Shown here one piece after another: positions 1 to 64,000 of a stretch of 64,000 bases of DNA (its first letter is position 1; each line of letters starts with the position of its first letter). Location of the stretch: positions 3,455,001 to 3,519,000 of the forward strand of contig CP113055.1 in the NCBI GenBank assembly GCA_026625625.1, read 5' to 3'. A program made the translations under genes and the position numbers. Under the pieces are notes generated by a model. That model did no database searches, was not told where the DNA came from, and saw nothing but the letters and a program-made list of their open reading frames with translations. This stretch comes from Blastomonas sp. SL216 (GTDB lineage: Bacteria; Pseudomonadota; Alphaproteobacteria; Sphingomonadales; Sphingomonadaceae).

Positions 1-21
1 GCGAGCAGGTTGCAGCACAAA

Positions 22-80
22 TTGACAAGAAATCAGCGTAGATCGCCACCAAATGGGCCAAAAGGCTTGTCAGCTTGTCA
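22..80. repeat. CTTGTCA repeats upstream of the XRE regulator
   Basis: GCTTGTCA occurs twice in perfect tandem (65-72 and 73-80), and the inverted form TTGACAAG lies at 22-29. All three copies are within 80 bases of the likely start at 102. Repeated half-sites before a helix-turn-helix regulator often form an autoregulatory operator; that role is inferred only. No convincing -10 box was found. Confidence 0.35.
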
Positions 81-101
81 CGAATATTACAAGTTGAGCG
101 C

Positions 102-1499
102 ATGGTCGAGACATCCCTTCACGCCGGTCCGGCGCTGCGCCGCCTGCGCCGCAATGCCGGTCTTACCCAGGCGGCCATGGCCGAAAAGCTCGACATCTCG
201 CCGAGCTATCTCAACTTGCTGGAGCGCAATCTGCGCCCCGTCAGCGCGCGGCTGATGCTGACGCTTGCCGAGCGGTTCGATGTCGATCCGCGCGATCTGA
301 CCGGCGATGAGCCTGGCGGTGGTCTTGGCCCGATGCGCCGCCGCATGGGCGATCCGATCTTTGCCGATCTGGGGGTCGAGCCTGGCGAGATCGAGGACTG
401 GCTGGCGGCGTCTCCCGGTACGGCTGCGGCCTTTGCCCGGCTTTATGACCGGGTGCAGGGCGGTGCGGGCAGTGCGGCTCCGGGCGTGGCCGCCGATGAT
501 CCGGTGGCGCGGGTGCGCGGCGAGATCGAACGCTGGCGCAATCATTTTGCCGATCTCGATCATGCCGCCGAGGAACTGGCCGATGCGCTGCGGCTGCAGA
601 GCGGTGATCTCTATTCCGCCATTTCCGAACGGCTGCGCACCAAGCACCAGCTCTCGATCCGCATCCTGCCCGAAAACGTGATGCCCGGCCGGTTGCGGCG
701 GCTCGATCTGCACGCGCGCCAGCTCCAGCTTTCGGAGATGCTCGACATGGCCTCGCGCACCTTCCAGGCCGCCTATCTGCTGGGCCAGCTCGAATATCGT
801 GCCGATATCAACGCGCTGGTGGCGGGCGCGCAATTTGGCGATCGCACGGCCGAGCGGCTCTACCAGCGCCATATCTTCAGCTATTTCGCAGCGGCGGTGA
901 TGATGCCTTATGGCCGCTTCCTGCGCGCCTGCGAGCAATCGGGCTATGACATGCTGCTGCTCCAGCGGCGCTTCGGCGCGGGGTTCGAGCATGTTGCGCA
1001 CCGGCTGACGACCCTGCAGCGGGTGGGGCAGCGGGGGCTGGGCTTTTTCATGATCCGCATCGACCGCGCCGGCCAGGTGTCCAAGCGCTTCGGCGGCGCG
1101 GCCCGCGCGCCGCTCGCCGATACCGAGGTGACCTGCCCGCTCTGGCACCTCCACCAGGCGTTCTCGCGCCCCAGCCAGGTGCAGGTGCAGGTCGTCGAGC
1201 TGGAAGATGCCAGCCGCTGGCTCACCCTCGCACGCAGCGTCCAAGGCGCAGGCTATGGCGCGGGCGGCACCACGGCGGAATTCGCCATCGGCCTAGGCGT
1301 CCCGGTCGATCAGGCCGCCACGCTGTGCTATGCGCGCGGCATGGATCTGAGCGCGACAGGAGCAACCCGGATCGGGCCGGGCTGTGCGATGTGCAAGCGC
1401 GGCGATTGCCCGCAGCGCTCCAAGCCGCCGCTGGGCATCCGGCTGAAGTTCGACGACCGGGAGAGGGGCGTGACGCCGTTCGATTTCGTCACCGACTGA
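102..1499 (+). CDS. XRE-family regulator, ScfR/short-chain fatty acyl type
   Basis: Cytoplasmic DNA-binding regulator of about 465 residues. The N-terminus is a classic XRE helix-turn-helix (LRRNAGLTQ ... ISPSYLNLLERN). The middle resembles the IrrE/ImmA domain of the ScfR/RamB regulator group, but the metal-binding HExxH is not visible. The C-terminus carries a Cys cluster (CAMCKRGDCPQR), typical of the DUF2083 tail. Relatives control acetate and propionate catabolism (glyoxylate or methylcitrate genes), but no such target is adjacent. I chose ATG 102; an in-frame TTG at 75 would add nine residues. The ribosome binding site is weak for both. Confidence 0.8.
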   Translation: MVETSLHAGPALRRLRRNAGLTQAAMAEKLDISPSYLNLLERNLRPVSARLMLTLAERFDVDPRDLTGDEPGGGLGPMRRRMGDPIFADLGVEPGEIEDWLAASPGTAAAFARLYDRVQGGAGSAAPGVAADDPVARVRGEIERWRNHFADLDHAAEELADALRLQSGDLYSAISERLRTKHQLSIRILPENVMPGRLRRLDLHARQLQLSEMLDMASRTFQAAYLLGQLEYRADINALVAGAQFGDRTAERLYQRHIFSYFAAAVMMPYGRFLRACEQSGYDMLLLQRRFGAGFEHVAHRLTTLQRVGQRGLGFFMIRIDRAGQVSKRFGGAARAPLADTEVTCPLWHLHQAFSRPSQVQVQVVELEDASRWLTLARSVQGAGYGAGGTTAEFAIGLGVPVDQAATLCYARGMDLSATGATRIGPGCAMCKRGDCPQRSKPPLGIRLKFDDRERGVTPFDFVTD

Positions 1500-1575
1500 G
1501 CGCCTCCCGTTCGTCCGGAACCAGCCGGGCGCGTGGCACGTATCCGCCCCAGATCAAAGATTTAGGGGACATGCC

Positions 1576-1854
1576 ATGACAGAGCGCGAAACAACCACCA
1601 CCGTGACCGAACGCCCGGTCGAACCCGTTCACACCCACACCACGGTCATCGAACGAAAGTCCGGTGGCGGATCGGGCATCATGATGGCGCTGTTGCTGCT
1701 GATCGTCGTGGTCGGGGGCTTTTTCGCCTGGCAGTTCCTCCAGCAGGGCGAGGTGCGTACCGACGCGGTGGCAGGTGCAGCCAATGAGGTCGGCGATGCC
1801 GCGCAGAAAGTGGGCGATGCAGCCCAGGACGCGGCGCAGAAGATTGGCGAGTAA
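1576..1854 (+). CDS. Small single-span membrane protein, function unknown
   Basis: A 92-residue protein with a Thr/Glu/His-rich N-terminal tail, a Gly/Ser hinge, one membrane helix (about residues 35-54, rich in L, V and I), and an outer segment of heptad-like repeats (NEVGDAAQKVGDAAQDAAQKIG) that could form a coiled coil or amphipathic helix. GGGGAC sits upstream of the ATG. It stands alone between the XRE regulator and epsB. Similar small anchors occur in sphingomonads without assigned function, and no catalytic motif is visible. Confidence 0.7.
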   Translation: MTERETTTTVTERPVEPVHTHTTVIERKSGGGSGIMMALLLLIVVVGGFFAWQFLQQGEVRTDAVAGAANEVGDAAQKVGDAAQDAAQKIGE

Positions 1855-1980
1855 CCTGTCCGTCGCGCGCATCTTCAAGCGTAAAAAGCTTTGACACCGC
1901 GGCGGGATTTCCTGCCTCTCGCATCGATATGGTTGTAAAATTAACCGACACTTGACCATTGCCGGGCTATAAGCGGCCCC

Positions 1981-3366
1981 ATGTTCAGGCTGTTCAAACA
2001 TTATGTGCCGCACGCGGTGCTGCTGCTCGGCTTTTTTGACCTCGCGCTGCTGGGCCTTGCCGCCGAAATCGGCTGGGTCTGGCGTGCGCACGAGATCGGG
2101 ATGGAAATCGAACCGCTGGGCCAGCGGCCATTGCCGATCATCACCTTCGCGCTGCTGGTGCATATGGCGATGATCGCGGTGGGGGTCTATGGCCCCGACT
2201 CGCTGCAATCGCTGCGCTTTGCCGCAGCGCGGTTGCTGGTCGCGATCTCGCTGGGCGTGATCTTCCTGTCGGTCACCTATTTCATTCTGCCGGGCACCAC
2301 CTTGTGGCGATCGAACAGCCTGTACGCGATGGGGCTTTCCATCCTGTTCCTGATCGGCAACCGCATCCTGCTGGGCGGGCTGTTGGGGACAAGCGCGTTC
2401 AAGCGACGGCTGATGGTGCTGGGCGCTGGCAAGCGCGCGCAGCGGGTGCTCGCTCTGTCCGAGCGTGCCGATGCCGGTTTCGTGCTGGTCGGCTTTGTCG
2501 CGATGAACGATGGGCCGCTGGTCGTCGAGGAAGCGATCAACCGCGATGCGATCAAGAATCTCGCCAAGCATGTCGAGAATCTGAACGTGACCGAAGTGGT
2601 GCTGGCGCTGGAGGAACGGCGCAACGCGCTGCCGCTCAACGACCTGTTGCGGATCAAGACCACCGGCGTGCACGTCAACGACCTGTCGACCTTTCTGGAA
2701 CGCGAGACGGGCCGCGTCGACCTGGATACCGTCAACCCGAGCTGGCTGATCTTTTCCGACGGATTTTCGGCGGGCCGCCGCATTTCGACCATCGCCAAAA
2801 GGCTGTTCGATCTGGTGGTCAGCTCGATCCTGCTGCTGTTCACCGCGCCTGTCATCCTGCTGTTTGCCTTGCTGGTGAAGCTCGACAGCAAGGGGCCTGC
2901 CTTTTTCAAGCAGGAACGCGTGGGGCTTTATGGCCAGCCGTTCGAGATCATCAAGCTGCGCTCGATGCGGATCGATGCCGAGGTCGATGGTGCGCAATGG
3001 GCGCAGAAGAACGATCCGCGCGTCACGCGGCTGGGCCGCTTCATCCGCAAGGTGCGCATCGACGAGCTGCCCCAGGCGTGGAGCGTGCTGAAGGGCGACA
3101 TGAGCTTTGTCGGCCCGCGCCCCGAACGCCCCGAATTCGTCGCCGATCTGGAAACCAAGATGCGCTATTACAACGAGCGGCACATGGTGAAGCCGGGCAT
3201 TACCGGCTGGGCGCAGATCAACTATCCCTATGGCGCGTCGGTCGAGGATTCGCGGCACAAGCTGGAATATGACCTGTATTATGCCAAGAACTACACGCCC
3301 TTTCTGGACCTGCTGATCATTCTGCAGACGCTGCGCGTCGTGCTGTGGCCCGACGGCGCCCGTTGA
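1981..3366 (+). CDS. epsB: Exopolysaccharide initiating sugar transferase, EpsB/PEP-CTERM-associated type
   Basis: Membrane phosphoglycosyl transferase of 461 residues expected to load the first sugar phosphate onto undecaprenyl phosphate for exopolysaccharide assembly. The N-terminal half has about four to five membrane helices and a CoA-binding-like Rossmann region (VLGAGKRAQRVL). The C-terminal third is the bacterial sugar transferase domain: KRLFDLVVS helix, KQERVG, IKLRSMR, RIDELPQ, VGPRPERPEF. Together with prsK, prsR and prsT directly downstream this matches the TIGR03013 'PEP-CTERM system associated' subtype. prsK starts 4 bases after its stop, so they are probably cotranscribed. Confidence 0.88.
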   Translation: MFRLFKHYVPHAVLLLGFFDLALLGLAAEIGWVWRAHEIGMEIEPLGQRPLPIITFALLVHMAMIAVGVYGPDSLQSLRFAAARLLVAISLGVIFLSVTYFILPGTTLWRSNSLYAMGLSILFLIGNRILLGGLLGTSAFKRRLMVLGAGKRAQRVLALSERADAGFVLVGFVAMNDGPLVVEEAINRDAIKNLAKHVENLNVTEVVLALEERRNALPLNDLLRIKTTGVHVNDLSTFLERETGRVDLDTVNPSWLIFSDGFSAGRRISTIAKRLFDLVVSSILLLFTAPVILLFALLVKLDSKGPAFFKQERVGLYGQPFEIIKLRSMRIDAEVDGAQWAQKNDPRVTRLGRFIRKVRIDELPQAWSVLKGDMSFVGPRPERPEFVADLETKMRYYNERHMVKPGITGWAQINYPYGASVEDSRHKLEYDLYYAKNYTPFLDLLIILQTLRVVLWPDGAR

Positions 3367-3370
3367 GGCC

Positions 3371-5491
3371 ATGGCCAACTGGGCCGACATAAGCCTTTGG
3401 GCACATTCGGGCGCGGCGGCGCTGACCATGCTGGTGGCCGCGTGGCTGGTGCAACGCTGGGCCAGATTGCGCGGGAGCCGTCCGTCGCTGGGCGATGTTG
3501 CGCTGCTGCTGGCGCTGCTGTCGACCAGCCTCTGGGCCTTTTCTGCCGCCAGCCTGGGGCCGCAGCACCCGATTGCGGGGCTGGCCGAATCGCTGCGCAA
3601 CCTGTCATGGCTGGCATTCCTGTTCCAGATGGTGCGATCGGCCCGGGCACAGCCGGGCACGGTGACGGCGGTCTATCTGGTGCTGACCCTGGTGCTGGTC
3701 GCGCAGCCGCTGGTCGACAACTGGCTGATGGTACTGGCCGCGCGCGACGGTCTGGGCACGCTCGCCTTCGATACCGCGATGCTGCTGCGCATGATCTTTG
3801 TGGTCGGCGCGCTGGTGCTCGCCAACAACCTGTACAGCGTCGCCGATGCAGAGACTCGCGCCAGCCTGCGCGTACCGCTGACCGCGCTGGCGGCGATGTG
3901 GCTCTACGATCTCAACCTCTACACGATGGGCTATCTGAGTGGCAGCCTGAGCGGCGACATGCTGGCGCTGCGCGGGGTGCTGATGATCTTCGCGGTGCCG
4001 TTCTTTGCGCTGGCGGCGAACCGTCCCGGCGGATGGAAGCTCACGCTGTCGCGCAAGATTGCCTATCGCTCGCTCTCGCTGTTTGCGATCCTGGGCTATC
4101 TGGTGACGATGATCGCGGTCGCGCAGCTGCTGCGCGCGGTGGGCGGCACGGTGGCCTCGGGCGCGCAGATGCTGCTGGTGCTCGGCATGTCGCTGGCGGC
4201 GCTGATCCTGCTGCCTTCGGACCGGTTCCGCGCCTGGTTCAAGGTCAAGGCGACCAAGCATTTCTTCCAGCACCGCTATGATTATCGCGCCGAATGGATC
4301 CGCTTTACCGAGACGATCGGGCGACCGGGCGACGGCACCGCGCCATTCCATGAACGCGTGATCAAGGCCGCCGCTGACATCAGCGACAGCCCCGCCGGGC
4401 TGCTGCTGGCGCCCGGCGACAATGGCCGCATGCAGCTGCAGGCGCGCTTCAACTGGCCCACCGCCGATGTGCCAGCCCAGGCGTGCACCGCGGCGACCAT
4501 CGGCTATTTCCAGGCCACCGGGCGCATTGTCGAGCTTGATGCCCTGCGCCGGGGTCATGACCGGCACACCGATGCCCGCGCCATTCCCTATTGGGTGCTG
4601 GAAGAGACCAATGCCTGGGCGATCGTGCCGCTGGTGCATTTCGACCGGCTTGCCGGGCTTGTCGTGCTGGCGCGCCCGCTGGTGGAGCGGCGGCTCGATT
4701 GGGAGGATCTCGATCTGCTGCGCCTCGTCGGACGGCAGCTGGCCAGCTATCTCGCCGAAGCGCGCAGCCAGGAAGCGCTGCGCGAGGCGGACCAGTTCGA
4801 TGAGTTCAACCGCCGCATGGCCTTCGTCATGCACGACATCAAGAACCTGGTCAGCCAGCTGAGCCTTGTCGCGCGCAATGCCGAACGCCATGCCGACAAT
4901 CCCGAATTCCGCAAGGACATGATCGCGACGCTGCAGAACTCGGTCGGCAAGATGAACACGCTGATCCGCAGGCTCACCGGCTATGCCCGGTCGGCCGGCG
5001 AAGGCCTGCGCGCGATCGATGCCGAACGCGTGGTGCGCAGCGTTGTCGCGGACAAGGCGCATGCCCATCCGGTCCTCGCCAGCAGCGCGCACCGCATGAT
5101 GCTGATGGCCGATCCCGCGCAGCTCGAACAGGTTCTCGGTCATCTGATCCAGAACGCCATCGATGCCAGCCAGCCCGGCAATCCCGTCTATGTCAGCATG
5201 GCGCGCGATGGCCTGAATGGCGTGATCGAGATTGTCGACCATGGTGCCGGCATGTCGGCGGAGTTCGTCCGCGCGCGCCTGTTCAAGCCCTTTATCTCGA
5301 GCAAGGCCGACGGCTTCGGCATCGGTGCCTATGAGGCGCGGCTGCTGGTCGAGGCGATGAACGGCCGGATCGAGGTCGAGAGCCGCGAGGGCGAGGGCAG
5401 CCGTTTTTCCATCCATCTTCCGCTCGCCACCCGGATCGAAAGCGATGATCCGGGCGTGCAGGCGCCGACACTTGCTGAAAAGGTATCCTGA
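3371..5491 (+). CDS. prsK: PEP-CTERM system sensor histidine kinase PrsK
   Basis: Histidine kinase of 706 residues. The N-terminal 300 residues contain many membrane helices, followed by a GAF-like domain (about 320-470). A DHp helix has the phospho-acceptor His near residue 488 (MHDIKN), and the HATPase core has N box (HLIQNAIDAS), G1 (DHGAGM) and G2 (GFGIG). This order, with prsR 3 bases downstream and epsB upstream, is the PrsK arrangement described for exosortase A/PEP-CTERM genomes, where the pair is thought to switch on exopolysaccharide and PEP-CTERM genes through sigma-54. The stimulus is unknown. Confidence 0.9.
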   Translation: MANWADISLWAHSGAAALTMLVAAWLVQRWARLRGSRPSLGDVALLLALLSTSLWAFSAASLGPQHPIAGLAESLRNLSWLAFLFQMVRSARAQPGTVTAVYLVLTLVLVAQPLVDNWLMVLAARDGLGTLAFDTAMLLRMIFVVGALVLANNLYSVADAETRASLRVPLTALAAMWLYDLNLYTMGYLSGSLSGDMLALRGVLMIFAVPFFALAANRPGGWKLTLSRKIAYRSLSLFAILGYLVTMIAVAQLLRAVGGTVASGAQMLLVLGMSLAALILLPSDRFRAWFKVKATKHFFQHRYDYRAEWIRFTETIGRPGDGTAPFHERVIKAAADISDSPAGLLLAPGDNGRMQLQARFNWPTADVPAQACTAATIGYFQATGRIVELDALRRGHDRHTDARAIPYWVLEETNAWAIVPLVHFDRLAGLVVLARPLVERRLDWEDLDLLRLVGRQLASYLAEARSQEALREADQFDEFNRRMAFVMHDIKNLVSQLSLVARNAERHADNPEFRKDMIATLQNSVGKMNTLIRRLTGYARSAGEGLRAIDAERVVRSVVADKAHAHPVLASSAHRMMLMADPAQLEQVLGHLIQNAIDASQPGNPVYVSMARDGLNGVIEIVDHGAGMSAEFVRARLFKPFISSKADGFGIGAYEARLLVEAMNGRIEVESREGEGSRFSIHLPLATRIESDDPGVQAPTLAEKVS

Positions 5492-5494
5492 CCG

Positions 5495-6904
5495 ATGACC
5501 GATCTGACCCCCAACCCCGCGATGAACGGCGGCGGCAAGGGCGCGAACCGGCTGCCCCGGCTTCTGGTGGTGGAGGATGATGCCGGGCTTCAGCGCCAGC
5601 TCAAATGGGCGTTCGACGATTTCGAGGTGCTGTGCGCCGGCGACCGCGCTAGCGCGATTGACCTGCTGCGCTACGAGGAGCCCGATGTCGTCACGCTCGA
5701 CCTTGGCCTGCCGCCCGATCCCGACGGGGTAAGCGAAGGCTTTGCGACACTGGCGGAAATCCTGCGGCTGAAGCCCGATACCAAGGTGATCATCGCGTCG
5801 GGCCATGGCGAGCGGCAGAGCGCGCGCGATGCGATCGCGCAGGGGGCCTATGATTTCTATCGCAAGCCGGTGGAGATCGACGATCTGGCGCTGATCGTCC
5901 GCCGGGCGCTCAACGTCCAGCAGATCGAGCGCGAGAATGCGCGGCTCAGCCAGAAATCGGGTGAGGATCATACGGTGCTGGGCGGCATGATCACCGCCGA
6001 TGCGCAGATGGTGAAGGCCGCCCGCACGATCGAGCGTGTCGCCAACACCAATGTCTCGGTAATGCTGCTGGGCGCGAGCGGGACCGGCAAGGAGCTGTTC
6101 GCGCGCGGGCTGCACGAAAAGAGCAACCGCCGCGGCGGCGCGTTCGTCGCGATCAATTGCGCGGCGATTCCGGAGAACCTGCTCGAATCCGAGCTGTTCG
6201 GGCATGAGAAAGGCGCGTTTACCGGGGCGATCAAGACCACCATCGGCAAGATCGAGCAGGCCGCCGGCGGCACGCTGTTCCTCGATGAGGTGGGCGATAT
6301 TCCGCTGCCGCTGCAGGTCAAGCTGCTGCGCTTCCTGCAGGAGCGGGTGATCGAGCGCGTCGGCGGACGCAGCCCCATCCCGGTCGATACCCGGGTGGTC
6401 TGCGCCACCCACCAGAATCTGGAAAAGATGATCGCCGAAGAACGGTTCCGCGAGGACCTGTTCTACCGGCTGGCCGAGATCGTGGTGAACATCCCTTCGC
6501 TCGCCGAACGGCCGGGCGATGCGGTGCTGCTCGCCAAGCATTTCCTGTCGCGCTTTGCCGCCGAGATGAACCCGGCGGTCAAGGGCTTTGCCCCCGATGC
6601 GCTCAAGATGCTCGATGCTTGGGCGTGGCCGGGCAATGTCCGCGAGCTGGAAAACCGGGTGAAGCGCGCGGTGATCATGGCCGAAAGCCGGCTGGTGACC
6701 GCCGAGGATCTCGACCTGGAACGCGCCGAGCCCGAAACGCCGGAGTTCCTGAACCTGAAGGCGGTGCGCGAACTGGCCGACCGCAAGGCGATCCGCCACG
6801 CGCTGGCGCGGACCGAGGGCAATATCTCGGGCGCGGCCAAGCTGCTGGGGATCAGCCGCCCGACATTGTACGATCTGCTAAGGCAATATGACATCCAGAG
6901 CTGA
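5495..6904 (+). CDS. prsR: PEP-CTERM system sigma-54 response regulator PrsR
   Basis: NtrC-like activator of 469 residues. It has a receiver domain (phospho-acceptor Asp about residue 69 in TLDLGLP, Lys in YRKPVE), a sigma-54 AAA+ domain with Walker A (GASGTGKE, about 193-200), the sigma-54 contact loop GAFTGA (240-245) and Walker B (LFLDEVGD), and a C-terminal Fis-type HTH (ISGAAKLLGISRPTLYDLL). The intact GAFTGA implies activation of sigma-54 promoters. I could not find a convincing -24/-12 promoter ahead of epsB, so targets are probably elsewhere. Its last 17 bases overlap prsT. Confidence 0.92.
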   Translation: MTDLTPNPAMNGGGKGANRLPRLLVVEDDAGLQRQLKWAFDDFEVLCAGDRASAIDLLRYEEPDVVTLDLGLPPDPDGVSEGFATLAEILRLKPDTKVIIASGHGERQSARDAIAQGAYDFYRKPVEIDDLALIVRRALNVQQIERENARLSQKSGEDHTVLGGMITADAQMVKAARTIERVANTNVSVMLLGASGTGKELFARGLHEKSNRRGGAFVAINCAAIPENLLESELFGHEKGAFTGAIKTTIGKIEQAAGGTLFLDEVGDIPLPLQVKLLRFLQERVIERVGGRSPIPVDTRVVCATHQNLEKMIAEERFREDLFYRLAEIVVNIPSLAERPGDAVLLAKHFLSRFAAEMNPAVKGFAPDALKMLDAWAWPGNVRELENRVKRAVIMAESRLVTAEDLDLERAEPETPEFLNLKAVRELADRKAIRHALARTEGNISGAAKLLGISRPTLYDLLRQYDIQS

Positions 6905-8960
6905 TCCTTTCCCTGGCAGACGGCTGCTGCTGGCGCTCGTCGCCGGGGCGCTGCTGCTCGCCAGCCAGAGCGGGCCGTTGCTCGCCGAGGATATGGCAAC
7001 CGCGCGCGCGGCGATGGCGCGCGCGGCGGACTATCGCGCACGCGGCGACAACCGGGCGGCGCGGATCGAGCTGATGAACGCGATCAAGGCCGCGCCGCGC
7101 CTGGCCGACGCGCGCCTGGCGCAGGCACGCGTGTTCCTGGCGCTGTTCGATGCCGAAGGCGCCGAGGCCGAGCTGGATCGCGCGCTGGCCCTGGGCGCGG
7201 ACCGGGCGCTGGTGCGGGCAGCGATGGCAGAGGCGATGGTGCTTCAGGGCCGGGCGGATGCCGCGATCCGCTGGCTTGGCGAGGGGCCGGTGCCCAAGGC
7301 CGATGCAGGCTATGCCGCGCGCACGCTGGGCCGGGCGCATCTGGCGCTGGGCAACTTCGACGAGGCGCGCACGGCGTTTGACCGGGCACTGCAATTCACC
7401 CCTGATGACAGCCTGTTGTGGACCGACATTGCCCGTTTCCGCACCGCCTCGGGCGATCAGGCGGGGGGGCTGCAGGCGGCGGATCACGCGGTGGAGCTGG
7501 ACGCGAACAATGTCCGCGCGCTGCAGTTGCGCGGCGAGCTGACGCGCAGCCAGACGGGCCTGGCGGCGGCGCTCCCGTGGTTCGAACGCGCGCTCGGCAT
7601 CGACCCCAATGATGTCAGCGTGCTCGGTGAATATGCCGCGACGTTGGGCGACATGGGCCGCATGCGCGACATGCTGAGGGCGGCGCGGCAGATCGTGGCG
7701 CTCGAACCCAACAACCCGCGCGGCTATTTCCTGCAGGCGGTGCTGGCCGCGCGCGCCGGGCAGTACCGGCTGGCGCGCACGCTGATCCAGAAGACCGGCG
7801 GCGCACTGGAGCGCGTACCCGCGATGATGCAGGTCGAAGGCGTGGTCGAGTTCGAGCTGGGCAACTATCGCCAGGCGATCGACCGCTTCGAAAGGCTGGC
7901 CGACGCCCAGCCCCACAACCGCCGTGCGGCCGAGCTGCTGGCGCGTGCGCTCTATGCCGAGGGCGAGCATGAGGCGCTGCTCGAGCGTTTCCGCCCCGTG
8001 GCGAACCGGGCGGGCACCAGCGCCTATCTGCTGACGCTGGTGGCGCGGTCGCTGGAGGCGATGGGCGAGGGCCAGGCGGCGCTGGAATATCTCGCGCGCG
8101 CGGCGACGCCCGATACCGCGCCGCTGCTCAGGCTCGATCAGGACGATGAACCCTGGCTGCTCGCCGATGCCGCGCGCAGCGCGCCCCGCGATGCGCGGGC
8201 GGTGATCCCCTATGTCCGCATGCTGGTGGCGCAGGGCGATTTCGCGACGGCGGCGGAATTTGCCAAGCCGCTTGCCGATGCCAATCCGGGCGTGCCCGAT
8301 GCGCAGATGCTGCTGGGCGATGTGCATTACGCCTCGGGCAATGCCGCTGCCGCGCTGCCGCTTTATGATCGCGCTGCGCGCATCCGCCTGGCCGAGCCGG
8401 TGGTGCGCCGCCTGTCGCTGGTGCTGCGCGATCTGCGCCGCGCGGGCGAGGCAGACAGCCTGCTTCAGAGCTTTGTCGACATGAGCCCGGCCAATACCGG
8501 CGGGCTTCGGTTGCTGGCCAATGCGCGGATCGATCGCGGCGACTGGGCGGGCGCCGTGGCGGCGCTGACCGCGCTGCACGCGCAGCTGGGTAGCAGCCAG
8601 CCGATCCTGCTGACCGATCTCGCGCTGGCGCGGCTGCGCGCGGGCGATGCTGCGATGGCCGCGCACGATTCGCGGCTCGCCTATCGGGTGCAGCCTGCCA
8701 ACCCGCTGGTCACGCATGTGCGCGGCATGGCGCTGATGGGCGCAGGCGATGCACCGATGCTGGCAGTGGAAATGCTCGAAAAGGCAGGCGCGCTCCAGCC
8801 GCGCAACCCCTGGCTGCGTTATCACCTGGCCCAGGCTTATGCGGCGGCAGGCAAGCCCTCGCGCGCGATGGGCGCGCTGCGCGCCTCGCTCTCGCTCGGA
8901 CCGTTTCCCGAACGATCCCAGGCCGCCGCGATGCTGCGCGATCTCCAGGGGCAAAGCTGA
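6888..8960 (+). CDS. prsT: TPR-repeat protein PrsT of the PEP-CTERM/exopolysaccharide locus
   Basis: A 690-residue exported or membrane-anchored protein. The N-terminal helix after RR (LLLALVAGALLLA) looks like a signal peptide or anchor; no lipobox Cys is visible. The rest is tetratricopeptide repeats, for example ARTAFDRALQFTPDD and ALPWFERALGIDPND, consistent with a scaffold for exopolysaccharide export or protein sorting. It begins inside the 3' end of prsR, so it is translationally coupled. Known PrsT proteins are usually longer (about 900 residues), so this is a shorter version. Confidence 0.82.
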   Translation: MTSRADPFPGRRLLLALVAGALLLASQSGPLLAEDMATARAAMARAADYRARGDNRAARIELMNAIKAAPRLADARLAQARVFLALFDAEGAEAELDRALALGADRALVRAAMAEAMVLQGRADAAIRWLGEGPVPKADAGYAARTLGRAHLALGNFDEARTAFDRALQFTPDDSLLWTDIARFRTASGDQAGGLQAADHAVELDANNVRALQLRGELTRSQTGLAAALPWFERALGIDPNDVSVLGEYAATLGDMGRMRDMLRAARQIVALEPNNPRGYFLQAVLAARAGQYRLARTLIQKTGGALERVPAMMQVEGVVEFELGNYRQAIDRFERLADAQPHNRRAAELLARALYAEGEHEALLERFRPVANRAGTSAYLLTLVARSLEAMGEGQAALEYLARAATPDTAPLLRLDQDDEPWLLADAARSAPRDARAVIPYVRMLVAQGDFATAAEFAKPLADANPGVPDAQMLLGDVHYASGNAAAALPLYDRAARIRLAEPVVRRLSLVLRDLRRAGEADSLLQSFVDMSPANTGGLRLLANARIDRGDWAGAVAALTALHAQLGSSQPILLTDLALARLRAGDAAMAAHDSRLAYRVQPANPLVTHVRGMALMGAGDAPMLAVEMLEKAGALQPRNPWLRYHLAQAYAAAGKPSRAMGALRASLSLGPFPERSQAAAMLRDLQGQS

Positions 8961-9014
8961 GCCACCGCGACGTTTTTTGCCTGACCGCGCGGCATTTTGG
9001 GCTAAAGGGCGGGG

Positions 9015-11054
9015 ATGACCGATATCGCCAACCCCCTGCTCGATACGCGCGCACTGCCGCGCTTTGCCGAAATCACCGCCGATCATATCGCGCCCGCGCT
9101 CGATGATGCCCTGGCCCGTCATGCAGCGACCATCGAGACGCTGGTCCGCGACAAGCCGGCCAGTTTTGCCGAGGCCTGGTTGCCGTTCGAACGCGCCGAT
9201 GCGGAGCTCAGCGCCATTTGGGCTGCGGTATCGCACCTGCATTCGGTCGCGGACTCGCCCGAACTGCGCGTGGCCTATCAGGAAGGCGAGCAGCGCCTGG
9301 TCACCAACGGCATCATGGTCGGGCAGAACCGCGCGCTTTACGAGGTGTTCGAGGCGCTAGCCGCGACGCCCGAATTCGCCGCGCTGCCTCAGGCGGACCG
9401 GGTCGCGGTCGAGCATGCGTTGCGCGATTTCCGCCTGTCCGGCGTGGCGCTGGAAGAGGCCGCGCGCGAGCGTTTCAAGGCTGTCTCGGTCGAGCTGGCG
9501 ACGCTCTCCAATGAATTCGGCAGCGCGGTGCTCGATGCGACCGATGCGTGGGAAGAGCTGATCACCGATGAGGCCGATCTCGCCGGCGTGTCCGACACCG
9601 ACAAGGCAATGCTGGCCGCTGCTGCTGCGGCCAAGGGCCAGTCCGGCTGGCGGGTGACGCTGCAACAGCCCAGCGTCAACGCGATCCTGACCTTTGCAGA
9701 AAATCGCGATCTGCGCGCGCGCGTCTACCGCGCTTTCGGCACCCGCGCCTCCGACCAGGGACCGCAGGCCGGGCAGTTCGATAACTCGCAGCGCATCGCC
9801 CGCATCCTCGAATTGCGGCGCGAGGCAGCGCAGCTTTTGGGCTTTGCCGATCCCGTCCAATGGTCGCTGGCCACCAAGATGGCGAGCGACGGGGCTGCGG
9901 TGCTGAGCTTCCTGCGCGATCTGGCGGCCCGTGCCAAACCGGCGGCGCAGCGCGACCTGGATGAACTCAAGGCCTTTGCCGCCGAAACCTTGAGCATTGC
10001 CGATCTTCAGCCCTGGGATGTCGGCTTTGCCTCCAACCGCTTGCGCCAGGCGCTCTATGCCGTCGATGAAGCCGAGGTGCGCGGCTATTTCCCGGTCGAG
10101 AAGGTGATGCAGGGCTGGCAGATGCTGCTCGAACGGCTTTTCGGCATCCAGCTTGCGCAGCGGTCCGATGCCTCGCTCTATCACCCGGATGCCCGGTTCT
10201 ACGATGTCGTCGATGAGAGCGGCACGGTGATCGCAGGCCTGTATCTCGACCTGTTCGCCCGGCCCGGCAAGCGCGGCGGCGCGTGGATGGGCGAGGCGCG
10301 CCCGCGCCGCCATGATGGCGATCATGTCCAGGTCCCGGTCGCCTATATGGTGTGCAATTTCTCCCCTGCCGGGCCCGATGCACCCTCGCTGCTCAGCCAT
10401 TCGGATGTCGGCACGCTGCTGCACGAGACCGGCCATTGCCTCCACCTGCTGCTGACCGAGGTCAACCGCCCGAGCATTGCGGGTACCACCGGCTTCGAAT
10501 GGGATGCGGTCGAGCTGCCCAGCCAGCTGATGGAGGATTTCGCCTGGGACCGGCAGGTGCTGACCGCCATGTCGGGCCATTACAAGACCGGCGCGCCGCT
10601 ACCCGACGATCTGTTCGATCGCCTGCTGCGCGCGCGGCATTTCCAAGCGGGGCTGTTCCTGATCCGCCAGATCGAATTTGCGCTGTTCGACATGCTGCTG
10701 CACCTCGGCACCATGGGCAGCGACCCGGTCGAGGTGATCGAAGCGGTGCGCGACGAGGTGGCGGTGATCCGCCCGCCCGAATGGCACCGCTTCCCGCATG
10801 CCTTCGCGCATATCTTCGCCGGCGGCTATGCCTCGGGCTATTACAGCTATCTCTGGGCGGAACTGCTCGCCGCCGATGGCTTCATGGCCTTTGTCGAATC
10901 AGGCCTGCTTGATCGTGCGACCGGCGACCGCTTCCGTAGCGAGGTGCTGGCGCGCGGCGCGACCCGGCCCGCGGCGGAGAGCTTCCGCGCGTTCCGGGGG
11001 CGGGACCCCGATCCGCGCGCGATGCTGGTGCGGCACGGGCTCGAGGACGCCTGA
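9015..11054 (+). CDS. M3-family zinc oligopeptidase (oligopeptidase A/Dcp type)
   Basis: Cytosolic metallopeptidase of 679 residues, normal for the M3A family, which degrades short peptides including cleaved signal peptides. The active site HETGH (in [10 protein letters not shown]) supplies two His ligands and the catalytic Glu; the third ligand region ([16 protein letters not shown]) follows. The ATG has GGGCGGGG just upstream. The next gene begins 2 bases after its stop, so the pair is probably cotranscribed. Whether it is prlC-like or dcp-like cannot be settled by eye, so no symbol is given. Confidence 0.9.
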
Positions 11055-11056
11055 CG

Positions 11057-12142
11057 GTGAGCGATCTGTGCCCGCGCGGCTGGCTGAACGATGCGATCCG
11101 CCGGATCGAGGCGGACTATAATCGCTCCGCCGATACGCACCTGATCCGGCTGGATCTGCCGCGCTATCCCGGCATCACGCTGTATCTGAAGGATGAAAGC
11201 TCGCACCCCACCGGCAGCCTGAAGCACCGGCTGGCGCGCTCGCTTTTCCTCTATGCCTTGTGCAACGAATGGATCGGGCCAGACACTTGCGTGATCGAGG
11301 CCTCGTCCGGTTCGACGGCGGTCAGCGAGGCCTATTTCGCGCGGATGCTGGGCTTGCGCTTCATTGCGGTGGTGCCTGCAACGACCGCCCCCGCCAAGCT
11401 CGACGCCATCCGCTTCCAGGGCGGCGAAATCCACAAGGTCGATGATCCGCGCACCGTGTACGACGTCGCGCACCGGCTCGCGGCAGAGACGGGCGGCCAT
11501 TATCTGGACCAGTTCACCTATGCCGAACGCGCGACCGACTGGCGCGGCAACAACAATATCGCCGAGAGCATCTTTGCGCAGATGAGCGAGGAGGAATATC
11601 CCGAACCCGAATGGATCGTCTGCGGCGCAGGCACCGGCGGTACATCGGCAACCATCGGGCGCTATCTGCGCTATCAGCGCTATGCCACCCGGCTGTGCGT
11701 CGCGGACCCTGAGCATTCGGTGTTCCACCGCCATTTCCATGATCGCAGCGCGGCTTCATTGCCCGAAGGCTGTGCCAGCCGGATCGAGGGCATCGGGCGA
11801 CCGCGCGTCGAACCGAGCTTCATCCCCGGGGTGATCGACCGGATGATCGCGGTGGACGATGGCGACAGCATCGGCGCGATGCGCGCGCTGTCCGATCGGC
11901 TGGGCCGCCGCGTCGGCGGATCGACCGGGACGAACCTTGTTGCTTGCGCCGCGCTGATCGATGAGATGGCCGCAGCGGGAACCAGCGGCAGCGTGGTGAC
12001 CCTGCTCTGCGATGGCGGCGACCGTTATGGCACCAGCTATTATGACGATGCCTGGCTTGGCCAGAGCGGCCTCGACTGGCAAGCGGCGGCAGACCGCATT
12101 GCCGCGCTGCTGGGGCCGGTGGGCAAGGGAGACGCGCGATGA
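11057..12142 (+). CDS. PLP-dependent cysteine-synthase-like enzyme
   Basis: Fold-type II PLP enzyme of 361 residues. The Schiff-base Lys is about residue 56 (PTGSLKHR), the substrate loop is SSGSTAV and the phosphate-binding loop is GAGTGGTSA. It is longer than CysK (about 310 residues) and its termini differ, placing it with the 'PLP-dependent cysteine synthase family' proteins often annotated as cysteine desulfhydrase or cystathionine beta-synthase-like. Start is GTG 11057, two bases after the peptidase stop; no alternative ATG fits. The stop overlaps the next ATG (ATGA). The true substrate is not known. Confidence 0.82.
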
Positions 12143-12468
12143 TGATCGGGATACTGGCGGCGGTATCGGCCGCGATAGCGGTGGCGGCAGGCGCGTTCGG
12201 CGCGCATGCCGCAGCGGGCGAGCAGCAGGCCGAATGGCTGCGCACGGGCGGCATGTATCAGCTGGTGCACGCGGTGGCCGCGCTGGCGATCATGGGACAG
12301 GCCAGAGGGCCGGCGCTCACGCTGCTGATCGGTTCTGCGATCTTTGCGGTGACGCTCTATGCCATGGCGCTGGGCGCGCCGCGCTGGCTTGGGGCGGTGA
12401 CGCCCATCGGCGGCACGCTGCTGATCGGCGGATGGCTATGGGCAGCGTGGATCTACGCCAGGGGTTGA
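12139..12468 (+). CDS. DUF423 integral membrane protein
   Basis: A 109-residue hydrophobic protein with about four membrane helices; it fits the DUF423/YgdD family in length and in the early motif AGAFGAHA. The function is unknown in all bacteria. It overlaps the upstream PLP enzyme by 4 bases, so it is the last gene of a three-gene run that starts with the M3 peptidase. A strong hairpin follows. Confidence 0.85.
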
Positions 12469-12483
12469 AGGCTTGAAAAAGGA

Positions 12484-12519
12484 CCGTCACCACCCGCGCC
12501 GCAGCGCAGGTGGTGACGG
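12484..12519. terminator. Bidirectional hairpin between DUF423 and the TonB receptor
   Basis: Perfect 11-bp inverted repeat CCGTCACCACC (12484-12494) / GGTGGTGACGG (12509-12519), with a further GCGC/GCGC pairing in the loop. It lies between two convergent genes. A short A-run on the left side serves as the U-tract for the leftward transcript. Confidence 0.7.
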
Positions 12520-12528
12520 CTGGGCCGG

Positions 12529-15048
12529 TCAAAACTTGTAGCCGACTTCCACCCCGATCCGGCGCAGACCGCCGGGCGAGATGAACGATCCGCCAAACTC
12601 GGCTGCGGTGATCACTTCGTTCAGGTAACGGCGGTTGAGCACATTGTCCGCAAACAGCGTCACGCGCCACTGCTCGCCTTCCAGCCCCGCGCGCACATCG
12701 AGCACGCCAAAGGCATCGCGCCGGGTCACCGAATAATCGGCATTGCCGACAAAGGCAGGCAGCGCCAGCGCCGACCCCGGCAGCAGGCCGCTGAAGATGG
12801 TCGGCACGGTGTCGTTCTGCAGCGTGTGGAACCAGGTCGGGCCGGTGATGCGGTAATCGGCGCGGGCGACCAGATCGAAGCTCTTGGCGATCGGCGCGAC
12901 GATCTGCGTACCCAGATTGATGGTATAGTCGGCGGTCGAGGGCGACTTGTTGCCCACCGTCTGCGGACGCGAACGGTTCTGCTTGATCTCGCTTTCGGTG
13001 ACGTTGAAGGCACCGAAGATCGTCCAGCCCGGGGTCACTTCCGCGTTCAGGTTCAGTTCCGCGCCGTACAGTTCGACCTTGTCGATGTTCGACACCACGC
13101 GCAGCAGACCGAAGCCGCCGACGAAGAATTCGAAGAACTGCATGTCCTTGACGTCGGTATAATAGCCGGCGAGGTCGAACGTCACCTTGCCGTCAAAGGC
13201 CGAACCCTTGAAGCCGCCTTCGAACGCGCTCGAGCGTTCCTTGCGATAGTCGTCGGTGATGGCGACCTGCGACCCGATGAACTGGTTGAACGATTGCTGG
13301 ACGATCGCAGCCGATCCCGAATTATTGAAACCGCCCGCCTTGAAGCCGATTCCCCAATTGGCATAGACGTTGAAGTTGTCTGCCACCGACCAGCGGAAGG
13401 TCAGCTTGGGCTGAAGTTGCTTGTAGCTGTTCGACTTGTCGGGGATCGCGCCAGCGGCCTGGCCGGGGTTGATCGGTCCGCCGGTGAACGGATCGCGGAC
13501 CAGCGGCACGCGGTTCGACACGCTGCGATCCTCGACGTCATAGCGCATGGCCAGGCCGATATTGACCCGGTCGTTCCAGTTATACTCGGCCGAACCAAAG
13601 GCCGCGTACACATCGGTGCTGAAGCTGTCGAAATACAGCTGCGTCGTCGGGTTGCTGGTACCCGGCGCGTTGTACAGCTGGCGGATGATGCCCTGGCCCA
13701 GGTCCGCGCCCAGGCTGACGCCGACATCGCGGCTGATGTTGAGATAATAGGCGCCGAGCTGCCAGTTGAACGGACCGTCGCCGTTCGAGGACAGACGGAC
13801 TTCGCCCGAGAAATCCTCCTGCTGACGGATCTGGTATTGCGTGCCGTCGCAGGTTGTCGGGCTGTAGGGGCCGAAGGTCGATCCGGTGGCCGGCGCGAAG
13901 ATGAACGGCACCGGCGTCGCGCCGATAAAGCCGGGCTGGTTGACCGGGAAGCCGGTGAGCTGCGCGGTGCTGCGGAAGCAGGCGTTGGACGCCGCGACCG
14001 AGGCCGGGGTCGCACCGGGGAAGGTGAAGCGGGCAAAGTCTGCCGAGGTACCATCGGCGGTCAGCGACTGGTCGACATCGCTGTACAGGCCCCACAGGGT
14101 CAGCTTGGCAAAGTCGAACTCATGCTCCAGCTTGATCGAGGCATCGAAGGTCGTCTGGTCGTTGGTGGGGCGGATGTTGTTGTAGAAGTTGAACGGGTGG
14201 CGGTTCACATCCTCGAAAAAGGCCGGGTTGGCACCGGCAAAATTGGGCAGGTGGAAGGCCGCGTTGAAGGCGATCGATGCGCCGGTCAGGTCCGAGTAAC
14301 GCGCCTTGGCATCGATCTCGGTGCGATCGCCCAGCTGAGCGACAAACCGGCCATCGACTGACCATACTTCCTGATCGTCGATCGTCTTGGAATTGTTCAG
14401 GAAAATGTTGCGATAAAAGCCATCGGTCTTCAGGTAGCTGCCGGACAACACAAAACCGGCATTCTCGCCCAGCGGCACCGAGATAAAGGCGTTGCCGCGA
14501 TAGGTCTGCTGTTCGGCGGCGCTCAGCTCGATGCCGGCCTCCAGCGTGTCGCCGGGCTTCATCGTCTGGATCACGATCGCGCCTGCCGCTGCGTTGCGGC
14601 CATAAAGCGCGCCCTGCGGCCCTTTCAGGATTTCGATCTGGCGCAGCGTGCCCTGGTTCTGGTTGAGCTGCGCGGTGTTGGTCTTGAGGATGCCGTCGAC
14701 GACGAGGGCGACCGAGCTTTCGGCATCGCGCGCGCCGTTGATGCCGCGGATATTGATCTGCGTGTCGCCGGCCTCTGCCGTGCCGGTGACGATGGTGACA
14801 CCGGGGGTGAGCTGGACGAACTGGTCGGCGGTTTCGACGCCGGTCTTCTGGATCGCATCGGCAGTCAGCACCGTCACCGATGCCGGAACCTCGGCCAGGC
14901 TTTCATTCTGACGGCGCGCGGTGACGATGATGACATTGTCGTCCGCCTCGGCCTCGGCCTGGTCGGTCGCTTGCGCGAATGCGGGTGCCGCCAGCGCACT
15001 GGCGAGAACGGTGGCCGATGCGGCGGCAAACAGACTGGATAAGCGCAT
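12529..15048 (-). CDS. TonB-dependent outer-membrane receptor
   Basis: An 839-residue outer-membrane beta-barrel. Signal peptide ends at about residue 25 (APAFAQA). A TonB-box-like segment (NVIIVTARRQ) precedes the plug domain (PASVTVLTADAIQ, QINIRGING, EILKGPQGALYGRNAAAGAI), and the C-terminus ends in F (VEVGYKF) as barrel proteins do. It belongs to the broad class of sphingomonad receptors that take up organic substrates, not only iron. It is last in the leftward operon, 70 bases after an NTF2-like gene, so it probably imports the substrate of this island. Confidence 0.93.
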   Translation of the reverse strand: MRLSSLFAAASATVLASALAAPAFAQATDQAEAEADDNVIIVTARRQNESLAEVPASVTVLTADAIQKTGVETADQFVQLTPGVTIVTGTAEAGDTQINIRGINGARDAESSVALVVDGILKTNTAQLNQNQGTLRQIEILKGPQGALYGRNAAAGAIVIQTMKPGDTLEAGIELSAAEQQTYRGNAFISVPLGENAGFVLSGSYLKTDGFYRNIFLNNSKTIDDQEVWSVDGRFVAQLGDRTEIDAKARYSDLTGASIAFNAAFHLPNFAGANPAFFEDVNRHPFNFYNNIRPTNDQTTFDASIKLEHEFDFAKLTLWGLYSDVDQSLTADGTSADFARFTFPGATPASVAASNACFRSTAQLTGFPVNQPGFIGATPVPFIFAPATGSTFGPYSPTTCDGTQYQIRQQEDFSGEVRLSSNGDGPFNWQLGAYYLNISRDVGVSLGADLGQGIIRQLYNAPGTSNPTTQLYFDSFSTDVYAAFGSAEYNWNDRVNIGLAMRYDVEDRSVSNRVPLVRDPFTGGPINPGQAAGAIPDKSNSYKQLQPKLTFRWSVADNFNVYANWGIGFKAGGFNNSGSAAIVQQSFNQFIGSQVAITDDYRKERSSAFEGGFKGSAFDGKVTFDLAGYYTDVKDMQFFEFFVGGFGLLRVVSNIDKVELYGAELNLNAEVTPGWTIFGAFNVTESEIKQNRSRPQTVGNKSPSTADYTINLGTQIVAPIAKSFDLVARADYRITGPTWFHTLQNDTVPTIFSGLLPGSALALPAFVGNADYSVTRRDAFGVLDVRAGLEGEQWRVTLFADNVLNRRYLNEVITAAEFGGSFISPGGLRRIGVEVGYKF

Positions 15049-15121
15049 GGTGTGAACTCCCTGAAATGCGTTGGTTCCCCCGAACCATCTTGGATTTGGC
15101 GGTTGTTATTATGGCCGGTCT

Positions 15122-15520
15122 TCAGACCAGCACGTTGGTTCCGCTCATATAGACATGGACTTCCTGGAACCTGCCATCGCGCAGGCGCCAGAAATTGGTG
15201 TTGGTAAGTGTCGTCACGCTGCCATCGGCGGCGGTCAGATCGGCGATGAAACTTGCCGCTATCCGCCCATTGGTCTCATCGACAGTGCAGGTGAAATCGC
15301 GGTGGACGATCGTTTCATACGCCCCGAAGAAATCGGTGAACATCCGCTCGATCTCGGCCTTGCCGGCATGGGTGGTGAAGCTGGTCTGGACCGTGAACAG
15401 CGCCTCGTCATGAAAGCAGGCGAGCGTGGCGGCCATGTCCTTGGCATCGACGCTGGCGAAATAGGTCTGCGTTGCAAACTGGATCAGTTCGTCGCGGCTC
15501 ATCGTGGGTGCGTATTGCAT
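15122..15520 (-). CDS. NTF2/SnoaL-like protein 1
   Basis: A 132-residue cone-shaped alpha+beta-barrel protein of the NTF2-like superfamily (ketosteroid isomerase, SnoaL, small dioxygenase subunits). The pattern of an N-terminal helix, 'FHDEALFTV', 'FFGAYETIVHRDF' and a closing strand 'FQEVHVYMSG' is typical. Start ATG overlaps the stop of the preceding paralogue (TGATG), with GAAAGAGGGGGA upstream. Members can be isomerases, dehydratases or simply ligand binders; nothing here identifies the substrate. Confidence 0.8.
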   Translation of the reverse strand: MQYAPTMSRDELIQFATQTYFASVDAKDMAATLACFHDEALFTVQTSFTTHAGKAEIERMFTDFFGAYETIVHRDFTCTVDETNGRIAASFIADLTAADGSVTTLTNTNFWRLRDGRFQEVHVYMSGTNVLV

Positions 15521-15951
15521 CAGACGTCCCCCTCTTTCAGCAGATTGTCGCCGCTCATATAGACGAACACTTCCTGGAACAGCCGGTCCTTGAGATAGAA
15601 GCGGTTGCAGTTCTCGTAGCGGAGCTGATCGCCGCCATTGGGCGTGATCAGCACGGTGAACTGCGAGCAGACGGCGTTCGATTCCGGGTCAGCGACATGG
15701 ACGAAATTGCCGTGCCAGATCTGCTCGAAATCGGCGAACAGCTTGACGAACATGGCGCGGATCGCCTCGCGGCCGTCATGCACGGTATTCGACGTCACCT
15801 CGGTGAGCCGCGCGTCGGGGGCGAAGCAGTTGAGCACCTGGTCCATGTTCTTGTTGTCGACGCCATCGAAATAGCGCTTGGTGACAATGTCGATGTAGAA
15901 CGGATAAGGCAGCGGTGCTTGACCTGCGCTGCCGGGTGACCAGTCTGTCAT
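15520..15951 (-). CDS. NTF2/SnoaL-like protein 2
   Basis: About 143 residues, a paralogue of the next gene downstream: both end in the nearly identical strand FQEV(H/F)VYMSG(T/D)N. It contains 'CFAPDARLTEV' and 'WHGNFVHV', positions that line the pocket in this fold. The start at 15951 overlaps the stop of the racemase-fold gene by one base (TGATG); a GTG three codons earlier is possible. Tight coupling to its paralogue suggests a heteromer or successive steps on similar compounds (inference). Confidence 0.8.
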   Translation of the reverse strand: MTDWSPGSAGQAPLPYPFYIDIVTKRYFDGVDNKNMDQVLNCFAPDARLTEVTSNTVHDGREAIRAMFVKLFADFEQIWHGNFVHVADPESNAVCSQFTVLITPNGGDQLRYENCNRFYLKDRLFQEVFVYMSGDNLLKEGDV

Positions 15952-16703
15952 CAGAACCAACCCTTTCTAATGTCTGCATCCTTGGGCACTTCCGGCATCG
16001 GAAAGGCCTTTTTGCTGTGCGTGAGGCCGCATTCGATCAGCCCTTCCAGGAACTTCCACGCCACCTGGCCGGGATTGATCACCGGGATGGGGAGGTTGGC
16101 GGCCAGGAACGCTGCCGACTGGTGCATGGTGGTGGAGCCGAGAACGATCGCGTCGGCGCCATCCTCTTCCATGGCCCGGGTTGCCTCGGCCTTCAGCTTG
16201 TCGAAGATCACCTCTTCCTTGCCCGCGAGCAGTTCGGTCACATCGGGCCGGGTGTTGATCGATCGCAGGGAAGCGACGCGGTCCCAGAAACCGTATTCGG
16301 TGAGCGTCTTCTGATAGAGCGGAAACCATTCGGGCCACATGGTGAGCACGGTGAACTTCTTGCCCAGCATCATCGCGGCGGCAAAGGCGGCTTCACCCGG
16401 TCCGATCACCGGGATCGACAGGCGCGATCGCAGCGCACGCAGACCCGAATCGCTGACCGTGTCGATCAGTACCCCGGCATAGCCTTCCTCTTCGGCGGTG
16501 ACGCCGGTCTGGAACACCGTCCAGTCCATAAGCAGCATGTCGTGATAGCTGTCACCCAGCGCCGCACCCCAGGGAACGGCAACGAATTCGGGCGTGAATC
16601 CCGGGCGCACGAAGTCGGACGGGAGCTGCGCGGCACGGGCGGCAACGCCGGCCTCGTCCATGGGAATAGGAACTATCACCTTGATGCGGCGATCATCTGC
16701 CAT
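15951..16703 (-). CDS. Asp/Glu-racemase-superfamily protein lacking both catalytic Cys
   Basis: A 250-residue protein with the hydantoin racemase/maleate isomerase fold: repeated half-domains, GPGEAA after the first active-site loop, and DAIVLG before the second. In true racemases both loops carry Cys. Here they read IDTVSDSGL (Thr at residue 82) and VLGSTTM (Ser at residue 190); the only Cys is at 225 near the C-terminus. Two-thiol racemization is therefore unlikely. It leads the leftward operon, divergent from gntR, and a role on the same substrate as HyuAB is inferred. Confidence 0.8.
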   Translation of the reverse strand: MADDRRIKVIVPIPMDEAGVAARAAQLPSDFVRPGFTPEFVAVPWGAALGDSYHDMLLMDWTVFQTGVTAEEEGYAGVLIDTVSDSGLRALRSRLSIPVIGPGEAAFAAAMMLGKKFTVLTMWPEWFPLYQKTLTEYGFWDRVASLRSINTRPDVTELLAGKEEVIFDKLKAEATRAMEEDGADAIVLGSTTMHQSAAFLAANLPIPVINPGQVAWKFLEGLIECGLTHSKKAFPMPEVPKDADIRKGWF

Positions 16704-16760
16704 GCGCTACCCCACCTTCATGGACCGTCTGCGCCGGTTGATCCGGCCGCGATCCATGGC

Positions 16761-16793
16761 TTGACGGTATTGTATACAAATGTCTATCGTCAA
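16761..16793. promoter_or_regulatory. Divergent promoter with GntR operator TTGTATACAA
   Basis: The palindrome TTGTATACAA spans 16770-16779. It is flanked by TTGACG (16761-16766, plus strand) and CGTCAA (16788-16793, which is TTGACG on the minus strand), so possible -35 boxes for both directions bracket the operator. A plus-strand -10-like TATCGT is at 16785-16790. The same TGTATACA core recurs ahead of the rightward catabolic genes, supporting recognition by the GntR protein encoded next to it. Confidence 0.6.
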
Positions 16794-16889
16794 TAGCGAA
16801 ATTGGCTTGGCGCAAGATCGGCGCAATTTGGCGCGCACCTGGCATGGGACGCCGCAAGGGCGCGCAGCATTGGGACGGGATGAAACCGC

Positions 16890-17573
16890 ATGGAAAAGGC
16901 AGCTTCGCCGCGGGCATCGGATATTGCCTATGACAAGATCCGTCAGTTCGTGCTGTCCGGGCGCGCAGAGCCGGGCCAGCAGCTGACCGAGGAGCAGCTC
17001 GCGCGCATTTCCGGCGTGTCGCGAACGCCGGTACGCGAGGCGGTGCGGCGGCTCGAGAACGAGCTGCTGATCGTTCGAAGCGATTCCAAGCGGCTGTTCG
17101 TGGCGGACTGGTCGGCCGACGATATCGACGAGATGTTCGTGCTGCGCGGCATGCTGGAAGGCCATGCCGCTAGCCGCGCTGCGCGCAACATCACCGGGCG
17201 TCAGATCGAGGAACTGGGCCGGATTTCCGACCTTCTCGACGCGGCGGTCCGATCAAGTCCGCCCGATGTCGCCGCGTTTCTCGCGCAGAACCGGAATTTT
17301 CACGAGGTCATTCTCGAGGCGGCACGCTCGCCCCGATTGAGCGCGATGCTGCCGATGCTGGTCGAGCAGCCGGTCGTCCGCCGCACCGCCGCGCAGTACA
17401 AGACGGACGAGCTGCTGCAATCGGCGCGCGAGCATCGCGAACTGATCGCCGCCTTTGTCGCGCGCGATTCGCATTGGGCGCGTGCGGTGATGACCAGCCA
17501 TATCCGCCGCGCCTTCCACGTCTTCAGCAGCACCGCCAAGCGGCACAAGGAGCAGCGCCAGGCCAATGATTGA
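16890..17573 (+). CDS. GntR-family regulator (FadR/FCD subfamily)
   Basis: A 227-residue regulator. The N-terminal winged HTH contains the family signature (LTEEQLARISGVSRTPVREAVRRLENE, two adjoining segments of it), followed by an all-helical FCD ligand domain. FCD ligand-binding metal residues are suggested by D/H positions such as NRNFHEVIL and MTSHIRRAF. It sits at the divergence point of the island with operator palindromes in both directions. The likely role is substrate-released repression of both arms; the inducer is unknown. Confidence 0.9.
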   Translation: MEKAASPRASDIAYDKIRQFVLSGRAEPGQQLTEEQLARISGVSRTPVREAVRRLENELLIVRSDSKRLFVADWSADDIDEMFVLRGMLEGHAASRAARNITGRQIEELGRISDLLDAAVRSSPPDVAAFLAQNRNFHEVILEAARSPRLSAMLPMLVEQPVVRRTAAQYKTDELLQSAREHRELIAAFVARDSHWARAVMTSHIRRAFHVFSSTAKRHKEQRQAND

Positions 17574-17610
17574 GGCAATTTTCTCCGGCGCTGGACGCGC
17601 ATGTCTGAAA

Positions 17611-17618
17611 TGTATACA
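17611..17618. promoter_or_regulatory. Second TGTATACA operator, before the lyase gene
   Basis: TGTATACA at 17611-17618, followed by AA, is identical in ten bases (TGTATACAAA) to the site at 16771. It lies 10 bases before the ATG at 17628. If the protein began at 17601 or 17610 the operator would be inside the coding sequence, which argues for the downstream start. Confidence 0.6.
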
Positions 17619-17627
17619 AACATTGCC

Positions 17628-18533
17628 ATGACCCGCATCCAGATTGTCGAAGTCGGCCCGCGTGACGGCCTGCAGAACGAACCGGACATCGTCTCCACCG
17701 CTGACAAGCTGGAGATGATCGGTCGCATGATCGATGCAGGCGCGCGCAGGTTGGAGGTGGCAAGCTTCGTCCATCCGCAGCGCGTGCCGCAAATGGCCGA
17801 TGCGGAAAGCGTGATCGCCGGGCTGCCCGATCGCGAAGACGTGTCCTATATCGGCCTCACGCTGAACAAGCGCGGCGTGCTGCGCGCGCTGGCGACGAAG
17901 GAGGGCGGCAAGCGCGGGGTCGACGAAATCGGTTGCGTCATCGTCGCCACCGATACCTTCGGGCAGAAGAACCAGGGCCAGACCGTCGCCGAAGGCATTG
18001 CCGAAGCGAGCGAGATGATTCGCTTCGCCAAGGAAAACGGCCTGATCGCGCAGGTCACCATTTCAGCGGCGTTCGGCTGTCCGTTCGAGGGCGATGTGCC
18101 GCCGCAGCGGATCGTCGATATCGCCAGGGCGGTGCTGGAGGCAGGGCCTTCCGAGATCGCGCTGGCGGACACGATCGGTGTCGGCGTGCCTGCGCAGGTG
18201 AGCGACCTTTACGGACGTCTGCGCGAATTCGTGCCGATGGAGATTCCGCTGCGCGCGCATTTTCACAACACGCGCGGCACCGGTATCGCCAATGCCTGGG
18301 CCGCGATCCAGGCCGGCGTCACCGTGCTCGACGCAAGCCTGGGCGGGCTGGGCGGCTGCCCGTTCGCGCCCAGGGCCACCGGAAATATCGCCACCGAAGA
18401 GCTGATCTATCTCGCAGAGCGGTCAGGCATCGACCACGGCATGGATTTGGACGCCGCCATCGCGGCCAATCGCTGGATGGCCGGGATCCTCGGCCGGGAG
18501 CTGCCCTCCCTGGTTGCCCGCGCGGCAGCCTGA
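17628..18533 (+). CDS. Hydroxymethylglutaryl-CoA lyase family enzyme
   Basis: A 301-residue DRE-TIM metallolyase. It has the active-site strand EVGPRDGLQNE with catalytic Arg/Asp, the metal His pair in HFHNTRGTG, and the mobile Cys loop GGLGGCPFAP; all catalytic residues are present. HMG-CoA lyases cleave 3-hydroxy-3-methylacyl-CoA to acetyl-CoA plus a keto acid. Leucine-pathway partners (methylcrotonyl-CoA carboxylase) are absent; instead HyuA, HyuB and a CoA-transferase follow. A related branched hydroxyacyl-CoA may be the real substrate. ATG 17628 is chosen because family members begin just here. Confidence 0.87.
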   Translation: MTRIQIVEVGPRDGLQNEPDIVSTADKLEMIGRMIDAGARRLEVASFVHPQRVPQMADAESVIAGLPDREDVSYIGLTLNKRGVLRALATKEGGKRGVDEIGCVIVATDTFGQKNQGQTVAEGIAEASEMIRFAKENGLIAQVTISAAFGCPFEGDVPPQRIVDIARAVLEAGPSEIALADTIGVGVPAQVSDLYGRLREFVPMEIPLRAHFHNTRGTGIANAWAAIQAGVTVLDASLGGLGGCPFAPRATGNIATEELIYLAERSGIDHGMDLDAAIAANRWMAGILGRELPSLVARAAA

Positions 18534-18593
18534 CGGGAAGGCCAACACATCAATCGTGTCGGCGGCCATGTCGGCAAGTGAAGGGGTGAATGA

Positions 18594-20651
18594 ATGAGTT
18601 ACAGGCTGGGTGTCGATGTGGGCGGCACATTTACCGATCTGCTGCTGTTCGACGAACAATCCGGCGCCTTTTGGCGTCACAAGACCCCGTCCACGCCGCA
18701 TGACAGCTCGGAAGGCATTCTGACCGGCGTGCAGGCGATCTGCGGCAGCGCGGGCATCACGCCTGCCGATGTCGAGATCTTCCTGCACGGCACGACGGTC
18801 GCCACCAATGCGGTGCTGGAGGGCAAGGGCGCACGCGTCGGCCTGATCGTCACCGAAGGCTATCGCCAGGTGATGCAGATCGCGCGCAGCTTCGTCCCCG
18901 GCGGGCTTGCCGGCTGGATCGTCTGGCCCAAGCCGACGCCGCTCGCCGCACTGGAGGACACGTTCGAGGTCAAGGGGCGCATGTCCGCGCAGGGCGAGGA
19001 AATTCGTGCGGTGGACGATGCCGATATCCGCGCCGTGCTGGAACGGCTGAAGGCGCAAGGCGTCGAGGCGCTGACGGTCAGCCTGATGAACGCATATCTC
19101 AACGGCGCGCACGAAAAGCGGGTGGCGGAACTGGCCGCCGAGATCCTGCCTGATGTGCCGATTTCGCTGAGCCATATCGTGCTGCCCGAGATGCAGGAAT
19201 ATGAGCGGACGCTGACCACCGTCGCCAACGCCGCAGTGCGCCCGGTGGTCGGCCGTTATGTCCGCAACCTGCGCAGCCGCCTGCGCGACGCGGGCATGGC
19301 GGGCAAGCTCGCCCTGCTGCGCTCGGACGGCGGGCTGATGTCCTCCGAAAAGTCCGAAGAGCATCCCGTCTCGCTGCTGATGTCGGGGCCTGCAGGCGGC
19401 GTCACCGGTGCGATCTGGGTCGGCAAGAACGCCGGTATCCGCAATATTCTGACGCTCGACGTCGGCGGCACCTCGACCGACGTGGCGCTGATCGAGAATC
19501 TGGAGGCGCGCCGCGTGCGCACCACCGAGGTCGGGCACCTGTCGGTCCGCGCTTCGGCGCTCGACGTGAAGACGGTCGGCGCTGGCGGCGGATCGATCGC
19601 CTATGTGCCTGAACTGACGGGAGCCCTTCGCGTCGGCCCGCAATCGGCGGGCGCGGTGCCCGGCCCGGTGGCCTATGGGAAGGGCGGCGAGCTGCCCACC
19701 GTGACCGATGCCAATGTCGTGCTCGGTTATCTGCCCGAGGCACTGCTCGGCGGCACCTTCAAGCTCGACCGCGAGGGCGCGAAAAAGGCGGTCCAAACCA
19801 TCGCCGATGCGCTGAAGATCGACCTCTACGCCGCCGCGCGCGGCATCATCGATATCGTCAACGAGAACATGTTCGGCGCGCTGCGCATGATCTCGGTGCA
19901 GCAGGGCTATGACCCGCGCGACTTTGCGCTGATGGGCTTTGGCGGCGCAGGCCCGCTGCACGTCAATGCGGTCGCCCGGCTGATGGGCAGCTGGCCCGCA
20001 ATCTCTCCGGTCTCGCCCGGCGTGCTGTGCGCGCTCGGCGATGCGACGACGCGGATGCGCACCGAAACCGCGCGCAGCTTCTCGCGGCTCGCAAGCGCCA
20101 CCACGCTGGAGGAATTGGGCGGCATTCTCGACGAGATGGCCACCCAGATCGGCGACGAGCTGGTCGCTGAGGGCGTCGCGAAGGACGATATCACGATCAC
20201 CTTCGAGGTCGATGTCCGCTATGCGGGCCAGGCGTTCGAGGTGCCGATGGCGGTGACCCGCGACGACCTGCACAGCCATGGCATCGAATGGCTGACCGGA
20301 CGCTTTGACGAGGAGCACCACCGGCTGTTCACCTTCAACATGGATTCGGAGCACGAGATCGTGAACCTGCGCGCCGTCGCGATGGGCCAGGCGCTCGACC
20401 TGCCCGCCGCCACGCTGCCGCAGGGCAACGGCGATCCGTCGGCGGCGAAGCTGCGCGATCATGAGCTGTGGATGGACGGGGCGATGATGCCTGCGGTCAT
20501 CTACGATCGCTCCAAGCTGCTTGCCGGAGACGTGATCCCCGGCCCGGCCATCGTCATCGAAATGGATTCCACCACGCTGATCGAAGCGGATTGCACCGGC
20601 ACCGTCGATGCCGTCGGCAACATCCTGATCACGCTGAAGACGGGGAACTGA
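18594..20651 (+). CDS. hyuA: Hydantoinase/oxoprolinase family, subunit A
   Basis: ATP-dependent subunit of 685 residues with the ASKHA-type nucleotide fold: PHOSPHATE-1 loop (VDVGGTFTD, residues about 7-15), the HGTTVATNAVLEG segment, and PHOSPHATE-2 (LDVGGTSTDVAL). The family covers N-methylhydantoinase A, 5-oxoprolinase and the ATPase subunits of acetone and acetophenone carboxylases. It works with HyuB encoded 4 bases downstream. Sequence alone does not tell ring hydrolysis from ketone carboxylation. GAAGGGGTGA precedes the ATG. Confidence 0.9.
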   Translation: MSYRLGVDVGGTFTDLLLFDEQSGAFWRHKTPSTPHDSSEGILTGVQAICGSAGITPADVEIFLHGTTVATNAVLEGKGARVGLIVTEGYRQVMQIARSFVPGGLAGWIVWPKPTPLAALEDTFEVKGRMSAQGEEIRAVDDADIRAVLERLKAQGVEALTVSLMNAYLNGAHEKRVAELAAEILPDVPISLSHIVLPEMQEYERTLTTVANAAVRPVVGRYVRNLRSRLRDAGMAGKLALLRSDGGLMSSEKSEEHPVSLLMSGPAGGVTGAIWVGKNAGIRNILTLDVGGTSTDVALIENLEARRVRTTEVGHLSVRASALDVKTVGAGGGSIAYVPELTGALRVGPQSAGAVPGPVAYGKGGELPTVTDANVVLGYLPEALLGGTFKLDREGAKKAVQTIADALKIDLYAAARGIIDIVNENMFGALRMISVQQGYDPRDFALMGFGGAGPLHVNAVARLMGSWPAISPVSPGVLCALGDATTRMRTETARSFSRLASATTLEELGGILDEMATQIGDELVAEGVAKDDITITFEVDVRYAGQAFEVPMAVTRDDLHSHGIEWLTGRFDEEHHRLFTFNMDSEHEIVNLRAVAMGQALDLPAATLPQGNGDPSAAKLRDHELWMDGAMMPAVIYDRSKLLAGDVIPGPAIVIEMDSTTLIEADCTGTVDAVGNILITLKTGN

Positions 20652-20655
20652 ACCC

Positions 20656-22533
20656 ATGCCCGCCACCATCATCCAGACCAACAACACCCCGTTCGAGAAG
20701 CAGACCATCGATCCGGTCAGTCTCGACATCATCGAAAACGCGCTGCGCAACGCGCGCATCGAAATGGACGCGACGCTCGTCCGCACCGCCATGTCGCCCG
20801 GCATCCGCGAGCAGGGTGATGCCTTTCCGCTGATCGCCGACCATCTCGGCCGGATGATCGTCGGTCAGTTCGGCAGCTTTATCGGCGGCTTTCTCGAGGG
20901 CTATGACGGCACGCTCGAGGATGGCGACATGATCTTTCTGTCCGATCCCTATTCGGTCGGCGGCGCGATCAGCCATTGCAACGACTGGCTCGTTCTTCTC
21001 CCCGTGTTCAAGGATGGCCGCCTGCTCGCCTATACCGCGATGTTCGGCCATCAGAGCGACATTGGCGGCAAGGTGCCCGGATCGATGCCGATCGATGCGA
21101 CCAACATCTTCCAGGAAGGCGTGCGCATTCCGCCGGTGAAGATTTACAAGCAGGGCGTGTACAACGAGGATCTGGTCAAGCTGGTGCTGCACCAGAGCCG
21201 CACGCCGGCCTGGTGCGCGGCAGACCTCAACGCCCTGATCGCCTCGTGCCGCGTCGCGGCGCGCCGGGTGATCGAGATGAGCGAGCGCTTTGGCGTCGAC
21301 ACCTATGTCTCGGCGACGCAGGAGCTGCTCGCGCGCAACCACCGCGCGATGAAGACCCTGCTCGCCCAGGCGATCAGCGAAGACCCGGTAAGCTTCGAGG
21401 ATTATATCTGCGACGACGGCATGGGCTATGGCCCGTACAAGCTGAAGTGCACGATGTGGCGCGACGGCGACAAGGTCATCCTCGATTTCGACGGCACCGA
21501 TCCGCAGAGCCAAGCCTCGATCAACTTCCTGCTCAACGAGAACATGTTCAAGATGTTCTTTGGCATCTACATGATCATGGTCTTCGATCCGCAGATCCTG
21601 TTCAACGACGGGTTCTATGACCTGATCGAGGTGCGCATTCCCGATGGCTCGCTGCTCAAGCCGCGCTATCCCGCCGCTCTGTCGGGTCGTACCCACGCGC
21701 TGGGCCGCATCTTCGACATCCTCGGCGGGCTGCTCGGCCAGAAGACGCCCGAGTTCCTCAACGCCGCCGGATTCTCGTCGTCGCCGCACCTGTTCTATGC
21801 GGGCACCGACAAGAAGGGCGAGTGGTTCCAGCTGTTCCAGATCGGCTTTGGCGGCATTCCGGGACGACCGATGGGCGACGGGCCCGATGGCCATTCGCTC
21901 TGGCCGGGCTTTACCAACGTGCCCAACGAGTTTCTGGAACGCTATTTCCCGCTGGTCATCGAGCGCTACGAGACCGTGCCCGATAGCGGCGGCGCAGGGC
22001 TGCATCGCGGCGGCAACGGCATCATCATGACCTATCGCTTCCTGGAGCCCGGCGTCATCGCGATCCATGACGACCGCTGGTTCGTGCCGCCCTGGGGCGT
22101 CAATGGCGGCAAGCCGGGCGCACGCGCGCGCAAGATCCTGGAAAAGCCCGATGGCACGCAGACCATTGTCGGCAACAAGGTGGAAGATGTCGCCATCGAG
22201 GCGGGTGACGTGCTGCACTTCATCACCTGGGGCGGCGGCGGCTGGGGCGACCCGCTGGAGCGCGATCCCGAGCTCGTCGGCAAGGAAATCCGCCAGGGGC
22301 TGGTCACGCCAGCTGGCGCCAGGGCCTATGGCGTGGTCGCCGATGCCGATGGCGTGGTCGACACGGCCGCGACCGAGGCCTTGCGGGCCGAGATTCTGGC
22401 CGAGCGCGGCGATCTTCCGCTGTTCGATTACGGCCCGGGCATCGAGCAATTGCGCGCCAATTGCCTTGAGGAAACCGGGCTGCCCGCGCCGATCCAGCCG
22501 CGCTGGGCCAATTACGCCATTGCTGCAGAATAA
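20656..22533 (+). CDS. hyuB: Hydantoinase/oxoprolinase family, subunit B
   Basis: A 625-residue partner of HyuA. It has the typical N-terminus (VSLDIIENALRNARIEM), the metal-centre region (LSDPYSVGGAISHCNDW, MFGHQSDIGG) and a C-terminal Gly-rich strand (GGGGWGDP). It is somewhat longer than common hydantoinase B proteins (about 520-590). It follows hyuA by 4 bases and precedes the CoA-transferase by 12, so all belong to one operon. The reaction, ATP-driven opening of a cyclic amide or carboxylation of a carbonyl compound, is undecided. Confidence 0.9.
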   Translation: MPATIIQTNNTPFEKQTIDPVSLDIIENALRNARIEMDATLVRTAMSPGIREQGDAFPLIADHLGRMIVGQFGSFIGGFLEGYDGTLEDGDMIFLSDPYSVGGAISHCNDWLVLLPVFKDGRLLAYTAMFGHQSDIGGKVPGSMPIDATNIFQEGVRIPPVKIYKQGVYNEDLVKLVLHQSRTPAWCAADLNALIASCRVAARRVIEMSERFGVDTYVSATQELLARNHRAMKTLLAQAISEDPVSFEDYICDDGMGYGPYKLKCTMWRDGDKVILDFDGTDPQSQASINFLLNENMFKMFFGIYMIMVFDPQILFNDGFYDLIEVRIPDGSLLKPRYPAALSGRTHALGRIFDILGGLLGQKTPEFLNAAGFSSSPHLFYAGTDKKGEWFQLFQIGFGGIPGRPMGDGPDGHSLWPGFTNVPNEFLERYFPLVIERYETVPDSGGAGLHRGGNGIIMTYRFLEPGVIAIHDDRWFVPPWGVNGGKPGARARKILEKPDGTQTIVGNKVEDVAIEAGDVLHFITWGGGGWGDPLERDPELVGKEIRQGLVTPAGARAYGVVADADGVVDTAATEALRAEILAERGDLPLFDYGPGIEQLRANCLEETGLPAPIQPRWANYAIAAE

Positions 22534-22545
22534 GGGAAGGATGAG

Positions 22546-23757
22546 ATGAGCCAGGACAACCGGGGGGCATTGGCCGGCATTCGTGTCGTCGAACTGGGGC
22601 AGTTGATCGCAGGTCCGTTCTGCGGCCAGCTGCTCGGCGACATGGGAGCCGAAGTGATCAAGGTCGAGCCCCCGGCTGTCGACGGCAAGGGTGGCGGCGA
22701 CCCGATGCGCAACTGGGGCCATGGCGAGCACAAATTGTGGTGGGAGGTCGTGGCCCGCAACAAGAAGTCGGTCAGCGCCAATCTGCGCATCGCCGAAGGG
22801 CAGGAGATCGTGCGCAAGCTTGCCGCGCATGCCGATATCCTGATCGAGAATTTCAAGCCCGGCACGATCGAGAAATGGGGGCTGGGCCCCGATGCGCTGC
22901 ACGCCATCAACCCCCGGCTCATCATCGTGCGCGTCTCTGGCTATGGCCAGACCGGCCCCTATTCGTCGCGCGCGGGCTTTGGAGGCATTGGCGAGGCGAT
23001 GGGCGGCTGGCGCGCGATCGTCGGCGATCCTGACCGCCCGCCCAGCCGCATGGGCGTATCGATCGGCGACAGCCTGGCGGCGACCTATGGCTGCATGGGC
23101 GCACTGGCCGCGCTGCACGCCCGCGAGCGTACCGGCAAGGGCCAGGTGGTCGACAGCGCGCTCTATGAGGCGGTGCTGCAGGTGATGGAAAGCCTGGTGC
23201 CCGAATATATGGTCAGCGGCCATGTGCGGCGGCGCACCGGGTCGATCCTGGAAGGTATTGCGCCGAGCAACGTCTATCAGTGCAGCGATGGCGAATATCT
23301 GATCGGCGCAAACCAGGACGCGGTGTTTGGCAGGCTATGCCAGGCGATGGGGCGTCCCGAACTCGCGACCGACCCGCGCTATGTCAGCCATGTCGCGCGC
23401 GGCCAGAACCAGAAGGAACTCGATGACCTGATCGAGGCCTGGACATCCAGGCTGACCGTTGCTGAGGTCGAGGCGCTGATGATCGAATACAGCGTGCCTG
23501 CCGGCAAGATTTATGGTGCGGCCGACATGCTGGAGGACGAGCATTTCAAGGCGCGCGAGGCGCTGGTCGAGGTCGACAGCCCGCGCTGGGGCAAGTTCGC
23601 CATGCAGAACAGCTTCCCCAAGCTGTCGGGCACGCCAAGCGCGATCCGGACGCTCGCCCCGCAGAGCATCGGCGAGCATAATGACGAGATCTATGGCAAG
23701 CTGCTGGGCATGGACCAGCAGACGATCGACAATCTGAAGGATGCTGGGGCGATCTGA
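22546..23757 (+). CDS. Family III CoA-transferase (CaiB/BaiF)
   Basis: A 403-residue acyl-CoA:carboxylate CoA-transferase. It begins with the conserved region GIRVVELGQLIAGPFCGQ, then DILIENFKPG and GYGQTGPY. The GDSLAA motif places an Asp at residue 175 where the family's covalent-intermediate Asp lies, and GKGQVVDSAL follows. It would activate a carboxylic acid produced by HyuAB (inference), making a thioester that the HMG-CoA-lyase homologue could cleave. AGGGAAGG sits before the ATG. It is the last gene of the rightward operon. Confidence 0.9.
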   Translation: MSQDNRGALAGIRVVELGQLIAGPFCGQLLGDMGAEVIKVEPPAVDGKGGGDPMRNWGHGEHKLWWEVVARNKKSVSANLRIAEGQEIVRKLAAHADILIENFKPGTIEKWGLGPDALHAINPRLIIVRVSGYGQTGPYSSRAGFGGIGEAMGGWRAIVGDPDRPPSRMGVSIGDSLAATYGCMGALAALHARERTGKGQVVDSALYEAVLQVMESLVPEYMVSGHVRRRTGSILEGIAPSNVYQCSDGEYLIGANQDAVFGRLCQAMGRPELATDPRYVSHVARGQNQKELDDLIEAWTSRLTVAEVEALMIEYSVPAGKIYGAADMLEDEHFKAREALVEVDSPRWGKFAMQNSFPKLSGTPSAIRTLAPQSIGEHNDEIYGKLLGMDQQTIDNLKDAGAI

Positions 23758-23764
23758 TTGTTCG

Positions 23765-23838
23765 TTCTCCGGCGAAAGCCGGAGCCCAGCGGCGGTGTCG
23801 CACTATCTGACTCCTGGGCTCCGGCTTTCGCCGGAGAA
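23765..23838. repeat. Nested REP-like palindrome / bidirectional terminator
   Basis: A perfect 25-bp inverted repeat (arms 23765-23789 and 23814-23838, 24-base spacer). Each arm is itself a small hairpin, because CTCCGGC pairs with GCCGGAG around AAAG/TTTC. It lies between convergent genes, as repetitive extragenic palindromes often do, and could end both transcripts. Confidence 0.8.
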
Positions 23839-23851
23839 CAGGTTGAGTGGC

Positions 23852-24484
23852 TCAGCCCTTTAGCCCGGCAAGATAGTCGAGCGCCTCGCCCTCGCGCACG
23901 ACATCGGCGTACTTGGCGTTCATGTCGAACAGGTTCGCCTCGTGCGGGGCCTGGTGCCGGTCGCCACAGGCATCGGCGATGACGATCGGGATGAAGCCGT
24001 GGCTGGATGTGTCGACACAGGTCGCGCGCACGCAGCCGCTCGTCGAGAGCCCGGTGAGCAGCACCGTATCGACACCCATCGCGGTCAGCGTCGCGGCGAG
24101 CGAGGTGCCGAAAAAGGCGCTGGGATATTGCTTGGAAATCACGATCTCGTCGGCGCTCGGCTCAAGCCCTTGCGGCCATGCCCCCATCGGCGATCCGGCA
24201 ACGAACACCTCGAGCAGCGGCGTCTTCTGCATGAAGCGGCCGCCATCGACCAGGCTGGGGTGATAGACGACATTGGTGTAGATGATCGGGATGCCCGCAT
24301 CGCGCGCTGCATCGCGGACGCGGATGGCGCTGGCCAGTGCATCCTCGACCCCTGCAAACAGCACGCAATCGGGGTCGAAATAGGCCTGGACGAAATCGAT
24401 CAGCAGCAGGGCAGGGCGCTGGCCAAAGCCGATGCGGTTGCCGAACACGCCCGCATAGTTCGATGCCGCTTCCGATTCTGTCAT
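23852..24484 (-). CDS. Isochorismatase-like cysteine amidohydrolase (N-carbamoylsarcosine amidase type)
   Basis: A 210-residue hydrolase with the full triad of the family: Asp30 (LLLIDF), Lys118 (ISKQYPSAF) and Cys151 (LSTSGCVRA). The SGCVR context and EGEALDYLAG end fit N-carbamoylsarcosine amidohydrolases, which remove a carbamoyl group from N-carbamoyl amino acids, the product class of hydantoinases. That agrees with HyuAB next door. It is transcribed toward the CoA-transferase from its own promoter, outside the two GntR-flanked operons. Confidence 0.87.
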   Translation of the reverse strand: MTESEAASNYAGVFGNRIGFGQRPALLLIDFVQAYFDPDCVLFAGVEDALASAIRVRDAARDAGIPIIYTNVVYHPSLVDGGRFMQKTPLLEVFVAGSPMGAWPQGLEPSADEIVISKQYPSAFFGTSLAATLTAMGVDTVLLTGLSTSGCVRATCVDTSSHGFIPIVIADACGDRHQAPHEANLFDMNAKYADVVREGEALDYLAGLKG

Positions 24485-24550
24485 CGCTCACACCCCTTCT
24501 CGCCCACATTGCCCGAACGATTCGCGGGCGTGGCGTCATCGGGCTTAAGC

Positions 24551-25894
24551 TCAACAGGCTGGCGCGGCGGAATGCAAGCGGGCGGCTCCGACATGCGGAT
24601 GAATTTGCCCGCGAAAGCCATCGAACTGCGCCGCGATCACGCGGGCATAGGGTTCGGATCCCTTGGCCAGCACCAGATCGTCACCCTCCCAAAAAAGCAG
24701 CCCGCGCCGTTCGAACTCGGTCAGCACGGCGCGGGCAGTAGGGAGGAACTCGGAATTGAGGGACGCGCGGCCCCGGCACAGCAGCGCATTGATGATGTCG
24801 CTGCGCTTCATGTCATCGGCGTTGAGCGCCACGCCGCGTGTCGGCGTCAGGCGACCTTCGCTCACCAGCTTGCGATAGGGCCCGGCATTCTTCTCGTTCT
24901 GCACGATCAGTCCGGGCAGGATGCTGATCGCGCTGGCGCCGAAGCCGAGCAGCGTGGACGCGCCATCGTGCGTGAAGCCCTGGAAATTGCGGTTCACCCG
25001 GTTCTCGCGCGCGGCAATCGCGAGCGGATCGCCGGGCAGCGCGAAATGATCGAACCCCACCGGAACATAGCCCGCCTGGGTCAGCGTCAGATAGCCATAG
25101 GCGGCCTGCTCGAAGCGCTCGCGGTCATCGGGCAGGTCGGCTGCGTCGATCCGCTTCTGCCGCGGGATCATGTCGGGCAGATGGGCATAGCCGAACAAGG
25201 CGATGCGGCTGGGCGCCAGGCGAATGGTCTGTTGCAGCGTCGCGTCCAGATCATCGAGATGCTGACCGGGCAGGCCGTACATCAGATCGAAATTGATCGC
25301 TTCGATGCCGCGCATGCGAAGCGACGTCATCGCGGTTTCGATATGGTCGAGCGGCTGGATGCGGCCGATCGCCGCCTGGATATGCGGCGCGAAGGTCTGC
25401 ACGCCCATGCTTACCCGGCTGACCCGCGACGAGGCGAGCACGAGCGCCCATTCCGACGTGAAATTGCGCGGATCGATCTCGATCGAGATTTCGGGACGCG
25501 AACAATCGAACACCGTCATGATCCGATCGAGCAGCCGCACGAATTCGACCGGCGCGATCGCATTGGGGCTGCCGCCGCCAAAGGCGATATGCTGCACGCG
25601 GCCCCGCCCGCCCAGGCGCTTGGCGACCTGGGCGATCTCGGCGCGCAGCGCGGTGAGATAGTCGGTCAACCGATGCTTGCGATTGGCCGCGCCCGTGTTG
25701 CAGCCGCAATACCAGCAGATCTGCTCGCAATAGGGAATGTGGACATAGAGCGAGAGCGGCGCTCCCGATTCCACCGCATCGAGCGCGCGCATATAGTCGC
25801 CAGCCCCCACATCCTCGCCGAAATCGGCAGCGGTGGGGTAGCTCGTATAGCGCGGCACGGGGCGGCTGAGCAGATCGGGGTGATATGTCCACAT
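24551..25894 (-). CDS. hemN: Oxygen-independent coproporphyrinogen III dehydrogenase
   Basis: Radical SAM enzyme of 447 residues for haem synthesis without oxygen, decarboxylating coproporphyrinogen III. It has the N-terminal PRYTSYPTA motif and the 4Fe-4S cluster motif CEQICWYCGC (CxxxCxxC plus a further Cys), then FGGGSPN and SMGVQTF. Length is normal. An FNR-type box lies 35 bases upstream, so expression under oxygen limitation is expected. The start has almost no leader and only a weak GCAGG. Confidence 0.95.
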   Translation of the reverse strand: MWTYHPDLLSRPVPRYTSYPTAADFGEDVGAGDYMRALDAVESGAPLSLYVHIPYCEQICWYCGCNTGAANRKHRLTDYLTALRAEIAQVAKRLGGRGRVQHIAFGGGSPNAIAPVEFVRLLDRIMTVFDCSRPEISIEIDPRNFTSEWALVLASSRVSRVSMGVQTFAPHIQAAIGRIQPLDHIETAMTSLRMRGIEAINFDLMYGLPGQHLDDLDATLQQTIRLAPSRIALFGYAHLPDMIPRQKRIDAADLPDDRERFEQAAYGYLTLTQAGYVPVGFDHFALPGDPLAIAARENRVNRNFQGFTHDGASTLLGFGASAISILPGLIVQNEKNAGPYRKLVSEGRLTPTRGVALNADDMKRSDIINALLCRGRASLNSEFLPTARAVLTEFERRGLLFWEGDDLVLAKGSEPYARVIAAQFDGFRGQIHPHVGAARLHSAAPAC

Positions 25895-25902
25895 GCCTGC
25901 AG

Positions 25903-25942
25903 ATTATGCCGGGCCATGCTGCGCAACATTGATGGAGGTCAA
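25903..25942 (-). promoter_or_regulatory. FNR-dependent hemN promoter
   Basis: TTGAC-CTCC-ATCAA on the minus strand (25942-25929) matches the FNR consensus TTGAT-N4-ATCAA except for one base. A -10-like CATAAT lies at 25908-25903. The two centres are 30 bases apart, exactly class II FNR geometry (-41.5 and -11.5). Predicted +1 is near 25896, only two bases before the ATG. Confidence 0.72.
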
Positions 25943-25981
25943 AGTTTGCGCGAAAGCTTGGAGAAAGCTTCGCCCCTTTCG

Positions 25982-27790
25982 CTAGAAGCTCGACCAGCTT
26001 TCGTCGTCCGGATCAACCTTCAGCGCCAGATTGCCCGATATGGCGGCACGGCGCGGCATGACCTTTGCTCCGCGCGGGCCGGGTGCCGGGCGGCGCTCGC
26101 CGGTATCGAAAGTCTCGACCAGACGGGACAGGTCGGTGGCCTCGTCGGCCAGGCTGCGCGCTGCGGCGTTCGACTGTTCGACCATCGCGGCGTTCTGCTG
26201 GGTCATCTTGTCCATGTCGCTGACCGCCTGGTTGACCTGATGCAGGCGCTGGGCCTGGGTCTGGGCGGAGTCGGCGATATCGGCAACCCGGCTGTTGATC
26301 GCAGCGATGCTCTCGCCGATCCGCTCCAGCACCGCGCCGGTCTGATCGACCAGCGAGACGCCTTCGGCAACCGATGCATGCGATGCACCGATCAGCGCCT
26401 TGATGTCGTTGGCGGCATCGGCCGAACGTTGAGCAAGCGCGCGCACCTCGTTGGCGACCACGGCAAAGCCCTTGCCCGATTCGCCCGCGCGCGCCGCCTC
26501 CACCCCGGCATTCAGCGCGAGCAGATTGGTCTGGAAGGCGATGCCGTCGATCACGTCGATGATGCTGGTAATCTCGTTCGCCGATTTCTGGATCTGCCCC
26601 ATGGCATCAACCGCACGGTGGACGACCGCCCCGCCCTCGGTGGCGGTGCCATGCGCCTCGGACACCTGCCGTCCCACCTCCAGCGCATTGGCTGCGGACT
26701 GCTGGACCATGCCGGTCACCTCGCGCATGGCAGCGGCGCTTTCCTCGATATTCGCCGCCTGCTGCTCGGTCCGCTGTGCCAGATCGCCCGATGCCGAGCG
26801 GATTTCGGCCGAGCCGTTGAGCACATTGCCTGCCGCCGATGCGGTCTGTTTCAGCACCTCGCACAGCGCATCGGTGGCGGTGTTGAAGCTCACACGCAGT
26901 GGCTCGAACTCGGGCGGGAACGCGGTGGTGATGCGATAGGACAGGTTCTTGGCAGCGAGGCTCTCCAGCCCCGTCGTCAGCTCGCGCACGATCAGCGCCT
27001 GCCGGTCCGCCTCCAGACAGGCAAGCGAGGATTTGCGGAACACCTCGATCGCCGACATCATGTCGCCGATTTCGTCCATCTTGGTCTCGACCCTGGCCTC
27101 GGCCTTGAGGTCGCCCTCGGCCATCTTCCACATCACCCTCGATACAGACTTGAGCGGATTGACCAGATGGCGGCGGAGCAGGACATTGGCCCCCGCCAGC
27201 ACCAGCAGCAGGATCAGCCCCGCAACTGCCATCGCGATCATCGCCATGGTGATATAGCTCTCGCCGGTCTCGCGCGTTTCCGCCTGATAGGCGGCGGTCT
27301 GCTCGACCAGCGCGTCGATCTCGCGCCGGTGCCGCGCATAGGCTGCACCCAGCCGCTGGATGCTCTGCGATGCCGTGGTGCTGTCACCTTGCTTGAGGCT
27401 GGGCAGGAACCGCGTTTCCAGCTCGGCGAAAAAGGCGCGGGCAGGAGTGTCGACCCGCCGGAGCTGCGCCTTGAGCGGATCGGGCAGGGTGGATGCGGCC
27501 CAGTGCTTCTGCCGCGTGTCGAATTCTTCATGCAGCTTGGCGAGCCGCGCCGCATGATGGTCCAGCCGCTGCGGCTCGGCCATGGCGAGGCGGGCTTCGA
27601 GATAGGATTCGAGGATATAGACCGGGGGCGGCAGGATATCGGCGACCAGATCGGACGCCTGCTGATTGTCGTTGGAAATCGGGCCGCCCACACTGATCGT
27701 GCCGATCGCGCTGCCGACGAACAAGGCCGCCGCCAGAACCGTTGCAAAAATGACGCCTGAGCCAGCCAGCGTGGCCTTCTTGATCTCCAT
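25982..27790 (-). CDS. Methyl-accepting chemotaxis protein 1
   Basis: Chemoreceptor of about 602 residues. TM1 near residues 8-28, a helical periplasmic domain of about 160 residues, TM2 (AVAGLILLLVLAGANVLL), HAMP, then the signalling domain with the hairpin tip (IDGIAFQTNLLALNAGVEAARAGE; two joined motifs). The tail ESWSSF resembles the CheR/CheB-docking pentapeptide NWETF. ATG 27790 has GGGGGAGGGCGAG upstream and matches the paralogue's start; the frame stays open 11 codons further. No che genes are nearby. Confidence 0.93.
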   Translation of the reverse strand: MEIKKATLAGSGVIFATVLAAALFVGSAIGTISVGGPISNDNQQASDLVADILPPPVYILESYLEARLAMAEPQRLDHHAARLAKLHEEFDTRQKHWAASTLPDPLKAQLRRVDTPARAFFAELETRFLPSLKQGDSTTASQSIQRLGAAYARHRREIDALVEQTAAYQAETRETGESYITMAMIAMAVAGLILLLVLAGANVLLRRHLVNPLKSVSRVMWKMAEGDLKAEARVETKMDEIGDMMSAIEVFRKSSLACLEADRQALIVRELTTGLESLAAKNLSYRITTAFPPEFEPLRVSFNTATDALCEVLKQTASAAGNVLNGSAEIRSASGDLAQRTEQQAANIEESAAAMREVTGMVQQSAANALEVGRQVSEAHGTATEGGAVVHRAVDAMGQIQKSANEITSIIDVIDGIAFQTNLLALNAGVEAARAGESGKGFAVVANEVRALAQRSADAANDIKALIGASHASVAEGVSLVDQTGAVLERIGESIAAINSRVADIADSAQTQAQRLHQVNQAVSDMDKMTQQNAAMVEQSNAAARSLADEATDLSRLVETFDTGERRPAPGPRGAKVMPRRAAISGNLALKVDPDDESWSSF

Positions 27791-28169
27791 AAATCTCGCC
27801 CTCCCCCGCCTGCCGACCGCCATGGCCAGGCTTCAACAAGAAGCGCAGCGTAGCTTTGAAACGTCCCTGAATATCGGCAAAAAATAGCGGGCAAGCGTGA
27901 GCCTTGCGCAAAGCACTGAATTTAGAGTTAACGCCAAGTTATGGATGAATAGAGCTGGCCCTATTTCAATATGTCATTCGGGATTCTGCAAACGTTGTGC
28001 AAAGCGGTCCCAAGTCCCTTTTTCCAGTATCTATTCCCGTCATGGCCGAGCCCAATCGCGCTCAGTTGATTTGCGATCACGCTTAGAACTTTCAGCGGTT
28101 TATCAGGCCGCGCCAAAGTGTTCAGTTACCCAGAATCAGGCAGCCGACCTGTCTCCATCTCGGCAACAC

Positions 28170-28260
28170 GCCCGGTGTGCGCACCGGGCAAGATCAGGGT
28201 CTGGTTCTTCCTGACGCAAAAGGCAGTCGCGTGCCGGCTGCAACCTGCAGCCGACACGCG
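28170..28260. terminator. Two hairpins downstream of chemoreceptor 2, and the surrounding 550-base gap
   Basis: GCCCGGTG/CACCGGGC at 28170-28189, and a longer one at 28228-28260 (CGCGTG + CGGCTGCA pairing with TGCAGCCG + CACGCG around three bases, with one mismatch). They lie 80-170 bases past the stop at 28341 and may end its transcript. The rest of 27791-28340 is AT-richer, carries no believable gene and should hold the promoter of receptor 1. Confidence 0.5.
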
Positions 28261-28340
28261 ATTCTGGCGTCTTGGGGGGTGAATAGGGATGCAGCGCGGC
28301 GGCGCGGCGCGTGCCTGGTCACCGTGCCTTGCCGGGGACG

Positions 28341-30167
28341 TCAGAAGCTCGACCAGTCCTCCGCAGCGGGCACGGGTTTCAGCGCCAGATTGCCTGCAAT
28401 CTGCGGCGTGCGCACCGAAGGCCGCGCCAGGGCAGCGCGGACTGGCATGCCTGCCATGGCGGCGTGGCTGCCGCCCGTGTCGAACGTCTGGACCAGGCGG
28501 GCCAGTTCGCTTGCCTCATCGGCCAGGCTGCGCGCTGCCGCATTGGACTCCTCGACCATGGCGGCGTTCTGCTGGGTCATCTTGTCCATGTCGCCCACGG
28601 CATGGTTGACCTGTTGCAGGCGCAGCGCCTGGCTCTGGGCGGAATCGGCGATATCGGAAATGCGGCTGTTGATTGCGGCAATCCGTTCACCGATCTGCAG
28701 CAGGACCGATCCGGTTTCATCGACCAGCGCCACGCCCTCCGCCACCGAAGCATGCGAGGTGGTGATCAGTTTCTTGATATCATTTGCGGCATCGGCCGAA
28801 CGCTGCGCGAGCGCGCGGACCTCATTGGCGACCACGGCAAAGCCCTTGCCCGCTTCGCCGGCGCGCGCGGCCTCCACCCCGGCATTGAGCGCGAGAAGGT
28901 TGGTCTGGAAGGCGATACCGTCGATCACGTCGATGATGCTGGTGATCTCGGCGGCGGATTTCTGGATAGTGCCCATTGCTTCGACGGCGCGCTGGACGAC
29001 CTTTCCGCCGCTGGCAGCGCCGATATGCGCTTCGGAGACCTGTTCGCCCACCGTGGCGGCATTGTTGGCGGTCTGCTGCACCAATTCGGTCACCTCGCGC
29101 ATTGCCGCAGCGCTCTCTTCCAGATTGGCCGCCTGCTGTTCGGTGCGCTGGGCAAGATCGTTCGATGCCGATCGGATTTCCGATGCGCCGTTCAGAACAT
29201 TGCCCGCTGATTCCACCGTATGGGTCAGCACATCGCACAGCTCGGCGGTGGTGGTGTTGAAGCTGATCCGCAGCGCCTCGTAATCGGCGGGGAAGCTGGT
29301 ATCGATGCGATAGGTCAGCTGCTTGCGGGCGAGCGCATCAAGCCCCGCGGTCAGTTCGCGGACAATGAACGCCTGCTTTTCCTCGGCAGCGAGGCGCGCC
29401 CTGGACGCATCGCGGAAAACCTCGATTGCGGATATCATGTCGCCAATCTCTTGCACCGGCTTTTCCACATCGGCCCGGGCATTCAGATCGCCGCCAGCCA
29501 TCCGCCGCATCGCATCTGCGACCGACTTGAGCGGGGTGATTGCGTAGCGCGACAGCAGCACATTGGCGGCGGCGAGCATGATGGCCAGGGCAAGCCCTGC
29601 CAGCGCCATGCTCCAGAAGGCAAAGCTGGCCTGGCTTTCACCGCTCGCGCGTCGTTCTGCCTGATAGGCCGTGGTCTGGGTGACGAGCTGGTCGATTGCG
29701 CGGCGGTGCGCGGTATAGGCGGCGGCCAGGCGCTCGATGCTGGCAGCGGCACCGGCCTGGTCTGCACGCTTCAGGCTGGGCAGCAGATGGGCATTGAGCT
29801 CGCCATAAAAGCCCTTGGCAGGAGCATCGACCTTTTCGAGCTGCGACTTGAGCGATGGCGGCAGCGTCGAGCCGCGCCAATGCTCCTGGCGCGCCAGATA
29901 TTCGGCGTGCAGCTTTTCCAGCCGCTCGATATGGGTTGCCAGCTTGCGCGGCTCGACAATGGCCAGCCGCGCCTCCAGATAGGATTCGAGGATATAGACC
30001 GGCGGCGGCAGGATATCGGCGACCAGATCGGATGCCTGCTGGTTGTCGGCGACAACCGGACCGCCAACACTGATCGTGCGGATGGTGAAGCCGACATAAA
30101 GGGCGGCGGCAGCGACTGCGGCAAAAATGATGCCCGACCCGGTAAGCGTTGCCTTTTTGAGTTCCAT
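28341..30167 (-). CDS. Methyl-accepting chemotaxis protein 2
   Basis: Chemoreceptor of about 608 residues, a clear tandem paralogue of receptor 1. The N-terminus (KKATLTGSG), the DLVADILPPP(VYILES) segment just after TM1 and the whole signalling domain match closely. Periplasmic helices differ more, as expected if the ligand differs. The tail EDWSSF again looks like a CheR tether. ATG 30167 is supported by GAGGGGCGG and by the paralogue; a start 15 codons earlier is less likely. Confidence 0.93.
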   Translation of the reverse strand: MELKKATLTGSGIIFAAVAAAALYVGFTIRTISVGGPVVADNQQASDLVADILPPPVYILESYLEARLAIVEPRKLATHIERLEKLHAEYLARQEHWRGSTLPPSLKSQLEKVDAPAKGFYGELNAHLLPSLKRADQAGAAASIERLAAAYTAHRRAIDQLVTQTTAYQAERRASGESQASFAFWSMALAGLALAIMLAAANVLLSRYAITPLKSVADAMRRMAGGDLNARADVEKPVQEIGDMISAIEVFRDASRARLAAEEKQAFIVRELTAGLDALARKQLTYRIDTSFPADYEALRISFNTTTAELCDVLTHTVESAGNVLNGASEIRSASNDLAQRTEQQAANLEESAAAMREVTELVQQTANNAATVGEQVSEAHIGAASGGKVVQRAVEAMGTIQKSAAEITSIIDVIDGIAFQTNLLALNAGVEAARAGEAGKGFAVVANEVRALAQRSADAANDIKKLITTSHASVAEGVALVDETGSVLLQIGERIAAINSRISDIADSAQSQALRLQQVNHAVGDMDKMTQQNAAMVEESNAAARSLADEASELARLVQTFDTGGSHAAMAGMPVRAALARPSVRTPQIAGNLALKPVPAAEDWSSF

Positions 30168-30247
30168 TTTACCGCCCCTCTGATGTGCCATCGATTGCGT
30201 GCCATCCGACAATCGATTGCGACCGTGGTTTGTAACCGTGATTAACT

Positions 30248-30357
30248 CCCCCTATTTTGGGGGTAACGCCGTGTAGTTTGCCTCCCTTCAAGCAAAGGTT
30301 AACGTGGCGCGATATTCCCTTCATTTTGACGACAATACCCCCCTGATTTTCGGGGTA
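30248..30357. repeat. Pair of C4-5/G4-5 hairpins upstream of chemoreceptor 2
   Basis: CCCCC-TATTTT-GGGGG (30248-30263) followed by TAAC, and TACCCC(CC)-TGATTTTC-GGGGTA (30336-30357). They share a core of C-run, T(G)ATTTT, GGGGTA and lie 73 bases apart. They sit 80-190 bases upstream of the chemoreceptor start, so they may be operators or attenuator stems. No known motif is recognised. Confidence 0.4.
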
Positions 30358-30821
30358 GGAGCGCGTTGCCCAGCCACAAGCCGGGCATGTTGCCGGCGGC
30401 TTTTCGTCAACTTGTTACACGTCACAAATGCGCGGACAGCGCCGCAAAATCGACAAAAAGCCTATTGTTTTCGCTACTTTAAGCATGAGGCGCTGATCCT
30501 GACGCGGGCGGCTTTCGGCATGGTGCAGTGGTTAAGGGAAATGGTTAACAAACTGGCTTAAGGGCCATTGCGCTCACCCCGATCGACCAAATTGTAAAAA
30601 GTGACGGATTATAGCGGCTTTCGCGCCGCTTCCGGCTGTTTCGCGAGCCGCTGGCCGCGAATCGCGCAGTGGCGACCCCGGCAAAGCACGCACGGAACGC
30701 TCGGCACGGCTGCCTCGTAACCCCTTTGTCGGGATGGGAGACACAGGGGACAGCCTATGCATGTCAGCCTTGTATCGGCCATGGTGTCGACGAGCATGAG
30801 GCGCGCTTACAGCAGAAACGC
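30358..30821. other. Intergenic region without a recognised gene
   Basis: Between the hairpin pair and a possible small gene. The first 200 bases are AT-rich compared with the genome; the rest is GC-rich with short stems (e.g. GCGGCTTTCGCGCCGC near 30614). I looked for tRNA, tmRNA, SRP RNA and riboswitch motifs on both strands and did not recognise any. The short open frames here lack ribosome sites and codon bias. Confidence 0.4.
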
Positions 30822-30953
30822 ATGACCCGGGGCGGCATCTTCGCCGCGGTCGATGCGGATTGCGCCGATGCCAACCCGGCCCCTGTGCGGGATATCCTGT
30901 TTGCTTCGGGCGGATACAGCTCCAACCAGGCGGAGAGCGATACCCACGCCTGA
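30822..30953 (+). CDS. Possible 43-residue small protein
   Basis: The frame starting MTRGGIFAAVDADC and ending SNQAESDTHA shows coding-like base use: most third positions are G or C while second positions are not. The hairpin at 30966-30998 follows its stop. The ribosome site (AGCAGAAACGC) is poor and I do not recognise the protein. It could be chance in a GC-rich gap. A longer in-frame ATG at 30669 exists but its extra part looks non-coding. Confidence 0.3.
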   Translation: MTRGGIFAAVDADCADANPAPVRDILFASGGYSSNQAESDTHA

Positions 30954-30965
30954 TTTCTTGGGGCT

Positions 30966-30998
30966 GCCCGCTCCCCTGCACCGACAGGGGGTGCGGGC
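30966..30998. terminator. Strong hairpin at the end of the cbb3 operon
   Basis: GCCCGC + TCCCCTG pairs with CAGGGGG(T) + GCGGGC around a 6-base loop (CACCGA). It is 20 bases beyond the last stop of the leftward cco operon (31019). No U-tract follows in that direction, so it may stabilise the 3' end or need Rho. It is also positioned to end the possible small gene to its left. Confidence 0.55.
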
Positions 30999-31018
30999 GG
31001 ACGCTTATGGCGAACCGG

Positions 31019-31279
31019 TCAGCAGTGCGCGCCGCCGGGCTTGCCCAGGCCCTTGCTGCGCCGGTCGGTCATTGCATGGCAGGCCTTGGCGCAATCATTG
31101 TTCTTTTTCGGCAGCCCATCGTCCTCCTCGGGAATGATGACCAGCGTCGTGCCGCCATTGCAGTTGCTCATTTCGATCACGCGCCCGCTGGCCCGCGCGA
31201 GCGGCGCGTTGACCATGGCGAGCGCCACCAGCAGCGCACATATTGCCCCGAAGCCGCCCGGCTGACGAAGGGCGTTCAT
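31019..31279 (-). CDS. Small Cys-rich exported protein coupled to ccoS
   Basis: 86 residues. A signal peptide (about residues 8-30, GAICALLVALAMVNAPLARASG) would release a mature protein of about 55 residues with four Cys: one in MSNCNGG, two in NDCAKACHAM and the C-terminal HC. Its ATG overlaps the ccoS stop (ATGA), so it is translated with the cbb3 assembly genes. A metal-binding or thiol role in oxidase maturation is only inferred from position; I do not recognise a family. Confidence 0.65.
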   Translation of the reverse strand: MNALRQPGGFGAICALLVALAMVNAPLARASGRVIEMSNCNGGTTLVIIPEEDDGLPKKNNDCAKACHAMTDRRSKGLGKPGGAHC

Positions 31280-31440
31280 GGCCGCACCTTGATCTGGTCA
31301 GCCTCATCCTCGACCAGGATGCGCAGCGCTGCGCCATCCATATCGTCGAACTGGCCGCCCCTGACCGACCAGAAGAACGCCCCCAGACCCAGCAGGCCCA
31401 GCGACAGGGCAATGGGGATCAGCACCAGCAACCCGTTCAT
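31276..31440 (-). CDS. ccoS: cbb3 oxidase assembly protein CcoS
   Basis: 54 residues. One N-terminal membrane helix (LLVLIPIALSLGLLGLGAFFW) is followed by the family's short acidic tail (SVRGGQFDDMDGAALRIL). This size and the GQFDD segment are diagnostic for CcoS/FixS, needed to insert haem and copper into CcoN. It overlaps ccoI upstream and the small Cys-rich gene downstream by 4 bases each. Confidence 0.93.
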   Translation of the reverse strand: MNGLLVLIPIALSLGLLGLGAFFWSVRGGQFDDMDGAALRILVEDEADQIKVRP

Positions 31441-33572
31441 TTCAGCGCTCCTTTGAGTCTCAGCGCATTGCCGACAACAATCAGCGACGATCCCGACATG
31501 GCGATCGCAGCGACCAGCGGCGTCACCAGCCCGGCAAAGGCCAGCGGCACCGCGATCGCGTTATAGGCGATGGCCAGCGCGAAATTCTGCCGGACGATCG
31601 CCTGTGTGCGCCGCGCCATGCGGATCGTGTCGACCACCGGCATCAGCCGGTCGCCCATGAAGATGCAGTCCGATGCATTCTTGCCGACATCGCTGGCCGA
31701 GCCCGGGGCCATCGAGGCATGACCCGCCGCCAGCGCGGGGCCGTCGTTCAGGCCATCGCCGATCATCAGCACCTTATGGTCTGCAGCGCTGTTGCGGGCG
31801 ATGGCCGCAAGCTTGTCCTGCGGGCTGAGCCCGGTCATCGCTGTGAGGCCCAGCGCGCGCGCCACCGGGGCGACGGCGGCGGTGCGGTCGCCCGACAGGA
31901 TCATCGCATCCACGCGTTGCGCCCTCAGCGCGGCAATCGCCTCCACCGCATCGGGGCGCAGCACATCGGCAAAGCGGATGAGCGCGACGGGCTGGCCTGC
32001 GATGCTGAGCTCGCTCGCCAGTTCGCTGCCCGCTGCGGGGCCCTCGGGCCTGCCCAGCGTCACCGGCTGACCCTGCCACCGGGCGGCAACGCCAAAGCCC
32101 GGCGTTTCCTGGACCTCGTCGATCTGCGCGGCGTGGATGCCTTGCGCTGCGAGATCGCGGGTCAGCGCCGCGCTCAGCGGATGACGGCTCATCTGCGCCA
32201 GCGCGAGCAGGATCGGCTTGTGCTGCGGCGCTATCTCGGCAAGGTTGCCCGCGACCGGGCGACCCAGTGTCAGCGTGCCGGTCTTGTCGATCAGCGCGCG
32301 GTCGATCTCGGCCATGCGTTCGAGCGCGGAGCCATCCTTGATCAGCACCCCGCGCTTCATCAGTGCGCCTGCTGCGACGATCTGCGCAGCGGGCACGGCC
32401 AGGCCCAGCGCGCAGGGGCAGGTGATGATCAGCACCGCCACCGCGATCAGAAGCGCCTCGTGCCAGCCTGCGCCAGCGAGCATCCAGCCCGCAAAGGCGG
32501 TGAGCGCGAGGCCATGGACGGCAGGCGCATATAGCCGGGCAGCGCGATCGGCGATGCGGACATAGCGCGACTTGCCCTGCGAGGCTTCGCCCATCAGCCG
32601 GGCGATGTCGGCAATCGCGGTATCGGTCCCGGCGGCGGTCACGCGCACGCGCACCGGCGCGTCGATATTGAGCGTGCCGGCATGCACGATGTCGTCCATT
32701 GCGGCCTGTTGCGGCGCGCTTTCTCCGGTCAGCAGCGACAGGTCGATGCGGGTGCTGCCCTGCACGATCACGCCATCGGCGGCGAGGCGTTCGCCCGCCG
32801 CAACCAGCATCACCATGCCGGGCTGGAGCGCGGTCGCATCGGTCCAGTGGGTGTTGCCGTCGGGTCCGACAACCATCGCACCGGTGCCCATGTTGCGCAG
32901 CAAGGCGGTGACGCCGCCACGCGCGCGGTCGCGCATCACGCTGTCGAGCCAGCGGCCGCACAGCAGGAAGAACAGCAGCATCACGGCGCTGTCGAAATAG
33001 GCGTGGGCTCCATGGGTCGCGGTTTCATACAGGCTGAGCGCGGTGGCCAGCGTCACGCCGATGCTGATCGGCACATCCATATTGGTATGGCCATGCCGGA
33101 CCGCGCGCCAGGCCGAGCGGAAAAAGGGGCGTCCGGCATAGGCAATCGTTGGAAGTGCGATCAGCGCCGAGAGCCAGTGGAACAGATCGCGCGTCACGCC
33201 CGCCGCGCCCGACCAGACCGAGACCGAAAGCAGCATGATGTTCATCATCGCAAAGCCCGAGACCGCGACGGCGCGCACCAGTTCCTTGCTGCCCGCCGCC
33301 TCGCCATCGACATCCTTCGGGCCTTCGCCGATCGGATGCGCCTCAAAGCCAAGCGAGGTGAACGCGCCCAGCAGGTCGGGCATCTCGGCATCGGCGGTAT
33401 GGGCCAGGTGCACGCGCTTTTCGGTGAAGTTGACGCGCGCCGTCCTGATCCGGACATCGCGCACCAGCCCCTGTTCCAGCTTGGATATGCATCCGGCACA
33501 GCGAATGTCGGGCACGGCGAAATCGCGCTCGATCAGCGCTGCATCGGCAGAAAGGCGGGTCATCACGTTCAT
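31437..33572 (-). CDS. ccoI: Copper-transporting P1B-ATPase CcoI/FixI
   Basis: Inner-membrane copper exporter of 711 residues that supplies copper for the cbb3 active site. N-terminal metal-binding domain with CAGC (DIRCAGCISKL), membrane helices, the ion motif CPC (ITCPCALGLAVP), phosphorylation site DKTGTL and the hinge GDGLND. All catalytic motifs are intact. It overlaps ccoH upstream and ccoS downstream by 4 bases. Confidence 0.95.
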   Translation of the reverse strand: MNVMTRLSADAALIERDFAVPDIRCAGCISKLEQGLVRDVRIRTARVNFTEKRVHLAHTADAEMPDLLGAFTSLGFEAHPIGEGPKDVDGEAAGSKELVRAVAVSGFAMMNIMLLSVSVWSGAAGVTRDLFHWLSALIALPTIAYAGRPFFRSAWRAVRHGHTNMDVPISIGVTLATALSLYETATHGAHAYFDSAVMLLFFLLCGRWLDSVMRDRARGGVTALLRNMGTGAMVVGPDGNTHWTDATALQPGMVMLVAAGERLAADGVIVQGSTRIDLSLLTGESAPQQAAMDDIVHAGTLNIDAPVRVRVTAAGTDTAIADIARLMGEASQGKSRYVRIADRAARLYAPAVHGLALTAFAGWMLAGAGWHEALLIAVAVLIITCPCALGLAVPAAQIVAAGALMKRGVLIKDGSALERMAEIDRALIDKTGTLTLGRPVAGNLAEIAPQHKPILLALAQMSRHPLSAALTRDLAAQGIHAAQIDEVQETPGFGVAARWQGQPVTLGRPEGPAAGSELASELSIAGQPVALIRFADVLRPDAVEAIAALRAQRVDAMILSGDRTAAVAPVARALGLTAMTGLSPQDKLAAIARNSAADHKVLMIGDGLNDGPALAAGHASMAPGSASDVGKNASDCIFMGDRLMPVVDTIRMARRTQAIVRQNFALAIAYNAIAVPLAFAGLVTPLVAAIAMSGSSLIVVGNALRLKGALK

Positions 33573-34039
33573 TTCAGGTCCCTCCGGTAGCGCGCCTGAT
33601 CGCCGGCATGGTTCACCGCCAGCTCGATCCGCCAGCGGCCCTGCGGGAGCATCCTGGTGGAAATCATGCCGCCCTGGCCGTCGCCCACCATCACCAGCAC
33701 CTGCGAGGGCAGACGTCCGAGCGGGTGGTGGATCGTCGCATCGGCGCTATTGATCGCCAGCCTTGCGTCCTGATGCGCCAGCGTGACGCGGACATGGCGG
33801 GTGCGGTCGAGCCACACTTGCGGCTGCCAGCCCAGCCGGTCCTGCGCCTCGGCCTTGGCCAGCAGCTCGTTATAATGCTGGCTGGCGACATAGCTGTTAT
33901 CGACCACCGTTCCGCCGAAGCTCGACAGCGCGAGCCGGGCCATGGTGAAGTTGACCGCCATCACGATGACGAAAAAGCCGACCAGGATCGCTGTCATGTG
34001 CCAGCCGGTGAACGGGCGAGGGGCGGTGCGTGCGGTCAT
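33569..34039 (-). CDS. ccoH: cbb3 oxidase assembly protein CcoH/FixH
   Basis: 156 residues. One membrane helix near the N-terminus (GWHMTAILVGFFVIVMAVNF, in which GWHM is a family hallmark), then a periplasmic beta-rich domain of FixH type (HHPLGR ... GRWRIELAV). It stabilises early CcoN/CcoO/CcoP subcomplexes. It touches ccoG upstream (shared base) and overlaps ccoI downstream. Confidence 0.92.
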   Translation of the reverse strand: MTARTAPRPFTGWHMTAILVGFFVIVMAVNFTMARLALSSFGGTVVDNSYVASQHYNELLAKAEAQDRLGWQPQVWLDRTRHVRVTLAHQDARLAINSADATIHHPLGRLPSQVLVMVGDGQGGMISTRMLPQGRWRIELAVNHAGDQARYRRDLK

Positions 34040-35493
34040 TACTGTGCCTCCGGACGGTCGAACTGGATAGTATCGCTATCGCCGCGCGGGTCGCCGTCAC
34101 GGCCTTGCGTTGCGATGGTGAAGTCCTGGCGCGCCGGGCCATCAGATGGCGCGGCGACGAACAGGCGGACGCGGGTGACGCTGTCGGGCGAGATGGTCAT
34201 CTCTACCCTTTGCGCGGCGTTGGCGCGGCTTCCTGCCTCGGTCCACAGCTGCGCGCCGGGCAGGCCGCTGACGGTGATCGCCACCTTGCGCGGCCGCGCC
34301 TCCATGTTGCGCAGCTTGAGCGTGTAATTGTTGCGGATCATCCCGTCGGACAGCTGCACATAGAGCGGGCTGCGCTCGTGCTGCACGGCCAGGTCCAGCC
34401 GGGTGCGCTGGCCCAGCGTGAACAGCATGGCGAGGCCGATCGCGCACCAGATGGTGAGATAGATCATCAGCCGCGGGCGCAGCAGCGTCTTCAGCACCGG
34501 TTGCGCGGTGCCGCCGGCGCGCTCCACCGCGACATCGTCGAGTGCGCAATAGTCGATCAGCCCGCGCGGGCGGCCGACCTGCGCCATCACGTTGTCGCAC
34601 GCATCGATGCACAAGGCGCAGGTGATGCAGCCGATCTGCGGTCCGGTGCGGATGTCGATGCCGGTCGGGCAGACCGCGACGCACTGGTTGCAATCGACAC
34701 AGTCGCCGACGCTGCCGGGATGCGCGAGCGCCGACTTGAGGCTGCCGCGCGGTTCGCCGCGCCAGTCCTTGTAGGTCACCAGCAGCGACTTTTCGTCCAT
34801 CATCGCGGTCTGGATGCGCGGCCAGGGGCACATGTAGATGCACACCTGTTCGCGCATGAAACCGCCGAGCACGAAGGTCGTCGCAGTCAGCACGCCGACC
34901 GTGCCATAGGCGACAACCGCCGCCTCGCCCGTCCAGAATGCGCGCGTCAGCCTGGGGGCATCGGCAAAATACATGATCCACGCGCCGCCGGTCCAGAAGG
35001 CGATGGCGAGATACAGGCCGTATTTGAGTGCGCGCTTGCCGATCTTTTCGGCCGTCCAGCGGCCATTGGCGAGGCGGATCTGCGCGTTGCGGTCGCCATC
35101 GATCAGCCGGTCGACATGCTGGAACAGGTCGGTCCAGACCGTTTGCGGACAGGCATAGCCGCACCAGGCCCGGCCCACTGCGCTGGTCACCAGGAACAGC
35201 CCGATGCCCGCCATGATCAGCAGGCCTGCGACATAATAGAATTCATGCGGCCAGATTTCGATCTGGAACATGTAGAAGCGGCGGTTGGCAAGATCGACCA
35301 GCACCGCCTGATCGGGGGCATAGGGCCCCCGGTCCCAGCGGATCCACGGCGTGCCGTAATAGATCGCCAGGGTAACGGCCATGATCAGCCATTTCAGGCG
35401 GCGAAAGTTGCCGTCCACCTTTTTGGGGTAGACGCCCTTGCGTGCGACGTAGAGCGGGCCTTCGGCACCCGCAAGGGCGTCAGGGTTAGCCAT
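34039..35493 (-). CDS. ccoG: cbb3 oxidase accessory Fe-S protein CcoG
   Basis: Membrane protein of about 484 residues with four to five helices and two 4Fe-4S ferredoxin motifs (CVDCNQCVAVCP and CITCALCIDACD), plus a C-terminal Ig-like FixG domain. CcoG reduces Cu(II) to Cu(I) for cbb3 assembly in Rhodobacter. ATG 35493 has GGGGGAG upstream; the frame is open 19 codons further, but that part overlaps ccoP more and lacks a ribosome site. It overlaps the end of ccoP by 8 bases. Confidence 0.94.
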   Translation of the reverse strand: MANPDALAGAEGPLYVARKGVYPKKVDGNFRRLKWLIMAVTLAIYYGTPWIRWDRGPYAPDQAVLVDLANRRFYMFQIEIWPHEFYYVAGLLIMAGIGLFLVTSAVGRAWCGYACPQTVWTDLFQHVDRLIDGDRNAQIRLANGRWTAEKIGKRALKYGLYLAIAFWTGGAWIMYFADAPRLTRAFWTGEAAVVAYGTVGVLTATTFVLGGFMREQVCIYMCPWPRIQTAMMDEKSLLVTYKDWRGEPRGSLKSALAHPGSVGDCVDCNQCVAVCPTGIDIRTGPQIGCITCALCIDACDNVMAQVGRPRGLIDYCALDDVAVERAGGTAQPVLKTLLRPRLMIYLTIWCAIGLAMLFTLGQRTRLDLAVQHERSPLYVQLSDGMIRNNYTLKLRNMEARPRKVAITVSGLPGAQLWTEAGSRANAAQRVEMTISPDSVTRVRLFVAAPSDGPARQDFTIATQGRDGDPRGDSDTIQFDRPEAQ

Positions 35494-36415
35494 TATCGGC
35501 TCCCCCCTCGGGCTGAGCGGTGAGGACAGGAGCGGGAGCGTCCTCACCACCGCCCAAAGAATGGACGTAAGCGCTGAGCATCTTGATGGTCACGGCGTCG
35601 AGCTTGTCGTTCCAGCGCGGCATGACGCCATTGCGCGGGGCATAGATCGTCCGGGCGATGGCCTCGCGGCTGCCGCCATAAAGCCAGACGGCGTCGGTCA
35701 GCCTGGGACCGCCAAGCTCGCGAATGCCCTCGCCGCTGGCGCCATGGCAGGCGACGCAGTTCGCTTCGAACAGCGCAGCGCCGCGGGCCGAGGAGGCGCT
35801 GGCGCGCTCCTGACGGCTGATGACGCGGACATGGCTCACCAGGTCGTTGATCGCGGCGCTGTCAAGGATGCCGTCCTTGCCGAAGGCGGGCATCATGTTC
35901 ATCCGCGTCGCATCATGGTCCGGGTTGCGGATGCCGTGCGTCAGCGTCGTCTCGATCGCGGCCAGATCGCCGCCCCACAACCAGTCGTCATCGGTCAGGC
36001 TGGGATAGGCCCCGACCACGCCGGCCCCGCCCGCGCCATGGCATTGTACGCAATGCACCTTGAACGCGGCGCTACCGCCCTGGATCGCAGCTTCCATCAG
36101 TTCGTGCCTGGCCGGCAGGTCGGTGATCGCGGTTGCGGCGATCGCCCTGGCGATCGGAGCGCGCCGGGCCTGCTGGGCGGCCAGCTCCTGCTGCAGGTCG
36201 CCCCGGCTGGACCAGCCCAGCACGCCGCGCGTGGCGCTGTTGACCATCGGCCAGGCCGGGTACAGCACGACATAGACCAGGGCCCAGGCGATGGTCGCGT
36301 AAAAGGTCCACAGCCACCAGCGCGGCAGCGGGGTGTTCAGCTCCTCTATCCCGTCCCATTCATGGCCGACGGTGGAGGTGCCGGTGGGTTCGTCGATGCG
36401 GCTCTTGTCAGACAT
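35486..36415 (-). CDS. ccoP: cbb3 cytochrome c oxidase subunit III, dihaem CcoP
   Basis: 309 residues. N-terminal region with one or two membrane helices, then two cytochrome c domains, each with its CxxCH haem site (CVQCHGAGG and CVACHGASG) and downstream Met ligand regions (MMPAFGK, VMPRWND). It passes electrons to CcoO/CcoN. Its start overlaps the end of ccoQ. Confidence 0.96.
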   Translation of the reverse strand: MSDKSRIDEPTGTSTVGHEWDGIEELNTPLPRWWLWTFYATIAWALVYVVLYPAWPMVNSATRGVLGWSSRGDLQQELAAQQARRAPIARAIAATAITDLPARHELMEAAIQGGSAAFKVHCVQCHGAGGAGVVGAYPSLTDDDWLWGGDLAAIETTLTHGIRNPDHDATRMNMMPAFGKDGILDSAAINDLVSHVRVISRQERASASSARGAALFEANCVACHGASGEGIRELGGPRLTDAVWLYGGSREAIARTIYAPRNGVMPRWNDKLDAVTIKMLSAYVHSLGGGEDAPAPVLTAQPEGGADNG

Positions 36416-36566
36416 TGTCGTCTTCCCTGAAGATCATGTTGGCGGCGTCTTCGTGCAGCTGGCGCGCGCCCTTGCGGAATGGCCAGCCGATCAGGCCGAT
36501 GAACAGCACGGTCATGGCCAGCAGGCCCCAGCTGTCGGCAAAGTGGCGCAGGTCCTCATAGCTCAT
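36408..36566 (-). CDS. ccoQ: cbb3 oxidase subunit IV, CcoQ
   Basis: 52 residues, between ccoO and ccoP. It has one membrane helix ([16 protein letters not shown]) and a charged cytoplasmic end ([16 protein letters not shown]), as in CcoQ/FixQ, which stabilises the complex. Start ATG 36566 overlaps the ccoO stop (ATGA) and its stop overlaps the ccoP start. Confidence 0.92.
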
Positions 36567-37363
36567 GGCGTGGCTCCCTTCGGGGCAACCACCGGAACCT
36601 TGGCAGCGGCGGGCGCATCGCCCTGATCCTGCGGCGCGGCTTTTTCCACATCGACCAGCGTGCCCAGCATCTGGAGGTACGCGATCAGCGCATCCATCTC
36701 GGTGATCCGGCCAGGGTCGCCATCAAAGTCGCGCACCTGCGCCTTGGGGTAGCGCGCCTGCAATTCGGCGGCGCCTTCGGCATTGGGGTCGGCCTGGGCC
36801 TTGAGGTCGGCATTGGCAGCGGCGATCGCGGCCTTGCTGTAGGGCACGCCCACCCGCGACAGGGCGGTGAGATCATCGCTCATGTCGCCGACGTTCAGCT
36901 CGCGCTCGGCGAGGAACGCATAAGGCGGCATGATCGATTCAGGGACGACGCTGCGCGGGTCGGCCAGATGCGCACGGTGCCATTCGTCCGAATAGCGCTT
37001 GCCGACGCGCGCCAGGTCAGGCCCGGTGCGCTTCGATCCCCATTGGAACGGATGGTCGTACATGCTCTCGGCCGCCAGGCTGTAATGGCCATAGCGTTCG
37101 ACCTCGTCGCGGAACGGACGGACCATCTGGCTGTGGCAGGTATAGCAGCCCTCGCGCATGTAGATGTTGCGTCCGGACAGCTCCAGCGGGGTATAGGGGC
37201 GCATCCCGTCCACCTTCTCGATCGTGTTGTCGATCCAGAACAGCGGCGCGATTTCCACAATGCCCCCGACCACGACGGCGGCAAGTGCGCCCAGGCCCAG
37301 CAGTGTGATGTTGCGTTCCAGCTTCTTGTGGCTGAAGCGCGGTTCGGTGACGTGTTCGGCCAT
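36563..37363 (-). CDS. ccoO: cbb3 cytochrome c oxidase subunit II, monohaem CcoO
   Basis: 266 residues. One N-terminal membrane helix ([18 protein letters not shown]), then a cytochrome c domain with haem site [11 protein letters not shown] and axial Met in [12 protein letters not shown] 37363 ([11 protein letters not shown]) is the family start. The C-terminal tail is Ala/Pro/Lys-rich. It lies 11 bases after ccoN. Confidence 0.96.
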
Positions 37364-37374
37364 GTGTCGGCTCC

Positions 37375-39045
37375 TTATTCTGCGGGGACCGCGGTGGCCG
37401 CGATGGGGGCCGGGCGATCGGCTGCGGCATTGTGCGGCGTTTCGGTCATCGGCTTTTCGACCCGGACCTTGCCGGCCAGCGTTGCCCAGACATTGACGAT
37501 CATGACGATGAAGCCGGCGAGGTAGAGCAGACCGCCAAAGGCGCGCATCAGGTACATCGGGTGCATCGCGGCGACGGTCTCGACGAAGCTGTAGACCAGA
37601 TATCCGTCGGCGCCGTATTCCCGCCACATCAGGCCCTGCATGATTCCGGCGACCCACATCGAGGCGGCGTAGAAGACGATGCCGGTGCTCGCGAGCCAGA
37701 AGTGCCAGTTGACCATCCGCAGGCTGTACAGCCGCTCGCGACTCCAGAGCCGCGGGACCAGATAGTACATGCAGGCAAAGGTGATCATGCCGTTCCAGCC
37801 GAGCGCGCCGCTATGGACGTGGCCGATGGTCCAGTCGGTATAATGCGACAGGCTGTTGACCCATTTGATCGACATCATCGGGCCTTCGAAGGTGCTCATG
37901 CCGTAAAAGGCGAGCGCCATGACCATCATGCGGATGATGGGATCGGTGCGGATCTTGTCCCATGCGCCGTTGAGCGTCATCAGGCCGTTGATCATGCCGC
38001 CCCAGCTGGGCATCCACAGCATGATCGAGAACACCATGCCCAGCGTCTGCGCCCAGTCGGGCAGCGCGGTGTAATGGAGGTGGTGCGGGCCTGCCCAGAT
38101 GTACAGGAAGATCAGCGACCAGAAGTGGATGATCGACAGACGATAGCTGTAGACCGGGCGCTCGGCCTGTTTGGGCACGAAGTAATACATCATCGCCAGG
38201 AAGCCGGCGGTCAGGAAGAAACCGACGGCGTTATGGCCGTACCACCATTGGGTCAGCGCATCCTGCACGCCTGCGAACGCGGCATAGCTTTTCGATCCGA
38301 AGATGGTGGCGGGCAGCGACAGGTTGTTCACCACGTGCAGCATGGCAATGGTGATGATGAAGCTCAGATAGAACCAGTTGGCGACATAGATATGCGGTTC
38401 GCGCCGCTTGACGATCGTGCCGACGAACACGGCCAGATAGGCGAGCCACACGATGGTCAGCCACAGATCGACATACCATTCGGGCTCGGCATATTCCTTC
38501 GCCTCGGTCACGCCCATCAGATAGCCGGTCGCGGCGAGCACGATGAACAGCTGATAGCCCCAGAAGACGAAGCGGGCCATGGACGGGAAGGCCAGCCGCG
38601 CGCGACAGGTGCGCTGCACGACATAGAAGCTGGTCGCGATCAGCGCATTGCCGCCGAACGCAAAGATCACCGCAGAGGTATGCAGCGGCCGCAGCCGTCC
38701 GAAGGTGGTGAACTCCAGGTTGAAGTTCAGCGCCGGAAAGGCGAGCTGCAGCGCGATGAACAGTCCCGCTGCCAGGCCCGCGGTGCCCCAGAACAAGGTG
38801 GCGATGACACCCCAGCGGACGGGATCATCATCATATTCGCCTTCATTGGCGGGTGCCTTCAACAGGCCGCGCGCCATCGCGCCATAATCGGCTCTGCTTA
38901 TCGTGAACCACAAGGCGGCCAGACACGCGATCATCACGATCGTCATGTGCACCGCATAGGGCCCGTCGACGGCCATAACCGCCATTGCCAGCGCCAGCAG
39001 GGCCAGCCCCAGCCAGCCCCCGGCCTTCAATACCAAACCATCCAT
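37375..39045 (-). CDS. ccoN: cbb3 cytochrome c oxidase catalytic subunit I, CcoN
   Basis: 556 residues, about 14 membrane helices. It has the haem-copper core: His residues in [25 protein letters not shown] and [18 protein letters not shown]. This is the high-affinity terminal oxidase for low oxygen. It leads the operon ccoNOQPGHIS. An FNR box lies 84 bases upstream. Confidence 0.97.
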
Positions 39046-39128
39046 GACTTTAGTCCCCGTGCACGCGGGTTCACATCAGAATCCGCGCTTCCTCCGCATG
39101 GCTGTGCCCCGATTGGCGGGCCAAGACA

Positions 39129-39142
39129 TTGATCCGGGTCAA
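39129..39142. promoter_or_regulatory. FNR box between ccoN and ompW
   Basis: TTGAT-CCGG-GTCAA fits the FNR/FnrL consensus with one mismatch, and its half-sites equal those of the hemN box. It lies in the divergent gap 84 bases from ccoN and 79 from ompW. fnrL itself is 770 bases to the right. A good -10 at the ideal distance was not found on either side, so which gene it drives is open; ccoN is the usual target. Confidence 0.75.
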
Positions 39143-39220
39143 AGAAATTTTTGCGCCGCATCAATGCGACGAACCGGGCACCGGTGCAGGGATGCGCTCA
39201 CTCAAGGAGGAGTGATCATC

Positions 39221-39892
39221 ATGAACAACAAGATTATCCCGCTGGCCGTGATGGCCGCCGCGCTCGCCATTCCGGGCCAGGCCATGGCGCAGGCGGGCGA
39301 GGTGCATTTCAAGGTTCTGGGGACGCTGGTTGCGCCCGATGGCAAGATCAAGGACGTCAAGATCGACCGGATCGGCCTGCCTGCCGGGTCGCAGACCAAG
39401 GCGAACGACAATTTCATCCCCACGGTCGCGATCGAATATTTCCTGGCCGACTCGATTTCGGTGGAAACGATCGCCGGGGTGACAGAGCATGATGTCGATG
39501 GTCGCGGCGCACTCGCCGGGGCCGGGCTGGTTTCCAACGCCAAGATCGTGCCTGCGACCGTCACGCTGAAATATCATTTCGGCAAGGCCGGCGGTATCCG
39601 CCCGTATATCGGCGCGGGGCCCAGCTATTTCATCTTCATCAACGAGAAGCCTGGCGCGACGACGCGCGCGCTAGGCGCGACCAGCCAGAAGATCAACGAC
39701 ACCGTCGGCGCCGCGCTGCAGGCTGGTATCGACATTCCGGTCAACGACAAGGGGCTGTTCGTCTCGGCGGACGTGAAGCGCTATTTCCTGCGGCCGCTGG
39801 CCAGCTGGCGCGCCAATGGGGTGGAGGTGCTGCGTACCCGGCACGAGCTCGACCCCTGGGTGATCAGCGCAGGCATCGGCTTCCGCTTCTGA
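39221..39892 (+). CDS. ompW: OmpW-family outer-membrane protein
   Basis: About 223 residues. Signal peptide ends AMAQA (residues about 18-22), then an eight-stranded beta-barrel of OmpW type: TVALKYHF-like strand (VTLKYHFG), GGIRPYIGAGPSYF, and C-terminal aromatic GIGFRF. OmpW carries small hydrophobic molecules and is FNR-regulated in enterics, consistent with the FNR box upstream. ATG 39221 has AAGGAGG 10 bases before it; an in-frame GTG at 39212 is too close to that site. Confidence 0.88.
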   Translation: MNNKIIPLAVMAAALAIPGQAMAQAGEVHFKVLGTLVAPDGKIKDVKIDRIGLPAGSQTKANDNFIPTVAIEYFLADSISVETIAGVTEHDVDGRGALAGAGLVSNAKIVPATVTLKYHFGKAGGIRPYIGAGPSYFIFINEKPGATTRALGATSQKINDTVGAALQAGIDIPVNDKGLFVSADVKRYFLRPLASWRANGVEVLRTRHELDPWVISAGIGFRF

Positions 39893-39907
39893 CGAAGCGG
39901 CGCCGGA

Positions 39908-40600
39908 TCAGCCCGCCATATCTTCCATCGCGGCGCGGTTTCGGATCACGATCTCGCGTCGCGATGGCAGGGCGAGCAGCCCGTCGCTTTTCATCCGGGT
40001 GAGCTGGCGGCTGGTCGTCTCGATCGTCAGGCCCAGAATGTCGGCAATCTGCTGACGCCCGAACGGCAGCTCGAAGCCGTTCAACGATCCGTCGGCATTG
40101 CAGCCCTGGCCCGAGAGCCGATCGGACATTTCGAGCAGGAACGAGGCCACCTTTTCGGTCGCCGACTTGCGCCCCAGCAGCATCATCCAGTGGCGGGCGC
40201 GGTCGAGTTCGTCGAGCGTGCGGCGGAGAAGCTTCTGCTGCAGGTCGGGATGCTCGCTGGCGAAATCGTCGAAGGCGTTGCGGTTGAAGATGCACACTTC
40301 GGCATCGGTCATCGCGGTGACGCTGTACGGGCTTTCCTTGCCGAACGGGCGACCGATGAAATCGGACGGGAAGACGATGCCGACAATCTGCTCTCGCCCG
40401 TCGGACGCGGCGACCACCAGCTTCAGCACGCCCTCCAGCACATTGGCGACGACCGGCGCGTCATCGCCTTCCCAAAGCAGGGTGTGCCCCGCCTTGACCT
40501 TCTGGCGACGACCCATCTTGCCAAGGATAGCCAGCTCGTCCGGCGTCAGGCTTGAACAGATCGCGCGGTTCCGCACGATGCAGGAAGAACAGTCGTTCAT
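39908..40600 (-). CDS. fnrL: Oxygen-sensing Crp/Fnr regulator, FnrL type
   Basis: 230 residues. Four Cys suited to a [4Fe-4S] cluster: Cys4, Cys7, Cys15 at the N-terminus and Cys103 (AEVCIF) in the sensor domain. A cNMP-like beta-barrel, a dimer helix and a winged HTH follow (RQQIADILGLTIETTSRQLTRM; the ETTSR recognition helix matches FNR specificity ExxSR). It should bind TTGAT-N4-ATCAA sites, two of which occur in this window at hemN and ccoN/ompW. It converges with ompW. Confidence 0.93.
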   Translation of the reverse strand: MNDCSSCIVRNRAICSSLTPDELAILGKMGRRQKVKAGHTLLWEGDDAPVVANVLEGVLKLVVAASDGREQIVGIVFPSDFIGRPFGKESPYSVTAMTDAEVCIFNRNAFDDFASEHPDLQQKLLRRTLDELDRARHWMMLLGRKSATEKVASFLLEMSDRLSGQGCNADGSLNGFELPFGRQQIADILGLTIETTSRQLTRMKSDGLLALPSRREIVIRNRAAMEDMAG

Positions 40601-40643
40601 GGTCCATCCCTAACCGTGAAGCTGTAACATTGACATAACATTC

Positions 40644-41948
40644 TTATGGCCGGGGCGGCAGCCCGGCAAATGTAATCGCGCTTTCCGCTCCATTTTCGGC
40701 CACCGCCGCAACCCCGGCGAAATGATCGTCGACGATCACGCCGGGCAGTGTCAGCTTTGTATCGGTGGTTTCCTGCGACTGTTCCCAGTCGCGCGCATCG
40801 GCCCTGCGCCAATAGACCTTGTAGCGCGCAGCGCCCGGGACTTCGGCCCAGCTCACCTGCGTATCGCTGCTCAGCGCGCCGCCCAGCACGGCACTGACAG
40901 GCGCAGGCGGGGCGCTGCCCAGCTCGCGGATTAGCGCGATGTTGAGCGCGGTGACGCGGGCGAGATAGGGAAAGTCCATCTCGTCGATGGTGTCGCCGAA
41001 CTTGCGGCCATTTTCCTCGCGGATATCCTGATGCTGGTGGTCGTAATTCTCGACGCCGACGGTGAAACGGATCGCGGGATAGCCAAGCTCGAGCGCGGGC
41101 AGATGGTCGCCGCCTCGGCTGAACCGGTCAGGGCGGCGCACACCGAACACCTCCAGCCCCAGATCGCCGCGTGCCTTGCCGACGCGCTGCGCGGCGCGCA
41201 TCAGGCCGCGTGAAGGGCCGTCATCCTCCGCCCCGCTGCCGCGCCGGGCCATCGCCTCGATCAGCGTTTCCGATGCGCGGATGCCTTCGCTGAACACGCG
41301 CACCCGGTCGGTGACGCGGCGGCCGTCCTGGCCCTCGGTATTGCCGACAATGTCGTTGTTGAGCAGCGCACGCACCTGCCATCCGCGCGCCCGTGCGGTC
41401 TCGGCGATCAGGCGTCCGCCCCACAGCCCCTGTTCCTCGCCCGAGAGCACGGCGTAGATGATCGTAGGCGCGAACTTTTCCTTGCTCAGAATGCGCGCGG
41501 CTTCGAGCACCAGCGCGACGCCGGACGCATCGTCATTCGCGCCCGGTGCGTCGCTGGTGAAATCGGCGACATCGGAGACCCGGCTGTCGATATGCGCGGA
41601 TATGATGATCACGTCATCGGGGTTGCCGCTGCCCTGCTGCACGCCGAGCACGTTGACGACATTCACGCCATTGGGCGCGCGGGGGCCGGTGAAGCGCCGG
41701 TCGATCTGCTCGACTGTGATGCAGCCGCCGCACGCCTTGCCGATCCTGGCGAATTCCGCTGCCGCCCAGCGCCGCGCTGCGCCGATGCCGCGCGTGGGGT
41801 GGTCGGGCGAGGACAAGGTGTGGCGCGTGCCGAAGCTCACCAGCTTCTCGACATCGGTGCGCAGGCGCGTAGCGTCGGCCTCTGGTGCGGCGAGCGCAGG
41901 GGTGACGGAAAGGGAAAGCGCGGCGACCAGCGAGGCAATTTTGAGCAT
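40644..41948 (-). CDS. Exported M28-family zinc peptidase
   Basis: About 434 residues. Signal peptide (LVAALSLSVTPALA). M28 aminopeptidase core with zinc ligands in SAHIDS (His), GANDDASG (Asp), SGEEQG (Glu pair) and RGGDHLPA (His). A C-terminal fibronectin-like segment (VSWAEVPGAARYKVYWRR) follows. It acts in periplasm or outside on peptides. ATG 41948 is chosen for the signal peptide; an upstream TTG at 41966 has the better AAGGGA site and would add six residues. Confidence 0.87.
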   Translation of the reverse strand: MLKIASLVAALSLSVTPALAAPEADATRLRTDVEKLVSFGTRHTLSSPDHPTRGIGAARRWAAAEFARIGKACGGCITVEQIDRRFTGPRAPNGVNVVNVLGVQQGSGNPDDVIIISAHIDSRVSDVADFTSDAPGANDDASGVALVLEAARILSKEKFAPTIIYAVLSGEEQGLWGGRLIAETARARGWQVRALLNNDIVGNTEGQDGRRVTDRVRVFSEGIRASETLIEAMARRGSGAEDDGPSRGLMRAAQRVGKARGDLGLEVFGVRRPDRFSRGGDHLPALELGYPAIRFTVGVENYDHQHQDIREENGRKFGDTIDEMDFPYLARVTALNIALIRELGSAPPAPVSAVLGGALSSDTQVSWAEVPGAARYKVYWRRADARDWEQSQETTDTKLTLPGVIVDDHFAGVAAVAENGAESAITFAGLPPRP

Positions 41949-41998
41949 GCGCTCAAGCTGACGCAATTCCCTTGGCAGTGCAAGGGTTTGGGTGCGCG

Positions 41999-42772
41999 TC
42001 AGGTGCCGGTCTTCAGATACCAGCGATCCCGGCCTTCAAGGCACAGCGCGGTCAGCATGCCGCTCATATAAGCGCCCGTATCGATGCCGATGCGGTTGGA
42101 GCATTCCTCGACATCATCGGTGATGGTGTGGCCGTGCACGATCAGCTTGTCATGCGGGGTCTCGTCGGTGAGGAAATCCTCGCGGATCCAGCGCAGGTCC
42201 TTGGACCGCTGTTCCTCAATGCTCTTGCCGGGGCGCACGCCCGCATGGACAAAGGCATAGTCGCCCATCACGATGCGGTCCTTGAACGAGCGCACGAAAT
42301 CGAGATGGCGCTTGGGCAGCAGCGTCATGAGCCGTTCGGTCAGCTCTTCCATGCTCAGTTCATTGTACTGCTGCGGCGTGATGTCATAGCTCAGGATCGT
42401 CTCGCGCCCGCCGATCTTGCAGAAGAAGCGCACCAGCTTCTCATCGCCTTCGGCAGCGGCAAGATAGACTTCCTCGTGATTGCCCATCAGGAAATGCGCA
42501 TTGCTGCCCAGCGTTTCGGACAGTTCGATCGCGCGGTCGATCACGCCTGCGCTGTCCGGGCCGCGATCCATCAGGTCACCCAGGAACACGATGTGCGTGT
42601 CCGCCGCGCCGCGCGCATGGTCATCGGCGATGATCTGGTCGAGCAGCTGGTCGAGCAGGTCGCGCCGTCCGTGAATGTCGCCGATCGCATAGAGGCGCAT
42701 GCCATCGGGCAGGGTCGCGGTGTCGATGGGCGCTGCCGGTTTGGGTTTTCTGCGCAACAAGGCCTTCAGCAT
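41999..42772 (-). CDS. Serine/threonine-type metallophosphoesterase
   Basis: 257 residues. It has the calcineurin-like signature in order: GDIHGR, FLGDLMDRGPDS, MGNHE, and VHAG (about residues 32-177), giving a dinuclear metal site. This is close to bacterial protein phosphatases and ApaH-like enzymes. The substrate (phosphoprotein or dinucleotide) cannot be told. It stands alone. Confidence 0.88.
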   Translation of the reverse strand: MLKALLRRKPKPAAPIDTATLPDGMRLYAIGDIHGRRDLLDQLLDQIIADDHARGAADTHIVFLGDLMDRGPDSAGVIDRAIELSETLGSNAHFLMGNHEEVYLAAAEGDEKLVRFFCKIGGRETILSYDITPQQYNELSMEELTERLMTLLPKRHLDFVRSFKDRIVMGDYAFVHAGVRPGKSIEEQRSKDLRWIREDFLTDETPHDKLIVHGHTITDDVEECSNRIGIDTGAYMSGMLTALCLEGRDRWYLKTGT

Positions 42773-42907
42773 GATGCTTTCGCTTCTTCTATTGTCGTTA
42801 TCGTGCGTTGCCCCAAGCGGCTGCTATATGCTCCAATTCTGGAAAAGTGCAATGCATGTTTGTTCGCAGGTGCAGCAAGCGCGGCGAGCCTGCCGCGATG
42901 CACCGAT

Positions 42908-42939
42908 CCGCTCCCCCGCCGGACCGGGCAGGGGAGCGG
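42908..42939 (-). terminator. Terminator hairpin after the saccharopine-dehydrogenase-like gene
   Basis: CCGCTCCCC (42908-42916) pairs with GGGGAGCGG (42931-42939); the loop has extra GCC/GGC pairing. It begins 7 bases after the leftward stop at 42946. There is no clear U-run. Confidence 0.6.
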
Positions 42940-42945
42940 CAGGAT

Positions 42946-44130
42946 TCATTCGGCGGCGAAGCTGAGCCCGGCCTTGGCCACCAACCGCTTGACCAGATGT
43001 TCGCCCAGCACCGCGCCCGGCGTGGTGATCCCACCTGCGCCTTCGGGCACATCCTCGATCAGGCACAGTGCACTTTCGGCGATCATCTTGCTGGTCGAGC
43101 CGTATCCGGGGTCCTTGTCGCCCTTGACCCCATAGAGCTGCACCTGGCCGTCGGCCGTTTCGGCGACGAACAGCACGTCGTAAAAGCCGTTCTCGCGCTC
43201 TTCCTTGCTGGGACCTTCGCCGGGCTTGGGGCCGCCATCGCCGCCCATCATGTCGGTATTGGCGAGGTGCTTGGCGATCGCCTCGCCCTTTTCACCGGGG
43301 CCAGTCAGCATCATCTCGTCATAGACGAAATCCTGCCCATAGGGATGGCCGAGCAGTGCATTGGTGCGGTGGACATTCTTGGTGTTGATCGGCGCCATGA
43401 TGAAAGGCGCGGCCCAGCTGCCCAGTGCCTCGTCATGCTCGGGCTTGTTGCCCTTGGGCTGGGCAGGGCCTTCAAAGCCGCCCGCCAGGCTGAACGGGTT
43501 GGTGAGATAGCCGAGCAGCGCCGGATCGCGCGCGACCGACGCCATGGTCGCCTTGAGCGAGGCCGCAGTGCCGCCCGAGAATGTGCCCTGCATCGCGCGC
43601 ACCCGGCCCTTGATGCGCGGCGCGGGCTTGCCGAAACGGCTGACGCATTCCTTTTGCAGCATCAGCACGCCCAGATCGAACGGGATCGAATCGAAGCCGG
43701 TCGAAAACACGATGCGCGCGCCGCTTTCCTTGGCGGCGGCATCATATTTGTCGATCATCTGGCGCATCCAGGCGGGCTCTCCGCACAGGTCGACATAGTC
43801 GGTGCCATGCGCCGCGCAAGCAGCGACCAGCGGCTCGCCATAAAGCTGGTACGGCCCGACCGTGGTCAGCACGACCTTGGTGCGGGCGGCCATCGCAGCA
43901 ATGGTTTCCGGCTCATCGGCATTGGCGACGACGATCGGGGTATCGGCCGGCAGGCCCATTTCGGCGAGAACCGAAGCCATCTTGTCCGCCGAGCGCGCTG
44001 CCACTGCCCATTTGAGGGCATTGCCGCCCTGGCCATAGGTATTCTGCAGATATTCGGCGACCAGACGCCCGGTAAAGCCACTGGCACCATAGACGATGAC
44101 GTCGAACTCGCGCGAATCCCGTGCGGACAT
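42946..44130 (-). CDS. Saccharopine-dehydrogenase-like oxidoreductase
   Basis: 394 residues. N-terminal Rossmann fold with the NADP loop GASGFTGRL (about residues 15-23), then DYVDLCGEPAWMRQ, typical of the saccharopine dehydrogenase-like family that includes mycobacterial trans-acting enoyl reductases. Lysine-pathway context is absent, so lipid or polyketide reduction is as likely as amino-acid chemistry. It is a single gene with a terminator downstream. Confidence 0.8.
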   Translation of the reverse strand: MSARDSREFDVIVYGASGFTGRLVAEYLQNTYGQGGNALKWAVAARSADKMASVLAEMGLPADTPIVVANADEPETIAAMAARTKVVLTTVGPYQLYGEPLVAACAAHGTDYVDLCGEPAWMRQMIDKYDAAAKESGARIVFSTGFDSIPFDLGVLMLQKECVSRFGKPAPRIKGRVRAMQGTFSGGTAASLKATMASVARDPALLGYLTNPFSLAGGFEGPAQPKGNKPEHDEALGSWAAPFIMAPINTKNVHRTNALLGHPYGQDFVYDEMMLTGPGEKGEAIAKHLANTDMMGGDGGPKPGEGPSKEERENGFYDVLFVAETADGQVQLYGVKGDKDPGYGSTSKMIAESALCLIEDVPEGAGGITTPGAVLGEHLVKRLVAKAGLSFAAE

Positions 44131-44171
44131 AAGGCTCTCTCCTGCTTGATGTTATGGTGGGAAATTGTGGG

Positions 44172-44726
44172 TCAAAGGCGCGGCAATGTCACGCCGCGCT
44201 GGCCCATATATTTGCCCGCGCGGTCGGCATAGCTGGTCTCGCACGGCTCGTTGCCCTTGAGGAACAGGAACTGGCACGCGCCTTCATTGGCATAGATCTT
44301 GGCGGGCAGCGGCGTGGTGTTGCTGAATTCCAGCGTCACATGCCCCTCCCAGCCCGGCTCCAGCGGGGTCACGTTGACGATGATGCCGCAGCGCGCATAG
44401 GTCGATTTGCCGAGGCAGATGACCAGCACGTCGCGCGGAACGCGGAAATATTCGACCGTGCGCGCCAACGCAAAGCTGTTCGGCGGGATGATGCAGACAT
44501 CGGTCTTGCGGTCGACAAAGCTGTTGGGGTCGAACGCCTTGGGATCGACGACCGAGGAATTGACATTGGTGAAGATCTTGAACTCGTCCGCCACCCGCGC
44601 GTCATAGCCATAGGAGGACAGGCCGTAGGAGATGCAGCCATCGCGCCGCTGCGCCTCGACGAACGGCTCGATCATGCCGTTCTCCTGCGCCTGCGTACGG
44701 ATCCATTTGTCGGAAAGTATGGACAT
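44172..44726 (-). CDS. dcd: dCTP deaminase
   Basis: 184 residues, the normal length. It converts dCTP to dUTP for thymidylate synthesis. Family blocks are [15 protein letters not shown], the nucleotide-binding loop GKSTYARCG, and catalytic Glu region [14 protein letters not shown] with the C-terminal [12 protein letters not shown] closing the site. It lies just after cdd on the same strand, grouping two pyrimidine deaminases. Confidence 0.96.
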
Positions 44727-44773
44727 GGGCGAAGTGTCTCCATCACCTGCCCAAGCGGGCGGGTGGGTCAGGG

Positions 44774-45220
44774 TTATTCCAGATTGGCCGGACCGAAGGC
44801 GGCTGGCAAGAGCACCGAGAGCCGGTGTTCGATGGCGCCTGTGGCATGGCCCGAATAGACGATCGGGTCGGTCCCGCCGAGCTGTGCCAGTTCGTTCATC
44901 ACCTGACGGCAGCGACCGCAGGGCGTCACCGCATGCGGTCCAGGGGCAAGCTGGCCGTCGCTGCCCAGTGGTCCGCCCATGATCGCGACTTCGACCAGCC
45001 CGGTGCGGCGGCCCTGCAGATTGGCGGCAATCGCGGCGCTGGTCTCGGCGCAGATGGCCAGGCCATAGCTGGCATTCTCGAAATTGCTGCCGGTGACGAT
45101 GGTGCCATCGGCAAAGCGGAAGGCTGCACCGACATGAAAGCCCGAATAGGGGGCATAGGCAGTCAGCGCCGCTTTGCGCGCGGCCTCCAGCAATTCGGTC
45201 TTGCCTGTATCGTCACTCAT
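44774..45220 (-). CDS. cdd: Cytidine deaminase
   Basis: 148 residues. Zinc site CAETSA (first Cys and catalytic Glu) plus PCGRCRQ (two Cys), the tetrameric three-Cys class. It deaminates cytidine and deoxycytidine in pyrimidine salvage. ATG 45220 overlaps the stop of the GH25-like gene (ATGA). The frame is open far upstream, but that part is antiparallel noise over the GH25-like gene. Confidence 0.94.
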
Positions 45221-45909
45221 GGTCGCACCACATTCCAGCGCACGCCCTCGGGCGCGCCATTGATCCGGTAGAAACTGCTCGACTGCCACATCACCCAGCG
45301 CTTGGCGGCATAATCCGGCGGCACGAAATCGCCGATCAGCCACACCGTCCGCGCGAGCCCTTCGCTGACCTGATAGGCGTCCTCGAAATCGCGTCCGATG
45401 CGCAGCAGCGCGGGCTTGCCGCTGTGATTTTCGATCTGGTTCAGGAAGGTGTTGAGCTCGCCCAGCAGCATCGCGCGGTCGGGGCGTGTCTTGCACTTTT
45501 CGTCCAGCTCCAGGCTGACCACCGGGGGCAGCATGTCGGGATCGCGCGGCACCGTGGTGATGAACTGTTCGGCCTGCGATGCCTCGTCCGCGCAAAGGCT
45601 GAATTCGTGCACCGCGCCATAGCGCATGCCCGCGGCGCGCGCGCCCTTGATATTGGCGGCAAAGCGCGGATCGCGCAGGCGGCCGCCAGCGCTGGCCCGC
45701 ACATAGGCAAAATCCGCGCCCATGGTGGCCAGTGTCGGCCAGGCCAGGTCGCCATCTGTAGTGCTGACATACAGGCCCTGGACCGGATAGTCCTTGCGCG
45801 AAGGCGCCCAGCCGGTGATGCCGCCCCAGATCAGCCCGCCCAGCACCGCGACCAGCAGCGCCAGCAGCACAAGGCCAATGGTCCAGCGTTTCAGGGTGGA
45901 GGTGCGCAT
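45217..45909 (-). CDS. GH25 (lysozyme-like) protein with altered active site
   Basis: 230 residues. Signal anchor (LVLLALLVAVLGGLIWG), then a GH25-type barrel. Recognisable landmarks are GADFAYVRAS, RYGAVHEF and LPPVVSLELDE. Compared with typical GH25 (GIDVS start, KATEG, LDxE), the first Asp is Tyr (GLYVS), the Glu after RAS is missing, and the LDxE Asp is Ser. Muramidase activity is doubtful; it might only bind glycan. It is translationally coupled to cdd. Confidence 0.72.
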   Translation of the reverse strand: MRTSTLKRWTIGLVLLALLVAVLGGLIWGGITGWAPSRKDYPVQGLYVSTTDGDLAWPTLATMGADFAYVRASAGGRLRDPRFAANIKGARAAGMRYGAVHEFSLCADEASQAEQFITTVPRDPDMLPPVVSLELDEKCKTRPDRAMLLGELNTFLNQIENHSGKPALLRIGRDFEDAYQVSEGLARTVWLIGDFVPPDYAAKRWVMWQSSSFYRINGAPEGVRWNVVRP

Positions 45910-45920
45910 GATGGCTCTGG

Positions 45921-46403
45921 TCAGCCCTTGATGTGCAGCACGCAGATCAGCGTGAAAAGACGGCGTGCTGTCGGGAAATCGATCTCGATCTTGTCTTGCA
46001 GCCGCTCGACCAGCAGCTCGGCTGCGTCGTTATGGACACCGCGACGGGCCATGTCGATCGTCTCGATCTCTTGCGCGGTCGCCTTGCGGATGGCCTGATA
46101 ATAGCTGTCACAGATCGCGAAATATTCGCGGATCGGGCGGCGGAATCGGCCCAGCGCCAGCACCAGCGTTTCCAGATGGCTGCCATCCTCGCGCGAGATG
46201 GTGATCGCCAGCCGGCCTTCGAACACCGCCAGATGCAGCCGGAAGGGGCCGGCATAGCCATCGGGATAGTCTTTCAGCGGCTTGAAGAAATTGTCCTCGA
46301 TCAGGTCGAAAATGGCGATGCGCCGTTCCTGCTCGATATCCGCATTGCGCCACAGAATCGTCTGCTCGTCGAGCTCGACATGGATGATGCGCGGATTGGA
46401 CAT
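45921..46403 (-). CDS. UPF0262 family protein
   Basis: About 160 residues, cytoplasmic. The start MSNPRIIHVEL and blocks RIAIFDLIEDN and GPFRLHL are those of UPF0262, a family nearly confined to Alphaproteobacteria and of unknown function. ATG 46403 has GACGGGGG upstream; a start ten codons earlier is possible. It is 12 bases from the next gene on the same strand. Confidence 0.88.
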   Translation of the reverse strand: MSNPRIIHVELDEQTILWRNADIEQERRIAIFDLIEDNFFKPLKDYPDGYAGPFRLHLAVFEGRLAITISREDGSHLETLVLALGRFRRPIREYFAICDSYYQAIRKATAQEIETIDMARRGVHNDAAELLVERLQDKIEIDFPTARRLFTLICVLHIKG

Positions 46404-46539
46404 GACACCCCCGTCTTTCCCTATGCTTTGCATCGGGGCAAGCGGAAAAACCGGAGGCGCAGACTGTCCCCGGCCTTGTCCACACGATTATTGATGTCAG
46501 TGCCTTGCGCGCCACAGCGCCAGCGGCGATTATGGCCGG

Positions 46540-48105
46540 ATGCCCGAAGATACGCTGATCCATCCCGGCCACCCGGCCGCCCTGTCGCCCGCCCAGTCGC
46601 CCGGGCTGCCGCCGCAGATTGCCGCGTCGATGGCCGGGGAAGCGCGGCTGCCGCGCAATATCGAGGCGGAGGCTGCGTTTCTGGGTGCGCTGCTGATCGA
46701 CAACCGCATCGCCGAGGAAGTCGGCGCGCGGCTGAAGGCGGAGCATTTCTTCGAAAGCGTCCACCAGCGCCTGTACACGCAGATCATGAAGCTGATCGAC
46801 AAGAACGTCACCGTCACCCCGGTGACGCTCAAGCCGTTCTTCGAGAATGACCCCGGCCTCGGCGAACTGGGCGGCATGCGCTATCTGGCGCGGCTGACCG
46901 GCGATGCCGCCGGCCTGATCGGCGCGCGCGACTTCGCCGACCAGATCTATAACCTCGCGCTGCTGCGCGAACTGATCCAGGTCGGCCGTTCGCTGGTCGA
47001 AAAGGCGATGGATACCAGCGAAGCGGTCGATCCGCTGGGCCAGATCGAGCTTGCCGAAGCGGCCTTGTACAATGTTGCGCAGGGCGAAGGCGATACCAGC
47101 GGCGCCGTGCAGTTCAACGTCGCCACCCGCACCGCGCTGTCGATGGTCGAAAAGGCGCTGAACAGCGGAGGCCATGTTTCGGGCGTCACCACAGGCCTCA
47201 CCGACCTCAACGCCAAGATCGGCGGTCTGCATCCGTCCGACCTGCTGATCCTCGCCGGACGTCCCGGCATGGGCAAGACCTCGCTCGCCACCAATATCGC
47301 CTTCAACGCGGCGGCGCGCTGGCGGCTCGACAAGGCGGCGGGCATCGCCGACGACAAGAATGTCGGTGCGAAGACCGCCTTTTTCAGCCTCGAAATGTCG
47401 GCGGACCAGCTGGCGACGCGTATTCTGGCCGAACAGTCGCGGATCAGTTCTGAAAAGCTGCGCATGGGGCAGATTGCGCGCAACGAGTTCCAGCGGCTGG
47501 TCGCAGCCTCGCAGGAACTGGAAGACCTGCCGCTGTTCATCGATGACACACCGGGCCTGACCATCGCCGCGCTGCGTGCCCGCGCCCGCCGCCTCAAGCG
47601 CAAGCACGATATCGGCTTCATCGTCGTCGACTATCTTCAGCTGCTGCAGGGCACGGGCCGCAACGAAGGCCGCGTCAACGAAATTTCGGAAATCAGCCGC
47701 GGCCTCAAGACGCTCGCCAAGGAGCTTCAACTGCCGGTGATGGCGCTGTCACAGCTCAGCCGTGCGGTCGAAAGCCGCGAGGACAAGCGCCCGCAGCTGT
47801 CCGACTTGCGCGAATCCGGATCGATCGAGCAGGACGCGGATATCGTGCTCTTCATCTATCGCGACGAATATTATCATCAGGCGCTGCAGCCCTCGGTGCC
47901 TGACGAGAACAGCACGCCCGAAGAGGCCGAAAAATACGGCATCTGGATGGAAAAACACCTCAAGGTGCAAGGCAAGGCCACCGTCGTCGTCGCCAAGCAG
48001 CGCCACGGTTCGACCGGCAACGTCCAGCTGCGCTTCGAAAGCGAATATACCAAGTTCAGCGACCTGGCCCGCGACGAATATATGGAAGGCGGGTTTGAGG
48101 AATAG
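46540..48105 (+). CDS. dnaB: Replicative DNA helicase
   Basis: 521 residues, RecA-type hexameric helicase of the replisome. N-terminal primase-binding domain (RNIEAEAAFLGALLID), a linker, then helicase motifs: Walker A GRPGMGKTS, FFSLEMS, Walker B FIVVDYLQLL, LSQLSRAVE and the C-terminal KQRHGSTG. The N-terminal 30 residues are Pro/Ala-rich. There is no intein. Confidence 0.97.
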   Translation: MPEDTLIHPGHPAALSPAQSPGLPPQIAASMAGEARLPRNIEAEAAFLGALLIDNRIAEEVGARLKAEHFFESVHQRLYTQIMKLIDKNVTVTPVTLKPFFENDPGLGELGGMRYLARLTGDAAGLIGARDFADQIYNLALLRELIQVGRSLVEKAMDTSEAVDPLGQIELAEAALYNVAQGEGDTSGAVQFNVATRTALSMVEKALNSGGHVSGVTTGLTDLNAKIGGLHPSDLLILAGRPGMGKTSLATNIAFNAAARWRLDKAAGIADDKNVGAKTAFFSLEMSADQLATRILAEQSRISSEKLRMGQIARNEFQRLVAASQELEDLPLFIDDTPGLTIAALRARARRLKRKHDIGFIVVDYLQLLQGTGRNEGRVNEISEISRGLKTLAKELQLPVMALSQLSRAVESREDKRPQLSDLRESGSIEQDADIVLFIYRDEYYHQALQPSVPDENSTPEEAEKYGIWMEKHLKVQGKATVVVAKQRHGSTGNVQLRFESEYTKFSDLARDEYMEGGFEE

Positions 48106-48116
48106 GCAGGGGCTGC

Positions 48117-48370
48117 ATGACGCGTATCGGCAAGTTGCGCAAAAATTACTGCGAGGCAGCGCACTCAGCTTCGGCGAATTTGAACGTCTCTTGATGGCTT
48201 ATGGTTTCGTGCTGGATCGCGTCAAAGGCAGTCACCATATTTACAAGCACCAAAGCATCGGAGACCGGATCAACGCTCAACCAGATGGCAAATCGGCCAA
48301 GCCCTATCAGGTGCGGCAGTTTCTTGTTATTGTCGAGGCCCACGGACTCCAGTTGGATGACAAGGCATGA
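48117..48370 (+). pseudogene. hicA: hicA toxin gene, apparently frameshifted
   Basis: HicA-like mRNA interferase. From 48146 the frame reads LLRGSALSFGEFERLL, then AYGFVLDRVKGSHHIYKH with the catalytic His in GSHHIY, and KPYQVRQFL. No ATG/GTG serves this frame until ATG 48194, which cuts off the first helix. An ATG at 48117 with GGCAGGGG before it encodes MTRIGKLRK in a different frame; one extra A in the A5 run at 48141-48145 would join them perfectly (KLRKKLLRGS). A one-base deletion, a sequencing error or slippage are the options. hicB overlaps its stop. Confidence 0.75.
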
Positions 48371-48594
48371 CGCCGCATTACCATATCAATCTGTTCTGGT
48401 CAGCTGAGGACGAAAGCTGGATCGCGGATGTGCCCGATCTGAAGCATTGCAGCGCGCATGGCGCCACGCCTGAACAGGCGGCCGCCGAAATTGCCATTGC
48501 CATCGAAGCCTTTGTCGAAAGCCTGGAAGCCGACGGGCTGCCCGTTCCGGAGCCGCGCTATCGCCCTGCCTATCAGAGCGTCAGAGCCGCCTAA
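48367..48594 (+). CDS. hicB: HicB-family antitoxin
   Basis: 75 residues. A degraded-RNase-H-like fold with ExDxSWIADVPDL (AEDESWIADVPDL), the hallmark of HicB, then AIEAFVESLEADG. No DNA-binding domain is present, so this is the short class. ATG overlaps the hicA stop (ATGA). Its stop overlaps that of the convergent ubiG. If hicA is dead, hicB is a leftover antitoxin. Confidence 0.87.
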   Translation: MTPHYHINLFWSAEDESWIADVPDLKHCSAHGATPEQAAAEIAIAIEAFVESLEADGLPVPEPRYRPAYQSVRAA

Positions 48595-49340
48595 CCGCGC
48601 ACCACCGTCATCAGATAATTGAGCGCCAGGTTGTCGCTGAGGTGCAGGCCCTTGATCGGGTCCCAGGCGATGCCGCGCGTGTCGATCACGGTGAGGCCCG
48701 CATCTGTCAGCAGCGCGGTCAGCTCGTCGGGGGTCAGGAACTTGTGCCAGTCGTGCGTGCCGCGCGGAACCTGGCCAAGCCGTTCAGCCGCCTCGACCAG
48801 CATGATGCGCGATAGCGGCGTGCGGTTGGGCGTGGAAAGCAGCATCAGCCCGCCAGGGGCCAGCGCCCGCTCCAGCGCGGCGACAAAGGCAGCGGGGTCG
48901 GTGACATGCTCGATCACCTCCATCGAGGTGACGAGGTCGAACGTCTCGCCTTCAAGCGTCTCGATATCAACATTGCGATAATCGACGGTCAGCCCGACCG
49001 CCTCTGCGTGTGCCTGCGCCGCCGCGACATTTTCCGCCGCCGCATCGAGCCCGGTGACGCGCGCGCCCAGCCGGGAGAGCGGTTCGGCGAGCAGACCTGC
49101 ACCGCAGCCGACATCGATCGCGGACCTGTCCGCCAGCGGCTTGCGCGCCGCGCCTGCCTCTGGCCAATGCCGGTCGATCGCATCGCGGATATAGGCGAGA
49201 CGCACCGGGTTCAGCCGGTGCAACATGGCCGATTCGCCCTTTGGATCCCACCACTCGGCTGCCAGCCGCCCGAAATGCGCTGCCTCTTTCGGGTCGATGG
49301 TGCCGCTACGTGTTTCGACAGTTCCGGTGCTTGCGTTCAT
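48591..49340 (-). CDS. ubiG: Ubiquinone biosynthesis O-methyltransferase
   Basis: 249 residues. Class I SAM methyltransferase with IDVGCGAGLLAEPL (motif I), VTGLDAA and SMEVIEHV. N-terminal FGRLAAEWWDPKGESAMLHRLNP region (two segments) and C-terminal DWHKFLTPDEL are typical of UbiG, which does both O-methylations of ubiquinone synthesis. It is divergent from lysC with a 70-base gap, a common alphaproteobacterial arrangement. Confidence 0.95.
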   Translation of the reverse strand: MNASTGTVETRSGTIDPKEAAHFGRLAAEWWDPKGESAMLHRLNPVRLAYIRDAIDRHWPEAGAARKPLADRSAIDVGCGAGLLAEPLSRLGARVTGLDAAAENVAAAQAHAEAVGLTVDYRNVDIETLEGETFDLVTSMEVIEHVTDPAAFVAALERALAPGGLMLLSTPNRTPLSRIMLVEAAERLGQVPRGTHDWHKFLTPDELTALLTDAGLTVIDTRGIAWDPIKGLHLSDNLALNYLMTVVRG

Positions 49341-49410
49341 GATGGGGCCTCTCTATGGCAGCGCCCGGTTATAGGGGCGAACTTCGCATAAGGGAAAGTA
49401 CGAACGGGCA

Positions 49411-50673
49411 ATGGCACGGATCGTCATGAAATTCGGCGGCACATCGATGGCCGGAACCGAGCGCATCCGCCGGGTGGCGCGCATCGTCAAGCGCCAGCAG
49501 GATGCGGGGCACGAGGTCGCGGTGGTCGTTTCCGCCATGGCGGGCGAGACCGACCGGCTGGTCAATTTCTGCCGCGAGGCGAACCCGCTGTACGATCCGG
49601 CGGAATATGACGTCGTCGTCGCCAGCGGTGAGCAGGTGACCAGCGGGCTTCTGGCGATTGCGCTGCAGGCGCTCGGTGCCAATGCGCGCAGCTGGCTTGG
49701 CTGGCAGCTGCCGATCCGCACGGTCGAAGCGCATGCCAAGGCGCGCGTCGAGAGCATCGATGCCGATGCCCTGATCGCCGAAATGCAGAAGGGCGTCATC
49801 GCCGTCATCCCCGGTTTCCAGGGTCTGAGCGACGATAACCGCATCACCACGCTGGGCCGGGGCGGTTCGGATACCTCGGCCGTGGCGGTGGCGGCGGCGG
49901 TCAAGGCCGATCGCTGCGACATCTATACCGATGTCGATGGCGTCTACACCACCGATCCGCGCATCGTTGCCAAGGCGCGCAAGCTTGCCAATGTGACCTA
50001 TGAGGAAATGCTCGAACTGGCGAGCGTCGGCGCCAAGGTGCTGCAGACCCGCTCGGTCGGTCTGGCGATGAAGGAGGGCGTGCGCGTGCAGGTGCTCTCC
50101 TCGTTCATCGACGATGATGCCCCTGCGGCGGACACGATCCCCGGAACGATGATCGTCAGCGACGAAGAACTGGAAGGAATGGACATGGAACGCCAGCTGA
50201 TTACCGGCATCGCGCATGACAAGAACGAAGCGAAGATCACGCTGACCCGCGTGCCCGACAAGCCGGGTGCGGTCGCCAATATCTTCGGCCCGCTCGCCGA
50301 AGCCGCGATCAATGTCGACATGATCATCCAGAATGTCGGCCGCGACAAGGGCGAGACTGACGTGACCTTCACCGTGCCCGCCGCAGACCTGGCGCGGTCG
50401 ATGGACCTGCTGGAAAACGCCAAGGAAGCCATCGGCTTCAACCGCATCATCCCCGACACCAATGTCGCCAAGATTTCGGTCGTCGGCGTGGGCATGAAGA
50501 GCCATGCGGGCGTCGCCTCCACCATGTTCCGCGCACTGGCCGATCGCGGGGTCAACATCCAGGCGATCTCGACCAGCGAGATCAAGGTCAGCGTGCTTAT
50601 CGAAGAGGACTATACCGAGCTCGCCGTGCGCGTGCTCCACACCGCCTACGGGCTGGACGCGGTCGAGGCTTGA
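49411..50673 (+). CDS. lysC: Aspartate kinase
   Basis: 420 residues. Kinase N-terminus KFGGTSMAG, GRGGSDTSAVA and the Asp-binding TDVDGVYTTDPR, then two ACT regulatory domains (about 265-335 and 345-415). It is the first step of Lys/Thr/Met synthesis and probably feedback-inhibited through the ACT domains. A nitronate monooxygenase gene begins 2 bases after its stop. Confidence 0.96.
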   Translation: MARIVMKFGGTSMAGTERIRRVARIVKRQQDAGHEVAVVVSAMAGETDRLVNFCREANPLYDPAEYDVVVASGEQVTSGLLAIALQALGANARSWLGWQLPIRTVEAHAKARVESIDADALIAEMQKGVIAVIPGFQGLSDDNRITTLGRGGSDTSAVAVAAAVKADRCDIYTDVDGVYTTDPRIVAKARKLANVTYEEMLELASVGAKVLQTRSVGLAMKEGVRVQVLSSFIDDDAPAADTIPGTMIVSDEELEGMDMERQLITGIAHDKNEAKITLTRVPDKPGAVANIFGPLAEAAINVDMIIQNVGRDKGETDVTFTVPAADLARSMDLLENAKEAIGFNRIIPDTNVAKISVVGVGMKSHAGVASTMFRALADRGVNIQAISTSEIKVSVLIEEDYTELAVRVLHTAYGLDAVEA

Positions 50674-50675
50674 GC

Positions 50676-51680
50676 ATGAACCACCCGCTCACCTCCGCAG
50701 CCATGGCGCGCGGTACGGCCTTTCTGGGCAGCGAGACCGCGATCCTGTGCGGAGCGATGAGCTGGGTGTCTGAGCGGAACCTGGTGTCCGCCATATCCAA
50801 TGCCGGCGGCTTTGGCGTGATCGCCTGCGGCGCGATGACGCCCGAATTGCTCGATACCGAGATCGCGGCGACCAAGGCACTCGCGACGAAACCCTTCGGC
50901 GTCAATCTCATCACCATGCACCCGCAGTTGATGGATCTGATCGCGGTCTGCGCGAAGCACCAGGTTGGCCATGTCGTGCTGGCTGGCGGCCTGCCGCCCA
51001 AGGGCAGCATCGAGGCGATCAAGGCCATGGACGCAAAGGTCGTGTGCTTTGCGCCCGCGCTCGCGCTGGCCAGGAAGTTCATCCGTTCGGGCGTCGATGC
51101 GCTGGTGATCGAGGGCATGGAGGCGGGCGGCCATATCGGCCCGGTATCCACCAGCGTGCTCGCGCAGGAAATCCTGCCCGAAGTTGCGCATGAAGTGCCG
51201 GTCTTCGTGGCCGGCGGCATCGGCCGGGGCAGTGCGATCGCCGCCTATCTCGAAATGGGTGCGGCGGGCGTTCAGCTCGGCACGCGCTTTGTCTGCGCGC
51301 ATGAATCGATCGCCCATCCGGCGTTCAAGAAGGCGTTCCTGCGCGGCAATGCCCGTGATGCGATTGCCAGTGTCCAGGTCGATCCGCGCCTGCCGGTGAT
51401 CCCGGTGCGCGCGCTCAAGAACAAGGGCACCGAGGAATTCACCGCCAAGCAGCGCGAAGTCGCAGCCCTGCTCGATTCAGGCGGGATCGACATGGGCGAG
51501 GCCCAGCTGCAGATCGAGCATTTCTGGGCTGGCGCGCTGCGCCGCGCGGTGATCGATGGCGACATCGAGAACGGCTCGCTGATGGCGGGCCAGTCGGTCG
51601 GCATGGTCACGCGCGAAGAAAGCGCCGCCGAGATCATCGCCACCTTGATGGACGAGACCGAAGCGGCGCTTGCACGCTAG
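50676..51680 (+). CDS. Nitronate monooxygenase
   Basis: 334 residues. FMN TIM-barrel of the NMO/2-nitropropane dioxygenase family: GAMSWVSERNLVSAISNAGGFG, catalytic-region IEGMEAGGHIG, VFVAGGIGRG and GAAGVQLGTRF. It oxidises toxic alkyl nitronates such as propionate 3-nitronate; some relatives are enoyl reductases (FabK). ATG 50676 is taken over TTG 50670. Coupling to lysC is probably incidental. Confidence 0.88.
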   Translation: MNHPLTSAAMARGTAFLGSETAILCGAMSWVSERNLVSAISNAGGFGVIACGAMTPELLDTEIAATKALATKPFGVNLITMHPQLMDLIAVCAKHQVGHVVLAGGLPPKGSIEAIKAMDAKVVCFAPALALARKFIRSGVDALVIEGMEAGGHIGPVSTSVLAQEILPEVAHEVPVFVAGGIGRGSAIAAYLEMGAAGVQLGTRFVCAHESIAHPAFKKAFLRGNARDAIASVQVDPRLPVIPVRALKNKGTEEFTAKQREVAALLDSGGIDMGEAQLQIEHFWAGALRRAVIDGDIENGSLMAGQSVGMVTREESAAEIIATLMDETEAALAR

Positions 51681-51697
51681 GCCAACGCGGGCCTGGT

Positions 51698-51943
51698 TCA
51701 GTTCTGCGGGGCTGCCGGGGCCGTATCGGTGCCAGCAGGTGCCAGCGCCGGATCGGACACCGCTTCTGCCGGATTGGGTTCGGGATTGTCGGGCGCGTTC
51801 GCAGCACCGGTAATCCAGATGATGCTGAGCGCTATGATCGCCAGGCCCAGCGATACCATCAGCACATAGCGCACGATGTTGCGCTTCTGACCTCCGCTCG
51901 CCTCTTGGCCGGTCATTTCGACCTCTTCTCCGTGTCGGATCAT
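51698..51943 (-). CDS. Small single-span membrane protein
   Basis: 81 residues. A short cytoplasmic part, one helix (YVLMVSLGLAIIALSIIWI), and an outer tail rich in Pro, Ala and Asp. No motif is recognised. ATG 51943 (AGGAAG before it) and ATG 51916 (AGAGG before it) are both acceptable. Confidence 0.6.
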   Translation of the reverse strand: MIRHGEEVEMTGQEASGGQKRNIVRYVLMVSLGLAIIALSIIWITGAANAPDNPEPNPAEAVSDPALAPAGTDTAPAAPQN

Positions 51944-52008
51944 GGCTCGCTTCCTTGTCTGCTGTACGTCCTGCGGCAGATTACGGAGCGTGGGGGCGAT
52001 GGTTCCCG

Positions 52009-52629
52009 TCAGGTTGTTGGCAGGTCAGTGGCCAGCAGGAACCAGATCGCGATTCCCGCCAGACCGATGGCCAGACCATGCCGGGTCCGCTCCATTCGCC
52101 CCGGCTGGCTGAGCAGCGGATGCATCTGCGCCGCCAGCATCACGATGGCGAGGTGCACTGCGGTGGCCACGAACACGCTGATCCCCGTCATCACCAGCCC
52201 ATCGGCCAGGGTCGCGCCCTGCTTCGGCAGGAAGCGCGGGACGATGGCGACGTAGAACAGCGCCGCCTTGGGGTTGAGGATATTGGTGATCAGCCCCCGG
52301 CTGAAATAGCGCAGGGTCGAATCGTCAAAGGCGCGCGTCTGCGCTGGCGAAGTCTCCGCCTCGCCCCGCCATGTCTCCCAGGCCAGGTACAGCATGTACA
52401 ACCCGCCCGCCCAGCGCAGCGCGTTCCAGATCATCGGGCTTGCCGCCACCAGCGCAGCGAGGCCGGCGGCCGCAGCGACGCCGATCAGCGCCAGGCCCAG
52501 CGCCACGCCCGCCAGCGCGGCCAGCCCCGCCTTGCGCCCCGCACCCAGCGTGAGCGCCGCCAGATAGGCCATATTGGGGCCGGGCGTCAGCTCGATCAGC
52601 AGCACGGTGGCAAGATAGCTTGTCAACAT
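52009..52629 (-). CDS. LysE/RhtB-family amino acid exporter
   Basis: 206 residues, about six membrane helices. N-terminal signature LLIELTPGPNMAYLA and the central ILNPKAALFYVAIVP are LysE/RhtB marks. It exports amino acids or related small molecules. ATG 52629 gives the usual N-terminus. The substrate is unknown. Confidence 0.9.
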   Translation of the reverse strand: MLTSYLATVLLIELTPGPNMAYLAALTLGAGRKAGLAALAGVALGLALIGVAAAAGLAALVAASPMIWNALRWAGGLYMLYLAWETWRGEAETSPAQTRAFDDSTLRYFSRGLITNILNPKAALFYVAIVPRFLPKQGATLADGLVMTGISVFVATAVHLAIVMLAAQMHPLLSQPGRMERTRHGLAIGLAGIAIWFLLATDLPTT

Positions 52630-52687
52630 CGCCCGGCAGCCTAGTCTAACGCTGAAGAAGCGCAATCAGCGCAGCGAGGAGAAGCGG

Positions 52688-53173
52688 ATGCTGAAACGCG
52701 AGGAAGAGCATGTCTTTGCCCAGGCCGTGGAGACCGTCGTCGCCAGCTGGACCGATGAGGCGTTTCTGGCCGCGATGATGGAGCGGCAGGGATCGCGCGA
52801 TGTGGTCGTCACGGTCGATCGGCCCGGGCCCGGCGAAATCCATGTCGCGATCACCCGCCAGGTTCCGGTCGATGCGCCCGCAATGATCCGCGCGGTGATC
52901 GGGTCGTGGCTCAACCTGACCCAGCGCGATGTCTGGACGCAAGCGGCCGATGGCAGCTGGAGCGCGGTGCGCGATGCCAAGCCCAAGGGTCTTTCGGCAG
53001 AAGGCCAGTGCCTGCTGGCGCTGACCCCGCGCGAGGACGGCACCACCCATTGTGCAGCCAGCGTGTCGGTGCAATCGCGCGCGCCGATGGTCGCCGCCAT
53101 GGTCGAGACATTGATGCTGGAAGACAGCACGCGCATGCTGCGGCAGGAATTTGCTGCTATCGACGCAGGATAA
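52688..53173 (+). CDS. DUF2505-like protein
   Basis: 161 residues with the look of a START/SRPBCC-type lipid-binding fold (DUF2505 group): FLAAMMERQGSRDVVV, WTQAADGSWS, and a C-terminal amphipathic helix. Cytoplasmic, no signal peptide. The function is not known. A GFA gene follows 21 bases later on the same strand. Confidence 0.6.
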   Translation: MLKREEEHVFAQAVETVVASWTDEAFLAAMMERQGSRDVVVTVDRPGPGEIHVAITRQVPVDAPAMIRAVIGSWLNLTQRDVWTQAADGSWSAVRDAKPKGLSAEGQCLLALTPREDGTTHCAASVSVQSRAPMVAAMVETLMLEDSTRMLRQEFAAIDAG

Positions 53174-53194
53174 CCGACAAAAGGGGAGAGAGGA

Positions 53195-53599
53195 ATGACG
53201 ACGACCGGAGGATGCCTGTGCGGGGCGGTTCGCTATGAGATCGAGGGCGATCCGCTGATGACTGCAGTGTGCCATTGCCGCAATTGCCAGAAACAGGCGG
53301 GCACCGCGATGTCGGTGCTGATCGGGGTCGCTGACGCGCAGCTCGCGATCACCGGCGAGCTCAAGACCTATGAGGACAAGGGCGAAAGCGGCGACCCGGT
53401 CTGGCGGCGTTTCTGCGGCAATTGCGGATCGCCGATCCTGTCTGATCTGCCCAGCCAGCAAGGGCTGCATTTCGTCAAGGCGGGTACGCTCGACGATGTG
53501 AGCGGGCTGGCCCCCAAGATGCACTTCTGGACGGTCAGCGCCCAGCCCTGGGTCCGCTATGCCGATGATGCGGTGAAGTTCGACAAGACGCCGGGGTGA
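53195..53599 (+). CDS. GFA/CENP-V-domain zinc protein
   Basis: 134 residues. Zinc-binding Cys motifs CLCGAVRYE, CHCRNCQ and FCGNCGSPI, the fold of glutathione-dependent formaldehyde-activating enzyme. Most family members have no proven function and glutathione adduct handling is only an inference. GGGGAGAGAGG precedes the ATG. Confidence 0.9.
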   Translation: MTTTGGCLCGAVRYEIEGDPLMTAVCHCRNCQKQAGTAMSVLIGVADAQLAITGELKTYEDKGESGDPVWRRFCGNCGSPILSDLPSQQGLHFVKAGTLDDVSGLAPKMHFWTVSAQPWVRYADDAVKFDKTPG

Positions 53600-53612
53600 T
53601 CCGGTCGACCGT

Positions 53613-54041
53613 TCAACCCGGCTCCCAGCCCGGTTCGGCCAGCACGAAGCCGCTGAACTCGAACCCCGGCGAGACCATGCAGCTGACCAGCGCCCAGCCC
53701 TGATCGGCGCGCGCCGCCTGCCAGTGGCGCGGCGGAATGACGACCTGTGCCGTTTCTCCACCCAGGATGTCCGCGCCCAGTCGGTGCCAGGAAACCGGCC
53801 CCGCATCGCCTGGCGCATGGCCCAGCGCGATCGGGTGACCTGCATGCCAGCACCAGATCTCGGTCGCATCGACGGTGTGCCAGTGTGATCGCTGGCCATT
53901 GTCGAGCAGGAAATAGATCAGCGTCTCGCTCGCCCGGCCATCGGGGCCTGCGCCGCCGCGCCAGGTTTCGCGATACCAGCCGCCCTCGGGATGCGGTGTC
54001 AGCCCCAGCGTCTCGATCAGCGCGCGCGCCTCGTCGCTCAT
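53613..54041 (-). CDS. DUF985 cupin protein
   Basis: 142 residues. Single cupin barrel with N-terminal PHPEGGWYRE(TWR), a hallmark of DUF985, then SHWHTVDATEIW and GHPIALG. Metal- or sugar-binding is possible (family contains HWH). It overlaps the SDR gene by 4 bases on the same strand. The function is unknown. Confidence 0.87.
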   Translation of the reverse strand: MSDEARALIETLGLTPHPEGGWYRETWRGGAGPDGRASETLIYFLLDNGQRSHWHTVDATEIWCWHAGHPIALGHAPGDAGPVSWHRLGADILGGETAQVVIPPRHWQAARADQGWALVSCMVSPGFEFSGFVLAEPGWEPG

Positions 54042-54862
54042 CCGGCCAGCTCCTCGTCGCGCTTTGCCGCCATCTGGCCACCCATCGCGGCGAGCGTCTC
54101 GAACAGCTTGAGCGGATCGTTCATCCGCAGCTTGGCGATCATGTCCTCAATTCCCTCGGCCACCAGGATTTCGGGTTCGCCCGCATCGATCGCCGCCAGG
54201 ATTCGCGCGGCGCACTCGGCCGGGTCCATGCCGTTGGCGATGGCGCTGTCGGTGCGTCCGAAGGCACTGCCATCGCCAGCCAGCGCATTGGCGGACACCG
54301 CCGTGCGGATCGATCCGGGCAGCACAGTGTGCACCTTCAGCCCGTAATGCGCCTCCGTCTCTGATCGCAGCGCGTCGAGATAGCCGATCAGCCCGTGCTT
54401 GGCGGCGCAATAGGCGGTACGCAGCGGTACGCCGGCGCGGCCCGCGACCGAAGAGATGCCGATGATCATCCCCGATTTGCGGGCGGTCATGTGCGGCAGC
54501 AGCAACTGCGTCAGCCAGATCGGTGCAAGCAGATCGACCGCGATGATGCGGTCATAGACCTCGAGCGCGCTGTCCACCGCGAGCGCGCGCTGGCTGATCC
54601 CGGCATTGTTGACCAGGCCATCGACATGGCCCTGCCATGCAATTGCCTGTTCGACGATGGCAGGCAGCGCGTCCTTGTCGGTGGTCTCGAAGGGCAGCAC
54701 CAGGCTTGCCGTCGGCAGCCGGTCGGCGACGGCCTGTAACGCATCGGTACGGCGGCCCGAAAGGATGATCGCAGCCCCTCGTGCAGCAAAGGCCTCTGCC
54801 AGCGCCTCGCCAATGCCCGATGATGCCCCGGTGATCCAGATGACCTTGCCCGAAAAATCCAT
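54038..54862 (-). CDS. Short-chain dehydrogenase/reductase
   Basis: 274 residues. Rossmann nucleotide loop GASSGIG (residues 11-17), NNAGIS, catalytic Ser in GISSVAGR and the YCAAK Tyr/Lys pair. RT after the loop suggests NADP preference. A long C-terminal helix (LRMNDPLKLFETL) may be a membrane contact. ATG 54862 is the natural start. The substrate is unknown. Confidence 0.9.
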   Translation of the reverse strand: MDFSGKVIWITGASSGIGEALAEAFAARGAAIILSGRRTDALQAVADRLPTASLVLPFETTDKDALPAIVEQAIAWQGHVDGLVNNAGISQRALAVDSALEVYDRIIAVDLLAPIWLTQLLLPHMTARKSGMIIGISSVAGRAGVPLRTAYCAAKHGLIGYLDALRSETEAHYGLKVHTVLPGSIRTAVSANALAGDGSAFGRTDSAIANGMDPAECAARILAAIDAGEPEILVAEGIEDMIAKLRMNDPLKLFETLAAMGGQMAAKRDEELAG

Positions 54863-55036
54863 GCGTCCTGCTCCTTGGTTGTTGGGTGTCATCAAAGAGC
54901 GGCAAGCGGCAAACCGCAAGCGGGAAAAGATCCCCCGCTATCGTCGGGCCGGATGCCGTCGCGGCCCTTGCCAAGGCCGTGTTGCAGCAGTAAGACGCCC
55001 ACCCGCTCCAGCTATAGTGCAGGACCCTACGGATTC

Positions 55037-56176
55037 ATGACTTCCGCTTATACCAATGCCCGCCCGGTCATCTCGGCCACCGGTCTGTTCACCCCCGCCG
55101 ACAGCATCAGCAACGAAGAGCTGGTGGATAGTTTCAACGCTTATGTTGCGCAGCATAATGCGCAGCACGCCGCAGCAATCGCGGCGGGCGAAATGGCCGC
55201 GCTGCAGCCGAGCTCGGTCGAGTTCATCGAAAAGGCGAGCGGGATCAAGGCGCGAAAGGTGCTGTCCAAGGCGTCGATACTCGACGTTGATGTGATGTGC
55301 CCGCGCTTCGAGGAACGCCCCAACGAACAGATTTCGGTGCTGGCGGAGATCGGCGTCGCTGCCGCGCGCGATGCGCTGGAACGCGCGGGTCGCGACGCGA
55401 AGGACGTGGACGCTGTGCTGGTCGCCTGCTCGAATCTGCAGCGCGCCTATCCCGCCATCGCGATCGAGGTGCAGGACGCGCTGGGCATCGAGGGCTTCGG
55501 CTTCGACATGAACGTCGCCTGCTCGTCGGCCACGTTCGGCATCCAGACGGCGGCCGATTTCATCCGCGCCGGCAACGCGCGGTCGGTGCTGGTGGTCAGC
55601 CCTGAAATCTGCTCGGGCCATCTCAACTGGCGCGACCGCGACAGCCATTTCATCTTCGGCGATGTTGCCACCGCCGTGCTGGTTGAAGCCGCCGATTTCG
55701 CGCCTGCGGGCCATTGGGACATTCTGGGGACGCAACTCAAGACGCGCTTTTCGAACAACATCCGCAACAATTTCGGGTTCCTCAACCGCACCGCGCCCGA
55801 CAGCCGCGATGCGGCGGACAAGCTGTTCGTCCAGGAGGGCCGCAAGGTGTTCAAGGAAGTCGTACCGATGGTGGGTGATCTGATCACCGATCATATCGCG
55901 CGGCTGGGGCTGGCACCCGAGCAGTTGCGCCGCCTGTGGCTGCATCAGGCCAATGCCGGGATGAATCGGCTGATCGCACAGCGCGTGCTGGGGCATGAGG
56001 CGAGCGAGGACGAAAGCCCGACCGTGCTCGACAGCTATGCCAATACCTCGTCCGCCGGATCGATCATCGCCTTCCATCTCAACAGCGAAGACCTGAAGCC
56101 CGGCGACACCGGCATCATCTGCTCGTTCGGTGCGGGCTATTCGGCCGGATCGGTGGTCATCCGCAAGGCGGCGTGA
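55037..56176 (+). CDS. Beta-ketoacyl-ACP synthase III-like enzyme
   Basis: 379 residues, thiolase fold. Catalytic Cys in NVACSSATFG, His in WLHQANAGMN and Asn in LDSYANTSSA, so the Cys-His-Asn triad of KAS III is complete. It is longer than FabH (about 320 residues), with an extra N-terminal segment, like the FabH-type enzymes that start from medium-chain acyl-CoA. It may elongate fatty acids taken from the medium or make a ketone or lipid precursor. Confidence 0.87.
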   Translation: MTSAYTNARPVISATGLFTPADSISNEELVDSFNAYVAQHNAQHAAAIAAGEMAALQPSSVEFIEKASGIKARKVLSKASILDVDVMCPRFEERPNEQISVLAEIGVAAARDALERAGRDAKDVDAVLVACSNLQRAYPAIAIEVQDALGIEGFGFDMNVACSSATFGIQTAADFIRAGNARSVLVVSPEICSGHLNWRDRDSHFIFGDVATAVLVEAADFAPAGHWDILGTQLKTRFSNNIRNNFGFLNRTAPDSRDAADKLFVQEGRKVFKEVVPMVGDLITDHIARLGLAPEQLRRLWLHQANAGMNRLIAQRVLGHEASEDESPTVLDSYANTSSAGSIIAFHLNSEDLKPGDTGIICSFGAGYSAGSVVIRKAA

Positions 56177-56263
56177 ACACACGGCGGCAAGGGCTGACAT
56201 CAAGCTTGTGACCTTCTCATGTTCCGGTTATGTTCGAATACTCACCGGTAGAGGAGGATGCAA

Positions 56264-56635
56264 ATGATCGGCTATGTTACTCTGGGGACTAACGATATCG
56301 CGCGGTCGGCGCGCTTCTATGACGCAATTGCCGCCGAAATGGGTGTGGGTCGCATGATGGAATTTGATACCTACATCGCCTTTGGCGTACCCGGCGGCGC
56401 GCCCGGGGTGGCGGTCATCAAGCCGTTCGATGGCAACCCGGCCAGCGTCGGCAACGGCGTCATGGTGGCGCTCGAAGCGAGCGATCGGGACCAGGTGGAC
56501 CGGATTCACAGCATCGCGCTGGCCCATGGCGGCAGCGATGAAGGCCTGCCCGGTCCGCGCGGCGATCAGGGCTTTTACGCCTGCTATTTCCGCGACCCGG
56601 ACGGCAACAAGCTCAACGCGTTTGTCATGGGCTGA
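56264..56635 (+). CDS. VOC-family (glyoxalase-like) protein
   Basis: 123 residues, two beta-alpha-beta-beta-beta units. First: IGYVTLGTNDIARSARFYDA; second: YFRDPDGNKLNAFV, with metal-site candidates His/Glu in between. GAGGAGG lies 6 bases upstream of ATG 56264. VOC enzymes range from dioxygenases to antibiotic binders; no specific activity can be read. Confidence 0.87.
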   Translation: MIGYVTLGTNDIARSARFYDAIAAEMGVGRMMEFDTYIAFGVPGGAPGVAVIKPFDGNPASVGNGVMVALEASDRDQVDRIHSIALAHGGSDEGLPGPRGDQGFYACYFRDPDGNKLNAFVMG

Positions 56636-56681
56636 GGCGGCAGTCTGTCACCCCCCTACGCACGCATTGATATCTCCCGTC

Positions 56682-56756
56682 ATTCCCGCGAACGCGGGAA
56701 TCCCGCTTGTGCATCAGGCATGAAGCAGGCAGCGGGACCCCCGCCTTCGCGGGGGT
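56682..56756. repeat. REP-like double hairpin
   Basis: First hairpin ATTCCCGCGAACGCGGGAAT (56682-56701), second ACCCCCGCCTTCGCGGGGGT (56737-56756). TCCCGCT (56701-56707) also pairs with AGCGGGA (56731-56737), and flanking GTCA/TGAC pair, so the whole unit can fold as one cruciform. This arrangement is like paired REP elements (BIMEs). It sits between convergent genes. Confidence 0.7.
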
Positions 56757-56786
56757 GACGGCAAAGGCTGTTGCTATTTCCGCCCC

Positions 56787-58829
56787 TTATTTCGGCAGCT
56801 TCACCTTCGGCTTGGTGGCGAACGGCTTAATGCCGAATTCGGGATAGACCTCGCTCGGATAATAGAACACGCCATCCTTGGCGACCATGCGGATCGCCTT
56901 GATCGCCTTGAGGTCCTTGACCGGATCGCCCTGGATCAGGAAGAAGTCGGCAAGCTTGCCCTTCTCGATGCTGCCCAGCGACTGGTCCTGCTTGAGATAC
57001 TGCGCCATGTCATAGGTGGCGCGGCGCAGGATCTGGGCGGGGGTCATCCCGGCCTTCTGGTACAGTTCCAGCTCGCGGTGGAAGGTGAAGCTGCCGCCCA
57101 TGTCGGTGCCCGGGATCAGGAAGATGCCGGCTTCGTGCATCTTGCGGATGGTCGCGGCGATCTGGTCGAAGGCACCGCGATAGGCCTTGTCGTCGGCCGG
57201 GCTGGCAATCTTGGCCCAGGCCTGCTTGGCACTGCGCTGCACGCCCACCGGCATATGGTCGACATAATCGGTCATGCCGGGGTTGATGGTGCCGTTGCGC
57301 GACAGCAGCAGCGATTCATGGATGGCGAAGGTCGGATCGATCGTCACCTTGTTGTCGACCATCGCGCGGATGGTGGCGTTGACGCGGCCGCTGTTGAGGT
57401 CGAGCGACGGCAGCCGCTGCAGCGCGGTCAGGCGCAGCAGCGTGCGGGTATCCTCGCCCGGCTCCAGCACCCAGCCCAGCATTACCTGGTTGATATGCGT
57501 CATCTCGTCATAGCCCGCCGCGATCATCGCATCGGCGTTGGTAAAGGCGGGGACATGGCCCATCACATGCAGGCCCAGCGCCTTGGCTTCCTTGACCAGT
57601 GCCGGGATCCATTCGGGGTTCATGCTATTGTAGATCTTGATCGCCTGATAATCGCGCGCGGCATAGAAGCGCGCGGCGTCGATCGCCTCCTGCTGGCTGC
57701 TCACCAGCTTGCCGTTGTTCGAACTGAACGGGCTCTTGCCTTCGATAAAGCCCGATTTGGTGACGCGCGGCCCGGCGAGCACGCCGCTTTCGATCCGCTC
57801 CACCAGCCCGTCGAGCACGTCGATCTCGTTGCCCATGTCGCGCACCGAGGTGATGCCCGCCAGGATGTTGAGCATCGCGTCTTCCTGGCCGATATGCCCG
57901 TGCATCTCGTAAAAGCCGGGGACCAGCGTGCCGCCATCGCCATCGATGGTCACTTCGCCGGGCGTGGCGGGGCTGTTGGCCGGAAGAACGGCAGCGATAT
58001 GGCGACCGCGCACCACGACGCTCCGGGGTTCGGTCAGCGTCATCGAGACCGGATCGAACACGCGCACATTGGTGATGCGCACGGGCGCCTTGTAATTGTT
58101 CGCCGCCTTGGCCTGCATCTTGACGAAGCGTTCGGTCGAATATTTGACCGCCAGGTCGCGCAGCTTGATGTCCTCGCCCTCGAAACCGCGGCGCACGAAC
58201 ACCGCGCGCGGGCTGATGGCGGCAAACAGAGCGCCCTTGTCGTCGAGCAGGAAATAGCCCGGATCAAGATCGGTGCCCGACAGCGCATAAGCCGTGACGG
58301 TCATCGCGCCGCCGGTCCCTGTCACCTGTACCTTTTCGAGTTCGGCCAGGCTGAGCGCTCCGCCGGGAAGGGCGGGGATAGTGCGGTCGTCATCGGCGAG
58401 CAGGGCGCGGGCATAAAGCCCTGCCGACCAGGGGCTGCCTTCCTGCGCGACATAGATCGCCTGGCCCTTGGGCTTGGCGGTGCCGCTGCCGGTCGAATCG
58501 GTCCAGCGCGCGGTACCGCGCTGCATCGTGAAGCTTTCGTTGATCGCATTGCCGAAGGTCGAGTTGCCGGTAATCTTCCAGGCGACCGGCATGCCCTTGG
58601 CATCCAGCTTCAGCTCTTCCTTCATGGTCGGGCCGCGGCCGTTGTTCTTGTAATCGTAATCGATCTTCACCGTGTCGCCGCTGCGCACGACATCGAGATG
58701 CCCGACCTTGGTGCCGCCGATGATGACGGTAAAATTCTCGGTTGCATCCTGCGCCAGTGCGGGCGTGCACAGGGGGGCGATCGCCAAAGCGAGAGCAATC
58801 GAACCGAATTTGAGTGAGCGAGCGGCCAC
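56787..58829 (-). CDS. Exported amidohydrolase
   Basis: 680 residues. Signal peptide ends at about residue 26 (PALAQDA). The first half (about 30-260) is an unrecognised beta-rich domain (FTVIIGGTKVGHLDVV). The second half is a metal-dependent amidohydrolase: GFYEMHGHIG (HxH), VMGHVPAF, HINQV and PGTDMGG (Asp). It is likely periplasmic or outer-membrane associated, acting on dipeptides, imides or similar. Flanked by REP-like hairpins. Confidence 0.85.
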   Translation of the reverse strand: MAARSLKFGSIALALAIAPLCTPALAQDATENFTVIIGGTKVGHLDVVRSGDTVKIDYDYKNNGRGPTMKEELKLDAKGMPVAWKITGNSTFGNAINESFTMQRGTARWTDSTGSGTAKPKGQAIYVAQEGSPWSAGLYARALLADDDRTIPALPGGALSLAELEKVQVTGTGGAMTVTAYALSGTDLDPGYFLLDDKGALFAAISPRAVFVRRGFEGEDIKLRDLAVKYSTERFVKMQAKAANNYKAPVRITNVRVFDPVSMTLTEPRSVVVRGRHIAAVLPANSPATPGEVTIDGDGGTLVPGFYEMHGHIGQEDAMLNILAGITSVRDMGNEIDVLDGLVERIESGVLAGPRVTKSGFIEGKSPFSSNNGKLVSSQQEAIDAARFYAARDYQAIKIYNSMNPEWIPALVKEAKALGLHVMGHVPAFTNADAMIAAGYDEMTHINQVMLGWVLEPGEDTRTLLRLTALQRLPSLDLNSGRVNATIRAMVDNKVTIDPTFAIHESLLLSRNGTINPGMTDYVDHMPVGVQRSAKQAWAKIASPADDKAYRGAFDQIAATIRKMHEAGIFLIPGTDMGGSFTFHRELELYQKAGMTPAQILRRATYDMAQYLKQDQSLGSIEKGKLADFFLIQGDPVKDLKAIKAIRMVAKDGVFYYPSEVYPEFGIKPFATKPKVKLPK

Positions 58830-58911
58830 GGCCTGTCCTTCCCTGCGAAGATTTTTATCTGCGCAGACAATGGGCTAGCGGGCGCGGGATGGCAAGCTTG
58901 GCGCGGTCCAA

Positions 58912-58942
58912 AATCCTCCCCCGGCCTGGCCGGGGGAGGATT
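58912..58942 (-). terminator. Intrinsic-like terminator
   Basis: Perfect 15-bp stem (58912-58926 with 58928-58942) around a single base, very G+C-rich at its base of the loop, followed on the minus strand by TTTTGG. It begins 8 bases after the stop of the leftward gene at 58950. Confidence 0.75.
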
Positions 58943-58949
58943 GGAAAGC

Positions 58950-59420
58950 TCAGCCTGCGGGCGTGCCGGTGGCGATGCTGAGTTCCGCCATCAGCGCGTT
59001 GCGGTCTTCAGCGGCGACGGCGAGCACGTGATCGCGCACCTCATCCGCGCGGCGTGCCAGCGTGTTGCTGACCTGCTCCTTGCCCTGCGCGCAGCGGCCA
59101 TTGGTGGAACCTTCGATCAGCTTGGCGGGGACCAGCGTGCGCACGACATGGCTGCCCTGGCCTGTCGGAGCCTGGAGATGCCGCTCGACCGAGATTTCGG
59201 CTTTCCACATGCAGCGCGCGGTGCTGGGCCGGTTGGGGGTCATGTTGCCGACCTGGCGATAGCTGACCATGGTCCTGGGCTGATAGACGGCAGTGATCTC
59301 GCGTTCGCCATGCGGGACATTCACCTGATGGCGAATGTCCTGGAATTCGGAAGCGCTGGCGGGGAGAGCAAGTCCTGCGACTGACAGAGCCGCGATGGTT
59401 GCGGCCTTTATGTTTTTCAT
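58950..59420 (-). CDS. Exported hypothetical protein
   Basis: 156 residues. Signal peptide MKNIKAATIAALSVAG then LPASASE. The mature part contains two Cys (ARCMWK and GRCAQGK), probably a disulfide, and positively charged helices (ARRADEVRDHVLAV). ATG 59420 has AAAGGA upstream. No family is recognised. A good terminator follows. Confidence 0.75.
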   Translation of the reverse strand: MKNIKAATIAALSVAGLALPASASEFQDIRHQVNVPHGEREITAVYQPRTMVSYRQVGNMTPNRPSTARCMWKAEISVERHLQAPTGQGSHVVRTLVPAKLIEGSTNGRCAQGKEQVSNTLARRADEVRDHVLAVAAEDRNALMAELSIATGTPAG

Positions 59421-59663
59421 TTGCTTGTCCTTTCCAATGGATGGTGCATTGGTCGGGATACGCGGGGTAGTTTGATCGATTGACCGGGCCGAAAGCCCGG
59501 GATGGTGCGCATCCCGTAGCAGTCCGACATCACGCAGCATTTTCATCATGCTGCGCCAGAGGGGCCCGGCCTGCTAAGCTTAAAATGGGATGAACATCAT
59601 GGCCTGTCAACCGCCTGGCAAGAGAGGTTCATGCTGCGCAGCAATAGACGCAGTCTATGCCCT

Positions 59664-60071
59664 TCATAGCTGGCGGGCAAAGGCCTGCAGTTCCGCCTTC
59701 AGATTGGGGTGTGCTGCGGCAGACAAAGCGCAGATGTCTTCGTAGAGATCGGCACTGCTGCTCTGCGATCCGTCGCGGAAGGCCATCGACCATGCGCCAA
59801 ATTCGCGCCGTTCCACCCGTTTGCGGCTCAGCACAACCTGCGCCCGGTGGCGGGGATCGCGCCGGATACGCTCAAAGGTCTGCTCGACTGCATCTGCGGG
59901 GCCTTCCAGAACCTGCAGAAAGCGCTTGCCGTTGAACATCAGCAGGCCGGTAATCCCCTGACGCGTATTATTGCGCCGAGCTGATGCCAGAATTGACGAC
60001 AGCTCCACAGTCTCCCTTGGAGAAAGCGTGCTGATGTACAGAATCTGCTCAAGGGCGGGTTCAGCGGACAT
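59664..60071 (-). CDS. BLUF-domain blue-light sensor
   Basis: 135 residues, a stand-alone BLUF photoreceptor binding FAD. Key residues present: Tyr12 (ILYIST), Asn in RRNNTRQGITG, Gln in FLQVLEG, and Trp in FGAWSMAF. The output must go through protein partners, because no effector domain is fused. The upstream leader has a small hairpin (TCAGGG/CCCTGA at 60089-60108). It lies beside cysH but is divergent in function. Confidence 0.93.
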   Translation of the reverse strand: MSAEPALEQILYISTLSPRETVELSSILASARRNNTRQGITGLLMFNGKRFLQVLEGPADAVEQTFERIRRDPRHRAQVVLSRKRVERREFGAWSMAFRDGSQSSSADLYEDICALSAAAHPNLKAELQAFARQL

Positions 60072-60155
60072 GCCCCATGACTGCAGGGTCAGGGTTAAAA
60101 AGCCCTGAACATTAGGATGAATACTCCAAACGCATGTACTGTTTATTGATGCGGC

Positions 60156-60989
60156 TCAGAATACGGGGTCGTTTGCACCATCATCACTGTCGAGGCCCGG
60201 CAGCGGCGTCACTTCGCTGTGGATGCCGCATTCGGTCTTGTCCCAGCCCTTCCAGCGGCCGGAACGCGGGTCCTCGCCCGGTGCCACCTTGCTGGTGCAC
60301 GGCGCGCAGCCGATCGAGGGATAGCCCTGCGATTCGAGCGGATGGCGCGGCAGGTCGTGCTCGGCGAAATATCCGTCGAGCATCTCCTTGGTCCAGCTGG
60401 CGAGCGGATTGATCTTGAAGCGGCCCTGCGCGTCGCTGGTGTCGATCTCGAATCGCGGCAGGCCCTGGCGGGTCGCGGACTGGAAGCCCTTGCGACCGGT
60501 GATCGAACCGTCATAGCCCAGCAGCGCCTTGGCGAGCGGGCGCACCTTGCGGATCTCGCAGCAGCCATCGGGGTCATAGGACCAGCGCAGGCCGTTTGCG
60601 TCCTGTCCGGCCAGTTCCTGCTCGTCGGGCGCCAGCAGGATCAGGTTGGTCAGCCCCAGCCGTTCGACCAGAGTGTCGCGATAGGCCAGGGTTTCGGGGA
60701 AATGCTTGCCGGTATCCAGGAACAGCACCGGCAGCGCCGGGTCCACCACCGCGATCATGTGCAGCAGCACCGCGCTTTCCGCGCCGAAGGACGAGACAAT
60801 GGCGAGATCGCCGACCAGACCGTCCCGGATGACGGTGCGCATCATTTCGGCGGTGTCGGTACCCCGGAACATGTGGTTGAGCCGGATCGCATCGCTTTCG
60901 GTGAAGCGCGGCTTCGGGTCGATGCGGTCGCGCTGGCGCGGCGCGGCGGCGGTGACGGGCGGCTGCGGGTTGATCTCGGTCTGCTTCAT
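60156..60989 (-). CDS. cysH: Adenylyl-sulfate/phosphoadenylyl-sulfate reductase
   Basis: 277 residues. Cys pairs CC (DGCCEIRK) and CxxC (CAPCTSK) form the 4Fe-4S site of APS-type reductases; the catalytic ECGIH is at the C-terminus. It reduces activated sulfate to sulfite in assimilation. SFGAESAVLLH is the nucleotide loop. It overlaps DUF934 by 4 bases and ends the sulfate operon. Confidence 0.95.
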   Translation of the reverse strand: MKQTEINPQPPVTAAAPRQRDRIDPKPRFTESDAIRLNHMFRGTDTAEMMRTVIRDGLVGDLAIVSSFGAESAVLLHMIAVVDPALPVLFLDTGKHFPETLAYRDTLVERLGLTNLILLAPDEQELAGQDANGLRWSYDPDGCCEIRKVRPLAKALLGYDGSITGRKGFQSATRQGLPRFEIDTSDAQGRFKINPLASWTKEMLDGYFAEHDLPRHPLESQGYPSIGCAPCTSKVAPGEDPRSGRWKGWDKTECGIHSEVTPLPGLDSDDGANDPVF

Positions 60990-61423
60990 GATGCCACCTG
61001 ATGACGCTTGGCCCAGATCGCGGCGACGCCGTCGCTGGTCTTCTGGTAGAATTCGGGGAAGAAGCCCTCGGCCGCCTTCACATCGTCCGGGTTGAGCGGC
61101 CGGTTCGGGGCAAAGCTGTCAAAGCCGCAGCGGCGCAGGAACACGAACTGGTCGACCAGCACGTCGCCGACCGCGCGCAGCTCGCCCGCATAGCCCGCCT
61201 CGCGCAGGATCTGTGCGCTGGAAAACCCGCGGCCATCGCCAAAGCTGGGAAAGTTCACCTCGACGAGCCGTAGCTGATCGAGATGCGGCAGCAAGGCGCG
61301 CACGTCCTCGCCCGGCTCGATGCGGACGGCGGCCGAGTTGGTCCCGGCGGCGAAATCGGCCAGCGCGACGGCGGCGTCGGAGACAGCGGGCTCGCCGCGA
61401 TAGATGATCTGTACCTCAGCCAT
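60986..61423 (-). CDS. DUF934 protein of the sulfate-assimilation operon
   Basis: 145 residues. It matches DUF934 (VEVNFPSFGDGRGFSSAQILRE in two parts; QFVFLRRCGFDSF). This family sits between cysI and cysH in many Alphaproteobacteria, and it probably assists sulfite reduction, though the function is unproven. ATG 61423 overlaps the cysI end by 8 bases. Confidence 0.9.
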   Translation of the reverse strand: MAEVQIIYRGEPAVSDAAVALADFAAGTNSAAVRIEPGEDVRALLPHLDQLRLVEVNFPSFGDGRGFSSAQILREAGYAGELRAVGDVLVDQFVFLRRCGFDSFAPNRPLNPDDVKAAEGFFPEFYQKTSDGVAAIWAKRHQVAS

Positions 61424-63050
61424 AAAGCGCCTCCTTGAACGGCTCCATGCCGATGCGGCGATAGGTGTCGACAAAGCGCTCGCCCTGTTCGCGCGCGCCA
61501 AGATAGACATCAGTCACGGTTTCGACCGCCTTGACGATGCCGTCCTCGTCAAAGCCGGGGCCGACGATCTTGGCGATCGACACGTCCTCCGCAGCTGATC
61601 CGCCGAGCAGCAGCTGATAGTTTTCCACGCCCTTCTTATCGACGCCCAATATGCCGATATGCCCGGCATGGTGATGGCCGCAGGCGTTGATGCAGCCGGA
61701 AATCTTGAGCTTCAGCTCGCCAAGGTCCCGCTGCTTGCCGGTATCGGCAAAGCGCTCGGATATCTTCTGCGCCACCGGGATCGAGCGGGCATTGGCGAGG
61801 CTGCAATAATCCAGGCCGGGGCAGGCTATCATGTCGCCGATCAGGTCGAGATTGGCGGTGGCCAGGCCTGCTGCATCCAGCTTCTGCCAGATGGCGTGGA
61901 GATCGGCCTTGCGGACATGCGCCAGCACGATGTTCTGGGCATGCGTCACGCGCAGCTCGTCAAAGGCATAATCGCGCGCCAGCTCGGCCATCAGGTCGAT
62001 CTGCTCGGCAGTCGCATCACCGGGAATGCCGCCGGTGGGCTTCAGGCTGATCGTCAGCGACGCATAGCCGGGCACGCGGTGCGGATGCGTGTTCTGATCG
62101 ACCCAGACGGCGAAGTCGGGGTCCGAACGGTCGATCGTGTCGCTGAGGCCCTGGTCGAAGGCAGGGTCGGCGAAATAGGCGCTGATGCGCTCCAGCTCGG
62201 CGACCGGGGGATTGAGCCCCAGCGTCTTCATGTGCGCGAATTCTTCCTCGACCTGACGGATATATTCCGCAGCGCCCAGTTCATGCACCAGGATCTTGAT
62301 GCGCGCCTTGTACTTGTTGTCCCGGCGACCATGGCGATTGTAGACGCGCAGGCACGCCTCGGCATAGCTGATCAGCTCTTCGATCGGCACGAATTCGCGG
62401 ATCATCGGCGCGATCATCGGGGTGCGGCCCATGCCGCCGCCTGCGAAGAATTTCGCGCCGAGCACGCCATCTGCGTTCTTCACCAGCTCGATACCGATAT
62501 CGTGCAGCCGCATGGCCGCCCGGTCGCTGGGCGAGGCGATCACCGCGATCTTGAACTTGCGCGGCAGCAGCTGGAATTCCGGGTGGAAGGTCGACCACTG
62601 GCGCAGCAGTTCGGCCCAGGGGCGCGGATCGGCAATCTCGTCGGCCGCAGCGCCTGCAAACTGGTCCGAGCTGATGTTGCGGATGCAGTTGCCGCTGGTC
62701 TGGATCGCGTGCATTTCCACGGTTGCCAGCTCGGCGAGAATGTCGGGTGCGTCCTCCAGCTTGATCCAGTTATACTGGATGTTCTGCCGCGTGGTGAAAT
62801 GGCCATAGCCCTTGTCGTACTTGCGCGCGATATGCGCGAGCATGTGCATCTGCCGCGACGACAGGGTGCCATAGGGAATGGCGACTCGCAGCATATAGGC
62901 GTGCAGCTGCAGATAGAGGCCGTTCTTCAGCCGGAGGTGACGAAACTCCTCCTCGGGCAGGCTGCCATCAAGCCGGCGGCGCACCTGGTCGCGAAACTCC
63001 GCGACGCGCGCATCGACCATTGCCTGGTCATATTGGTCGTACTGATACAT
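61416..63050 (-). CDS. cysI: Assimilatory sulfite reductase (ferredoxin-type), nitrite/sulfite reductase family
   Basis: 544 residues. Two-fold repeat of ferredoxin-like halves (about residues 50-130 and 330-400) and siroheme/4Fe-4S ligands: Cys in PGLDYCSLA and in ISGCINACGHHHAGH. It reduces sulfite to sulfide. YGHFTTRQNIQ and FAGGGMGRTP are family blocks. Nitrite reductases look similar; the cysH and cobA neighbours settle sulfite. Confidence 0.93.
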   Translation of the reverse strand: MYQYDQYDQAMVDARVAEFRDQVRRRLDGSLPEEEFRHLRLKNGLYLQLHAYMLRVAIPYGTLSSRQMHMLAHIARKYDKGYGHFTTRQNIQYNWIKLEDAPDILAELATVEMHAIQTSGNCIRNISSDQFAGAAADEIADPRPWAELLRQWSTFHPEFQLLPRKFKIAVIASPSDRAAMRLHDIGIELVKNADGVLGAKFFAGGGMGRTPMIAPMIREFVPIEELISYAEACLRVYNRHGRRDNKYKARIKILVHELGAAEYIRQVEEEFAHMKTLGLNPPVAELERISAYFADPAFDQGLSDTIDRSDPDFAVWVDQNTHPHRVPGYASLTISLKPTGGIPGDATAEQIDLMAELARDYAFDELRVTHAQNIVLAHVRKADLHAIWQKLDAAGLATANLDLIGDMIACPGLDYCSLANARSIPVAQKISERFADTGKQRDLGELKLKISGCINACGHHHAGHIGILGVDKKGVENYQLLLGGSAAEDVSIAKIVGPGFDEDGIVKAVETVTDVYLGAREQGERFVDTYRRIGMEPFKEALYG

Positions 63051-63070
63051 CTCGTATCCTTCTCAAAAAT

Positions 63071-63532
63071 TCAAACCTGTGCGGCAAAGCCGCGCACAGC
63101 CACGACGTCCAGCCGCTGGCTGCCGACGATCCGGCCCAGCTGTGCCAGTCCCTGGCCATCGATCAGCACCGTCTTGTGGCCCGTGCGGATCGCTTCGAAG
63201 CCCTTGGCCGTGGCCGGGTCTTCAAAGCCCGTCGCGGTCGGATAGCCCACCGACATGGCATAATCCCATGGCTCGAAACCGGTCTCGGCGCGGGCCAGCC
63301 AGAAGCCGGTGAACAGCCCCTGGTCGAGCGCTTGCTGGTCCATCACCAGCCAATTGGCGGCGAGGAACTGGCCCAGAGCGTCGCCCTTGCCGGGAAGCGC
63401 CTTGAGCAACGTCTGTTCGACCACCACCGTGGTGCGTGGGGGCGCTGCGACCGCCGGAACGCCCACCAGGCCGCCACCCAGCGCGGCGATGCCGGCAAGG
63501 CTGGTGGTCAGGGTCTGGCGACGTGAAAGCAT
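63071..63532 (-). CDS. Tat-signal exported protein of unknown function
   Basis: 153 residues. The N-terminus MLSRRQTLTTSLAGIAAL resembles a Tat leader (twin Arg then hydrophobic helix, cleavage near AVAAPP). The mature part (VVVEQTLLKALPGKGDAL ... GFWLARAE) recalls a small ferredoxin-like alpha/beta barrel. It sits between DUF2849 and cysI, with 5 and 20 base gaps, so it is cotranscribed with sulfate assimilation. Function unknown; exported proteins are unusual in this operon. Confidence 0.75.
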   Translation of the reverse strand: MLSRRQTLTTSLAGIAALGGGLVGVPAVAAPPRTTVVVEQTLLKALPGKGDALGQFLAANWLVMDQQALDQGLFTGFWLARAETGFEPWDYAMSVGYPTATGFEDPATAKGFEAIRTGHKTVLIDGQGLAQLGRIVGSQRLDVVAVRGFAAQV

Positions 63533-63537
63533 CGGGA

Positions 63538-63828
63538 TCAAACCTTCACGATCGGGATGCTGGTGTTGATGGCGAGGTCCGGGCGCACGGTCGGGCCAAA
63601 GGCGCGGACGCGTTCCTTGATGTGCAGCGGCATCGGGCCCTGCTCGGTCTGGCGGCCGTCGACGACATAGGGCACGTTGACGCGGCGCGCGGCTTCCTCG
63701 CGCTTGAGGATCGCCTCGGCCTCGTCGCCTGCATCGACACTTTCCGCCAGATGGCGCGACCAGCGGGTATCGCCCGCCCACCAGATGACGTCTCCGGTCT
63801 TCAGGTCGTTACCGGTCAGGATTTTCAT
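63538..63828 (-). CDS. DUF2849 protein
   Basis: 96 residues. Start MKILTGNDLKTGDVIWW and later VPYVVDGR and PLHIKERVRAFGPTV are DUF2849 marks. It is almost always encoded between cobA-type methyltransferase and cysI in alphaproteobacteria; function unknown, perhaps helping sirohaem insertion. It overlaps the cobA stop by 4 bases. Confidence 0.9.
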   Translation of the reverse strand: MKILTGNDLKTGDVIWWAGDTRWSRHLAESVDAGDEAEAILKREEAARRVNVPYVVDGRQTEQGPMPLHIKERVRAFGPTVRPDLAINTSIPIVKV

Positions 63829-64000
63829 GCAATCGGCTCCAGATGCTGGGCAAACAAGGTCGGAAGGCAATCGGTGGCGCGCGCGCGGGTGACGACATCG
63901 CCGATGACGATCAGCGCCGGGCTGACCACAGCTTCGCGCGCGATCATCGGGCCAAGATCGGTCAGCAGCGTGCGCAAGGTGCGCATATCGGCGCGGGTGC
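63825..64000 (-). CDS. cobA: Uroporphyrinogen-III C-methyltransferase, C-terminal end
   Basis: Only the last 58 residues are in the window. They read ...MRTLRTLLTDLG..., then SPALIVIGDVV and a C-terminal ATDCLPTLFAQHLEPIA. The PALIVIGDVV segment is the end of the SUMT/CobA methyltransferase fold. It makes precorrin-2 for sirohaem, the cofactor of CysI, which fits the operon. The start and its catalytic N-terminus lie beyond the window. Confidence 0.85.
   Translation of the reverse strand, partial: TRADMRTLRTLLTDLGPMIAREAVVSPALIVIGDVVTRARATDCLPTLFAQHLEPIA

Follow-up and report, generated by a model that had tools for sequence, protein, structure and literature searches.

Positions 12529–24484 of the window, the 64,000-nucleotide stretch of DNA analysed here, carry ten genes arranged around a GntR regulator, and their core (HyuA, HyuB, an isochorismatase-type amidase, a CoA-transferase and an HMG-CoA-lyase-type enzyme) recurs in many unrelated bacteria and archaea; its most likely role is to open a ring that contains nitrogen and pass the pieces on to central metabolism. 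With confidence a little short of even, we propose that the genes serve one GntR-repressed pathway for catabolism of a cyclic-imide-type nitrogen heterocycle. In the order of steps that we infer, the TonB receptor would import the heterocycle, HyuAB would use ATP to phosphorylate a ring carbonyl so that the ring opens to a half-amide, and the amidase (AMID) would hydrolyse this product to a dicarboxylate, releasing ammonia. An unsaturated dicarboxylate would be hydrated to an alkylmalate by a LeuC/LeuD-type hydratase, the CoA-transferase (CoAT) would form the CoA thioester of this alkylmalate, and the HMG-CoA-lyase-type enzyme (HMGL) would cleave the thioester to an acyl-CoA and an oxo acid. 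The module is conserved, distant bacteria and archaea included; naming its substrate would bring a further nitrogen heterocycle into the environmental carbon and nitrogen cycle as now known and correct many annotations.

Gene order and conservation of the module

A first-pass annotation had described a ten-gene set around GntR, and this set is real: all ten genes are uninterrupted in the window's list of open reading frames, and Pfam domains could be assigned to them.

12483..12520, minus: hairpin resembling a terminator, with 17 pairs and a T run, past the TonB receptor gene and closing the minus-strand arm
12529..15048, minus: TonB-dependent receptor, predicted uptake (Pfam plug and barrel)
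15122..15520, minus: NTF2/SnoaL-like protein a (Pfam SnoaL/NTF2)
15520..15960, minus: NTF2/SnoaL-like protein b (Pfam SnoaL/NTF2; listed start TTG at 15960)
15951..16703, minus: RAC, allantoin/Asp-Glu-racemase-fold protein (Pfam Asp_Glu_race; T82 and S190, both catalytic Cys missing)
16761..16790, plus: sigma-70-like promoter TTGACG-18-TATCGT for GntR-HMGL-HyuAB-CoAT, operator inside the spacer, visible in the alignment
16770..16779, no strand: putative operator O1, in the gap between the divergent RAC and GntR genes; perfect palindrome TTGTATACAA
16890..17573, plus: GntR/FCD regulator (Pfam GntR and FCD)
17610..17619, no strand: putative operator O2, between GntR and the probable real start of HMGL; one mismatch
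17628..18533, plus: HMGL (Pfam HMGL-like; listed start 17601, 17628 proposed)
18594..20651, plus: HyuA, ATP-binding alpha subunit of a hydantoinase/lactamase-type amidohydrolase (Pfam Hydantoinase_A N, middle and C domains)
20656..22533, plus: HyuB, beta subunit (Pfam Hydantoinase_B)
22546..23757, plus: family III CoA-transferase, CoAT (Pfam CoA_transf_3)
23852..24484, minus: AMID, isochorismatase-fold amidase (Pfam Isochorismatase)

The frame of protein b overlaps RAC by a few bases. Terminator-like sites number 9 against 7.7 expected, the hairpin listed having the most pairs, and promoter-like sites number 2 against 2.6 expected, which makes the listed promoter weak by itself.

The island had also been called an orphan, which is wrong, as the genome-neighbourhood search suggested at the time has now revealed. 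Module HyuB is present in 94 of 296 genomes drawn evenly from the order, and for 84 of 98 HyuB orthologue rows a lyase homologue lies on the same strand no more than 6 kb away (a count that leaves out two G060 fragment rows and one 50% G014 row). The core is found again in distant taxa, namely Acidiphilium, Geobacillus, haloarchaea and further classes of the phylum, where LeuC/LeuD-type hydratases frequently accompany it. We took the 80 best-scoring HyuA loci and set aside 10 with less than 3 kb of flank; in 34 of the remaining 70, lyase and CoA-transferase directly flank the HyuA locus, always as a pair. By lyase kind, 32 loci carry HMGL and CoAT only, 21 an isocitrate-lyase-type enzyme only, 2 both and 15 neither. 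In the window and its five closest loci AMID is encoded on the minus strand; where other lyase-type loci have it, it mostly follows the CoA-transferase on the plus strand. A TonB receptor accompanies 31 of the 32 lyase and CoA-transferase loci that have no isocitrate-lyase type, and is found in L146, L147 and L149 as well. Locus L147 presents a single run of regulator, TonB receptor, CoAT, HMGL, HyuA, HyuB, AMID, LeuC and LeuD; its regulator is of the PrpR_N-type sigma-54 kind, and that of L150 looks similar by eye.

Among 532 plasmid records we opened 14 regions, L115 being one without annotation. Seven of the ten listed records with HyuA at 44–57% identity were compared: the isochorismatase-type amidase occurs in 7/7, the CoA-transferase in 5/7 and the isocitrate-lyase type in the other two, and none of the three occurs in any of three control loci at 41–43% identity. 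Public databases label parts of the module 5-oxoprolinase, hydroxymethylglutaryl-CoA lyase, N-carbamoylsarcosine amidohydrolase and citramalate synthase, names that may mislead. We recognised no open-access paper describing the ten-gene combination, and to our knowledge no enzyme of the HyuAB-module clade has been assayed so far.

A predicted operator shared by the two arms

In 32 of 34 loci tested, the palindrome TTGTATACAA, allowing one mismatch, is present where the receptor or RAC on one side and GntR or the lyase on the other diverge, and its extended 14-mer occurs once in the whole genome. Since a conserved palindrome is shared in the promoter gap common to both arms, they likely form a single regulon. 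The regulator combines a winged helix-turn-helix with an FCD domain in which His138, His182 and His204 are invariant in 29/29 rows, and the predicted operator is a TNGT..ACNA-like palindrome, a pattern that we take to be the FCD-type GntR consensus. The second copy at 17610–17619 suggests that HMGL translation probably starts near 17628 instead of at 17601.

These data bear on whether the RAC/NTF2/receptor arm is merely a chance neighbour of an unrelated HyuAB arm. Most lyase-type loci indeed lack RAC and NTF2, and four of seven RAC stretches (L179, L181, L182, L184) have no HyuAB inside the stretch; against this stand the shared-gap site and RAC subfamily members no more than about 10 kb from HyuAB in five further loci, L145/L150, L148/L152, L180, L183 and L185 (L183 and L185 belong to one genus), and we consider chance adjacency very improbable. 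The earlier suggestion of a single pathway thus gains support from co-occurrence and from one conserved predicted operator between the arms.

HyuAB as a probable two-gene amidohydrolase

In the accessible part of PMC5214803, two-gene hydAB systems are cyclic amidohydrolases and carboxylases carry a gamma subunit. The window has two genes in the order hydA-hydB without a gamma gene, a layout consistent with the ring opening by HyuAB that had been guessed initially. The gamma model PF08882 has no match in the window's own genome or in 14 control genomes, and matches 1 of 13 other module-bearing genomes on a different contig from HyuAB, indicating that the search is able to detect the gene. The other initial guess was ATP-dependent ketone carboxylation; the product would then go to the CoA-transferase and to an HMG-CoA lyase that cleaves a branched 3-hydroxyacyl-CoA. 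HyuA is related to the acetophenone carboxylase gamma chain (298 bits) and the acetone carboxylase beta chain (211 bits); we nevertheless dropped this as the leading idea because the gamma gene is missing, and regard it as extremely unlikely, since it also conflicts with the hydrolase grouping of two-gene hydAB and leaves without explanation an amidase that is common in the lyase-type loci, being present in 26 of 34.

HyuA, the only match of its kind in the genome at E≤0.001, has N-methylhydantoinase as its best solved match (7hk5, 445 bits), and HyuA, HyuB and the CoA-transferase fall below every curated NCBIfam cut-off listed. The best-scoring curated models for HyuAB are the caprolactamase subunits, where HyuA reaches 534 and HyuB 219 bits against a cut-off of 1000 each, short of CapAB equivalogs. 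This kinship would suit opening of a lactam or pyrrolinone, with AMID hydrolysing a separate side-chain primary amide. Plain lactam opening, however, yields an amine for which the shared core has no matching enzyme, and AMID would require a second amide, so this route seems rather improbable. Internal stops had been reported in HyuB orthologues; among four loci re-read, to which this statement applies, two have no stop, and in the other two it falls opposite residues 618 and 622 of the 625-residue query, where the alignment runs beyond the C-terminal stop.

Amidase, CoA-transferase and lyase

AMID has the isochorismatase fold with Asp, Lys and Cys residues that presumably have catalytic roles, and its Lys and Cys motif stretches are kept in the printed variants. 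It scores highest with N-carbamoylsarcosine amidohydrolase (26st, 150 bits), which counts against the imide reading, and reaches 138 bits with 3ot4, which, like 3uao, we take to be maleamate amidase. The uneven spread of AMID, found in 26 of 34 lyase-type loci, 5 of 21 isocitrate-lyase-type loci and 5 of 15 with neither, speaks against the imide reading too. Together with the HyuA match and the allantoin/hydantoin racemase fold of RAC, the N-carbamoylsarcosine amidohydrolase score fits a route in which HyuAB cleaves the ring of an (N-substituted) hydantoin, AMID takes off the carbamoyl group and deamination precedes the CoA-transferase and lyase. Yet neither an aminotransferase nor an amino-acid dehydrogenase belongs to the shared core, the two racemase cysteines are missing from RAC, and LeuC/LeuD, family III CoA-transferases, HMGL and isocitrate-lyase types use carboxylates instead of amino acids. 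We judge the hydantoin route unlikely, if still of appreciable weight, and lean towards half-amide hydrolysis rather than carbamoyl removal by AMID because the downstream enzymes are of dicarboxylate type.

By subfamily model and motifs, the lyase belongs to the HMG-CoA-lyase family: it passes the NCBIfam hydroxymethylglutaryl-CoA lyase model (296 bits, cut-off 246), a further point against the cyclic imide, and its stretches RDGLQ, HxHNTR and GGCP[FY]AP are kept among the printed variants with rare single changes. The genome's other PF00682 matches are only at 2134312 and 2839384. HMG-CoA lyases usually act on a glutaryl thioester, and the Chloroflexus (R)-citramalyl-CoA lyase is presumably kin to HMGL. 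The CoA-transferase has Glu at what we take to be the catalytic Asp site.

Two kinds of C-C lyase beside related HyuAB

Elsewhere, an isocitrate-lyase-type enzyme replaces the CoA-transferase and lyase beside closely related HyuAB, and both labels, which are given for a gene at any place in the locus, switch repeatedly along the HyuA tree. L117 and L120 are labelled 'none' there as the label required a stronger HMGL match; their annotation lists a CoA-transferase and a LeuA/citramalate-synthase-type gene. The division is not absolute, a point against the proposal: 5 of 21 isocitrate-lyase-type loci have a more distant HMGL match, accompanied in four by a match to the CoA-transferase. Both an isocitrate-lyase type and HMGL with CoA-transferase suit a hydroxy-dicarboxylate, and the two kinds narrow the intermediate, making the substrate question directly testable. 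LeuC/LeuD-type matches occur in 14 of 70 loci and 1 of 32 pure lyase-type loci and the window has none, which likewise counts against the proposal; the genome encodes such a hydratase elsewhere.

PuuE-like genes lie in 18 of 21 isocitrate-lyase-type loci, on the Acidiphilium plasmid and in the partial second set that the window's own genome carries. In the fungal nicotinate pathway, as given in the accessible text of PMC9304392, HxnM is structurally close to PuuE and was assigned as a cyclic imide hydrolase from mutant metabolites; an amide hydrolase acts after it, so that HxnM and HxnN lead from cyclic imide through half-amide to hydroxy-dicarboxylate, a likeness to the module, whose sister clusters carry PuuE-like genes. 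Unlike the module, these enzymes belong to other families (HxnN resembles fatty acid amide hydrolase) with no HyuAB, and that text mentions neither a CoA step nor a lyase. PuuE-like genes are absent from all 34 loci that share the window's lyase type, so the imide argument is indirect for that type, and control locus L123 also carries a polysaccharide deacetylase gene, which counts against it. The neighbouring domains DUF3598_N and DUF1838 gave no pointer to the substrate.

As a specific reading we considered isonicotinate/citrazinate (aconitimide): an acid derived from cis-aconitate is compatible with both lyase kinds, whereas plain aconitate would need no dedicated lyase. A search of the open-access literature gave nothing on isonicotinate/citrazinate enzymes.

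Comparison with known systems

Creatinine breakdown terminates in sarcosine. Its N-methylhydantoinase and N-carbamoylsarcosine amidohydrolase (7hk5, 26st) likewise pair an ATP-dependent HyuAB with an isochorismatase-fold amidase; here a CoA-transferase and lyase or an isocitrate-lyase type come next instead, sometimes with LeuC/LeuD. Caprolactamase CapAB of Pseudomonas jessenii is similarly a two-subunit ATP-dependent lactam opener (accessible part of PMC6061476), but the window's HyuAB scores far under its equivalog cut-off and that path, unlike the module, continues via an aminotransferase. The Aromatoleum gamma-lactamase of indoleacetate-type metabolism also places a Hyd-type enzyme amid CoA thioesters; the available text of PMC5214803 names no amidase, HMGL or LeuCD with it, and HyuA of 80–88% identity is also found here in clusters without an adjacent CoA-transferase. 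For (R)-citramalate, a CoA-transferase and (R)-citramalyl-CoA lyase are known as a pair that splits an alkylmalate, as proposed here (PMC8307300, in the part accessible); in the module such a pair is linked to AMID and to HyuAB as the proposed ring opener.

RAC and the NTF2-like proteins

RAC has clear racemase-fold kinship (PF01177, 103 bits; Foldseek best match 3qvk, E 1.1e-16, for a model of mean pLDDT 82), and in the alignment Thr82 and Ser190 occupy the positions of the two cysteines of allantoin racemase. Both residues are present in every relative examined of at least 43% identity. Judged by these alignments, RAC is a member of a subfamily without either of the catalytic cysteines that hydantoin, allantoin and Asp-Glu racemases share, and the ring compound's identity would reveal whether this subfamily has new chemistry.

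A bolder extension, which we rate as distinctly improbable, makes the module the missing bacterial and haloarchaeal route for complete breakdown of tetrapyrrole monopyrroles (alkylmaleimides, hematinic acid). HyuAB would open the maleimide, AMID would free the nitrogen, LeuCD would hydrate the alkylmaleate, and either the CoA-transferase and lyase or the isocitrate-lyase type would cleave the product, for example giving propionyl-CoA and 2-oxoglutarate from a tricarboxylate derived from hematinic acid; RAC would have a new racemase-fold activity using Thr, Ser and His in place of two cysteines. That study's own leaf samples contained hematinic acid and no maleimides in the accessible part of PMC7318184, and we found no open-access paper linking maleimide breakdown to HyuAB.

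Within the cyclic-imide proposal, RAC and the NTF2 proteins would perform accessory steps, to which we assign no chemistry. NTF2 protein a has no match in RAC loci L181–L185 and adjoins RAC in L032–L036, L093, L150, L152, L179 and L180.

Conservation of the HyuAB gene set

The genes around HyuA and HyuB very likely constitute one conserved, co-regulated catabolic module. All ten genes at 12529-24484 are intact, and the first-pass annotation was correct about both their reading frames and their families. The genome that carries them is a single contig of 3.86 Mb in which HyuA has only one match (E≤0.001). Among named loci, the five closest (four labelled Blastomonas, the fifth Sphingomonas sp. 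35-24ZXX) contain all ten genes in unchanged order and on unchanged strands, with protein identities of 86–97%. A HemN-like gene (oxygen-independent coproporphyrinogen dehydrogenase-like, named by eye; cluster c42) lies at 24551-25894 on the minus strand, 66 bp upstream of the isochorismatase-type amidase gene (AMID) and on the same strand; it is present in the five closest loci, and AMID may be co-read with it in this genus.

The first-pass annotation had called the set an orphan island and proposed a search for HyuA, HyuB, CoA-transferase, and lyase homologues occurring together. That search located them in other sphingomonads and beyond the order, and the orphan label is wrong, as the core genes co-occur widely in three separate samplings (all raw counts, with kinship ignored). 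The first comprised 80 HyuA loci in genomes of named species, a biased set because these were the best-scoring HyuA matches. In 34 of the 70 loci whose flanks both reach at least 3 kb, the lyase (HMG-CoA-lyase type, HMGL) directly precedes HyuA and the CoA-transferase directly follows HyuB, always both together, while an amidase match falls within 36 of the 70. The second drew 296 genomes evenly from the order and gave 98 HyuB orthologues (≥57% identity) in 94 genomes; 84 of these 98 rows have a lyase homologue within 6 kb on the same strand. In the third, 14 of 398 genomes of the phylum contained HyuA at E≤1e-170, five in the window's family (its own genome counted) and nine outside the order. 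The ten loci of these nine genomes, taken as 14–19 kb stretches, include both lyase and CoA-transferase in 8/10, the amidase in 8/10, and LeuC/LeuD-type genes in 7/10. Searches of an open-access library yielded no recognised description of this gene set.

The neatest arrangement is that of L147, which belongs to a different class of the phylum and forms a single one-strand run of a PrpR_N-type sigma-54 regulator, TonB receptor, CoA-transferase, lyase, HyuA, HyuB, amidase, LeuC, and LeuD. Its CoA-transferase has, by eye, Asp at the position of the catalytic Asp of formyl-CoA transferase; Glu occupies this position in 37/37 aligned CoA-transferases, comprising the window's own (22546-23757) and cluster c4.

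Seven of ten listed plasmid records with HyuA 44–57% identical were examined (Acidiphilium, Geobacillus, Rubrobacter, and four haloarchaea), and all seven combine HyuA, HyuB, and an isochorismatase-type amidase. The CoA-transferase is present in five, accompanied by an HMGL- or LeuA-type gene in four; the other two have an isocitrate-lyase/PEP-mutase-type gene, and the Rubrobacter locus has no lyase within the stretch examined. Amidase, CoA-transferase, and either kind of lyase are all absent from three loci with remoter HyuA (41–43%), one of which, L123, contains a polysaccharide deacetylase gene. Separately, HyuA of Sphingomonas sp. JE1 plasmid pJE1 is 87% identical to the window's and nearly the same as that of Sphingobium plasmid pTomTYG65b; the pJE1 cluster is annotated with MmgE/PrpD, a REDY-like HapK protein, and succinate-semialdehyde dehydrogenase, and with none of the core amidase, CoA-transferase, or lyase.

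A palindrome at a conserved position

Three features bear on regulation:

16761-16790, sigma-70-like promoter (promoter-match count at chance level)
16770-16779, perfect palindrome TTGTATACAA inside the spacer of that promoter, in the gap between the racemase-fold gene RAC (minus) and GntR (plus)
17610-17619, copy of the palindrome with one mismatch, ahead of the lyase gene

Because the imperfect copy occupies 17610-17619, the sequence suggests a lyase start near 17628. Exact copies of the palindrome are present in 37/153 loci and absent from the distant loci L116-L125 and L140-L153. Among 34 loci longer than 10 kb with GntR and lyase matches, all 34 have the site at ≤1 mismatch and 31 have it exactly; in 32 it falls in the divergent gap that separates the receptor or RAC from GntR or the lyase (exceptions, L050 and L118). 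The 14-mer TATTGTATACAAAT appears once in the whole genome (reversed control, 0). At two mismatches the 10-mer is found three times in the window against 3.2 expected, which is chance, so the argument for an operator is its conserved position. In the simplest model, a single GntR protein, presumably a repressor, would control both arms. A His triad in FCD domains hints at a metal-bound carboxylate effector, and the three His invariant in 29/29 rows suggest such an effector here.

Two kinds of C-C lyase

Across the 70 loci, 32 have only the adjacent HMGL/CoA-transferase pair, 21 only an isocitrate-lyase-type gene, two both, and 15 neither (Fisher p = 2e-6, on non-independent rows). This separation has exceptions: of the 21 isocitrate-lyase-type loci, five also contain a more divergent HMGL match located away from HyuA, and in four of these five a CoA-transferase is matched as well. 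On a quick HyuA tree the two labels change at least 8 and at least 7 times on well-supported branches, and in two isocitrate-lyase-type loci (L037 and L038) HyuA is up to 88% identical to the window's. Two unrelated C-C lyases therefore probably serve the same upstream enzymes. Since enzymes of the isocitrate-lyase family convert 2-hydroxy acids into 2-oxo acids, an intermediate of the malate type is a better fit than one of the glutarate type. The CoA branch has a precedent in PMC8307300, which names (R)-citramalate CoA-transferase and (R)-citramalyl-CoA lyase as a pair.

Cyclic imide, carbamoyl, or carboxylase chemistry

The related HyuAB loci (sister clusters) add PuuE-like genes, whose best model is allantoinase PuuE at 145 bits against a cut-off of 425. 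These occur in 19/80 loci: 18/21 of the isocitrate-lyase type, 1/15 with neither lyase, and 0/34 of the window's own lyase type. Two copies each are present in the Acidiphilium plasmid and in L162, a locus of the window's genome. In PMC9304392, HxnM is assigned to cyclic imide opening from metabolites of deletion strains, with an amide hydrolase then yielding a hydroxy-dicarboxylate; HxnM is structurally near PuuE and shares 64% identity with a cyclic imide hydrolase homologue from Pseudomonas putida. Because of the PuuE-like genes and this assignment, the sister clusters support an imide theme, whereas for the window that support is only indirect.

As to carboxylation, cyclic amidohydrolases form two-gene hydAB clusters and a gamma gene marks carboxylases, according to PMC5214803. 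The gamma model PF08882 has no match in the window's genome, with control genomes equally silent, and matches in 1/13 other module-bearing genomes, on a contig different from that of HyuAB (acetone carboxylase gamma, G793:C5:529744-529995).

Removal of a carbamoyl group by AMID is a real rival, since the best PDB score of AMID is to N-carbamoylsarcosine amidohydrolase. The amidase is matched in 26/34 loci of the window's lyase type, 5/21 of the isocitrate-lyase type, and 5/15 others. The best single reading, which we hold tentatively and at slightly short of an even chance, is ring opening of a cyclic imide, or of a close analogue, by the module, with cleavage of an alkylmalate-type acid as the final step. 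Tetrapyrrole-derived maleimides are the boldest candidate for the natural substrate.

The window's pathway could rely on a hydratase encoded elsewhere in the genome, which has four aconitase-family and three HMGL-family genes and contains two further partial sets. L162 (G000:C1:2831000-2850000) encodes a CoA-transferase (30%), HMGL-type lyase (41%), isochorismatase-type amidase (38%), LeuC-type protein (65% to the sister-cluster type), aldehyde dehydrogenase, and small DUF3598_N-like protein. L164 (G000:C1:2365000-2383000) has an isocitrate-lyase type 78% identical to a sister-cluster one, adjoining LeuC/LeuD, with a TonB receptor, a DUF1838 protein, a methyltransferase, and a 120-aa family (c8, c17). 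Members of c8 and c17 recur close to HyuAB in further genera; none of the scanned c17 proteins matched a Pfam model, and one had no NCBIfam match either.

The racemase-fold protein

RAC resembles allantoin racemase in sequence and predicted fold (Foldseek E 1.1e-16; model pLDDT 82, nine-sequence alignment), with T82 and S190 replacing both catalytic cysteines. These residues fall in the signatures IDT-SD and LGSTTMH, which are shared by RAC and the examined relatives at ≥43% identity, except for N in place of D in L181. Among three remote matches (32–33%), those in L041 and L044 retain the second Cys, and a second match in L182 has neither signature. An arylmalonate-decarboxylase-like protein of the sister clusters (13 sequences) also apparently lacks both Cys, judged by eye without a reference alignment.

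A RAC gene lies within about 10 kb of HyuAB in the window's genus and in L093, L145/L150, L148/L152, L180, L183, and L185, the last two from one genus. An isocitrate-lyase-type match adjoins RAC in L182, and L179, L181, and L184 have no HyuAB within the stretch around RAC. Together, the missing cysteines and the nearness to HyuAB point to a role for RAC in the pathway by chemistry other than two-cysteine racemisation. The cysteine-free subfamily has five and six matches (E≤1e-50) in two genomes of one genus (G696 and G811; L183, L184, and L185), some of them as tandem pairs.
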